This document shows positions 1 through 41,257 of a stretch of DNA of 41,257 nucleotides, one piece after another; positions within the stretch are counted from its first letter, which is position 1, and every line of letters starts with the position of its first letter. Source of the DNA: a bacterium. Its GTDB lineage: Bacteria; Electryoneota; RPQS01. The translations under genes were made by a program, and so were the position numbers. The stretch lies in the NCBI GenBank assembly GCA_026394155.1, contig JAPKYT010000055.1, positions 1 through 41,257 of the forward strand, in the 5' to 3' direction. The notes beneath the pieces were generated by a model that did no database searches, had not been told where the DNA came from, and saw only the letters and a list, made by a program, of their open reading frames with translations.

Positions 1-62
1 CGGCAGCCGGTCATCGCCACCGTCAACGCCAGCATGACTATCGCCATTCGCAGGGCGTTCAT
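1..62 (-). CDS. Lipoprotein, N-terminal signal peptide only (cut by window edge)
   Basis: On the minus strand an ATG at 62-60 overlaps the uvrB stop codon in an ATGA arrangement and opens a frame that runs off the window. The 20 visible codons read as a short basic start, a hydrophobic stretch ([12 protein letters not shown]) and then Thr-Gly-Cys, which looks like a lipobox (cleavage before Cys 19). The product is therefore probably an exported lipoprotein translated in coupling with uvrB. Nothing of the mature domain is visible, so no function can be given. Confidence 0.6.
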
Positions 63-2041
63 TTCAATTGTCTTTTCAGTTTCTGAATTTCGTCGCGAAG
101 TTCGGCAGCTTTTTCGTATTCCTGCTTGCGGGCCAGAAGCCTCATCTCTTTTTCGAGCCGCGAGACCAGATCCTCCATCGCCGCGACCGTCATGAAGTCA
201 TGGTGCGCTTCCTCGACAATCTCGCGCACTCGGGCGTCAGCCACGGTCGTCGAGGCCAGCACGTCCTCCACCGATTTCACGATGGTCCGCGGCGTGATGC
301 CGTGAGCCTCGTTGTATTCCCGCTGAATGCGCCGCCGGCGCTCGGTCTCGTCAATAACCTTGCGCATGGAATCGGTGATCTGATCGGCGTAGAAGATCAC
401 TCGTCCGCGCACGTTCCGCGCCGCCCGTCCGGCGATCTGCATGAGGCTGCGCTCGCTGCGCAGAAATCCTTCCTTGTCGGCGTCCAGAATCGCCACCAGC
501 GAGACCTCGGGCAGATCCAGCCCTTCCCGCAGCAGATTGATGCCGACCAGCACGTCGAACTGCGCCAGCCGAAGATCGCGCAGAATTTCCACGCGGTCCA
601 GAGTCTCGATTTCGCTGTGCAGATAGCGCACGCGCACCTTCATGCCCTCGAGGTACTCCGCCAAATCCTCGGCCATGCGCTTGGTGAGCGTGAGCACCAG
701 CGCACGCTCCTTGCGCTCCACCACCTCGCGGATTTCCGCCAGCAGATCATCCACCTGTCCCTTGGTGGGGCGCACCGCGACTTCGGGATCCATGAGCCCC
801 GTGGGCCGGATAATCTGCTCCACCAGCACACCCTGGCTCTTTTCGATCTCATAATTTCCGGGCGTGGCGCTGACGAAAATGCACTGCTGCAGCCGGCTTT
901 CCCATTCCTCGAAGAACATCGGCCGGTTATCCAGCGCCGACGGCAGCCGGAAACCGTACTCGACCAGCGTTTCCTTGCGCGAACGGTCGCCCCGATACAT
1001 GGCGCGGAGCTGCGGGATGGACACGTGCGACTCGTCCACGATCATCAGGAATTCTTTGGGGAAGTAGTCAAGCAATGTGTCGGGGCGCTCACCCGCCCGG
1101 CGGCCCGCCAGATGGCGCGAATAATTTTCGATGCCGCTGCAGTATCCGACTTCGCGCAGCATTTCGAGGTCAAAGCGCGTGCGTTGCTCAATCCGCTGCG
1201 CCTCCAATATCTTTCCCCGCGCCCGCAGCTCGGCCACGCGCTCGTCAAGCTCGGCGGAGATCAAGCTCATGGCGCGCTCAAGGTTGGGCTGCGACGTGAC
1301 GAAGTGCTTGGCGGGGTAGAGAGCCAGCGTGTCCACCGCTTCGATGACCTCGCCGGTCAGAATCTGAATGTGTTTGATGGACTCGAGTTGATCACCGAGG
1401 AACTCGAGGCGGTAGGCCGTCTCTTCGTAGGCGGGATGAACCTCGATCACGTCCCCGCGCACGCGGAAGGCCCCCCGCGGAAAATCAAAATCGTTGCGGG
1501 TGTAGTGCATGTCCACCAACCGGCGAAGCAGCGCCTTGCGGGCGTAGTCTTCACCCACCCGCAGCGTGAGCAGCAGCTCACGGAAGTCCTGCGGCGAGCC
1601 CAGACCGTAGATGCACGAAACGGACGCCACGATAATCACGTCGGAACGCTCGATCAAAGCCGTGGAGGCCCTCAGCCGCAGACGGTCAATCTCCTCGTTG
1701 ACTTCCGTTTCCTTCTCGATGAACGTGTCGGTGGTGGCAACGTACGCTTCGGGCTGGTAGTAGTCGTAGTAGGAGATGAAGAACTCCACCGCGTTGCGCG
1801 GGAAGAACGACTTGAACTCGCCGTAAAGCTGGGCCGCCAGCGTCTTGTTGTGCGACAGAACCAGAGCGGGGAGTTGCACCTCGGCGATGACATTGTCGAT
1901 GGTGAAGGTCTTTCCCGATCCGGTGATCCCCAACAGCGTTTGGAAAGGCTCGCCCCGCCGGATGGCTGAGACCAGCTCGGCAATGGCCTGCCCCTGATCG
2001 CCCTGGGGGCGAAGGTCAGTCACGAGTTCGAACGGCCGCAT
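59..2041 (-). CDS. uvrB: UvrABC system protein B
   Basis: Damage-recognition helicase-like subunit of nucleotide excision repair. It is loaded onto DNA by UvrA, verifies the lesion and recruits UvrC. The 660-residue length is normal for the family. Walker A GITGSGKT is at residues 38-45, followed by the Tyr-rich beta-hairpin that clamps DNA ([10 protein letters not shown], about 91-100). The Walker B variant DESH is at 336-339, helicase motifs lie in the second RecA-like half, and a C-terminal UVR coiled-coil motif that contacts UvrC spans about 620-655. The ATG start directly follows a promoter with no room for a ribosome binding site, so the mRNA is probably leaderless. The next gene on this strand, a lipoprotein, overlaps the stop by 4 bases. 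Identification is secure. Confidence 0.98.
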
Positions 2042-2047
2042 GGGCAG

Positions 2048-2076
2048 AATTTACGGCTTGTCTGCCAGAATTGCAA
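2048..2076 (-). promoter_or_regulatory. Sigma70-type promoter of uvrB (leaderless start)
   Basis: Read on the minus strand: -35 TTGCAA (2076-2071), 17-bp spacer, -10 TAAATT (2053-2048). Seven bases downstream is 2041, the A of the uvrB start codon, so transcription should begin at or within a base or two of the initiation codon. Three GGCAGAATT-like 9-mers (2043, 2064, 2084) spaced 21 and 20 bp overlap this promoter and may be an operator. Confidence 0.65.
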
Positions 2077-2174
2077 GTTTGACGGCAGATTCTTTCGTCG
2101 CTAAGTTACACATTATCAAGTGCCGAATGGTTCCGGGCGATGTCGTTGATGCGGAAGGGGTGCTACCTTTGATC

Positions 2175-2203
2175 TTGCATTTGTTAGGGGATTTTAGTAT
2201 AAT
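2175..2203 (+). promoter_or_regulatory. Sigma70-type promoter of the PPIase gene
   Basis: -35 TTGCAT (2175-2180), 17-bp spacer and a perfect -10 TATAAT (2198-2203). Transcription should start near 2210, giving a leader of about 35 bases that carries the AAGGGAG ribosome binding site at 2230-2236. It lies back to back with the uvrB promoter in a 203-bp divergent intergenic region. Confidence 0.75.
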
Positions 2204-2244
2204 TATTACCTTGAAAAATCAATGGGATGAAGGGAGACTTGGCC

Positions 2245-4080
2245 ATGATGTCGAAGATGCGCGAGAACATGCCGCTGATCATGTGGATTCTTGTCGGCGC
2301 CTTTCTCGCGACCATCGTTTTCTCGTGGGGTATGGGCGGATTCAAAGGCAAGCAGAGCCTCGACGGGGTGGTAGGCACGGTGGGAGAGCGGGAAATCCTC
2401 TACGATCAGTACAATCGGCTTGTTCAGGACCGCCTCGCGCGTCAGCGCAAGGAGGCAGACACATTGAAACCCGCGCCGATCACCGATGAGATGGTGCGCC
2501 AGGCCCGCAAGGATGTCTGGGACGAGCTGGTGCGATCCGAACTCATGGATGTCTATGGCCAGAGGTGGGGTATCGTGACGTCGGATGAGGAGGTGGCCTT
2601 TGCGGTTCGGAACAGCCCGCCCAAGTGGATTCGCGAGAACGAGAACTTTCTCAAGGACGGGCAGTTCGACCGCGCGCGCTACGAGGAGTTCTTGCGCGAT
2701 CCCCGCTCCGCTCAGGTGCTGGTTTCCATCGAGAACGAGTACCGCGCGTCCATCGGCAACCAGAAGGTGATCGAACGGGTCATCGCGCCGGTCTTCGTGA
2801 GCCCGGACGAAGTGTGGAACGAGTATGCCGCTACCACCCGCAAACTCAACGCGCTGGTCGTCTCATTCCCGCTGAACAAGTTCGCGGTGGACACCGGATC
2901 CATTACCTCGGCGCAGATCGGGGACTACTACACCCAGAACCGCGCCAATTACGAACTCAAAGAGCGGCGCAAGCTGGCGTATGTGACCGTACTCGTGGAG
3001 GCTACGCTTGAAGACTCGAACCGAGTCGTCGAGCTGGCGCAGGAGACACTGAACCGGGCACGGAGCGGTGAAGATTTCGCCGCTTTGGCCCAGGAGCTGT
3101 CGGAAGACCCGGGCTCGGCCGAACTCGGCGGGGACTTGGGCTACTTCGTTCAGGGGCGAATGGTCAAGGAATTCGACTCTACTGCCTTTGCCACCGCCCC
3201 CGGCCAAGTCGCGGGACCGGTGTTGACGCGCTTCGGCGCTCACATCATCAAGGTGGTGGACCGCAAGCCCGCCGCGGGCGGGGATTCGGTGCGCGCCAGC
3301 CATGTGCTCATCAAGTGGAAGGCCAGCTCGGAAACGGATGAGCGCGCCGGGCAAAAAGCCAAGGACTTCGTGGACGCGGCCAAAGCCGAAGGATTTGCCC
3401 AAGCGGCGGCGCGCTTCGGCCTTGAGGTCAAGGAAACCGACGGGTTCAATCAGAGCGCCAACGGCAACATACCGGGATTCGGAGCGCTTCCCCCGGCCAT
3501 GGATTTTGCCTTTTCCAGCAAGCCCGGTGCCATCAGCAACCTCCTCCGCACCAAGCCTCGCGGAGGAGACGCCTACGTGGTTTTTCAACTGAAAGAGGCT
3601 CAGCCGCGTGGCTATGCTGCGCTCGCCGAGGTCGAGTCCGCGATCCGGAGCGTGCTCGTGCGCGAAAAGCAGAGAGACCTTGCGCTGGAGGCGGCAGGGG
3701 CATTTCGCGGGCGCGTTCAGGATTCGGAGTCCTTCGCGGCAGAGGCTGCTCGCCAAGGGTTGAAGATTGACACCACCGGCGAGCGCGGGCAAAGGGAGTC
3801 TCTTGGGCCCATTGGCACCGACGAGAACGCTGCTAAATACTTGTTTACGTTGCAGATCGGACAAACATCGGAGCCTCTTAGCAACAGCCGTGGAGCTTAC
3901 GTAGTCGTGCTCATCGGCAAGACGGACCCGGATCCTGCCGACTTCGAAACCAAGAAGGCGGACATCTTGCAGCGTCTGCAACGCACCAAGCAGAACAACG
4001 TCTATACAGACTGGCTTTCCAAAGCGCAGAAGGAAGTCGGCGTGATGGACAAGCGGTATCTGTACTACACCGACTATTGA
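2245..4080 (+). CDS. Membrane-anchored PpiD/SurA-like peptidyl-prolyl cis-trans isomerase
   Basis: Periplasmic folding factor held in the inner membrane by one N-terminal helix. From the chosen start (611 aa), the membrane segment is at about 10-28 and is followed by Gly-Lys-rich sequence. A SurA-N/PpiD-like chaperone region spans about 40-190. A parvulin (PpiC) domain at about 240-345 shows the typical acidic EDF-A and GGDLGYF signatures, and a second, weaker rotamase-like region starts near the VRASHVLI segment. The start at 2245 is preferred over the in-frame ATG at 2227 because AAGGGAG at 2230-2236 lies 8 bases ahead of it and would fall inside a longer protein. The family is clear. Whether it acts as PpiD (inner-membrane release) or SurA (outer-membrane protein escort) cannot be told from sequence alone. 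Confidence 0.9.
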   Translation: MMSKMRENMPLIMWILVGAFLATIVFSWGMGGFKGKQSLDGVVGTVGEREILYDQYNRLVQDRLARQRKEADTLKPAPITDEMVRQARKDVWDELVRSELMDVYGQRWGIVTSDEEVAFAVRNSPPKWIRENENFLKDGQFDRARYEEFLRDPRSAQVLVSIENEYRASIGNQKVIERVIAPVFVSPDEVWNEYAATTRKLNALVVSFPLNKFAVDTGSITSAQIGDYYTQNRANYELKERRKLAYVTVLVEATLEDSNRVVELAQETLNRARSGEDFAALAQELSEDPGSAELGGDLGYFVQGRMVKEFDSTAFATAPGQVAGPVLTRFGAHIIKVVDRKPAAGGDSVRASHVLIKWKASSETDERAGQKAKDFVDAAKAEGFAQAAARFGLEVKETDGFNQSANGNIPGFGALPPAMDFAFSSKPGAISNLLRTKPRGGDAYVVFQLKEAQPRGYAALAEVESAIRSVLVREKQRDLALEAAGAFRGRVQDSESFAAEAARQGLKIDTTGERGQRESLGPIGTDENAAKYLFTLQIGQTSEPLSNSRGAYVVVLIGKTDPDPADFETKKADILQRLQRTKQNNVYTDWLSKAQKEVGVMDKRYLYYTDY

Positions 4081-4105
4081 GCGCTGCCGCAAAGCGGGTT
4101 CTCTG

Positions 4106-4140
4106 GAGGCGCGGCTCGCCATCGTTTCGGGTCGCGCCTC
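4106..4140 (+). terminator. Hairpin after the PPIase gene, possible terminator
   Basis: A 13-bp stem with arms 4106-4118 and 4128-4140 and a 9-base loop starts 26 bases after the PPIase stop. The outer 8 pairs are perfect GC-rich; the inner 5 include G-U pairs. It is followed by only two T residues, so it may be a weak or Rho-assisted terminator, or an mRNA 3' stabiliser. It sits just before the promoter of the polysaccharide genes, where a terminator would be expected. Confidence 0.45.
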
Positions 4141-4153
4141 TTGGCGTAAACCA

Positions 4154-4182
4154 TTGACTGTTTTGTGGAAAATGAGTACCAT
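4154..4182 (+). promoter_or_regulatory. Sigma70-type promoter of the polysaccharide operon
   Basis: -35 TTGACT (4154-4159), 17-bp spacer, -10 TACCAT (4177-4182). Predicted start is near 4189, about 26 bases before the Wzz-like start codon, with GAGGT at 4202-4206 as ribosome binding site. It is the only good promoter seen ahead of the three polysaccharide genes. Confidence 0.65.
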
Positions 4183-4214
4183 ACGGCGCAAAGCACCGTG
4201 CGAGGTATCCCCCG

Positions 4215-5438
4215 ATGTCTGACAATCGTTCCCATGAAGTGAACCTTCTCGACTTGGTCGCCTTCGTCCTGCGCTGGCGGGTGTTTCTCATCACCGCGAT
4301 TCTCTCGGTCTCCGTCGTGGTGGCCGTGATCTCATTCCTGCTGCCGCCCAAGTACCGCAGCACGGCCGTGATCAGGGGATCCGAAACGCAGTCTCAGGGA
4401 CTTGGCAGTCTGGTTGCATCGAAACTGGCTTCGCTCGGCGGCATCGCCGGAATTGCCGCGGGAATGGGCGAGATACCCGGGGAGCTCTATGTCGCGATTC
4501 TCAAGAGCCGTTGGATGTCTGAGAGTGCGATCACCGCGCTCGATTTGCGGAAGACTTACCGCCTCGAGGATGCGCCGATAGAAGACGTGGTGGCGACCTT
4601 CAAGGCGCGGACACGTTATGAACTGGATCCGCAGTCACAGACGATCACGATTTCGGCGGACGACGAAGACCCGCGCCGGGCTCAGAGCATCGCCACGTTT
4701 CTGGTAGACGCTTTGGACAGACGCAACTCCGAATTGCGGTCATCAAACGCCAGGCGCCAGCGCGAGTTTGTCGGCCAGAGACTGGATGATGCGAAGAGGA
4801 AACTCGCAGAACTCGAGGACAGCCTCGCGCGGTTCCAGATCGAGAGCGGTGTGCTGAACTTGGAAGAGCAGGTGAAGGCGACTATCGGTGCTGCGGCCGC
4901 CCTCGAGGCCGAGAAGCTGGCGCTGGAGTCCGAGCTGGAGATGAACCGGCAATTGTACGATGCCCAGAGTTCGGTTGCCGAGATGATACGCTTCAGATTG
5001 TCGGGAATTGAATCTACGCTGCGCCGTCTGTCGGCTAAGAAGACCGGCGCCGACAGGGATTTCGACTTCCTGCTTCACCTCAAGGATGCGCCCGAGCACG
5101 GGCTCATCTATCTTCGATTGACGCGGGACATCGAAGTTCAGCAGATTCTTGTGGCCTTGCTGCTGCAGCAGTATGAGCAGGCGAACATTGACGAGAAGCG
5201 GAATACTCCGACCATTCTCAGACTCGATCCGCCGACCTTGGCCGCCAAACGCGTGTGGCCTCGTCGCGGTATCATGGTCGGTGTTTCCGCCTTTGCCGCC
5301 CTTGTTCTCGGCTGCGGCTTCGCCCTTGCTTTCGATTCCTTGCGAAAGGCCGCCGCCGATCCGGGACACCCCCAGCATCAACGGCTTCAGAACATCCGCG
5401 AGGCAATCCGCCGTCCAAGGGATCGTTCACAGGCATGA
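4215..5438 (+). CDS. Wzz/GumC-like polysaccharide chain-length determinant
   Basis: Inner-membrane co-polymerase that sets the length of a surface polysaccharide or O-antigen and often couples polymerisation to export. The 407-residue protein has the family layout: a short cytoplasmic N-terminus, a membrane helix at about 23-43, a periplasmic domain with a Wzz-type beginning (YRSTAVI after the first helix), long coiled coil at about 185-300, then a second helix at about 345-370 preceded by a Pro/Arg segment (PPTLAAKRVWPRRG). No C-terminal tyrosine-kinase domain is present, so regulation by autophosphorylation, if any, needs a separate kinase. Start ATG has GAGGT 8 bases upstream. The stop overlaps the next start as ATGA. 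The general role is reliable; the polysaccharide is unknown. Confidence 0.85.
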   Translation: MSDNRSHEVNLLDLVAFVLRWRVFLITAILSVSVVVAVISFLLPPKYRSTAVIRGSETQSQGLGSLVASKLASLGGIAGIAAGMGEIPGELYVAILKSRWMSESAITALDLRKTYRLEDAPIEDVVATFKARTRYELDPQSQTITISADDEDPRRAQSIATFLVDALDRRNSELRSSNARRQREFVGQRLDDAKRKLAELEDSLARFQIESGVLNLEEQVKATIGAAAALEAEKLALESELEMNRQLYDAQSSVAEMIRFRLSGIESTLRRLSAKKTGADRDFDFLLHLKDAPEHGLIYLRLTRDIEVQQILVALLLQQYEQANIDEKRNTPTILRLDPPTLAAKRVWPRRGIMVGVSAFAALVLGCGFALAFDSLRKAAADPGHPQHQRLQNIREAIRRPRDRSQA

Positions 5439-6808
5439 TCGCCGCCCACAGCATTCGTGCAAGCGCCCAAACCCTGGTCCGCTCACCGGCCGCTTGGGGT
5501 GTGGCAGCTGCAGGGATCATGGCCGCCGGCTGGCTGGCCTATGGGTATCTGCCGTACGCGAATCTCGTTGGATTGAGCGTTCTTCTGCTGGCGGTTCTGG
5601 CGTTGCTCATTCGCAAGCCGGTCCTCGGAGCCGCGCTGGCTGCGTTCGTAATCACAGGCAGCATCACCGAGTACGTGCCTCGGAGTCTCAGCCCTCTTTT
5701 AGCGGTCGTGGTGGTCGTCTTTCTGCTGGGCCGATTGCTCCAAGGCGAATGGCGAGTGACATTCACGCCGTTGATGAAGTGGGCGTTACTGCTTTTCGCG
5801 TGGCACTTGCTGAGTGCGGCTTGGGCCTCTTCATACGACTACTTCACCCTTGCGGGTCTGTACCGAAATGTGCTGGTGCTGCTCGTGTTCACCTGGTGTA
5901 TTCAGAAGCCAAGTGATTATGTGTATGTGCTCATTGCCGCGGGCGCCGGCATTCTCCTTACGGCCGTCCTGTCGGTGAAGAGCATGCTTGATTTTCTGTC
6001 CAGCGGCCTTCTGTCACCGGAGACGGGCCTGCTTCATCATATAGACACTTCGCGTTTCTCTGGGCAGTGGCTTGACCCCAATATCCTCAGTCAGACTATC
6101 GTCCCCTTTGTCGGATTGAGCTACGCGCTGGTTCGAACTCGCCTGCCGGTGATGATTCGCGCCTTCGCTTGTACCGCGCTCTTGGCGGGGATTTTGGCTG
6201 TGCTGCTGTCCCTCTCTCGTGCCGGCATGGTCTGTCTCGCCGTGATGCTTGCTCTCATCATGGTAGCCGACCGTCGTCGCTGGCTCATCCTCGCAGTAGT
6301 CGGGGTCTTGCTGGTGCTCGTAGTGATGGTGTTTCCGGTCAACGTGTTCGGTAGAATAGGCACTCTCGCGCAGGGAAGAGGCGATGCCTCGATCAATCAG
6401 CGGACGGAACTGATGGGGGCTGGACTCCGGATGTTCGAGGACTCGTTTCCGCTGGGAGTCGGCCTCGGAAACTTCAGGACATTCTCCATGGACTACATGC
6501 AGGATCTCTGCTGGTCTGCAATTCCGCACAATACCTACACGGAGATACTTTCCGAGATGGGCATCATCGGCCTGATTCTCTTCGTCGGCGCGCTTTCGTC
6601 GGTGGCCGTACCACTGGTGCGGGTCAAGCGGATCATGGATTCCGAGAACTTCGGCCAGAACCTCGGGATTTGCATGCAAGCGGTGTTCGTGGCGATGCTG
6701 GTCTCCTACATGTTCCTCAGCATGAGTGCTTATGCGCCATACTGGATGGTTCTGACTCTGCTGAGCGTCTACCCGAAAGTGTTCGCTGACCGGGCTCCAG
6801 CCGTCTGA
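5435..6808 (+). CDS. O-antigen polymerase/ligase family membrane protein (Wzy_C)
   Basis: Polytopic inner-membrane glycosyltransferase that either polymerises undecaprenyl-linked repeat units (Wzy) or ligates finished glycan to a carrier (WaaL). The 457-residue protein has roughly eleven hydrophobic segments. The conserved Wzy_C region is visible: LSLSRAGMV, then a periplasmic loop with Arg-x-Glu-Leu and MFEDSFPLGVGLGNF, then PHNTYTEILSEMG leading into the next helix. The start is placed at 5435 because its ATG overlaps the stop of the Wzz-like gene (ATGA). An upstream extension in the same frame is Arg-rich, non-hydrophobic and overlaps that gene, so it is rejected. Next to Wzz- and WbaP-like genes a Wzy role is more likely than WaaL, but sequence does not separate them. 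Confidence 0.85.
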   Translation: MIAAHSIRASAQTLVRSPAAWGVAAAGIMAAGWLAYGYLPYANLVGLSVLLLAVLALLIRKPVLGAALAAFVITGSITEYVPRSLSPLLAVVVVVFLLGRLLQGEWRVTFTPLMKWALLLFAWHLLSAAWASSYDYFTLAGLYRNVLVLLVFTWCIQKPSDYVYVLIAAGAGILLTAVLSVKSMLDFLSSGLLSPETGLLHHIDTSRFSGQWLDPNILSQTIVPFVGLSYALVRTRLPVMIRAFACTALLAGILAVLLSLSRAGMVCLAVMLALIMVADRRRWLILAVVGVLLVLVVMVFPVNVFGRIGTLAQGRGDASINQRTELMGAGLRMFEDSFPLGVGLGNFRTFSMDYMQDLCWSAIPHNTYTEILSEMGIIGLILFVGALSSVAVPLVRVKRIMDSENFGQNLGICMQAVFVAMLVSYMFLSMSAYAPYWMVLTLLSVYPKVFADRAPAV

Positions 6809-6856
6809 ACGTCTGCCGATGGCATCGCCGCCGTTGTGCCCGCTCATCGTCATGCC

Positions 6857-8257
6857 ATGAAACATGCTTGGTATCTGCGCATCGCGCTGTTGATGGCTGA
6901 CCTGACCCTGCTCGAGGCCGCCTTCTTCGGCGTGTACTGGTGGCGGTTCAAGACGGGGATGTTCGTCAATCCGGTGGCTTTCTTCCTGCCGGACCTCCTG
7001 GTCCCCAGTTTGATTGTCGCCGGTTATTGGGTTCTGGTGCTGGCCTGGTTCGGGCTCTTTCGCTTTGATCCGCTTGCATCGCGCGCCAAAACTCTGCGCG
7101 CCTGTCTCAAAGCCAGCGCCTTTGGCGTGCTCATTTTGTTCATTCTCACCTTCGACCCCAATCAGCCTCTGCCGAGTTCACGGGTGATTCTCGCCTCGTA
7201 TGGCGCGGGCATTTTCGTGATCGTGGCCGTCAACCGTTTGGGGTTGCTCACCGTCCTGCGCGAGCTGCGCGTGCGCGGCTACGGCACCTTGCGTACCCTG
7301 CTGGTGGGCGGCGGACGCCGCGCGCGCAATGCCTTGCACTATCTCTCCGAGCATCCCGAGCTCGGCCTCAAGGTGCGCGGCATGCTGGCCGATTCCACCG
7401 ACCTGGCGTCATCAGAAGCCGCGCCGGTGCCGTACCTCGGGCCGCTGTCTCACTTCGGCCCGCAACTGCGCGGCGGCGGCGTCGAGGCCGTGCTCATCGC
7501 CGTGGACGGCGCAGCCGAGCGCCAACTTGGCCGTTTGGTGCGCGTCCTTCGCGGCCGGCGCACTCGTGCGTTCATCATGGCGGATCAATACCCGCTGCTC
7601 ACCGGCGAGGTCCGGCCGGCGCGCATCCACGGCCATCCGCTCGTGGAGATTCAGGCGGAACTGCTTTCTTGGGTCGAGCGTTTCTTCAAGAGAGTTACGG
7701 ACGTCGTCCTGTCGCTGGTTCTGTTGGTGGTCACGTCGCCCCTTTGGCTCGTTTTGTCGGCGCTGATTCCTTGGACGTCACCGGGGCCGGTATTTCACCT
7801 GCAGGCGAGAGTGGGCCTGAACGGACGCGTGTTTAAGCTGCTGAAGTTCCGCTCGATGAGACAGGATGCCGAGGCGCGGACGGGCGCGGTGTTGGCCGTC
7901 GAGGGAGATCCGCGCGTCACGGTCGTGGGCAGGTGGATTCGACGCACCCGACTGGATGAGTTGCCGCAGCTCATCAACGTGCTGCTCGGCCGGATGAGCA
8001 TTGTCGGCCCCCGGCCGGAACGCATCGAGTTCGTCGAGCGGTTCCTCAAGGAAGTCCCGTTGTATGCGCGCCGCCTGAACGTCAAGCCCGGCCTCACCGG
8101 ATGGTCGCAGGTGCATCTGAAATATGACCGCAGCGCCGATCAGATTCCCGTCAAGCTGAAGTATGATTTCTACTATATCGAGAACATGTCCCTGCCGCTC
8201 GACATCAAGATCATGTTCATGACGCTGTTCGTCATGCTGCGCGGCGAGGGACTCTAA
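6857..8257 (+). CDS. Undecaprenyl-phosphate sugar-1-phosphate transferase (WbaP/WcaJ type)
   Basis: Initiating enzyme of polysaccharide synthesis: it moves a sugar-1-phosphate from a nucleotide sugar to undecaprenyl phosphate in the inner membrane. Four helices lie in the first 130 residues. A Rossmann-like middle domain with LLVGGGRRAR spans about 140-250. The C-terminal bacterial sugar-transferase domain (about 270-466) has the re-entrant helix, KLLKFRSM, the catalytic-region DELPQLINVLLGRMSIVGPRP, and the LNVKPGLTGW motif. The start is uncertain. ATG 6857 gives the usual short basic N-terminus; GTG 6836 would add seven residues, and neither has a clear ribosome binding site. The donor sugar (glucose, galactose or other) cannot be read from sequence. 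It is the third polysaccharide gene and lies 16 bases before serS. Confidence 0.88.
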   Translation: MKHAWYLRIALLMADLTLLEAAFFGVYWWRFKTGMFVNPVAFFLPDLLVPSLIVAGYWVLVLAWFGLFRFDPLASRAKTLRACLKASAFGVLILFILTFDPNQPLPSSRVILASYGAGIFVIVAVNRLGLLTVLRELRVRGYGTLRTLLVGGGRRARNALHYLSEHPELGLKVRGMLADSTDLASSEAAPVPYLGPLSHFGPQLRGGGVEAVLIAVDGAAERQLGRLVRVLRGRRTRAFIMADQYPLLTGEVRPARIHGHPLVEIQAELLSWVERFFKRVTDVVLSLVLLVVTSPLWLVLSALIPWTSPGPVFHLQARVGLNGRVFKLLKFRSMRQDAEARTGAVLAVEGDPRVTVVGRWIRRTRLDELPQLINVLLGRMSIVGPRPERIEFVERFLKEVPLYARRLNVKPGLTGWSQVHLKYDRSADQIPVKLKYDFYYIENMSLPLDIKIMFMTLFVMLRGEGL

Positions 8258-9373
<1,116 letters not shown>

Positions 9374-10006
9374 TTGAGCGCCGCGCAAACTGACCCGATG
9401 CTCGAACTCCTTCACGCCGCGCGGGTGCTGGATCGCGCCGGATTCCTGCCCGCGAGCGACGGCAATCTGTCGGCGCGCGGAGATGACGGACGCGTCTTCA
9501 TCACGCGGTCTGACGTCGAAAAGCGGGCGCTGACGGAGGACGGTTTTGTGGCTCTCTCTCTGGATTGCAAGAGCTCGCCCGGCGCGTCTTCGGAGTGGCC
9601 CATGCATCGCGCACTGTATCGGGCGCGCCCTGACGTGAATAGTGTTCTGCATGTTCATTCGCCTTTTCTCACCGCCTTTGCTTGCGCGCACCGCATACCG
9701 TCGGTGAACCTGCTGGCGGAATCGTGCGCGTCGGTCGGACCCATCGTGCTGGTGGACTACCGGGCGCCCGGTTCGGAGGAGCTTGCTCAAGCGCTCTTGA
9801 CGGCCAGCATGACCGCGGGCGTCTATCTGCTGGCCAATCACGGTGCGGTGGCGGTGGGCGCAAAGGTGCGCGAAGCTCTGCACCGCTTGGAGCGCGCGGA
9901 GTTTCTGGCTCATGTTGAGTGGCTGGCCACCGCCTTGGGCGGCGGTGTGCCGTTGAATGCGGCGAGTATTCGCGAGCTGCAACGCGGCCGGGGTGATCGG
10001 TGCTGA
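9374..10006 (+). CDS. Class II aldolase/adducin family protein
   Basis: Zinc-dependent aldolase or epimerase of the FucA/AraD fold, 210 residues. The family signatures are in order: SDGNLSAR (phosphate-binding GN-S), EWPMHRALYRARPDVNSVLHVHSP carrying the catalytic Glu/His region and the metal ligands HVH (near 94-96), and a third metal His in LLANHGAVAVG (about 155). The TTG start at 9374 directly follows the serS stop and has GGGGGAG (9359-9365) 8 bases upstream, which decides it over the internal ATG at 9398. The gene overlaps tsaD by 7 bases. The substrate is unknown: fuculose-1-phosphate, ribulose phosphate or methylthioribulose phosphate type activities share this fold. Confidence 0.85.
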   Translation: MSAAQTDPMLELLHAARVLDRAGFLPASDGNLSARGDDGRVFITRSDVEKRALTEDGFVALSLDCKSSPGASSEWPMHRALYRARPDVNSVLHVHSPFLTAFACAHRIPSVNLLAESCASVGPIVLVDYRAPGSEELAQALLTASMTAGVYLLANHGAVAVGAKVREALHRLERAEFLAHVEWLATALGGGVPLNAASIRELQRGRGDRC

Positions 10007-11022
10007 TTCTGTCCATCGAGTCGAGCTGCGACGAGAGCTCCGCCGCTCTGATTGAGAATGGCCGCCTGCTGGCGGTCGAAACGCGAACGCAAACCGTGCA
10101 TCAGCCCTATGGCGGCGTGGTCCCCGAGCTGGCCGGAAGATCGCATCTGGAATTGATGGACGCGGTGGTGCAAACGGTGGCGCGGCAAGCCGGAACGGCT
10201 CTGACGGATGTGGATCTGTTTGCAGCCACCGCGGGGCCCGGCTTGGTGGGTTCGCTCCTCGTGGGAATCAGTTATGCGCGCGGTCTTGCCACGGCACTGG
10301 AAAAGCGATTCCGCGCCGTGCATCACCTCGAGGCTCATCTCTGGTCGGCGGAGCTGTCGGCCGGTGAACTGCCCCCGCCGTTTCTGGTCCTGCTCGCCAG
10401 CGGCGGCCACACGCTTCTCGTTCTTGTCAGCGGCGTGCGGAACTACCACGTGCTGGGTTCGACGCGGGATGATGCTCTGGGTGAGGCCTATGACAAGGTC
10501 GGCAAGCTGCTCGGCCTGCCGTTTCCGGCGGGTGCCGAAGTGGACAGGCTTGCGGCAGAGGGCGATGGCACGCGATTCGCTTTTCCCGTTTCCATGAACG
10601 ACGCCTCCGCGGATTTCAGTTTCTCCGGTCTCAAGACAGCCGTAGCCTACCGCGTACGAAGGATGAGCAATCGCGAGATTCGCGAGCAGACTTCAGACCT
10701 TCTGGCGTCGTTTCAAGCGGCCGCTTTGGCGTCGGTCTTGCTGAAAGTCGAATTGGCCATGCGCGTCAGCGGTGCCCGTGCCGTGGTCGCCGCCGGGGGT
10801 GTCGCCGCCAATTCTCAGCTTCGACTCCGTCTCGGAAATCTGGCGGCGGAGTGGGGAGTGCCGTGCTTTTTCCCGCAGCTGCAATTCTGCGGTGACAACG
10901 CCGCGATGATCGGCTACCTCGCATGGAAGCTCGAAACGGCCGGGATTCGCGATGGCGGGCCGCAGCCGGTTCGTCCGCGCTGGCCGCTGGAACTCCTCGG
11001 GGCGGGAGACGCGACGCCATGA
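10000..11022 (+). CDS. tsaD: tRNA N6-adenosine threonylcarbamoyltransferase TsaD
   Basis: Transfers the threonylcarbamoyl group from threonylcarbamoyl-AMP to A37 of ANN-decoding tRNAs, working with TsaB and TsaE (not in this window). The 340-residue protein starts with the ASKHA-fold ATP motif (LSIESSCDESSAALI). It has the metal-binding HLEAH at about 105-109, the ASGGHT loop, ALGEAYDKVGKLLGLP, FSFSGLKTAV and the late Asp of CGDNAAMIGYLAW. GTG 10000 gives exactly the standard N-terminus and overlaps the aldolase end by 7 bases; the stop overlaps the vWA gene as ATGA. Complete and unremarkable. Confidence 0.97.
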   Translation: MLILSIESSCDESSAALIENGRLLAVETRTQTVHQPYGGVVPELAGRSHLELMDAVVQTVARQAGTALTDVDLFAATAGPGLVGSLLVGISYARGLATALEKRFRAVHHLEAHLWSAELSAGELPPPFLVLLASGGHTLLVLVSGVRNYHVLGSTRDDALGEAYDKVGKLLGLPFPAGAEVDRLAAEGDGTRFAFPVSMNDASADFSFSGLKTAVAYRVRRMSNREIREQTSDLLASFQAAALASVLLKVELAMRVSGARAVVAAGGVAANSQLRLRLGNLAAEWGVPCFFPQLQFCGDNAAMIGYLAWKLETAGIRDGGPQPVRPRWPLELLGAGDATP

Positions 11023-13211
11023 CGGAGTTCCGTGTCGCGCAATCCGTCGTGTTGATCTCCGACTTTCGACTCGCGCTGGCGCACAGCCCGTGGCTCTATG
11101 TGCTGGCCGCTCTTTTGGCTGCCGCCTTTGCCTTCGCGGTCTATCGCTACACGCTGCCGCCGGTCAGCCGCCTGCGGCGAAGCGTTCTCTGGATCCTGCG
11201 CGGGCTGGCGCTCGTCCTGCTCATATTCCTGCTCTTCGAACCGCTGGTCACCTACTTTCGCGGACGCGCCAGACCGCCGGTGGTGGCCCTTCTCGTGGAC
11301 CGATCCGCGTCCATGGCGGTTTCCAGCCGGGCCGAGGATCGCGCGCGGGTTCTGCGGAAAATCTTGACCAATCCCGCGCTCTCTGGTTTGTCGCACCGAG
11401 CGCAGGTGCGCGCCTTTGCCTTCGCGGATTCGCTTGACGAACTGCCTTTGGACTCCTTGCAGACACTGCCGCTGAGCGGTGTCGGTTCCGATGTGGCGGG
11501 CGCGTGGACGCGGGCGCAGAAATTGTTGTCCACGGAGAATCTGGCCGCGGTCGTTCTGATCAGCGACGGAGCCTACAACCTCGGAGAGAATCCCGTTCGC
11601 GCAGCCGCGTCATCGCCGGTGCCCATTTATGCGGTCGGCGTGGGCGACACGGCGGGTGAAGCGGACGCGGCCATCGCGCAGATCACGACCAATGAACTCA
11701 CCTACGGGGGAAGCCGTGTGCCGGTGGACATTCGCGTTCAGGCGCGCGGTCTGGCCGGCAAGTCCGCAGTGCTCAGGCTGCTGCGAGCCAACGGTTCGGA
11801 GATCGCGCGGCAGAACGTGAGCTTCCAGGGAGAGGAATCTGAGGCCGCGGTCACGCTGAGTTTCGAAGCCACCGAAGCCGGTGACGTGCGCTTGGTGGCC
11901 GCGCTGGATTCCGTACCCGGGGAGTCCATGCTGCAGAACAACCGGCGCTCGGTCATTGTGCGAGTGCTCGAACGCAAGGCCAGCGTGTACCTCATCGCGG
12001 GAGGGCCGAGCGCGGACCTGGCGATCTTGCGGCAAACGCTGGAGGCTGATACCACGGTGGAGGTGGTCGCGCTCGTCGAGGCTGCCGGTGGCGGTTTCCT
12101 CTATGGAGAGGCGACGCCGTCCACAGTGGAATTGGAGAAGGCGAGCCTCTTCGTGCTCTGCGATTTTCCCACGGCCCGCTCATCGCAGGGTCTCATTGAG
12201 GCCGTCGCGCAGGCCTCGCTTGAAAAACGGATTCCCGTGCTCTTTCAGGCAGGTCCGCATGTGTCCGTGTCGCGCCTGTCGGAACTGAAATCCGTTCTGC
12301 CGCTGGAATCGCCGCGTCAAGTGCTGAGCGAGGACGTGGTGCTGACGCGTGCCGCGGCCGGTCATCCCGCTCTGACTTCCGCGACCTCGCTCCCGGCGGA
12401 GTGGACGGACTTGCCTCCCGTGTACGGCGGCGTGGGCAACTTCACCGTCGGCGGCGGGGGGCAGGTGGTCGTCAAACTCTCGCGGGAAACGCTGGGCATC
12501 GTGGAAGACGAGCCGGGACTGGTTCTATGGGAGCTGGGTGGTCGCCGCGCCGCCGCTTTGCTATGTTGGGGAACGGCGCGTTGGAAGCTGCAACTTGCCG
12601 GCAATCAGACCGCATCCGGATTCTACGACCAGTTAATGGCAAGGTTGCGCGGCTGGCTGGTGGCTCCGGCGGAAGAACAGCGCGTCAAAATTCGCACGTC
12701 GAAGAGGATGTACTCCAGCGCCGAGGTCGTTCGTTTCAGCGCGCAAGTCTACGGCGCGGACCTCGCGCCGCGCGACGATGCCACGCTGGACGTGCGCGTC
12801 ACGTCGGGCTCACGAACCGAAAGCGTGGCCATGAGATCTCGCGGCAACGGCCGCTTTGAAGGCGAGCTGATGCCGTGGGCCGCGGGCGAGTACCGTTTCG
12901 CGGGAAGCGCGCAGGTGAACAGCGATACGCTGGGCGGCGATCACGGCCTGTTCGCGGTCGAGCCCTTCAACGTGGAGCTGCTCGATCCCCGCGCGCGTTT
13001 CGATGTTCTGCGGCAGGTGGCGCACGTTTCGGGCGGCGGCTTCGCGCCCGCCGCGCGCGCCGACACTCTGCTCTCCCGCTTGAAGTTCGAGCCGCGCGTG
13101 GTGGTCACACGGCACGAGGTGTCCCTGTGGCGGCAGGCGCTGCTGATCTGGATTATCATCGCTCTGCTCGCCATCGAATGGACCGTTCGCAAGCGCAGCG
13201 GCATGTTGTGA
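11019..13211 (+). CDS. Membrane protein with von Willebrand factor A domain
   Basis: 730-residue membrane protein of unknown role. Two helices near the N-terminus (about 25-43 and 58-76) precede a vWA domain whose metal-ion-dependent adhesion site DRSASM is at about 94-99 and whose later strand carries LISDGAYN. A middle region (from LERKASVYLIAGG) resembles the glutamine-amidotransferase-like fold found in related large vWA membrane proteins. A beta-rich region follows, and a final helix (about 703-722) ends in Arg-Lys-Arg, so most of the protein between helices 2 and 3 should face the periplasm. Start ATG overlaps tsaD (ATGA); an in-frame upstream extension lies inside tsaD and is rejected. 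The next genes are a membrane-tailed receiver and a lipoprotein, suggesting an envelope-related function. Confidence 0.75.
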   Translation: MTEFRVAQSVVLISDFRLALAHSPWLYVLAALLAAAFAFAVYRYTLPPVSRLRRSVLWILRGLALVLLIFLLFEPLVTYFRGRARPPVVALLVDRSASMAVSSRAEDRARVLRKILTNPALSGLSHRAQVRAFAFADSLDELPLDSLQTLPLSGVGSDVAGAWTRAQKLLSTENLAAVVLISDGAYNLGENPVRAAASSPVPIYAVGVGDTAGEADAAIAQITTNELTYGGSRVPVDIRVQARGLAGKSAVLRLLRANGSEIARQNVSFQGEESEAAVTLSFEATEAGDVRLVAALDSVPGESMLQNNRRSVIVRVLERKASVYLIAGGPSADLAILRQTLEADTTVEVVALVEAAGGGFLYGEATPSTVELEKASLFVLCDFPTARSSQGLIEAVAQASLEKRIPVLFQAGPHVSVSRLSELKSVLPLESPRQVLSEDVVLTRAAAGHPALTSATSLPAEWTDLPPVYGGVGNFTVGGGGQVVVKLSRETLGIVEDEPGLVLWELGGRRAAALLCWGTARWKLQLAGNQTASGFYDQLMARLRGWLVAPAEEQRVKIRTSKRMYSSAEVVRFSAQVYGADLAPRDDATLDVRVTSGSRTESVAMRSRGNGRFEGELMPWAAGEYRFAGSAQVNSDTLGGDHGLFAVEPFNVELLDPRARFDVLRQVAHVSGGGFAPAARADTLLSRLKFEPRVVVTRHEVSLWRQALLIWIIIALLAIEWTVRKRSGML

Positions 13212-13313
13212 GAAAAAGCTGAAAATCTGAAAGACTGAAAGCTGAGAGGAGCCGAAGAAACTCTTCGCCAGCACTTCGGCCTTTGCCGTTTCACCAACCT
13301 CAAGGGGTTCGCC

Positions 13314-13784
13314 ATGGCACGAATCCTCGTGATTGACGATGACGCGAACTACCGCGCCGTGCTGCGGAGTTTCATCGAGGACAAGGGGCACGTGGTCATC
13401 GAAGCGGAAAATGCCAACGACGGGCTGCGCATTTTCCTGCAAGAGAAGGCGGATCTCGTCGTGTCGGATCTCATGATGCCGGTGAAATCCGGTCTTGATC
13501 TTCTGCGGGAGCTTCGGCAGACGGATCCCAAAGTGCTGTTCATCATGGTCACCGGCTATCCCACGGTGGACGCGGCCACGTCCGCCATGAAGGAAGGGGC
13601 CTACGATTTTCTGGTCAAGCCGGTGAACATAGATCAACTGGCGGCGGTGATGAACCGCGCGCTTTCCACCATCGCGTTGCGCTCCAACCTCTCCACCATG
13701 CGCGGAATGAATGTAGCGCTGCTGTTTTCAATTCCGTTCTGGATCGTAGTGGGGATTGTCGTGCGCATGCTGCTGAAGCGCTGA
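13314..13784 (+). CDS. Response-regulator receiver protein with C-terminal membrane segment
   Basis: A stand-alone CheY-like receiver of 156 residues. The phosphorylation pocket is complete: acidic cluster D8-D9-D10, phospho-acceptor D52 in SDLMMP, T80 in VTGYP and K102 in VKPV. No DNA-binding or enzymatic output domain follows. Instead residues about 132-153 form a hydrophobic helix ending in Lys-Arg, predicting a tail-anchored protein with its receiver in the cytoplasm. This is unusual for the family. AAGGGG lies about 10 bases before the ATG. No histidine kinase is nearby. A 102-base gap separates it from the vWA gene and contains a CTGAAA micro-repeat; the lipoprotein gene follows after 14 bases. 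What the anchored receiver acts on is unknown. Confidence 0.85.
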   Translation: MARILVIDDDANYRAVLRSFIEDKGHVVIEAENANDGLRIFLQEKADLVVSDLMMPVKSGLDLLRELRQTDPKVLFIMVTGYPTVDAATSAMKEGAYDFLVKPVNIDQLAAVMNRALSTIALRSNLSTMRGMNVALLFSIPFWIVVGIVVRMLLKR

Positions 13785-13798
13785 GACGGAGGGAGATC

Positions 13799-14281
13799 AT
13801 GAGTACTGCACGCGTTCTCAGGGTGCTGCATCGCGGCCTTTCCGGTCTCTACCCGCTGTTGCTTCTTGCCCTCGCCCTGGCTTCGGGTAGCTGCCGGCAT
13901 AAGAATAATCCGGTGGGACCGGACACCACGCAGCCCGGTCAATGGACAATGTATCTGCGCGCGCCGCTGGTCATGTATCGGGATCAAGTCGGCGGGCACG
14001 TCATCAATGACACCATCATCGTCCGCGTCTTCAACGCGGAGGGACAGTGGAAGGCGGGTGTGCTCATTCGCTCGCAGGCTTCCGTCAGCCACGACAGCGT
14101 GACGCCCACCGCCAGCACTTGGGGAGATACCACAATCCATTGGTGGGGTTGCGATGGGGCCATTATCTACTGGGGCAGCGGTGGCGTTGACGGTCAGGAA
14201 ACGGTGCATAGCTGGGCGATCTGGCATGGTGACACCGTGGCCGAGGCGTCCGTTTCCTTCAAAGTCATGGATCCGCTCTGA
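13799..14281 (+). CDS. Small lipoprotein of unknown function
   Basis: 160-residue predicted lipoprotein. A basic N-terminus and a Leu-rich hydrophobic segment (YPLLLLALALASGSC) lead to a lipobox with Cys at about 32. The mature protein begins Arg-His-Lys-Asn-Asn-Pro-Val-Gly-Pro, a linker style common in lipoproteins of Bacteroidetes-related phyla. The rest is rich in Thr, Val and Trp with alternating polar/apolar residues, suggesting a small beta-sandwich, perhaps Ig-like. GGAGGGAG immediately upstream gives a strong ribosome binding site. It is the last gene of its run and is followed by a hairpin repeat and a terminator. No homologue is recognised. Confidence 0.7.
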   Translation: MSTARVLRVLHRGLSGLYPLLLLALALASGSCRHKNNPVGPDTTQPGQWTMYLRAPLVMYRDQVGGHVINDTIIVRVFNAEGQWKAGVLIRSQASVSHDSVTPTASTWGDTTIHWWGCDGAIIYWGSGGVDGQETVHSWAIWHGDTVAEASVSFKVMDPL

Positions 14282-14292
14282 GAACTCATCTT

Positions 14293-14330
14293 TCGCCGAG
14301 CCGGGTTAAGTCTTCGCAACCCGGCCGGAA
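14293..14330 (+). repeat. Hairpin repeat, copy 1 (short form)
   Basis: Left arm 14293-14310 and right arm 14315-14330 are identical, over 18 and 16 bases, to 35376-35393 and 35466-35481 in the rpsO leader. The core forms a perfect 8-bp stem (GCCGGGTT at 14300-14307 with AACCCGGC at 14318-14325) and a 10-base loop. In this copy only four bases separate the arms; the other copy has 72. It lies between the lipoprotein stop and the terminator. Confidence 0.75.
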
Positions 14331-14342
14331 TCGAGAAAAGCG

Positions 14343-14372
14343 AACCGCCCGGACCTTAACGTCCGGGCGGTT
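14343..14372 (+). terminator. Strong intrinsic terminator between convergent genes
   Basis: A perfect 12-bp GC-rich stem (14343-14354 with 14361-14372) around a 6-base loop, followed by TTTCGTTT on the plus strand and preceded by a run that reads TTCGCTTTTC on the minus strand. It can therefore serve both the lipoprotein operon (plus) and the ThyX-like gene (minus), which converge here. Confidence 0.92.
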
Positions 14373-14399
14373 TCGTTTGCGACACGGCGGCCGCAGCCG

Positions 14400-15938
14400 T
14401 TATTCCTGTTGAAAGCGCCGGTAGGTTGCCGCGAACTCGTCTTTGCCGCAGGCCAGCGCGCACGCGTTCGGCCACAGCGCGCGAGCCTGCGCCACCATCT
14501 GATCCGAAAGGCTGCGGATTTCCCACTGGGCATGATGATCGGATCTCAGGCGAGCGAAATGATAGAGTTCGCGCGCGTTGAGATGAATGAGCACTCGCCG
14601 GCGGTGAGCATTCGTCAGCAGATAGGGTGCCAGCAGCGGATGCTCCGCCGCCAGCTTCGCCGCCTGAGTCCCGCAGGCGCGAACCGCCGCCACGTAAGGC
14701 TCCTCCAGCCTCGCCTTCCGGATTCCGGGCGGAAGAACGAAACCCAGTGCGGGATCATAGGGCTGCGGGAGCAAGGTCATCAGGCGGTGACGTTTGAGCT
14801 GCGCGAAACAGGAAGCGCTGATGAGAGCCTCGAAGGTGAGCGCAGCCACCTCGAACCCGCGCGGCGCGCTGTCATGCACGGTCATGTCGCGAAAGAGGAG
14901 CCGCCACAGCTTCGCCCGCTCGCTCGTCCCGGCGCTGATGCTCGCACCGCGCGCGAACGCCACCGCCCGCAGAATCTTCTCTTCGCCGTCGGGCGTCGCC
15001 TCCACGAGGCGCGCCGAAGGCTCGCTGGAGTACTCCTCTCGCGGCAAATCGCGCTGGAGCGGAAGAGCTTCTGCTAACGCCGCCACAGTGGAGCGCGGGT
15101 AGGGACCGCGTTGAGTGTATTTCACCAGCGACGGCGCAAGATCGCTCACCGCCTGATGAATGGCTGCACCCAGATCGCGCACTTCGCGCAGCGGATGGTC
15201 GGAAAAATCGCGGACCACATACTCGACATTGCGCGCGTTGGCCGTCATTCCCATCTGCGTGGCGCAGGCCAACGGCAAAAGATAGCGCGCATCTTCCTTG
15301 CTGCGGTTTTCGAGTTCGCGCGCTTCCTCCTTTCCCGGTTCGCCGCCCAGCTCTTCACGGTAGTGTTCCTCTAACAGCGCGCAGAGATTCCGGTATTGAG
15401 CGAAGCAAGAAGAGATCAAGCTCTGGACCGACGCTTCCCAGTTCGTTCCACAAAGCTCCGCGGGCATCACCCAGTCGGCGGTGAGCGCAATGTAACGCTG
15501 CGATTTCTCGGTAAAGCTCAGCAGCCGGTGGGCCTGAAGCTCTTCGCAGGCGAGGCGGGAAATGCCGGAGACGTCGAAGTTGAAGCAGGCATGCTCCGCC
15601 ACTGAAGCGTGGCCAAGTCCGAAGATAATGTTTTCATTAGACTTTCTTGCCCGGGCAACGCCGAATCTGGCGGCCCGCCGAAGTTCCGTGACATGTTTGG
15701 GATCGCGGCTGATGCGGGCGTAAGCGGCCGAGATGGTTTCCGGGGTGAAGGACTCGGGGCCGAGAACGGAGCGAATGTGCTCTGTCAGCCGCTGAAACCG
15801 GCCTCGCGCCTCGTTTCCACCCGTGGGTGCATGATCGGCGAGCGCGATCTCGTGCTCGATGTTCTGCAGAAACTCCACGGTCTCCCTGAGGAGATCGGCA
15901 TCAACATTGTAGCCGGCCAGACGTAGGGTCAGGGGCAT
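14400..15938 (-). CDS. Tandem-domain ThyX-like (FAD-dependent thymidylate synthase family) protein
   Basis: 512 residues, about twice the length of a normal ThyX, which methylates dUMP with methylenetetrahydrofolate and FAD. The N-terminal half has GHASVAEHACFNF and an altered signature EELQAHRLLSFTEKSQRY, where canonical ThyX has RHR-x-x-S-x-N-E-x-S-x-R-Y. The C-terminal half has another signature region, QLKRHRLMTLLPQPY, which keeps RHR but loses the Ser/Glu/Arg residues, and then the usual late ThyX segment NARELYHFARLRSDHHAQWEIR. Each half thus keeps a different part of the active-site signature, so activity could be shared, altered or lost. It is monocistronic, convergent with the lipoprotein gene and shares its terminator. 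The family is certain; thymidylate synthase activity is not. Confidence 0.85.
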   Translation of the reverse strand: MPLTLRLAGYNVDADLLRETVEFLQNIEHEIALADHAPTGGNEARGRFQRLTEHIRSVLGPESFTPETISAAYARISRDPKHVTELRRAARFGVARARKSNENIIFGLGHASVAEHACFNFDVSGISRLACEELQAHRLLSFTEKSQRYIALTADWVMPAELCGTNWEASVQSLISSCFAQYRNLCALLEEHYREELGGEPGKEEARELENRSKEDARYLLPLACATQMGMTANARNVEYVVRDFSDHPLREVRDLGAAIHQAVSDLAPSLVKYTQRGPYPRSTVAALAEALPLQRDLPREEYSSEPSARLVEATPDGEEKILRAVAFARGASISAGTSERAKLWRLLFRDMTVHDSAPRGFEVAALTFEALISASCFAQLKRHRLMTLLPQPYDPALGFVLPPGIRKARLEEPYVAAVRACGTQAAKLAAEHPLLAPYLLTNAHRRRVLIHLNARELYHFARLRSDHHAQWEIRSLSDQMVAQARALWPNACALACGKDEFAATYRRFQQE

Positions 15939-16076
15939 GTCGTTAAGGCCTCAAATTCACTTCTCGCAAAAGATTAAGACACACGTACTAAACTGCCACT
16001 ATTAGGGCAGATAAGTGGAGAACAAGCGGGCGGCATCGAGGCCCAAGACGGGGGATCGGCTCACTTGCGCCGGGAC

Positions 16077-16105
16077 TTGCGTTTCTCGGTCTAAGCCTGT
16101 ATATT
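16077..16105 (+). promoter_or_regulatory. Sigma70-type promoter upstream of tRNA-Leu
   Basis: -35 TTGCGT (16077-16082), 17-bp spacer, -10 TATATT (16100-16105). The predicted start near 16112 would leave about 110 bases of 5' precursor before the tRNA, with no convincing gene in it. Confidence 0.55.
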
Positions 16106-16222
16106 ACCGCTTGCAAGTTTCGACCAATCGGTATGCCACCGGCCGCGTCGCAGCTATGATAGTTGGCCCCCCACGATTATCAAGCTCCGTTGGCTGGTGG
16201 TTATCTTTAGCGGTCTCTCTCT

Positions 16223-16308
16223 GCCGGGGTGGTGGAACTGGTAGACGCAGCAGACTCAAAATCTGCCGGGGCTTTCGCCCCGTGCCGGTTCGATTCCGGC
16301 CCTCGGCA
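16223..16308 (+). tRNA. tRNA-Leu (anticodon CAA)
   Basis: 86 bases with a 7-bp acceptor stem (GCCGGGG with CCTCGGC, one G-U pair) and discriminator A. The anticodon stem CAGA/TCTG has loop CTCAAAA giving anticodon CAA (reads UUG). A long variable hairpin typical of leucine tRNAs (GGGGCTTTCGCCCC) and a T arm with GTTCGATTC are present. The CCA end is not encoded. Confidence 0.95.
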
Positions 16309-16319
16309 CTGACTGACGC

Positions 16320-16350
16320 AAGGCAGCCTCGCTTGAAGCGGGGCTGTCTT
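16320..16350 (+). terminator. Terminator after tRNA-Leu
   Basis: A 14-bp stem (16320-16333 with 16337-16350), with G-U pairs among otherwise Watson-Crick pairs, and a 3-base loop begins 12 bases after the tRNA. It is followed by GTCT rather than a clean T-run. It also lies at the end of the convergent minus-strand membrane-protein gene. Confidence 0.65.
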
Positions 16351-16369
16351 GTCTCCAGAGGCACCGCGC

Positions 16370-17461
16370 CTAATCGGATCGCGAATCGCCGCCGGCCGGA
16401 GGAAGTCTCCAAATCAGCCAGATGAGAGCCGCCAGCGTGGCCAGTCCGATCAGCAGCAGCACGAAGAAAACCAGCATAGCCCCTGCCTGAGTTCTGTACT
16501 CGATGCTCGCGACCTGAAAAGCACGGTCGAACGCAAAGAGCCTCAGCAGACCGCGCCCTGCGGCCATACCTAACAGCGTCCAGGCCATGAGTGCGGTGGC
16601 CACCCTTGACCACAGCGGCCGGTCGGGATAGACGGTGGCTACGATCAGCACTCCCAACAACGCAAGGCCGGTGGCCACGCCCGAAATCCAAACGAGGCTG
16701 GGAACGGATCCGTTGAACAGCCGGTCCCAAGCTTCAGCGGGCAGCCAGATCAGAAACCACACCCCCGCGATCACCTGCGCCCCGCTGGCCCCCGCCGCCA
16801 AGTGCAGTCCCTGACGGCGAAACGCCGTGCAGGCAGCAGCATCCTCGCCTCGCCGACGCTTCCACCACGAAATCCACACCATCCAAAGTCCGGTCACTGC
16901 GAAAGCGCCCGCCATGAAATGCAAGGTACGCGGCAGAAACGTCTGGTTCAAGAGTACCAGTGCGGACTTGACTGCAAGTTCCGGCCACCGCTCCGCCATG
17001 GTCGTCGCGAAATAGTTGCTCACCATGATGACGACGATGCACGAGGTCAGCGCCGCCGTAACCAGACAGGCCAGTCCCGCCCAAACACTTCCCTTCGGCT
17101 TTGCCACCAGAGATCGCGCCACGTACGCGGCGTAGAACGCGGCCATCAGCAGCGGAATCACCGCCAGCCAGATTTTGCCGAGCAGGATGTTCGCCGTGTA
17201 GAACCTGTCCGGGAACAGCGCCTGAACGAAGAGCAAAGCCGCCACGCCCAAAGTGATCGTGAAGGTAAAGGCTACCGGCAGCGCTCCCGCCAACCATTGC
17301 GCGAACCGCCGTTTGTCGTCGTTGCCGCTCCACAAATTCCACACCATCACCAGCGGCGCCGCCAGCACAAAGTTCATGAACACCACGTGCACGACAAACA
17401 TCAAGCCGAGCAAGTGATCGAGAAGCACCGGTGCGGCAGAAACGGGGGGGAAGGGACTCAC
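16370..17461 (-). CDS. Polytopic membrane protein, partner of the CydA-like/cytochrome c protein
   Basis: 363 residues with about nine hydrophobic helices. Helix 1 contains two His (LDHLLGLMFVVHVVF), and further His and Tyr residues sit near membrane edges, compatible with heme or quinone binding, though no established motif is complete. It does not clearly resemble canonical CydB. It starts with GTG 17461 overlapping the upstream gene's stop (GTGA), with GGGAG 6 bases ahead, so the two products are almost certainly made together and probably form one complex. Expected role: second membrane subunit of a bd-like or quinol:cytochrome c type respiratory complex. That is inferred from pairing rather than from catalytic residues. 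Confidence 0.65.
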   Translation of the reverse strand: MSPFPPVSAAPVLLDHLLGLMFVVHVVFMNFVLAAPLVMVWNLWSGNDDKRRFAQWLAGALPVAFTFTITLGVAALLFVQALFPDRFYTANILLGKIWLAVIPLLMAAFYAAYVARSLVAKPKGSVWAGLACLVTAALTSCIVVIMVSNYFATTMAERWPELAVKSALVLLNQTFLPRTLHFMAGAFAVTGLWMVWISWWKRRRGEDAAACTAFRRQGLHLAAGASGAQVIAGVWFLIWLPAEAWDRLFNGSVPSLVWISGVATGLALLGVLIVATVYPDRPLWSRVATALMAWTLLGMAAGRGLLRLFAFDRAFQVASIEYRTQAGAMLVFFVLLLIGLATLAALIWLIWRLPPAGGDSRSD

Positions 17462-18831
17462 GGCGCGCTCCCTTCTGCCGTCGGCTGGCTGTCCGCGGGT
17501 GCGGGAAGAACGGCCGTGCTGTCGGCAAGCGAGTCCGCCGCCCAGCCGCCGCCGGTCAAGCTCAGAAGGTATTTGCCCAACGCTTGCTTTTCCGCCTGCG
17601 TGCCCACAAAAGGCGGCATGAAGGGCTTGATCTTGTCGAGATGATCGAGCGCCGACATGATGAGCGGGTAGTTCCAGTCCCTGATGAGCGGCCGGATGGC
17701 GTTGTACCCCTCGATCTCATGGCAGCGCAAGCACTCGACGCGATAAACGGCTTCCCCCACCGCCAGTTCGCCCGGGAAACGGGCCGAGTCCGGCTGCACC
17801 CAGCGCGAATGCGCCAGCACGCCGTCCCGGTTGAGCATCGGCACGTCCTTCACCATGATGCCGTTGGAGTACATTACGTCGTGCAGAACGTAGGGCTTGC
17901 GCAGACCCTCGCGCACGAACTCCATTGAGCCTGTGGCGATGAAGGCGATGGCGGCCATCAGCAAAGCCGTCTCGATATTCACGTCCCGCGCGCGGCGCAG
18001 CATTCCGAACAGCGCATACATGGCGATGAGAAACGACATCACCACGCCGAACAGGAAGAAGAACGTCATCGCCACCGCGCCGCCTGACACCAAAGAGCGG
18101 GCCGACTCGGGCAGGGTCGAAAAATACCACAGCGCCAGAAACGGCATCAATCCCAAGGGCAGAAGGAAGCGCGCCCCCCACGCAATGATGTGCCCGCGCT
18201 GCGATCGCTCGAAACGCTTGGGTCTCATGCTGGCCACAATCGCCACGAAGATCCCGGCTAAGGCCAAAGCGGAAACGGTGCGCATGCACAGTGACGGCAG
18301 AAACGACGGATTCCACCACGCGTCCCACAGACGGCCCGTCTCCAGCCAGCGGCCGGGCGTGAGCATGAACGTCAGAATGCCGTTGATCATCACCAGCGAC
18401 ATGAAAGCCGTCACCGCATAAAGGCATCCGACCGCCGTGTGCCAAGCCGGTTTCAGCCGGTCCCAAGTGAAGTAGTAGACATATCCTGAAGCCAGTTCGA
18501 GCGCGAAGAACACCCACTCGATGGCCCACACCCAGAGGAACAGTCGAATGAGATAGGTGGTGGCTTCGGGCGCCACGAGGCCAATCGAAAACCATATGCC
18601 CACCCCCGATACCGCTCCGGCCACAAAAGCCAAATAGATCAAGAATACAGAGTTATCCCTGACGAACTGAAGCAGCGTGGCGTCGCCTTTGCGGCGCGCG
18701 CGGATTTCCGTCAGCGCATTGAAAATGCCCGCGCCGACCGCGAAGTGCGCGATCACCACGTGAAAAATGGAGATGGCCGCAATGACCATCGCGCCGCCCA
18801 GATGCGGCACCGTCCACAGAGGATAGTGCAT
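17458..18831 (-). CDS. CydA-like membrane subunit fused to a C-terminal cytochrome c domain
   Basis: 457 residues. The first 330 or so form a multi-helix core resembling cytochrome bd subunit I: an early membrane His (IFHVVIAHFAVGAG), GAVSGVGIWF, WAIEWVFFALE with acidic membrane residues, YYFTWDRL and MINGILTFMLTPG. The remainder is exported and carries one c-type heme site, CLRCH (about 367-371), with a probable Met ligand in MPPF (about 405), then a Pro/Ala/Ser tail. Canonical CydA has no c heme, so this is a variant quinol-oxidising complex that may pass electrons to or through a c heme. ATG 18831 is preferred to GTG 18837 because AGGG lies 5 bases before it. It overlaps the partner gene by 4 bases and is divergent from purM. 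Confidence 0.75.
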   Translation of the reverse strand: MHYPLWTVPHLGGAMVIAAISIFHVVIAHFAVGAGIFNALTEIRARRKGDATLLQFVRDNSVFLIYLAFVAGAVSGVGIWFSIGLVAPEATTYLIRLFLWVWAIEWVFFALELASGYVYYFTWDRLKPAWHTAVGCLYAVTAFMSLVMINGILTFMLTPGRWLETGRLWDAWWNPSFLPSLCMRTVSALALAGIFVAIVASMRPKRFERSQRGHIIAWGARFLLPLGLMPFLALWYFSTLPESARSLVSGGAVAMTFFFLFGVVMSFLIAMYALFGMLRRARDVNIETALLMAAIAFIATGSMEFVREGLRKPYVLHDVMYSNGIMVKDVPMLNRDGVLAHSRWVQPDSARFPGELAVGEAVYRVECLRCHEIEGYNAIRPLIRDWNYPLIMSALDHLDKIKPFMPPFVGTQAEKQALGKYLLSLTGGGWAADSLADSTAVLPAPADSQPTAEGSAP

Positions 18832-18920
18832 GGACACCCTGCTTACAGTTCGGTCTCAATTTCGCTGATTCTGGCCAGATTATCAACTCCCGCCCGAACG
18901 CAGGGATGAAACAGAAGGAC

Positions 18921-18949
18921 TTGACTTTCCGGCGCGAAATCGGTAAACT
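18921..18949 (+). promoter_or_regulatory. Sigma70-type promoter of purM (leaderless start)
   Basis: -35 TTGACT (18921-18926), 17-bp spacer, -10 TAAACT (18944-18949). The predicted start, 18956-18958, coincides with the purM ATG at 18958, and no Shine-Dalgarno-like sequence lies upstream of that ATG, so the transcript should be leaderless. Confidence 0.7.
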
Positions 18950-18957
18950 TAAGCTGT

Positions 18958-19959
18958 ATGACAGATTACGCGTCTTCCGGCGTCCATCTCGATGAGGCGG
19001 CGGCGGCGAAAAAACGGATCGCGGACGCCGCCCGCAGCACCTTCGGACCCCGTGTGCTGACCGATGTCGGCCACTTCGGGGGCTTTTTTGCGCTCGGCGA
19101 CGGCCCCGAGGCCGAGGTGCTCGTCGCCTCCACCGACGGCGTGGGAACCAAGCTGCTGCTCGGAGTGCAACTCGGTTCGTGCGGCGGGCTTGGCCGAGAC
19201 CTTGTTCACCACTGCATCAACGACATTCTGATGTGCGGTGCGCTCCCGCTTTTTTTTCTCGACTACATGGCTTTTGGCCGCCTCGATCCAGACCTTGCCG
19301 CCGAGTTGGCCGAGAGTCTGGCTGCCGCCTGCCGCGAGCACGGCGTGGCTCTCATCGGCGGTGAAACTGCGGAAATGCCCGGCCTCTACGCTCCCGGCCA
19401 TTTCGATTTGGCGGGCACCATCGTCGGCACCGTGCGCCGCGACCGCGTGCTGGACGGTTCGCGCGTGCGGGAGGGCGACGTTCTGCTGGGCCTTGCCTCG
19501 AACGGGTTGCACACCAACGGCTACTCTCTCGTGCGTTGCGTCTTCGCCGGCGAAATCTCCGACGGCTCGCTGAAGAGCTTGCAACTTTCTGACGGACGTT
19601 CTTTGGCTGACGCGCTGCTCGAACCGCATCGCTGTTATCTCTCTTCTTTGCATGCCTTGCTCGACAATCCCGCGCTGCATGCTCTGGCGCACGTCACCGG
19701 AGGCGGCTTGGAGGAAAACACCTCGCGTGTGATCCCGCGGCCGCTCCGCATTGAGATCAACTATCAGAGCTGGGAGCGCCCTGAGATATTTCGGCTGATT
19801 CAGGAAAAGGGCGGCGTGCCGGAAGCGGAAATGCGCCGCGTCCTGAATCTCGGCATCGGTGTGGTGGCGGTGGTGGAACGCGCGCATGCCGATGAAATCG
19901 CCGGCGAACTCCGCGCCCGCGGAAAACAAGTCACTCTCATCGGCCGGGTGACCGCTTGA
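18958..19959 (+). CDS. purM: Phosphoribosylformylglycinamidine cyclo-ligase (AIR synthetase)
   Basis: Fifth step of purine synthesis: ATP-dependent closure of FGAM to aminoimidazole ribonucleotide, in the cytoplasm. The 333-residue protein shows the family start (YASSGVHLDEA), the STDGVGTKLLL loop, DLVHHCINDILMCGALPLFFLDY, GGETAEMPG, SNGLHTNGYSLVR and the late HVTGGGLEEN glycine-rich nucleotide loop. It is the first gene of purM-plsY-gpsA-asnS; its stop overlaps the plsY start (TTGA). No ribosome binding site is visible, in keeping with a leaderless mRNA from the adjoining promoter. Confidence 0.97.
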   Translation: MTDYASSGVHLDEAAAAKKRIADAARSTFGPRVLTDVGHFGGFFALGDGPEAEVLVASTDGVGTKLLLGVQLGSCGGLGRDLVHHCINDILMCGALPLFFLDYMAFGRLDPDLAAELAESLAAACREHGVALIGGETAEMPGLYAPGHFDLAGTIVGTVRRDRVLDGSRVREGDVLLGLASNGLHTNGYSLVRCVFAGEISDGSLKSLQLSDGRSLADALLEPHRCYLSSLHALLDNPALHALAHVTGGGLEENTSRVIPRPLRIEINYQSWERPEIFRLIQEKGGVPEAEMRRVLNLGIGVVAVVERAHADEIAGELRARGKQVTLIGRVTA

Positions 19960-20546
19960 ACGTATTACTCTGTCTTGTCGCCGGCTATCTCATCGGCGGC
20001 CTGCCCACGGGCTTGCTCTTCTGCCGAATCGTCAAAGGAGTGGATCCCCGCACCTTGGGTTCCCACAGCACCGGCGCCACCAACGTCTCGCGCGTGCTGG
20101 GAAAAGGCTGGGCGGCGGTCGTTCTCCTCGTGGATATTCTCAAGGGTTTTCTTCCCACTTGCTTCTTGCCTTCCGTTCTGTGTGCTGACCATCTGATTGC
20201 GGGAACGCTGGCCATAGCGGCCGGTCTCGTGATCGGCCACGTCTGGACTCCCTACGCCGGATTTCGCGGCGGCAAGGGTGTAGCCACCGCAACCGGAACC
20301 ATGATCGCCATAGACCACGTGGCCGTGCTCGCAGGCGGCGGCGTTTGGCTTCTCTTCTTCCTGCCGTTTCGCATTGTATCTTTGTCTTCTATTGTGGCCG
20401 CCGTCTCGCTTCCCATAGGAATGCTCCTTCTTGGTGGAAGGCCCGCCGCGTATATCGTGGGGGCGTCCGTTTTGGCAGCCTTCATTCTGTTCACGCACCG
20501 GCGCAATATCGGCCGACTGTTGAAGGGCAAAGAAAAGCGGCTGTAG
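19956..20546 (+). CDS. plsY: Acyl-phosphate glycerol-3-phosphate acyltransferase
   Basis: Integral membrane enzyme that moves an acyl group from acyl phosphate (made by PlsX) to glycerol-3-phosphate, the first step of phospholipid synthesis. At 196 residues it has the three family motifs: GGLPTG in helix 1, GSHSTGATNVSRVLGK (glycerol-phosphate binding), and GHVWTPYAGFRGGKGVATATG. The TTG start overlaps the purM stop as TTGA. The next gene, gpsA, makes its glycerol-3-phosphate substrate, a frequent and meaningful pairing. Confidence 0.95.
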   Translation: MNVLLCLVAGYLIGGLPTGLLFCRIVKGVDPRTLGSHSTGATNVSRVLGKGWAAVVLLVDILKGFLPTCFLPSVLCADHLIAGTLAIAAGLVIGHVWTPYAGFRGGKGVATATGTMIAIDHVAVLAGGGVWLLFFLPFRIVSLSSIVAAVSLPIGMLLLGGRPAAYIVGASVLAAFILFTHRRNIGRLLKGKEKRL

Positions 20547-20550
20547 TTCC

Positions 20551-21552
20551 ATGCCTCAGCGAATCACCATCTTAGGTGCGGGCAACTGGGGCACGACCAT
20601 GGCCCTTGCGCTGGATCGCATGGGGCATCGCGTCACGCTCTGGGAATTTGACAAGGCGCAGGCGGAACGGGTCGCGGCCACGCGGCAGAACGAGCGCTTT
20701 CTGCCCGGCTACGTGATTCCTCAGAGCGTGTTCATCACCTCCGACCTCCATCTCGCGCTGACTGATCCGCAGGTTTGTCTGCTGGCAATTCCCATGCAGA
20801 CCAGCCGCAGCGTTCTGCGAAGCGTGCACACGCTGCCCCGCGACACCGTGGTTGTCAGCCTGATGAAAGGAATCGAGCGCGAGACTCTGGCGCGCGTCTC
20901 TGAAATCTGCACGGCCGAGTTGAAGAACTTCGCGCTCGAACGATACGCGGCCGTCTCCGGGCCCACCATCGCGCCTGAAGTTGCGGCCGGATTGCCCACA
21001 TCGGCCGTTGTCGCGTCGTCTTCGCCCCAGACCTCAGCACTCGTACAGCGCGAATTCTCGACTCGCGAGCTTCGCCTCTACACCAGCGACGACGTCATTG
21101 GTGTGGAGTTGGCCGGTGCTTTGAAGAATGTGATCGCGCTGGCCGCCGGAATTTGTGACGGCATGGGGTTGGGCTTCAACGCAAAAGGCGCGCTGCTCAC
21201 GCGCGGCATCGCCGAGATCACAAGGTTGGGAGTTGCTCTCGGCGGCCTGCGCCAAACCTTTGCCGGACTTTCGGGCATGGGCGATCTCATCACCACTTGC
21301 TTCTCGCCGCACAGCCGCAACCGTACGGTGGGAGAGCGCATCGGACGCGGCGCAACACCCTCCGACGTGCTCCGCAACATGGTGATGGTGGCCGAAGGAG
21401 TGTGGACGGCCCGCGCCGCGCTCGACCTCGCACAGAAACAAGGCATCGAAATGCCCATTACCGCCTCCGTCTGCGGTGTGCTCGAACAGGGCAAAGACCC
21501 GCGCACGACGGTAAGTGAACTGATGCTGCGCAATCTCAAAGCGGAAGACTGA
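20551..21552 (+). CDS. gpsA: Glycerol-3-phosphate dehydrogenase [NAD(P)+]
   Basis: Reduces dihydroxyacetone phosphate to sn-glycerol-3-phosphate for phospholipid synthesis. The 333-residue protein starts with a Rossmann motif [12 protein letters not shown]. It has the SLMKGIER segment, [15 protein letters not shown], the catalytic Lys region [15 protein letters not shown] and the substrate-binding segment [20 protein letters not shown]. It lies 4 bases after plsY and 11 before asnS, so it is in the same operon. Confidence 0.97.
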
Positions 21553-21563
21553 AAGACTCAACG

Positions 21564-22859
21564 ATGATACCGCACGTTTACATCGAGGACCTTGCTCCTT
21601 TTGACGGCCAAAAGGTCACTCTGCGAGGCTGGCTGTACCACAAGCGATCTTCGGGAAAGGTGCGCTTCGTGGTGGTGCGCGACGGAACGGGCATCATGCA
21701 ATGCGTGGCTTCGCTCGCGGACGTCGGCGAGAAGATATTCGAGAGCATTGACGCGCTCACACAAGAATCCTCACTGACCGTCACTGGAACGGTCCGCGCC
21801 GAGCCGCGCGCTCCGGGTGGCTATGAGATGCGGCTCGAGAGTCTGTCGGTGATTCAGATTGCCGAGGAGTATCCGATCACGCCCAAGGAGCACGGCACGG
21901 CCTTTCTGATGGATCACCGTCATCTGTGGATTCGCAGCCGCCGGCAGCACGCCATTCTGCGCGTCCGCCACGCCGTCGTCAAGGCCATTCGCGATTTCTT
22001 CGACGAGCGCAAATTTACGCTCTTCGATCCGCCGATCTTCACTCCCGCGGCCTGCGAAGGCACGTCCACGCTGTTTGCCACCGACTACTTCGGCGAAAAG
22101 GCTTATCTCACGCAGTCGGGCCAGCTCTACGGCGAAGCGGGCTGCATGGCGTTCGGCAAAATCTACACCTTTGGCCCGACGTTCCGCGCCGAGCAATCCA
22201 AAACCCGCCGCCACCTCACCGAATTCTGGATGGTGGAGCCCGAAGTCGCCTTCCTCGATCTTGAGGGCGCGATGGAACTGGCCGAGGACGTGATCGTGTT
22301 CGTTATCGCGCGCGTTCTCGAGTCGCGCATGGAGGAGTTGAAAACGCTGGAGCGCGATGTGTCTCTCCTCGAGAGAATAAAGAAGCCGTTTCCGCGCATC
22401 ACCTACACCGAAGCGATTGACCTTCTGAAAAAGAGCGGCCACGACGTGGAGTGGGGAGCCGATTTCGGCGGCGACGAGGAAACGACAATCTCGAGCCGGT
22501 TCGACCAGCCGGTGATGGTGCACCGTTTTCCCGCGGCCATCAAAGCTTTCTACATGAAACGTGATCCTGATGACGACCGGTTGGCTTTGGGTTTTGACAT
22601 GCTCGCTCCGGAGGGACGCGGTGAGATCATCGGCGGATCGCAGCGCGAAGATGACCTGAATAATCTCGTCGCGCGCATTCGCGAGCATGACCTGCCGCCG
22701 GAAGCCTTCGAGTGGTTTCTCGACTTGCGCCGCTATGGCAGCGTGCCGCACGCCGGCTTCGGACTCGGCTTGGAGCGCACGGTCGGATGGATCGCCGGCG
22801 CCCAGCACGTGCGCGAGACCATTCCCTTCCCGCGCATGATGTCACGGCTCAGACCGTAG
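21564..22859 (+). CDS. asnS: Asparagine--tRNA ligase
   Basis: Class IIb aminoacyl-tRNA synthetase, 431 residues. The N-terminal OB-fold anticodon-binding domain (about 1-105, [27 protein letters not shown]) leads into the catalytic core. Motif 2 reads [21 protein letters not shown], which is the AsnRS rather than AspRS form, and motif 3 is [15 protein letters not shown]. Its presence means asparagine can be charged directly, without the AspRS/GatCAB route. It is last in the purM operon. No terminator is obvious in the 79 bases before the next gene. Confidence 0.96.
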
Positions 22860-22938
22860 AGCACGACGTTCGTCGGCAACTGTCGGAAGTGATCAGTAAA
22901 CATAGGCGCAAGACCAACGCGGACAAGAGGGCCTTTTC

Positions 22939-23835
22939 TTGAAGCTGGACAACCTACTTCCACGCCGGTGCGTGCTCGTTCTGCTACTGATAGCAACTAG
23001 TTCCGCAGCGGCTCAGACACTGGATATTCAATTGAGCGCTCTAGCGTGGGGCGGATCATGTGAAACCGGCGGGGGCAAAGTGATCGCCGGATCTCTGTTC
23101 TTCATACGTTTGTCCAACGAGGCTGATCTACCGACACATGCCCTCGTGCCGGGCTGGCCGGAGGGGTATGTACTTGAAGCGGCTCTTGACTTGCCTTCAG
23201 ACAAGCCCTTCGTTGCCACGCCTGGCCTGATTGAGCGATTCCAGCCAACCCGCTACTTGAGCACGATCAACATCGGCTGCGAGAGAGACGTGCTTGCGCA
23301 CACTGGCACTGCTAGGGATTTGCACGGTATGAATGACAAGGAGTTTGTGCTGCATGTCCCGGATGACCTTGCAGGGCATAGTGTGAGTTTTCGCGCCCGC
23401 TATGAAGGAGGCGGAGTTAGCCTGACATCGTCTACCGGCTCCATAAGGATCATCGAGCCGTGTGACCGAAACGACACGGCGCGCATCGTGGCCACTGGCA
23501 TAGAAGCCGCGCATCGTGCTGGCCACTACGCACGTGCGGTGGAAATTGCAGACTCTATGCTGGCCGTGGGCTTGTCCGATGCGATGGGTTGGCAATGGGC
23601 CAAGATTGCAGCCCAGGGTACTGGAGAGTACGACAAGGCGATTAGGTACTTGGACCGCTTGTGGGAAGACTTCGGAGTGATTTTCACCCCGTCGAGTTCA
23701 TCGGACGCTCCCCGACTAAACCGCGGCGGCTCACGCGGCGATTTCGAGCGGGAGGCTTACGAGCAGACGCGGAACAACCTGTTGCAGCGAAAAGCGGAAC
23801 ACGAGCAGGAGCAACAGCAACAGCAACAGCGCTGA
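22939..23835 (+). CDS. Secreted protein of unknown function with Gln-rich tail
   Basis: 298 residues starting at TTG 22939, chosen because AGAGGG (22926-22931) lies 7 bases upstream and the frame then begins with a clean signal peptide (VLVLLLIATSSAAA, cleavage near residue 25). The mature N-terminal half is beta-rich with four Cys, which could form disulfides in the periplasm. The second half is helical with a TPR-like repeat (AAHRAGHYARAVEIADSMLAVG, then GEYDKAIRYLDRLW). It ends in Glu/Gln repeats encoded by alternating CAA/CAG codons. Base composition is somewhat less GC-rich than the neighbours. No family is recognised. Confidence 0.7.
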   Translation: MKLDNLLPRRCVLVLLLIATSSAAAQTLDIQLSALAWGGSCETGGGKVIAGSLFFIRLSNEADLPTHALVPGWPEGYVLEAALDLPSDKPFVATPGLIERFQPTRYLSTINIGCERDVLAHTGTARDLHGMNDKEFVLHVPDDLAGHSVSFRARYEGGGVSLTSSTGSIRIIEPCDRNDTARIVATGIEAAHRAGHYARAVEIADSMLAVGLSDAMGWQWAKIAAQGTGEYDKAIRYLDRLWEDFGVIFTPSSSSDAPRLNRGGSRGDFEREAYEQTRNNLLQRKAEHEQEQQQQQQR

Positions 23836-23854
23836 GAGGGAAGAGGACTCCTGA

Positions 23855-24133
23855 ATGGATGAGAAGATTTGCGTACACGTCTTTGTCTCCGGCCTCGTTC
23901 AAGGCGTGAACTACCGCTGGTTCACACTCGACACCGCCGCCAATCTCGGCCTCACAGGATGGGTGCGCAATCTTCCCGACGGCAGGGTGGAGGCGGAAAT
24001 CGAAGGCGAGAAGAAAGTTGTGGAGCGGATGATTGAAGCGATGCGGGTTGGCCCGCGCGTCGCTCAGGTCACAGACATCGAGGTGACGGAGGGGCCTTAC
24101 CAGAATCTCTACCGCGATTTTCAGGTTCGCTGA
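23855..24133 (+). CDS. acyP: Acylphosphatase
   Basis: Small cytoplasmic enzyme (92 residues) that hydrolyses acyl phosphates such as acetyl or carbamoyl phosphate. The signature VSGLVQGVNYRWFT contains the catalytic Arg, and GWVRNLPDGRVEAEIEG contains the catalytic Asn. Length is standard. An AGAGG-type ribosome binding site precedes the ATG. It is 19 bases after the secreted-protein gene and 10 before the FAD oxidase, so the three are probably co-transcribed, though no shared pathway is evident. Confidence 0.95.
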   Translation: MDEKICVHVFVSGLVQGVNYRWFTLDTAANLGLTGWVRNLPDGRVEAEIEGEKKVVERMIEAMRVGPRVAQVTDIEVTEGPYQNLYRDFQVR

Positions 24134-24143
24134 GGGGATCGTT

Positions 24144-25535
24144 GTGCCAATGGCTAATTGGGTTCAGCAGCTTGAGCAGATCGTGGGCGCGGAGTACACT
24201 CTGCTGCCCGGCACGGACGACTTCGCCAAGTACGAGCAGGACGAAACCGAAGACCTGCGGTTTGCGCCGCAGGTCGTCGTGCGTCCGGCCACGACCGAGC
24301 AAGTCCGTCAGATTGTGCTGCTCGCCAATGCCGAGCGCTTGCCCATCGTTCCGCGCGGCGGCGGCACCGGACTCTCAGGCGGCGCTCTGGCCACGCGCGG
24401 CGGAATCCTGCTCAGTCTCGAGCGGATGAATCGCCTGATCGAGATTGACGAGCGCAACATGTTTGCGGTTGTCGAGCCCGGTCTGATCACTCAGCATTTT
24501 GAGGAAGCCGTGGAAGCGCGCGGACTCTTCTATCCGCCCGATCCAGCCAGCCGCGGCTCGTGTACCATCGGCGGCAACGTGGCGGAAAATGCCGGCGGCC
24601 CGCGCGCCCTCAAGTACGGCGTCACCAAAGACTACGTGTGCGGCCTGAAAATCGTCACCGCCGACGGCAAGATAGTCTCCTTCGGCGGCAAGCTGCTCAA
24701 GGACGTGGCCGGCTACAACATGGTGCAGCTCTTCGTGGGCAGCGAAGGCAAGCTCGGCATCATCACCGAGATCACTCTGCGTTTGATTCCGCTGCCTCGC
24801 TTCCGCCGCACGCTGCTGGCTCCCTTTGATTCGCTGCAAGATGCCGCCGCGGCGGTCCCCGCCATCATGAATCAGGGAGTCGTTCCCTGCGCTCTCGAAT
24901 TCATGGAGCGGGAGTGCCTGAAAGCCATTCAGGATCATCTCGGTCGGCCGGTTCGCTTCTCTGAACGCGCGGCCGTTCTGCTCATTGAAGTGGACGGCAA
25001 TCACGAGGAAGCTCTCGAAGCCGACATGGTGCGCATCGCCAAAGCGCTCGACGAGTATCGCGCCGCCGATTGCTATGTGGCCGAGAGCGCCGCGCAGCAA
25101 AACGAGATTTGGGATATCCGCCGCGCCGCGGGCGAAGCGGTCAAATCCATCTCCGCCTACAAGGAGGAAGATACGGTTGTGCCGCGCTCGCGCCTGCCGG
25201 AACTCGTCAGAGGGGTGCACGAAATCTGTGACCGCTGGGGGCTGCGCGTCATTTGCTACGGTCATGCGGGTGACGGCAATATTCACTGCAATATTCTGAG
25301 GGCGGGCGTTTCCGATCACCTGTGGAATGAGGAATTGCCCGCGGCCATCACCGAGATTTTTCGCCTTACGGTCAGCCTCGGCGGCAGCATCTCCGGCGAA
25401 CATGGAATCGGCCACGTGCAAAGGAGATACCTCCCGCTCGCGCTCGGCCCGGCCGAAATCGAACTGCATCGCCGCCTCAAGTCTGCGCTCGATCCGCTCG
25501 GCATCATGAATCCCGGCAAACTGCTCCCCGAATGA
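24144..25535 (+). CDS. FAD-binding oxidase, glycolate/D-lactate dehydrogenase (GlcD) type
   Basis: Oxidises a 2-hydroxy acid such as glycolate or D-lactate with FAD. The 463-residue protein has a PCMH-type FAD domain at about 40-220 with VPRGGGTGLSGGALA, GGNVAENAGGPRALKYG, LLKDVAGYNM and GSEGKLGIITEITLRL. The C-terminal oxidase domain carries CYGHAGDGNIHCNI and SGEHGIG. GTG 24144 is favoured over ATG 24150 because GAGGGGA is 5 bases before it. No GlcE/GlcF partner is adjacent, so it probably works alone or with an electron-transfer partner elsewhere. The exact substrate is not decided by sequence. Confidence 0.9.
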   Translation: MPMANWVQQLEQIVGAEYTLLPGTDDFAKYEQDETEDLRFAPQVVVRPATTEQVRQIVLLANAERLPIVPRGGGTGLSGGALATRGGILLSLERMNRLIEIDERNMFAVVEPGLITQHFEEAVEARGLFYPPDPASRGSCTIGGNVAENAGGPRALKYGVTKDYVCGLKIVTADGKIVSFGGKLLKDVAGYNMVQLFVGSEGKLGIITEITLRLIPLPRFRRTLLAPFDSLQDAAAAVPAIMNQGVVPCALEFMERECLKAIQDHLGRPVRFSERAAVLLIEVDGNHEEALEADMVRIAKALDEYRAADCYVAESAAQQNEIWDIRRAAGEAVKSISAYKEEDTVVPRSRLPELVRGVHEICDRWGLRVICYGHAGDGNIHCNILRAGVSDHLWNEELPAAITEIFRLTVSLGGSISGEHGIGHVQRRYLPLALGPAEIELHRRLKSALDPLGIMNPGKLLPE

Positions 25536-25563
25536 GTCCTCTTGCCGGTTCAGCCACAAGGGG

Positions 25564-25592
25564 TTGCTTTTCGCCTTGCAATGCTGTATTTT
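25564..25592 (+). promoter_or_regulatory. Sigma70-type promoter of tRNA-Arg
   Basis: -35 TTGCTT (25564-25569), 17-bp spacer, -10 TATTTT (25587-25592). Transcription should start near 25599, about 11 bases before the mature tRNA. Confidence 0.6.
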
Positions 25593-25609
25593 AGCACTTT
25601 GGATTCCAC

Positions 25610-25683
25610 GCCCCCGTAGCTCAGAAGGATAGAGCGAGAGTTTCCTAAACTCTGCGTCGGAGGTTCGAGTCCTCTCGGGGGTA
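25610..25683 (+). tRNA. tRNA-Arg (anticodon CCT)
   Basis: 74 bases. The acceptor stem GCCCCCG pairs with CGGGGGT (first pair G-U), discriminator A. The D arm has AGCTCAGAAGGATAGAGC. Anticodon stem AGAGT/ACTCT has loop TTCCTAA giving CCT (reads AGG). The T arm GGAGG-TTCGAGT-CCTCT follows. CCA is not encoded. A two-gene islet of lower GC follows it. Confidence 0.94.
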
Positions 25684-25857
25684 CAACTGTGAACATCCCT
25701 CAAAAGAGCCTCTACTTACGGTGATCTGCCCGCATGAGGCGGTGGTTCAACTACCTGTATTTCTTATTTTATGCTTGACGTCCCTGCTTGTCTTGGCTCC
25801 GTAAGTTGAGTTCGAGAACTCTGGCCGAGTTTTTCGGCAATTCCCGTCGGAGGTCGC

Positions 25858-26139
25858 ATGGCTCGCGAAGGATTTGCGCAGTGGGAGAGGGACAGAAAAC
25901 ATCAGCTTCAAATCAAATCTGACCTGCGCGACTCAATAGTACAAGATGGATATGATGCGAGAGTTCGCGATCTGTTTGCAAATTTGGGTCAGACTGGAGA
26001 TCCGCGCCACCCGGCGTACGTGGTGGAAGTGGCGAAGGACGACGGGACTTATGTGGTGGTAAGAGACTGGGACGACTTCTTGCTGAAGAAGGAACAAGGT
26101 CTGAAGCGCACCCTCATAGGCGGTTCCCGAAATGCCTGA
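25858..26139 (+). CDS. Unknown small protein, first gene of islet
   Basis: 93 residues, charged and soluble, without membrane segments or a recognised family. The N-terminal half is helical and rich in Arg, Lys and Asp; the second half has a short beta region (YVVEVAKDDGTYVVVRDWDDF). GGAGG about 5 bases upstream supports the ATG at 25858. It overlaps the next gene by 8 bases. GC content is lower than in the neighbouring housekeeping genes, suggesting later arrival. No function is proposed. Confidence 0.65.
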   Translation: MAREGFAQWERDRKHQLQIKSDLRDSIVQDGYDARVRDLFANLGQTGDPRHPAYVVEVAKDDGTYVVVRDWDDFLLKKEQGLKRTLIGGSRNA

Positions 26140-26473
26140 CAGTTTCCTCGCTCTGATAAGAGCGTCCCTCGCGCCCAAGGACTCGGATGGACCCAAATGG
26201 ACGACCGAGGAGATCAAGGCGAGCGACGACGTCGTCCGACTAGCAAAAGAGGAGTGCATCGTCACCAACTTCGATGGATCGTCGGGGTGGGTGTTCGTGC
26301 ATACTTGGAAATGGGAAGTGCTGTCGCCAAACCAACAGAGACTGCTGGCGCGTGCACTTTTGTGCCAATGCCAGACTCGTTGGGGTTTTTCAGTTGACTC
26401 AATTTCGATTCACAAGAGTGTTGGCGGTGGGCTGGTCGTCGAGTTCAAGGCGCAGTACCTTGGCGTCACTTGA
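26132..26473 (+). CDS. Unknown small protein, second gene of islet
   Basis: 113 residues, soluble, unrecognised. It overlaps the preceding gene by 8 bases in a different frame, so the two are probably translated together. It contains several Trp and two Cys in the CQCQTRWGF segment, and a C-terminal beta-like stretch (GGGLVVEFKAQYLGV). The overlap, tRNA-adjacent position and lower GC resemble small accessory two-gene units, but nothing identifies it as a toxin-antitoxin or defence pair. The 218 bases after it hold no supported gene. Confidence 0.6.
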   Translation: MPDSFLALIRASLAPKDSDGPKWTTEEIKASDDVVRLAKEECIVTNFDGSSGWVFVHTWKWEVLSPNQQRLLARALLCQCQTRWGFSVDSISIHKSVGGGLVVEFKAQYLGVT

Positions 26474-26691
26474 CACTGCGGCACGAAACCGGAAGGCAAG
26501 GCACTTCTGACTGTCCGACCGCGCACTCATCACCTCTACGCAGAAGCTGACCCCAGCTCTTAGAGCCTCAACGCTGGAGTCTGGATCGGCCAAGTAGTTG
26601 CGAAAAGAGTTCACAAAGGCGTAGCCTCCCGTTTGGTTTACATGATTTCCCGTCTTTCGTAGAACGCATCACTGTCGCTTGAAGGGTCTCT

Positions 26692-27387
26692 ATGGCACAC
26701 ACAACTAACCCAAAAACAAAAGGTAAGCTCTCCAAGAAGGAGATGAAACAGGACAAGCTGGTCCGGCTAACCTACGAGGTCGAGCACTTCTACTTCCAGC
26801 ACCAGAAATGGGTCATGGCCGTTGCGGTCGGGATTATCGTGGTGGTGGTAGCGGCTCTGCTCATCAACCGGGCAACCAAGGCCAACCGCCTTGAAGATTC
26901 CTACCAGCTGACGATGGCCAAATTGCAAATTGACGCTGACCAGTTGCCTCAGGCGCGCGACGCGCTGAGCCGGCTGGTCTCGTCGGCCGGCTCAAAGGTC
27001 GCGGGCGAAGCCAAGTTTCTCACCGGACGCATCGCTTTCGAGCAGGGCAACTACTCGGAGGCCGCGGACCTGTTCTCTGCCTACCTCAAGGAGTTTTCTG
27101 TGGATGCCGAGCTGGACTGCGCCGCTATGATGGGTCTGGCTGCGTGCCATCACGCGATGGGCAAGCTCGAGGAAGCCGCCCAAGCCTATGCGGACGCGGC
27201 TAAGGCGCACCCGAAAGAGAGCTGCGCAGCACAGGCGTTGTGGGAGGCGTCCCGCATTTATCTTGACTTAAAACAAAGAGATAAGGCATTGGCGATGCTC
27301 TCTACGATTCGGGATTCCTACCGGGAGTCAGCCGTCGCGCCTCAAGCCGCCCGGGACCTCGACGCGCTGACCTTCATGGCGCCCTAA
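26692..27387 (+). CDS. Membrane-anchored TPR protein (YfgM-like)
   Basis: 231 residues. A short Lys-rich cytoplasmic N-terminus (KKEMKQDKLVRLTYE) precedes one membrane helix at about 42-62 (VMAVAVGIIVVVVAALLI), then three to four TPR-like helical repeats (LPQARDALSRLVSSA, GNYSEAADLFSAYL, KLEEAAQAYADAA, RDKALAMLSTI). The topology places the repeats in the periplasm. Related proteins assist envelope protein assembly and secretion (YfgM with PpiD at SecYEG). It may therefore serve with the PpiD-like protein at 2245, an inference. GAAGGG precedes the ATG. It lies just upstream of the rimP promoter. Confidence 0.8.
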   Translation: MAHTTNPKTKGKLSKKEMKQDKLVRLTYEVEHFYFQHQKWVMAVAVGIIVVVVAALLINRATKANRLEDSYQLTMAKLQIDADQLPQARDALSRLVSSAGSKVAGEAKFLTGRIAFEQGNYSEAADLFSAYLKEFSVDAELDCAAMMGLAACHHAMGKLEEAAQAYADAAKAHPKESCAAQALWEASRIYLDLKQRDKALAMLSTIRDSYRESAVAPQAARDLDALTFMAP

Positions 27388-27388
27388 T

Positions 27389-27417
27389 TTGCTTTTTAGC
27401 TGCATTTTATGTATATT
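27389..27417 (+). promoter_or_regulatory. Sigma70-type promoter of the rimP-nusA-infB operon
   Basis: -35 TTGCTT (27389-27394), 17-bp spacer, -10 TATATT (27412-27417), beginning two bases after the TPR gene stop. Predicted start is about 27424, right at the 5' edge of the hairpin at 27427-27447. Confidence 0.7.
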
Positions 27418-27426
27418 TTGACGTTG

Positions 27427-27449
27427 AAAGTGGGCGCAGCCCACTTTTT
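27427..27449 (+). terminator. Terminator-like hairpin at the 5' end of the rimP leader
   Basis: Perfect 9-bp stem (AAAGTGGGC at 27427-27435 with GCCCACTTT at 27439-27447), 3-base loop, followed by TTCTTT. It has the form of an intrinsic terminator and would stop read-through from the TPR gene. For transcripts from the promoter at 27389 it would lie at the extreme 5' end, where it is more likely to stabilise the mRNA than to terminate. Confidence 0.7.
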
Positions 27450-27477
27450 CTTTAGCCCCGTTTCTTTTCCTCGGCTC

Positions 27478-27951
27478 ATGGTGACCTCTGTATCAGCGCT
27501 CGAATCCGAAGTCAAACAGCTTTTCGAGGACGAAGGCCTTGAGCTGTTGGAATTCAGCGCGCGAGGTCAGGGCGGACGGATGATGCTGCGCGCCGTTGCG
27601 GATCGTCGCCACGGCGCTCTCACCATTGACGATTGCGCGCATCTGACGCGGCAAATCCAGCATCTTGTTCGCGAGAAGAATCTGCTGAACGACGACTATC
27701 GCTTGGAAGTCACCTCGCCGGGCTTGGACTACCCGTTGCGCGAGGAGTGGCAGTTCGCCAAGAACATCGGCCGCCTGATTAAGGCCTCGGTCGCCGGGGA
27801 ACGGGGACCCAAGGAAATCCACGGACGGCTGGCCGCGGCGGATGACGAGGGCGTCACCTTGACTTCGGACACGACGCAGTGGAGACTGCGCCATGCCGAG
27901 CTGCTCAGCGTCCGCGTTCTTCCTGAATTCAAACCACCACGCATGGAGTAA
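27478..27951 (+). CDS. rimP: Ribosome maturation factor RimP
   Basis: Assists late 30S subunit assembly. The 157-residue protein begins with helix 1 (VSALESEVKQLFEDEGLELLEF) and has the LTIDDCAHLTRQIQHLV segment. The family signature YRLEVTSPGLDYPLR is followed by an Sm-like C-terminal domain. Start chosen at ATG 27478; the upstream in-frame extension would be translated through the leader hairpin and is Phe/Pro-rich, unlike RimP. No Shine-Dalgarno site is evident. First gene of the conserved translation operon, 8 bases before nusA. Confidence 0.9.
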   Translation: MVTSVSALESEVKQLFEDEGLELLEFSARGQGGRMMLRAVADRRHGALTIDDCAHLTRQIQHLVREKNLLNDDYRLEVTSPGLDYPLREEWQFAKNIGRLIKASVAGERGPKEIHGRLAAADDEGVTLTSDTTQWRLRHAELLSVRVLPEFKPPRME

Positions 27952-27959
27952 GACGAACG

Positions 27960-29312
27960 ATGAATGCTCCCATCGTTGAAGCGGTCGGTCAGATCCTTCG
28001 CGACAAGAACATTGATCGGGACGTGTTTCAGGAGATCATCGAAGGAGTGTTCCTCTCGATGATCAAGAAGAAATACGGCAGCGCCGACAACTTCGATGTC
28101 ATCTTCAATCTGGAGAAGGGTGACATTGAGATTTTCTGCGAGAAGGTCGTGGTGGATGACGACGATCTGACCGATCCGGTCACCCAGATCGCGCTGTCGC
28201 GCGCCCTCAAGATTGACGAAGACCTCGATATCGGCGACACCTATGCCGAGCTGGTGCCCGTCAACGATTTCGGCCGCCGGTTGGTCACGTCCGCCCGGCA
28301 GAATCTCACGCAGAAGATCAAGGAGATCGAGAAGGAGAACATCTACAAGGAGTTCTCGGCCCGCATCGGCGAAGTCGTCTCGGGCGAGATCCATCAGATC
28401 AACCGCCGCGAGATTCGGGTCAATCTCGATCACTACGACGCGGTGCTTCCCAAGCCGGAGCAGATCTACAACGAAAAGTACGTGCGCGGCAAGACGGTGC
28501 GCGCCATGATCAAGGAAGTCAACCGCACCACCAAAGAACCCGAAATCGTTCTGTCGCGCGCCGATTCCAACTTCGTCAAGCGGCTGTTTGAACTCGAGAT
28601 CCCGGAAATCTTCGACAACATCATCGAGATCAAGGACATTGCGCGCGAGCCCGGCGACCGCACCAAGATCGCCGTGATCAGTCACGACAAGCGCATTGAC
28701 CCGGTGGGAGCGTGCGTGGGCATGAAGGGCGTGCGCATTCAGGCCGTGGTGCGCGAACTCAACAACGAGAAGATAGACATCGTGCACTGGAGCGCCGATC
28801 CCGGCATGTTCATCAAGCGCGCCATGGCCCCGGTGACGCCGCTGCTGGTGGTGGTGGACGAAGAGACCCGCAGCGCCACCGTAGTGGTGCCTGACGACCA
28901 GATTCAATTCGCCATCGGGCGCCGCGGACAGAACGTGCGGCTCGCCTCGCAGCTCACGAAATACCAGATCGAGCCCATCAAGGAATCCGAGTATCTTTCC
29001 CCGGAGGAACTCCTCGTTTCGGAGATTGAAGAAGTTGACGAGGAGCTCAAGAACCGGCTGACCGACGCCGGCTACGAAACGGCGGAGTCGGTGCTCGACG
29101 CCGGAATCGAGAAGTTGCTGGAAATCGAGGGCCTCGACGAGCCGACCGCGCGCCGCCTGCTCGACATCTTGAGCACGTACTTCGAAGAGATGAACGCCGG
29201 GACCGCTTCGGCCGACGAATCGTCCGGCGAACTCGCGCCCGCGACCGAAGCCGGCGCCGCCCCCGAGCGGCCGCCCGAAAACCCTGCTCATCAGACCGGA
29301 TCTGAGGTTTAA
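27960..29312 (+). CDS. nusA: Transcription termination/antitermination protein NusA
   Basis: RNA polymerase-binding factor controlling pausing, termination and antitermination. The 450-residue protein has the N-terminal RNAP-binding domain (about 1-125), an S1 domain (about 135-200, VVSGEIHQINRREIRVNL), two KH domains (KRIDPVGACVGMKGVRIQAVVREL; then IQFAIGRRGQNVRLASQLT) and a helix-hairpin-helix-rich region (LTDAGYETAESVLDAGIEKLLEIEG). It ends in an acidic, Ala/Pro-rich tail. infB follows after 15 bases with no ylxR or L7Ae-like gene between them. Confidence 0.97.
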   Translation: MNAPIVEAVGQILRDKNIDRDVFQEIIEGVFLSMIKKKYGSADNFDVIFNLEKGDIEIFCEKVVVDDDDLTDPVTQIALSRALKIDEDLDIGDTYAELVPVNDFGRRLVTSARQNLTQKIKEIEKENIYKEFSARIGEVVSGEIHQINRREIRVNLDHYDAVLPKPEQIYNEKYVRGKTVRAMIKEVNRTTKEPEIVLSRADSNFVKRLFELEIPEIFDNIIEIKDIAREPGDRTKIAVISHDKRIDPVGACVGMKGVRIQAVVRELNNEKIDIVHWSADPGMFIKRAMAPVTPLLVVVDEETRSATVVVPDDQIQFAIGRRGQNVRLASQLTKYQIEPIKESEYLSPEELLVSEIEEVDEELKNRLTDAGYETAESVLDAGIEKLLEIEGLDEPTARRLLDILSTYFEEMNAGTASADESSGELAPATEAGAAPERPPENPAHQTGSEV

Positions 29313-29327
29313 CGAGGAAAATGCTTC

Positions 29328-32063
29328 GTGGCCGGTGAGAAGCCGAAGAAGGTCTATCAGGTCGCCAAAGAGCTGAACGTCGCGTCTCCGGCGATTGTCG
29401 AGTTTCTCGAAGATCGGGGATTCGACGTGCCCAAGAAGCACAACTCGCCGCTGACCGAAGAGATGTACGTCGAGGTGATCAAGAAATTCGATCCCCTTCG
29501 GTGGCAGCGTCAGCTCGAGGAAGAAACACGGGTGCTGGACGACGCGCGCCGTCAGGAAGCGGAGCGCGCGCGCGCCGAGCAGTCCATGAAGATCCTCGAT
29601 GAGATCACCAGTCAGGCCGGCCAGGCGACGGAAGCTCTCATCCGGCAGGTTCAGGAACAGAAATCCGTGCGCGTCCGCAAGGCGCAGGCGCAGGTCGAGC
29701 AGGAGGAAGCGGCGCGCACTGCCGAAGAAAAACGCGTGGCCGACGAAGCCGAAAAGGCGCGCCGTCTGGCGGAAGAGAAAATCCGTCTGGAGACGGAGAA
29801 GCTCGAGGCGGAGCGCAAGGCGAAGGAGGAGGGCGAAAAGGCGCGAGTCGGTGCCCGCCGGCTGAAACCGGAAGCGGCCAGAGCCCGCGGCCGGGTGTGG
29901 GAGAAATCTCCGGTGGCGGGAGCGCCGCCCGCGAGAGCGGCCGAGAGAGCGCCCGCCCCGTCTCGACCCGAGCGACCAGCGGCTGGCAGACCTGCGGTTG
30001 CCGCCGCGGAGAAGGCGCGTCCTTCCAAGCCGAGGGACACACGCAGGCGCCCCACCAAGGAAGATATCGAAGCGCTCGAGAAGCAAAAAAAGTTACTCGC
30101 AGCGCAGAAGGCCGAGAAGTACCGCAAGACCGTGGCGCCCGAGCACGACCTCTCCGCCCGCCGCAGGCAGCGCCGGCGCAAGGCCGTGGACCAGAAAGAG
30201 GTTGCCGCTACCATCAAACAGACTCTGGCCTCTCTCGACTCCGGCAAGCGGCGGCACCGGCGGCGTGAGCGCGATACGGACGTGGCGGCCGAGGATGACA
30301 ACCGGCTGCGCCTGACCGAGTTCGTCACCAATCAGGAGCTGGCGAATCTCATGGGGGTGGAGGTCAGTGAGGTCATTGCCAAATTCCTCGGCATGGGAAA
30401 ACTGGTTTCGATCAATCAGCGACTCGACCGCGACCTGATCGAGCTCATCGCCGACGAATTCGGATTCCAAGTTGAATTCGTGTCCGATCAGGAAGAGGCC
30501 GAGCCGGTGGTGGAGGACGAGGACCGGCCCGAGGATCTGGTGCCGCGTCCGCCGGTCGTGACGGTCATGGGGCATGTGGACCACGGCAAGACCTCGCTGC
30601 TCGATTTTCTGCGCAAGACGAAGGTGATGGCCGGCGAGAGCGGCGGGATCACGCAGCACATCGGCGCCTACGAGGTGGAATGCCGTGGCCGCGTCATCAC
30701 CTTCCTCGATACGCCCGGGCACGAAGCTTTCACCGCTATGCGCGCGCGGGGAGCCGACGTCACCGACATCGTAATTCTGGTGGTGGCCGCCGACGATCTG
30801 GTCCAGCCGCAGACCGTCGAGGCCATCAATCACGCGCAGTCGGCGGGCGTGCCTATCGTCGTCGCCATCAACAAGATTGACAAGCCCGGAGCCGATCCCG
30901 AGCGCGTTCGCCAGCAGCTGGCCGAACTCAACTTGCTGGTGGAGCAGTGGGGTGGAAAAATCCAAAGCGCCGAAATATCCGCCAAATTCGGCCAGGGTAT
31001 TGACACGCTGCTCGAAGAAGTCCTGCTCGCCGCCGACATCCTCGAACTCAAGGCGAATCCTAAACGCGCGGCGCGCAGCACGGTCATCGAAAGCCGTCTC
31101 GACAAGGGCCGCGGCATTCTGGCCACCTTGCTCATTCAGAACGGCACGCTGCGCGTGGGCGACAACTTCGTGGCCGGCCAGCAGTACGGAAAAGTCCGCT
31201 CCATGTTCAACGAGTGGGGGCACGGCGTCAGTCAGGCTCTGCCCGGTCAACCGGTGCAGGTGGTGGGATTCTCGGGCGCTCCGCAGGCCGGCGATTCCTT
31301 CGTTGTTTTCGAGAGCGAACGCGAGGTCAAAGAGATCGCCATGCGCCGCCAGCTTCTGCAGCGTGAGCAGACCTTCCGCCAGATTCGCGCCATGAGTCTC
31401 GATCAAATCTCGCAGCAGATCCGCGAAGGCGGACTGCGCGAGCTATCCCTCATCATCAAGGGCGACGCCGACGGCTCGGTGGAAGCCATCTGCGACACCC
31501 TGCAGCGGCTCTCCACCGGTGAAGTGGCCGTGCGCATCGTTCATCGCGGCGTGGGCGCCATCTCCGAAAGCGACGTGCTGCTGGCCTCGGCGACGGGCGC
31601 CATCATTCTCGGCTTTCACGTGCACCCGAACATCAAGGCCCGCGAGCTGGCGACCCGCGAACAAGTGGACATCCGCGTCTATCGCGTGATCTACGAAATG
31701 GGGGATGACGTTCACAGCGCACTCGAAGGCATGCTGGCCCCGGATACGCGCGAAGACGTCGTCGGCCTGATTGAAATTCGCGAGCTGTTCCAGATTCCCA
31801 AGGTCGGCACCATCGCCGGTTGCTTCGTAGTGTCGGGCAAGGTCGCGCGCACCAGTCAGGTGCGTCTGCTGCGCGACGGCCGCGAGGTTTGGCGGGGCAA
31901 GCTCAGCTCGCTGCGCCGCTTCAAGGACGACGCCAAGGACGTGCGCGCCGGCTTCGATTGCGGCATCGGCCTCGACAGCAACGTGGAGATCAAGACCGGC
32001 GACACTCTCGAGGTTTTCGAAATCGTCGAAATCAAGCGCAAGCTTGAGCCGACATCGGCATGA
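29328..32063 (+). CDS. infB: Translation initiation factor IF-2
   Basis: GTPase that brings initiator tRNA to the 30S subunit and joins subunits. The 911-residue protein has an N-terminal IF2-N domain ([21 protein letters not shown]), then about 300 residues of charged linker rich in Glu, Lys, Arg and Ala, probably coiled coil. A second IF2-N-type domain ([21 protein letters not shown]) precedes the G domain with GHVDHGKTS, the [11 protein letters not shown] switch, DTPGHEAF and NKID. C-terminal domains II, III and IV are complete. GTG 29328 with GAGGAAA upstream is the start. The stop overlaps the DUF503 gene as ATGA. Confidence 0.97.
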
Positions 32064-32350
32064 AGTGTTGTCTTGGCCTGTTGACCGCGGAATTGCATTT
32101 CGAGAACAGCCAGTCGCTCAAGGATCGCCGCCGGATCATGAACTCGCTTAAGGAGCGCGTGCGCCAGCGCTTCAATGTTTCGGTGGTGGAGGCCGATTTC
32201 GGCGACAAGTGGCAGCGTGGCGGCCTCATCATCTCGTGCGCGGCGGTCAGCCCGAGCAGCGTGGAACAGTCGTTGCGCTCGATCGTGGCTTTTCTCGACG
32301 AAGATCCGCGCGCCGTTCTCATCTCGCCGCAGGTTCGCTTCTATGAGTAG
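32060..32350 (+). CDS. DUF503 (YlxP-like) family protein
   Basis: 96 residues, a small alpha/beta fold recognised by LTAELHFENSQSLKDRRRIMNSLKERVRQRFNVSVVE. Members almost always sit between infB and rbfA; YlxP is thought to be a ribosome-associated factor, but its exact role is unsettled. Here the ATG overlaps the infB stop (ATGA) and the end overlaps rbfA by 8 bases, so it is made in step with both. The family assignment is firm. Confidence 0.93.
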   Translation: MKCCLGLLTAELHFENSQSLKDRRRIMNSLKERVRQRFNVSVVEADFGDKWQRGGLIISCAAVSPSSVEQSLRSIVAFLDEDPRAVLISPQVRFYE

Positions 32351-32747
32351 CATGCACCGTCCCGACTCCGCCAAGGGCAAACGGCCGCAGCGCGTGGCGG
32401 CGGAGATTCTGCGCGATCTGCCGGAAATCCTCCGCAAGCACGTGAACCTGCCCGCGGACGTCATGGTGAGCGTGACCGATGTTGAACTCACCGAGGACCT
32501 GAGTTTCGCGCGCATCTTCTTCAGCGTGATCGGCGACCAAGAAGCCGAGAAGTCGGCCCGCGTGGAGCGCCTGTTGAACTCGAAGAAGGGAATCGTGCGG
32601 CACGAACTGGCGCAACGGCTGGTCATGAGGCAGCATCCGGATATCCGCTTCGTCTACGATTCCACGCCGGCCCGCGCGGCCCGCATCGAAGAGCTCTTCA
32701 AACAGATTCACGGGGAATCGAATCCGCAGCGCGAGGAGAAGGCGTGA
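32343..32747 (+). CDS. rbfA: 30S ribosome-binding factor RbfA
   Basis: Cold-shock-associated factor for 16S rRNA 5'-end processing and 30S maturation. The 134-residue protein is a single KH-like domain: RVAAEILRDLPEILRK, then the beta strand VMVSVTDVELTEDLSFARIFFSV, and KGIVRHELAQRLVMRQHPDIRFVYD with the family's HPDIRFVYD-type end. ATG 32343 (or 32352) is the natural start; the longer in-frame extension is Arg/Ser-rich shadow translation of DUF503. The stop overlaps the next start as GTGA. Confidence 0.93.
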   Translation: MSSMHRPDSAKGKRPQRVAAEILRDLPEILRKHVNLPADVMVSVTDVELTEDLSFARIFFSVIGDQEAEKSARVERLLNSKKGIVRHELAQRLVMRQHPDIRFVYDSTPARAARIEELFKQIHGESNPQREEKA

Positions 32748-33739
32748 CCTTCGGCGAGTCCGATCTGGATCTGCTTCGCCGCACCGCCGCCGGCGGCACG
32801 CGCTTTCTGGTCTCCACGCACATCCATCCGGATCCGGATGCTATCGGCTCCGTGCTCGCAGCCCGCGAACTTCTGCTGCGCCTGGGGGCCGATCCGGCCT
32901 TGATTCTTCACGATGAAGTCCCCGCGCGCTGCCGCGTTCTGCCCGGCGCCGATCAAATCGTAAGGTACTCCGCCGGAACAATGCGCGAAGTGTTTCGCGC
33001 CGCCATGGTGCTGGACGCGGGAAGTCTGTCGCGTATCGGTGACGTCGAGTCGTTGATCGCGCCCGACGCCTTCATCTTCAACCTGGACCATCACCTTTCG
33101 AACGACCGTTTCGGAACGGTCAACTTCGTGGACTTGGAGTCGTCGGCCACCGCCGAGTTGCTCTATCTGCTGTGCCGCGAAGCGGGCCTGCCGCTTTCGC
33201 CTTCGCTGGCCGACAATCTGTTTGCGGGACTGCTCACCGATACCGGCCGTTTCCGCCACACCAACACCTCGCCGCGTGTTTTCCGGATCGCCGCCGAGCT
33301 CGCCGCCGCGGGAGCCGGCGTGACCCGCATCACCAACAGCATGTATTTCGACGTGCCGGCGGTGGATGTGCTGTCCATGGGCGCGATCTACTCCACGCTC
33401 GAACTGTTCGAGGACGGACAAATCAGCACCATGTTTGCGCGGCTGGATCATTTGGTGGAAGATCCCGACAACGTTGTGGATCTGGCTCTCGCGATCCGCG
33501 GAGTGCAGGTGGCGGCCCTTTTCAGTGAAACGCCGGAAGGCACGGTTCGCGTTTCGCTGCGATCCCGACTTCATGTGAACGTGGCCGCCATCGCCGAGCG
33601 GTTCGGGGGCGGCGGACATGAAAAGGCGGCCGGGTTCCGCACGAGAGGAACTCTCGAGAGTGTGCGCGAACGGTTGCTGCCGGTGTTGCAGGCGGCCGCG
33701 CGCACAGGTGCACAAAAACCGGAGCTGGAAACGATCTGA
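32744..33739 (+). CDS. DHH/DHHA1 phosphoesterase (NrnA/oligoribonuclease type)
   Basis: 331 residues. Probably a manganese-dependent nanoRNase degrading short oligoribonucleotides, and perhaps pAp or cyclic-di-AMP products. The DHH domain shows THIHPDPDAIGS, VLDAG, the name-giving LDHHLSN and LLTDTGRFRH. The DHHA1 substrate domain ends with ERFGGGGHEKAAGF. GTG 32744 overlaps rbfA (GTGA). Location between rbfA and truB is typical for NrnA in many phyla and fits coupling of RNA turnover with translation genes. Substrate preference cannot be read from sequence. Confidence 0.92.
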   Translation: MTFGESDLDLLRRTAAGGTRFLVSTHIHPDPDAIGSVLAARELLLRLGADPALILHDEVPARCRVLPGADQIVRYSAGTMREVFRAAMVLDAGSLSRIGDVESLIAPDAFIFNLDHHLSNDRFGTVNFVDLESSATAELLYLLCREAGLPLSPSLADNLFAGLLTDTGRFRHTNTSPRVFRIAAELAAAGAGVTRITNSMYFDVPAVDVLSMGAIYSTLELFEDGQISTMFARLDHLVEDPDNVVDLALAIRGVQVAALFSETPEGTVRVSLRSRLHVNVAAIAERFGGGGHEKAAGFRTRGTLESVRERLLPVLQAAARTGAQKPELETI

Positions 33740-33762
33740 GTTCGCGCGGACTCATTCTCGTC

Positions 33763-34407
33763 GTGGACAAGCCGGCCGGCTGGACGTCGTTTGACGTGGT
33801 GAACAAGCTGCGCGGCGCGCTCGGCTGGCGGGCCGTCGGACATGCGGGCACTCTGGATCCGGCCGCCAGCGGAGTGCTGATTATTCTTTGCGGCGCGGCC
33901 ACCGTCCGCTGCTCCGAGTTCATGGATCTACCGAAGACCTATGCGGCTCGAGTCCGCTTCGGTGTGACCACCAGCAGCGATGATCTGACCGGCAAGGTGC
34001 TGACGGAGCGACCCGTCGAAGACTGGAACGAGGAGCGCATCGGCCGCGCGCTAACTTCGTTTGTCGGTGGGATCGAACAGGTCCCGCCGGCGGTTTCGGC
34101 CATCAAGCTGGGCGGCAGACGCAGCTATCAACTGGCGCGGTCGGGCAAACCTCCCGCCTTGCCCGCGCGCAAGGTTCACGTCTTCTCGGCCGAACTTGTG
34201 CGCAGCATTCCGCCGGAAGTGGACGTGATGATTTCCTGCTCGCGCGGAACGTACGTGCGCTCCATTGCCCGTGACTGGGGCGAGATGTTAGGCTGGGGCG
34301 GAACGCTGGCCGCGCTCACGCGCACCGCGGTCGGCCGATTCCGCGTCGAAAACGCGTTTTCCTTGGATGAGGTTCTGCGTCGCGCATCGGAGTTTTCCTG
34401 CGAGTGA
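33763..34407 (+). CDS. truB: tRNA pseudouridine(55) synthase TruB
   Basis: Makes pseudouridine 55 in the T loop of tRNAs. The catalytic Asp is in GHAGTLDPAASGVL, the N-terminal VDKPAGWTSFDVV motif is present, and YQLARSGK, SCSRGTYVRSIARDWG and LTRTAVGRF follow. The first conventional start (GTG 33763) lies inside the conserved G-L-x-x-V-D-K-P segment. The same frame upstream reads SSRGLILVVDKP back to CTG 33736, which overlaps the preceding stop as CTGA. The true N-terminus is therefore probably about nine codons longer, using CTG. The protein is otherwise on the short side (215 aa) and lacks a large C-terminal PUA domain. Confidence 0.92.
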   Translation: MDKPAGWTSFDVVNKLRGALGWRAVGHAGTLDPAASGVLIILCGAATVRCSEFMDLPKTYAARVRFGVTTSSDDLTGKVLTERPVEDWNEERIGRALTSFVGGIEQVPPAVSAIKLGGRRSYQLARSGKPPALPARKVHVFSAELVRSIPPEVDVMISCSRGTYVRSIARDWGEMLGWGGTLAALTRTAVGRFRVENAFSLDEVLRRASEFSCE

Positions 34408-35367
34408 GTGATGGAGATCTTCCGCGGTTCATGGTCTGAGTTTACCGACGTCCGGGACTCGGTGATTACCGTCGGGTTCTTCGACGGATTGCACCTCGGA
34501 CACCGGGCCATTCTCGATCACGTGATCTCCGCGGCCCGCGCGCAGGCTTTGCGCAGCGTCGTTCTCACCTTCGCGCAGCACCCGCGGCAGGTTCTCAGTG
34601 CGGGCGCCGCCCCCCTCGCGCTGCTTACCACGCTCGACGAGAAGCTCGAGCTGCTGCGCGACGCGGGCGTGGATCTGGTGCTGGTCATGGACTTCGATCA
34701 TGGACTGTCGCAAATGTCGGCGCCCGATTTTGTGCAGATCGTGCTCAAGGGCCGCATCGGCATGCGCAAAATCGTGATCGGCTACAACCACGGCTTCGGC
34801 AAGCAGCGCATGGGAGATCGCGAAACGCTGATTGCCATGTCTCGCAATCTCGCCTTTTCCGTGGACGTGGTGAATCCCATGCGCGTGAACGACGCCATCG
34901 TGTCGTCTACTTCGATTCGCGAACTGGTGGCCGATGGACAAGTGGCGCGCGTGACTGAGCGGCTGGGACGCTATTATGCCGTGCGCGGCACTGTGGTTCA
35001 GGGTCGCGGACGCGGCAAGCGCTTGCACTGGCCCACCGCCAATCTGGGCGGGGTGACGGAGCACAAGCTGCTCCCGCGCGATGGGATCTACGCCGGCTTG
35101 GCCAAAGTCGGCGGCGAGGCTCATCCGGCCGCCATCTCCAGCGGCTTCAATCCGACCTTCCACGAGGGAAAACATTCTCTCGAAGCTCACCTTCTGGAGT
35201 TCGACCGGGACATTTACCGTCAGCACCTGGAGCTCCTGTTCGTCGAGCGCATTCGCAGCGAGAAGAAATTCACCTCGGAGGAGGAGTTGTCGTCGCAGAT
35301 CGCCGAGGACGTCGCCACGGTCCGCGCGATGCTCAAGACCCGCGGTCTCATCCGGCAGGTTCCGTGA
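34408..35367 (+). CDS. ribF: Bifunctional riboflavin kinase/FAD synthetase
   Basis: Phosphorylates riboflavin to FMN and adenylates it to FAD. The 319-residue protein has an N-terminal FAD synthetase (nucleotidyltransferase) domain with VGFFDGLHLGHRAIL, IGYNHGFGKQRMGD and SSTSIREL. A C-terminal riboflavin kinase domain carries GRGRGKRLHWPTANL, DGIYAG and the FNPTFHEGKHSLEAHLL beta-barrel. It starts at GTG 34408 (ATG 34411 is also possible) directly after the truB stop. It would supply FAD for the ThyX-like and GlcD-like proteins of this region, though that link is only functional inference. Confidence 0.96.
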   Translation: MMEIFRGSWSEFTDVRDSVITVGFFDGLHLGHRAILDHVISAARAQALRSVVLTFAQHPRQVLSAGAAPLALLTTLDEKLELLRDAGVDLVLVMDFDHGLSQMSAPDFVQIVLKGRIGMRKIVIGYNHGFGKQRMGDRETLIAMSRNLAFSVDVVNPMRVNDAIVSSTSIRELVADGQVARVTERLGRYYAVRGTVVQGRGRGKRLHWPTANLGGVTEHKLLPRDGIYAGLAKVGGEAHPAAISSGFNPTFHEGKHSLEAHLLEFDRDIYRQHLELLFVERIRSEKKFTSEEELSSQIAEDVATVRAMLKTRGLIRQVP

Positions 35368-35375
35368 CCGTTCGC

Positions 35376-35481
35376 TCGCCGAGCCGGGTTAAGCGCTGAA
35401 TATCCATGCTCGCGGCGGCAGGCGTCTTCGTGCTTCGCCTGCCCCGTATCCAAGACCCAAGCGCGCGCAACCCGGCCGGAA
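35376..35481 (+). repeat. Hairpin repeat, copy 2 (long form), in the rpsO leader
   Basis: Shares an identical 18-base left arm (35376-35393) and 16-base right arm (35466-35481) with the element at 14293-14330. GCCGGGTT (35383-35390) pairs with AACCCGGC (35469-35476), and GCGC at 35393-35396 can extend the stem with GCGC at 35461-35464. Inside is a second perfect 8-bp hairpin (GGCAGGCG 35417-35424 with CGCCTGCC 35436-35443). It lies in the 161 bases between ribF and rpsO, so it may act as a structured leader, a processing site or a ribosomal protein S15 binding site. Confidence 0.7.
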
Positions 35482-35528
35482 CCGGAACGCAGAGCAACAA
35501 ATCAAGATACACGCAAGCCGAGGACAAG

Positions 35529-35798
35529 ATGGCGATTACACCGACCGAGCGCAAGCCGGTCATTGAGAAGTATGCGCGCAAAGAGAGCGACACGGGCAGC
35601 CCCGAAGTGCAGGTGGCTCTGCTCACGCAGCGCATCAACGACCTCACGGGGCACCTGAAGACGCACAAGAAGGACGTCCATTCCCGCCGCGGGCTGATGC
35701 TCATGGTGGGCCAGCGTCGCCGCCTGCTCACTTATCTGGCGCGCAAGGACATCACGCGCTATCGCAAGCTCGTCGAAGCGCTCGAACTGCGCCGCTGA
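35529..35798 (+). CDS. rpsO: 30S ribosomal protein S15
   Basis: 89 residues, the standard length. It has helix-rich sequence with [28 protein letters not shown], the rRNA-contacting [24 protein letters not shown], and the ending [19 protein letters not shown] 35529 has GAGG 5 bases upstream; an in-frame extension to 35406 is leader RNA, not protein. rpsO is followed by pnp, the classic pair, in which S15 can repress its own translation through the leader. The leader here carries the hairpin repeat. Confidence 0.97.
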
Positions 35799-35818
35799 CG
35801 AAGAACGGAGTTACTTTC

Positions 35819-38011
35819 ATGGTTGTTCGAAAATCCATCGAATTCGGTGGATTGAAACTGCAGCTCGAAACGGGGCGCGTTGCCAAGCAAGCGGACGGAG
35901 CCTGCTGGCTGACCCACGGGGACACGGTCATTCTGGCGACCGTGGTCGCCAATCTGGACGTGGAATCCGATCTGGATTTCCTTCCCATGAGCGTGGACTA
36001 CCGCGAGAAGCTGTACGCCGTGGGCCGCATTCCCGGCGGCTTCTTCAAACGCGAAGGCCGTCCCTCGGAAAAGGAGATCCTCTCGGCGCGGCTCACCGAC
36101 CGTCCCATCCGTCCCCTTTTCCCGAAAAACTTCCATCAGGAAGTTCAGGTGATGATCAACGTGCTCTCGGCCGACGGCGAGCACGATCCCGACACTCTGG
36201 GCACCATCGCGGCTTCGGCGGCGTTCTGCGTCTCGGAGATTCCCTTCCACGGGCCGGTCGCGTCGGTGCGCGTCGGCCTCCTCAACGGCGAGTACGTCGT
36301 CAATCCCACCCACAAGCAGCTCGAAGAATCGCTGCTCGATCTGGTGATCGCCGGCACCGAGGATTCCATCATCATGGTTGAGGGCGAGGCCAAGGAAGTC
36401 TCCGAGGATGTTTTCCTCGAGGGACTGGCTCGCGCTCACGCGGAGATCAAGCGCATTGTCGCCCTGCAGAAAGAGCTCATGGCCGAGGCCGGCCGACCCA
36501 AACGGGAATGGCCGGAGCCGGCCACAAACGCCGAGCTCGACGCGGCTTTGGAGCAGCAGTTCGGCGCGCTGGTGGAAAAATCCTGCGCACTGCGACAGAA
36601 GCAGGAGCGCAGCGTGGCTTGGAAAGAAATCGAGCTGGCTGCCGTTGAAGCCCTGCTCGAGCGTTTTCCCGAAACCGAGCGCTACATCAAGGCTTGGGTT
36701 TACGACCGGTCGCAGGCGGTGGTGCGCCGCAACATCCTCGCGGGTGTGCGACCCGACGGCCGCGGTCATCAGGAGATTCGCGCCATCACGGCCGAAGTGG
36801 ACATTCTGCCGCGTACCCACGGCAGCGCGCTCTTCACCCGCGGCGAAACACAAGCTCTGGCGTCCGTGACCTTGGGCGTGAAGTTCGACGAGCAGCGCAT
36901 TGACGGGCTCGACGGCGTCTACACCCGGCCCTACTTGCTGCACTACAATTTCCCGCCGTTTTGCGTCGGCGAAATTCGCAAGTTTCTCGGTCAGTCGCGG
37001 CGCGAGGTCGGACACGGCAATCTCGCCTGGCGCGCTCTGCACTCGACGTTGCCGGCGTGGGAGGGTTTCCCCTACACCATACGCGTCGTCTCGGAGATCC
37101 TCGAGTCCAACGGCTCCTCGTCTATGGCCACCGTCTGCGCCGGTTGTCTGGCTTTGATGGCCGCCGGCGTCACCATCCGCAAACCGGTGGCCGGCATCGC
37201 TATGGGTTTGATTCTGGAGGGCGAAAAAACCGCCATCTTGTCCGACATCCTCGGCGATGAAGATCATCTCGGCGACATGGATTTCAAGGTGACGGGCACC
37301 CGCGACGGCATCACCGCCTGCCAGATGGACATCAAGATCAAGGGTATTTCCTTGGCCTTGATGAGAACCGCCATCGTGCAGGCTCGCCACGGGATCGCAC
37401 ACATCTTAGGCAAGATGGCCGAGGCCCTGCCGGCGCCGCGGCCCGAGATCTCGCCCTACGCTCCGCGCATCGTCTTCATGAAGATTGATCCGGAGAAGAT
37501 CGGTCTGATCATCGGCCCCGGCGGCAAGACCATTCGCGACATCATTGCCCGCACGGGAGCATCCATTGACATCGAAGACGACGGCACCATTTGCATCTCG
37601 TCGTCTGACATGATTAAGGTAAACGCGGCGGTGGAGATCATTCACGGCATGACCGAAGCGCCCGAAATCGGCAAGGTGTATCGCGGAAAAGTGAAGAAGA
37701 TCACCGATTTCGGCGCCTTCGTGGAGATTCTTCCGGGACGCGATGGCTTGCTGCACATCAGCGAAATCGAACACCATCGCATTCGCAACGTGAGCGATCA
37801 TCTGGCCCTCGGCGATGAAGTGGACGTGAAACTCGTGGGCATGGATTCGCAGGGGAAACTCGATCTCTCGCGCAAGGCGCTGCTGCCGGTGCCGGACGAT
37901 CTGCCGCCGCAACCGCCGCGTCCGCCGCGCGGGGAGCGTCCGCCCTCACGGGGCGGAGGTGACGACGGCGGGCATCGCGGTCCTCGCCGGCGTCCCAAAG
38001 AGGGCGGTTGA
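35819..38011 (+). CDS. pnp: Polyribonucleotide nucleotidyltransferase (PNPase)
   Basis: 3'-5' phosphorolytic exoribonuclease. The 730-residue protein has two RNase PH domains: RIPGGFFKREGRPSEKEIL and LTDRPIRPLFP in the first; RTHGSALFTRGETQALASVTLG and MGLILEGEKTAILSDILGDEDHLGDMDFKVTGT in the second. An all-helical linker lies between them. A KH domain (IGLIIGPGGKTIRDIIARTG) and an S1 domain (GKVKKITDFGAFVEILPGRDGLLHISEI) follow, then a Pro/Arg/Gly-rich tail of about 35 residues that may bind RNA. ACGGAG lies 8 bases before the ATG. Confidence 0.98.
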   Translation: MVVRKSIEFGGLKLQLETGRVAKQADGACWLTHGDTVILATVVANLDVESDLDFLPMSVDYREKLYAVGRIPGGFFKREGRPSEKEILSARLTDRPIRPLFPKNFHQEVQVMINVLSADGEHDPDTLGTIAASAAFCVSEIPFHGPVASVRVGLLNGEYVVNPTHKQLEESLLDLVIAGTEDSIIMVEGEAKEVSEDVFLEGLARAHAEIKRIVALQKELMAEAGRPKREWPEPATNAELDAALEQQFGALVEKSCALRQKQERSVAWKEIELAAVEALLERFPETERYIKAWVYDRSQAVVRRNILAGVRPDGRGHQEIRAITAEVDILPRTHGSALFTRGETQALASVTLGVKFDEQRIDGLDGVYTRPYLLHYNFPPFCVGEIRKFLGQSRREVGHGNLAWRALHSTLPAWEGFPYTIRVVSEILESNGSSSMATVCAGCLALMAAGVTIRKPVAGIAMGLILEGEKTAILSDILGDEDHLGDMDFKVTGTRDGITACQMDIKIKGISLALMRTAIVQARHGIAHILGKMAEALPAPRPEISPYAPRIVFMKIDPEKIGLIIGPGGKTIRDIIARTGASIDIEDDGTICISSSDMIKVNAAVEIIHGMTEAPEIGKVYRGKVKKITDFGAFVEILPGRDGLLHISEIEHHRIRNVSDHLALGDEVDVKLVGMDSQGKLDLSRKALLPVPDDLPPQPPRPPRGERPPSRGGGDDGGHRGPRRRPKEGG

Positions 38012-38014
38012 TTC

Positions 38015-39289
38015 TTGAGCCGCGCATCTCAGTATCGCAAGACCCGTCTCTCCGACGGCCTGCGCGTGGTGACCGAGCGCATACCGGGCGTCCGGTCGGT
38101 GGCCGTGGGCATTTGGGTGGAAGTCGGCTCGCGTCACGAATCCGTGCGCGAAAACGGCATCTCCCACTTCATCGAACACATGGCCTTCAAGGGAACCACC
38201 ACCCGCAGCGCGCTGGACATCGCTCAGACCATTGAGCGTGGCGGAGGCTACATCAATGCCTTCACCAGCAAAGAGCTGACCTGTTTCTACGTGCACGTAC
38301 TCGATGAGCAGTTGGATAGCGCTCTGGAGATTCTCCACGACATTCTCCTCAACCCGGTGTACCGGCCGCCGGAGATGGAAAAGGAGAAGCAGGTCATCCT
38401 CGATGAGATTCGCGATCATGAGGACATGCCGGATGACGTGGCCCATGAGAACTTCGTGCGCGCTCTTTTCGAGCCGCATCCGCTCGCGCGGCCGATCCTC
38501 GGGTCTCCGCAGAATGTGCGCTCCTTCAGCCGGACGCGGGTCCTGGGATTTGTGCGGCGTCACTACGTGCCCGGGCGAATCGTGGTGGCGGCGGCGGGAA
38601 ACGTCAACCACGACCGTTTGGTGAAGCGCGTGCGCGAGGGTCTCGCCTTCGCCCGCGACAATCATTTCCCGCCGGAGAAACGCGTCGGGCGTCTGGTGTC
38701 GAAGGTGGAGCGGCATCGCCGCCCCATTCAGCAAGCGCACATGGTCATCGGCACCCGCGGCCTGGCCTATCCTCATCGCGATCGTTCGGTCCTTTCGGCG
38801 ATGAACACCGTGCTGGGCGGCGGCATGTCATCCCGTCTCTTTCAGAACATTCGCGAGAAGCACGGCATCGCTTATTCCGTCTATTCTTTCGCCGAGATGT
38901 TCGCCGACACCGGCATCTGGGGAGTCTATCTCGCCACCGACAAAGAACGTGTGGATCGCGCCCGGAAAATGGTGCTCGATGAGCTGCGAAAGATACAGGA
39001 AGTTCCGTTGAGCTCCACCGAGCTCGACGACGTAAAGACTCAGCTCAAGGGCAACGTCATGCTGGGTCTTGAAAGCGTCTCCAACCGCATGATGCGTCTC
39101 GGACGGATGGAAATCTATCTGGGCCGCTACTATTCGCTCGAGGATGTGAGCCGGCAGATTGATGCGGTCACGCCCAGACGCGTTCAGGCGCTGGCTGATG
39201 AGTTGCTGGGCGAGGAGAGGTTGATTACGACCATCGTGGAGCCCGGCGCCGCGCACAAGACGAAGACCCGCCCCCGAACGAGGACGTGA
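38015..39289 (+). CDS. M16 family zinc peptidase (processing-protease-like)
   Basis: 424 residues, metallopeptidase of the pitrilysin/mitochondrial processing peptidase family. The inverted zinc motif HFIEH, with the catalytic Glu between the ligands, sits in ENGISHFIEHMAFKGT. The third ligand Glu lies downstream in the EMEKEKQVILDEIRDHED region, and the C-terminal half has LGGGMSSRLFQNIREKHGIAYSVYSF. It starts at TTG 38015, 3 bases after pnp, with AGAGGG upstream. It overlaps dut as GTGA. The position pnp-M16-dut is conserved in many bacteria. It is expected to degrade or process peptides; the natural substrate is unknown. Confidence 0.93.
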   Translation: MSRASQYRKTRLSDGLRVVTERIPGVRSVAVGIWVEVGSRHESVRENGISHFIEHMAFKGTTTRSALDIAQTIERGGGYINAFTSKELTCFYVHVLDEQLDSALEILHDILLNPVYRPPEMEKEKQVILDEIRDHEDMPDDVAHENFVRALFEPHPLARPILGSPQNVRSFSRTRVLGFVRRHYVPGRIVVAAAGNVNHDRLVKRVREGLAFARDNHFPPEKRVGRLVSKVERHRRPIQQAHMVIGTRGLAYPHRDRSVLSAMNTVLGGGMSSRLFQNIREKHGIAYSVYSFAEMFADTGIWGVYLATDKERVDRARKMVLDELRKIQEVPLSSTELDDVKTQLKGNVMLGLESVSNRMMRLGRMEIYLGRYYSLEDVSRQIDAVTPRRVQALADELLGEERLITTIVEPGAAHKTKTRPRTRT

Positions 39290-39744
39290 ACGTGTCTGCG
39301 CGTGAGGCGGTCGTGGAGATCATGCGCTTGCCCCACGCACCCGCGGAGCTGCCGGCTTATCAAACCGACGGCGCCGCCGGAATGGATCTTTGCATGGCGG
39401 GAGACGACGTCACGATTATGCCGGGCGAGCGCGCGGCGCTTCCCACCGGCTTTTGCGTTGCCATTCCTGCGGGCCATGAGGGGCAGGTGCGCTTGCGTTC
39501 GGGATTCGCCATGCAAACGGGTCTCATTCTGCCCAACGCACCCGGCACCATTGACGCGGATTACCGCGGCGAGATCAAAGTACTCGTGATGAACGTGTTG
39601 CGCGAGCCCGTGCGCGTGAAGCGCGGCGAGCGCGTCGCGCAACTGGTGATCGCACCCGTGGCGCGATGCGTGTGGCAGGAAGTTCCGACGTTGCCGGCCA
39701 GCGAACGCAACGGCGGCGGTTTCGGAAGCACCGGACGCCGCTGA
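39286..39744 (+). CDS. dut: Deoxyuridine 5'-triphosphate nucleotidohydrolase
   Basis: Trimeric dUTPase that removes dUTP and supplies dUMP for thymidylate synthesis. The 152-residue protein has all five motifs: AAGMDL, LRSGFA, NAPGTIDADYRGEI, GERVAQLVI and the C-terminal RNGGGFGSTG. GTG 39286 overlaps the M16 peptidase stop (GTGA). Its product dUMP is the substrate of ThyX enzymes, so it may be functionally tied to the ThyX-like gene at 14400, though they are far apart. Last gene of the operon before the MerR gene. Confidence 0.97.
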   Translation: MNVSAREAVVEIMRLPHAPAELPAYQTDGAAGMDLCMAGDDVTIMPGERAALPTGFCVAIPAGHEGQVRLRSGFAMQTGLILPNAPGTIDADYRGEIKVLVMNVLREPVRVKRGERVAQLVIAPVARCVWQEVPTLPASERNGGGFGSTGRR

Positions 39745-39794
39745 GTGCTCCGCGGGCATCGCTTTTTTCGTGAATTTGCAGAGCAATCACTTTC

Positions 39795-40156
39795 TTGGGA
39801 TTGCCGGACGTGGAATCGGATCGAAAAAGTCCCGCCCTTCGAAAGCTGTATTACACGATCGGTGAGGTCACTCAACTGACGGGTGTCCCCGCGCATGTTC
39901 TTCGCTATTGGGAAGGGGAGTTTCCCCAGCTCAAACCGAAGAAAAGCCGGGCCGGCAACCGGGCCTATCAAGAGCGGGATTTGGAGGTCATCTCCCGCAT
40001 CCGCACGCTGCTCTACGAGCGGCGGTTTACCATCGCCGGAGCGCGCGCGCTGCTCTCTTCGGGCGAAGTCGGCGCGGAGGACGACGGGCAGAAAGAGCTG
40101 ATCGAAGAAGTCCGGCGTGAATTGAAAGACATCTTGCTCATCATAGATCGCAATTC

Positions 40157-40178
<22 letters not shown>
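39795..40178 (+). CDS. MerR-type HTH transcriptional regulator
   Basis: 127 residues. The winged-helix DNA-binding domain is complete: [28 protein letters not shown], the wing [39 protein letters not shown] short helical C-terminal dimerisation tail follows; there is no Cys-rich metal or large ligand-binding domain, so the inducer, if any, is unclear. The start is uncertain: TTG 39795 is used here, with TTG 39801 and GTG 39810 also possible, and no strong ribosome binding site. The last seven codons and the stop lie inside tRNA-Pro(GGG). This type of short MerR protein is often found next to translation genes, and its targets are unknown. Confidence 0.85.
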
Positions 40179-40231
<53 letters not shown>

Positions 40232-40234
40232 ACT

Positions 40235-40261
40235 GAGGCCGCAGGTCGTGCCTGCGGCCTC
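40235..40261 (+). terminator. Hairpin after tRNA-Pro(GGG)
   Basis: Perfect 11-bp GC-rich stem (40235-40245 with 40251-40261) and a 5-base loop, beginning 5 bases after the tRNA. The following bases (TCGTGTATA) are only modestly T-rich. A terminator is the likely role, separating the MerR/tRNA transcript from pcm. Confidence 0.75.
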
Positions 40262-40271
40262 TCGTGTATAG

Positions 40272-40290
40272 AACAGGATGTACATCTGTT
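40272..40290. promoter_or_regulatory. Near-palindrome upstream of the pcm promoter, possible operator
   Basis: AACAG, one extra G, ATGTACAT, CTGTT: a perfect 18-bp palindrome apart from a single inserted base. Six bases on, a second near-palindrome (CAAG-AG-TTGC / GCAACTTG, 40291-40308) ends 8 bases before the -35 box. Two adjacent dyads just upstream of a strong promoter suggest regulator binding; the neighbouring MerR protein is a candidate by position only. Confidence 0.4.
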
Positions 40291-40315
40291 CAAGAGTTGC
40301 GCAACTTGGAAACGC

Positions 40316-40344
40316 TTGACTTTCTGTCAGCAAATGTCTATACT
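40316..40344 (+). promoter_or_regulatory. Sigma70-type promoter of pcm
   Basis: -35 TTGACT (40316-40321), 17-bp spacer, -10 TATACT (40339-40344). Predicted start about 40351, giving a 54-base leader in which the ribosome binding site GGGAGG (40393-40398) can pair with CTCC at 40384-40387. Confidence 0.78.
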
Positions 40345-40404
40345 TAACCTCGTTCGAGGCACTACCTATCAGGTTCGGTGGTGCTCCTCAGCGGGAGGCT
40401 CACG

Positions 40405-41055
40405 GTGTTGAATTACAGGCTCTCGCGTGAGGAGATGGTGCTGACGCAGCTTGAGAGGCGCGGCATCCACGACGAGCGGGTGCTCAACGCTATGCGAAAG
40501 GTCAAGCGGCACCATTTTGTCGAGCCGGCCTTTCGCGACCGCGCCTACGATGATACGCCGCTGCCCATTGACGAGGGCCAGACCATCAGTCAGCCCTATG
40601 TGGTGGCGCGCATGACCGGCCTGCTCGAGATTCAACCCACCGACAAGGCGCTGGAAATCGGCACTGGTTCGGGTTATCAGGCGGCAGTTCTGGCCGAACT
40701 CTGCCACAAAGTGTTTTCCATCGAACGGCACATGAACCTGTTGCAGAAGGCGCGACAGGCTTTGGACGAGCAGGGTTATGCCAATGTCGTTCTGAAGCAG
40801 GGCGACGGCACCATCGGCTGGGCGGAGTTCGCGCCCTTCGACAAGATCATCATTACGGCGGCGGCTCCCAAGTTTCCCAAGACGCTCTTCAGTCAGCTCA
40901 AGGACGGCGGCTTGATGGTTTTTCCGATGGGGGAGAAGCGCACGCAGGATTTGGTGCTGGTGCAGAGGAGTGGGGAAGAAGCAATGATGAAGGAGGTCGG
41001 GCAGGTGGCCTTTGTGCCGTTAGTGGGACGCGAAGGCTGGCCGAATTCAACATAA
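40405..41055 (+). CDS. pcm: Protein-L-isoaspartate O-methyltransferase
   Basis: Repairs age-damaged proteins by methylating L-isoaspartyl residues with S-adenosylmethionine. The 216-residue protein matches the family length. It shows RRGIHDERVLNAMRKVKRHHFV, the active-site segment DDTPLPIDEGQTISQPYVVARMT, SAM motif I LEIGTGSGYQAAVLAEL and the late VFPMGEKRTQDLVLVQR. GTG 40405 is chosen because GGGAGG at 40393-40398 is 6 bases ahead; GTG 40378 would place that site inside the gene. It has its own promoter and lies between two tRNA-Pro genes. Confidence 0.95.
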   Translation: MLNYRLSREEMVLTQLERRGIHDERVLNAMRKVKRHHFVEPAFRDRAYDDTPLPIDEGQTISQPYVVARMTGLLEIQPTDKALEIGTGSGYQAAVLAELCHKVFSIERHMNLLQKARQALDEQGYANVVLKQGDGTIGWAEFAPFDKIIITAAAPKFPKTLFSQLKDGGLMVFPMGEKRTQDLVLVQRSGEEAMMKEVGQVAFVPLVGREGWPNST

Positions 41056-41064
41056 ACATTTGTT

Positions 41065-41138
41065 CGGGGCGTAGCGCAGTCCGGTAGCGCACCTGGTTCG
41101 GGACCAGGGGGTCGCAGGTTCAAATCCCGCCGCCCCGA
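41065..41138 (+). tRNA. tRNA-Pro (anticodon CGG)
   Basis: 74 bases. The acceptor stem CGGGGCG pairs with CGCCCCG, discriminator A. Anticodon stem CCTGG/CCAGG has loop TTCGGGA giving CGG (reads CCG). The T stem GCAGG/CCCGC has an A-C mismatch at its third pair (positions 51-63 in tRNA numbering), which is odd for a functional tRNA. CCA not encoded. It begins 9 bases after pcm and probably shares its transcript. Confidence 0.93.
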
Positions 41139-41146
41139 CACACGAA

Positions 41147-41171
41147 AGAGCCGCCCTCCGGGGGCGGCTCT
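41147..41171 (+). terminator. Terminator after tRNA-Pro(CGG)
   Basis: Perfect 10-bp GC-rich stem (AGAGCCGCCC 41147-41156 with its complement 41162-41171) and a 5-base loop, 8 bases after the tRNA, followed by GTCGTAT. Expected to end the pcm-tRNA transcript. Confidence 0.8.
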
Positions 41172-41194
41172 GTCGTATCGAACAGGAGGATCTT

Positions 41195-41257
41195 GTGGCG
41201 GAACTTTTCGCCGGATTCGTTGATCTCTTTTTGAATTTGGACAAACATCTCGGGCAA
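41195..41257 (+). CDS. DedA family membrane protein, first 21 codons (cut by window edge)
   Basis: GTG 41195 preceded 5 bases upstream by a full AGGAGG (41184-41189) opens a frame running off the window. The visible residues (MAELFAGFVDLFLNLDKHLG) match the usual start of DedA/SNARE-associated membrane proteins, where F-x-D-x-x-L-x-L-D-K-H-L is typical. These are polytopic inner-membrane proteins linked to undecaprenyl-phosphate or phospholipid recycling and membrane potential. The assignment rests on only 21 residues. Confidence 0.65.
   Translation, partial: MAELFAGFVDLFLNLDKHLGQ

Follow-up and report, generated by a model that had tools for sequence, protein, structure and literature searches.

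Proteins that consist of a receiver domain alone commonly act as phosphate sinks or relay steps. DifD is an example of such a sink or relay protein (PMC12802240), and EpsW of Myxococcus xanthus, likewise a regulator of one domain, exerts its effect by binding the phosphoglycosyl transferase EpsZ, an enzyme of the membrane (PMC12802240). The family considered here resembles the single-domain response regulators of the CheY, Spo0F and DivK type in having a receiver fold, a full active site, no output domain and a likely output through protein contact, and as judged from sequence it is a family of single-domain response regulators by both its domain and its active site. It departs from the soluble norm of CheY, Spo0F and DivK in that its members have their own conserved C-terminal membrane helix. 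Receivers tied to a membrane domain are also known from the archaeal MetOD3-REC-MetOD2 regulators, but these are multi-domain proteins, four of them in Methanoregula, rather than a receiver with a single helix (PMC5847659).

The gene through which we came to this family lies in a window of 41,257 nucleotides, which is the whole stretch of DNA that was analysed, and the features of the gene and its downstream neighbour are as follows.

13302..13307, forward strand: AAGGGG, a probable ribosome-binding site for the receiver gene, inferred from sequence
13314..13784, forward strand: gene for a protein of 156 aa with a receiver and a C-terminal membrane helix, from the ORF translation and orthologues
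13323..13649, forward strand: Response_reg receiver domain, residues 4-112 (Pfam PF00072, E 3.8e-27)
13701..13754, forward strand: tail motif [KR]GxNxAxxxSIPxWxxxG, residues 130-147, from alignments
13707..13772, forward strand: hydrophobic helix, residues 132-153, a predicted membrane segment by hydropathy that is continuous with alpha-5 in the AF2 model
13799..14281, forward strand: gene for a predicted lipoprotein of 160 aa with lipobox cysteine C32 and an Ig-like/beta-sandwich domain, starting 14 nt after the receiver gene

The receiver gene opens with the ATG at 13314, behind the AAGGGG, and no better reading of 13314-13784 was found on either strand. Its product has the complete phospho-relay and catalytic set (D8-D10, D52, T80 and K102), and Pfam gave no match besides Response_reg, an output domain being absent. 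The receiver is followed by a short linker and the hydrophobic helix at about 132-153, which ends in Lys-Arg, and by nothing else; this is the one C-terminal hydrophobic segment of a protein with no periplasmic domain and no signal peptide. In an alignment of 52 proteins D9, D52, T80 and K102 are invariant, which indicates that the receiver is under selection as a phospho-switch. The sequence-only reading, which had described an intact, phosphorylatable receiver with a C-terminal hydrophobic segment at 132-153 and no output domain, is borne out in these respects, and the protein is conserved as a real one. The terminal Lys-Arg that it pointed to is present in the window protein, but the pair is not conserved, although the C-terminal flank of the helix is net positive in 50 of the 52 proteins.

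The closest receiver sequences are of the NtrC/AtoC type, and the PDB folds that resemble the AF2 model are those of ordinary receivers (CheY, Spo0F and NtrC receivers, with NtrC1 and NtrX among the closest). Unlike the NtrC family, the protein has no AAA+, Fis/HTH or DNA-binding domain. The likeness is what favours an artefact or a decayed NtrC-type regulator that has lost its output domain and ends in a hydrophobic stretch by chance, a reading that we consider refuted and practically without probability, as the same length and tail are conserved in 52 proteins of two phyla and the active site is intact.

Within the window's class, 12 of 13 genomes carry one orthologue with the same tail, the exception being a genome that is 56% complete, and in the window's own family the tail is found in 10 of 11 genomes. 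The 12 class orthologues are all of 155-156 aa and lack an output domain. A first tail profile, built from the window's family only, was applied to 17 genomes from other groups and gave clear matches in six, including KSB1 and Calditrichota/Caldithrix (E 1.7e-5 to 3.6e-11), each of them located where a receiver frame ends; a widened profile matched 41 of 82 genomes of the KSB1/Calditrichota phylum, down to E 1.3e-21. The length of about 155 aa is uniform in both phyla. The search for receiver-plus-single-helix proteins that the sequence-only reading proposed has accordingly recovered the same architecture in the class and in KSB1/Calditrichota genomes, and neither of the outcomes that it named as contrary was seen: instead of continuing into an output domain, the frames in both groups end about 35-45 aa past the receiver, and instead of being absent from all homologues, the tail is kept in all 12 class orthologues and in about 40 genomes of another phylum.

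Elsewhere, the tail profile had no match in 26 other genomes of the window's phylum, and tail searches gave none in 396 genomes from the phylum to which an Ignavibacteria MAG belongs (Bacteroidota side), 133 from that of a Zixibacteria MAG, 48 mixed genomes from outside the phylum of the carriers and seven of another phylum, although these negatives hinge on the sensitivity of the profile, and an empty result without a positive control shows little. From the same 26 genomes a full-length profile recovered chiefly receiver proteins of greater length, most of them with NtrC-like frame lengths; a whole-protein search of the genome contigs likewise yielded NtrC-type and other longer receivers and nothing else, and the four other stand-alone receivers of the window's genome (L002, L003, L011 and L012) have no hydrophobic tail. 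In a tree of the receiver alone the two groups are each monophyletic (support 0.99 and 0.82), whereas their union has a support of only 0.34, and the case for a single origin of both groups therefore rests mainly on the shared tail.

The tail is the most conserved part of these proteins. Across the 52 members P141 and W143 are the same in every protein, N133 and S139 are conserved in 98%, G147 in 96% and I140 in 94%, and position 130 is always K or R; the mean majority frequency is 0.71 for the tail (126-150), compared with 0.60 for the receiver and 0.41 for the linker. The best 19-residue Kyte-Doolittle mean within the tail averages 2.33 over these members, with a minimum of 1.82, compared with a maximum of 1.6 at any place within their receivers. 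Conservation along the tail is periodic, with a maximum at 100 degrees per residue in three of four windows (permutation p of about 0.01-0.02 in those three and 0.09 in the fourth), and this period fits a helix with one packed face. Residues G131, A135 and S139 form a small-xxx-small row. Neither Pfam nor the PDB sequences contain a match to the tail. The AF2 model based on 12 orthologues has a confident receiver and a single helix from 106 to 155 (mean pLDDT 86.5, though 69-71 at 121-140), and it predicts that alpha-5 runs into the membrane helix, with uncertainty at the junction.

In having a cytoplasmic domain, one C-terminal hydrophobic helix and a basic end, the proteins are like the C-tail-anchored proteins (PMC6389858), but their cytoplasmic domain is a different one, and the N, S, P, W and G of the tail are conserved across phyla. 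A plain tail anchor, which would do no more than keep an ordinary CheY-like or Spo0F-like protein (a phosphate sink or relay protein) concentrated at the membrane, close to its kinase, is unlikely: it accords with the usual roles of receiver-only proteins, DifD among them, and with the lack of a periplasmic domain, but such an anchor should drift, and N133, S139, P141, W143 and G147 stand at 96-100% across two phyla. Since the tail is conserved more strongly than the receiver itself, and in two uncultured bacterial groups, it is on alignment evidence no generic anchor and is probably a working part rather than just a tether; the sequence-only reading, which spoke of a tail-anchored CheY-like protein, understated it.

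The reading that we favour, with moderate confidence, is that of a membrane-fixed single-domain response regulator in which alpha-5 runs into a specific membrane helix and phosphorylation alters contacts at the membrane or within it. D52 would receive its phosphate from a histidine kinase whose gene lies elsewhere in the genome, which has 18 HATPase_c matches, none of them in the window, that could include this kinase. Alpha-5, which belongs to the usual alpha4-beta5-alpha5 output face, would continue unbroken into the C-terminal membrane helix, which would present one strongly conserved face, and the alpha4-beta5-alpha5 face and the attached helix would change their packing. The output would consist of contact with a protein at the membrane or within it, rather than of DNA binding, where we infer both the nature of the partner and the membrane location. 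A more specific form, in which the tail would be an intramembrane element dedicated to output, that is, an effector helix (spanning or re-entrant) driven through a rigid alpha-5 and directed at an intramembrane partner or a lipid, is put forward more tentatively, at somewhat under even chances.

The hydrophobic stretch of about 17-20 residues has the length of a spanning helix, and its flanks carry an average net charge of +2.3 on the N-terminal and +1.7 on the C-terminal side. As the receiver must stay in the cytoplasm, a spanning helix would put the C-flank charges outside, against the positive-inside rule, and judged by these charges a simple spanning tail is a rather poor fit. The alternative is a re-entrant (monotopic) helix that would dip into the cytoplasmic leaflet and return, broken at Ser-Ile-Pro and with both ends cytoplasmic, in which case the tail may serve lipid-linked chemistry or curvature instead of spanning as an anchor. 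Precedents exist in PglC, whose re-entrant topology is enforced by a Ser-Pro break and a Lys-Arg pair, and in caveolin-1, where Ile-Pro has this role (PMC6133551). As in PglC and the monotopic phosphoglycosyl transferases (PMC6133551), basic residues precede the hydrophobic helix and Ser/Ile-Pro lies within it: the centre of the hydrophobic stretch is occupied by S139 (98%), I140 (94%) and P141 (100%), a sequence motif at which the helix would be broken on this reading. The positive charge of both flanks points the same way, as does the presence of a large phosphoglycosyl transferase-like gene (window 6836-8257) among the genes syntenic in the class. Nevertheless we regard the re-entrant topology as somewhat unlikely, for the AF2 helix is unbroken and the stretch is long enough to span, and tail-anchored proteins of E. 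coli such as ElaB and YqjD likewise end in basic residues. Moreover, unlike that of PglC, the helix is C-terminal and is accompanied by no transferase domain and no detectable sequence match, and the D-x12-P spacing that defines monotopic phosphoglycosyl transferases (PMC12802240) is missing, the alignments showing no conserved Asp at the corresponding position.

In the window's class the gene order is serS, aldolase, tsaD, vWA-like, pccB-like, receiver, lipoprotein and thyX-like, and the receiver gene is genetically linked to neither a kinase nor a target. The lipoprotein gene is the only constant direct neighbour, following the receiver gene immediately in all 12 class members, and the link to it suggested by the sequence-only reading has held. 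Its lipobox-like cysteine is invariant in the alignment and its model is a beta-sandwich (mean pLDDT 81.5) with only weak beta-sandwich matches in the PDB (best E 1.9e-3); the sequence drifts fast, with a mean column identity of 29% against 73% for the receiver protein. At one locus (L116:8960-9772) the lipoprotein is internally duplicated, with two copies of the beta-sandwich domain.

The same reading had also seen the vWA gene as part of an envelope signalling module together with the receiver and the lipoprotein. In favour of such a module, the three genes lie close together in the class and the lipoprotein gene is directly 3' throughout; but at 9 of the 11 class loci that show both the vWA-like and the receiver gene, these are separated by a pccB-like carboxyltransferase gene, joined in the second family (two of the nine) by an M16 peptidase gene between the pccB-like and receiver genes, and the co-occurrence with vWA membrane proteins that was to be checked does not extend to the other phylum, where no vWA gene lies near any of the 40 homologues. 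The vWA match of the neighbour moreover falls below the Pfam cut-off. Co-function with the vWA protein was rejected as synteny, and the three-part module is very improbable; with serS, tsaD and an aldolase gene present, the neighbourhood reads as housekeeping synteny. In the window's genus (window 13211-13314, and L114) the pccB-like gene is absent between the vWA-like and receiver genes, and it is present in L116-L122. The ThyX-like protein, encoded on the reverse strand at window 14400-15938 (512 aa, two Thy1-matching stretches), is a homologue of thymidylate synthase with tandem domains that the class conserves. The phosphoglycosyl transferase-like gene mentioned above lies on the forward strand in the conserved class synteny and was identified by eye and from its cluster (cluster 15); because of the EpsW-EpsZ precedent its product may be considered a candidate target of the receiver, as a lead only.

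In the KSB1/Calditrichota phylum the neighbours vary by clade while receiver and tail stay constant. At 13 of the 40 loci the receiver gene is directly followed by one for a small basic protein whose conserved end reads RxRRLTxxLFGWxWKR; this protein has no Pfam family above the cut-off and is a possible membrane-surface partner of the receiver. These proteins, of about 100-140 aa (L205 and 12 further loci, for example L195, L196 and L208), also have a STxTLVxLLxxKGIxSxxEIL motif. A rhomboid-like gene occurs within two genes of the receiver at eight loci of one clade, convergent on the opposite strand in seven (L194, L197, L202, L204, L213, L219 and L232) and on the same strand in L198, and the genes after it are in most cases M23-peptidase-like and GDPD-like ones (all named by eye); cleavage of the tail by the rhomboid was rejected, since the strand in seven of the eight and these companions read as synteny. 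In part of the phylum NtrC and hybrid-kinase genes are found several genes upstream, with unrelated genes intervening, and a linked NtrC/kinase operon was discarded as a weak lead.

Taken together, what counts for the membrane-fixed regulator is the invariant active site, a tail more conserved than the receiver, its helical period, the AF2 helix, the uniform length and the pairing with the lipoprotein, and what counts against it is the lack of a linked kinase or target, the differing neighbours in the two phyla, the uncertain AF2 junction and the positive charge on both flanks; on this balance we hold it to be reasonably probable.

No report of a receiver with one conserved C-terminal helix was found in the mostly open-access literature searched, and if it is true that the helix is the effector, this would be a response-regulator output without precedent in that literature. 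Output-less response regulators are common, and few of their targets are known; in this family the helix would confine the output to the membrane, and the tail gives the exact residues to test, namely N133, S139, P141, W143 and G147.
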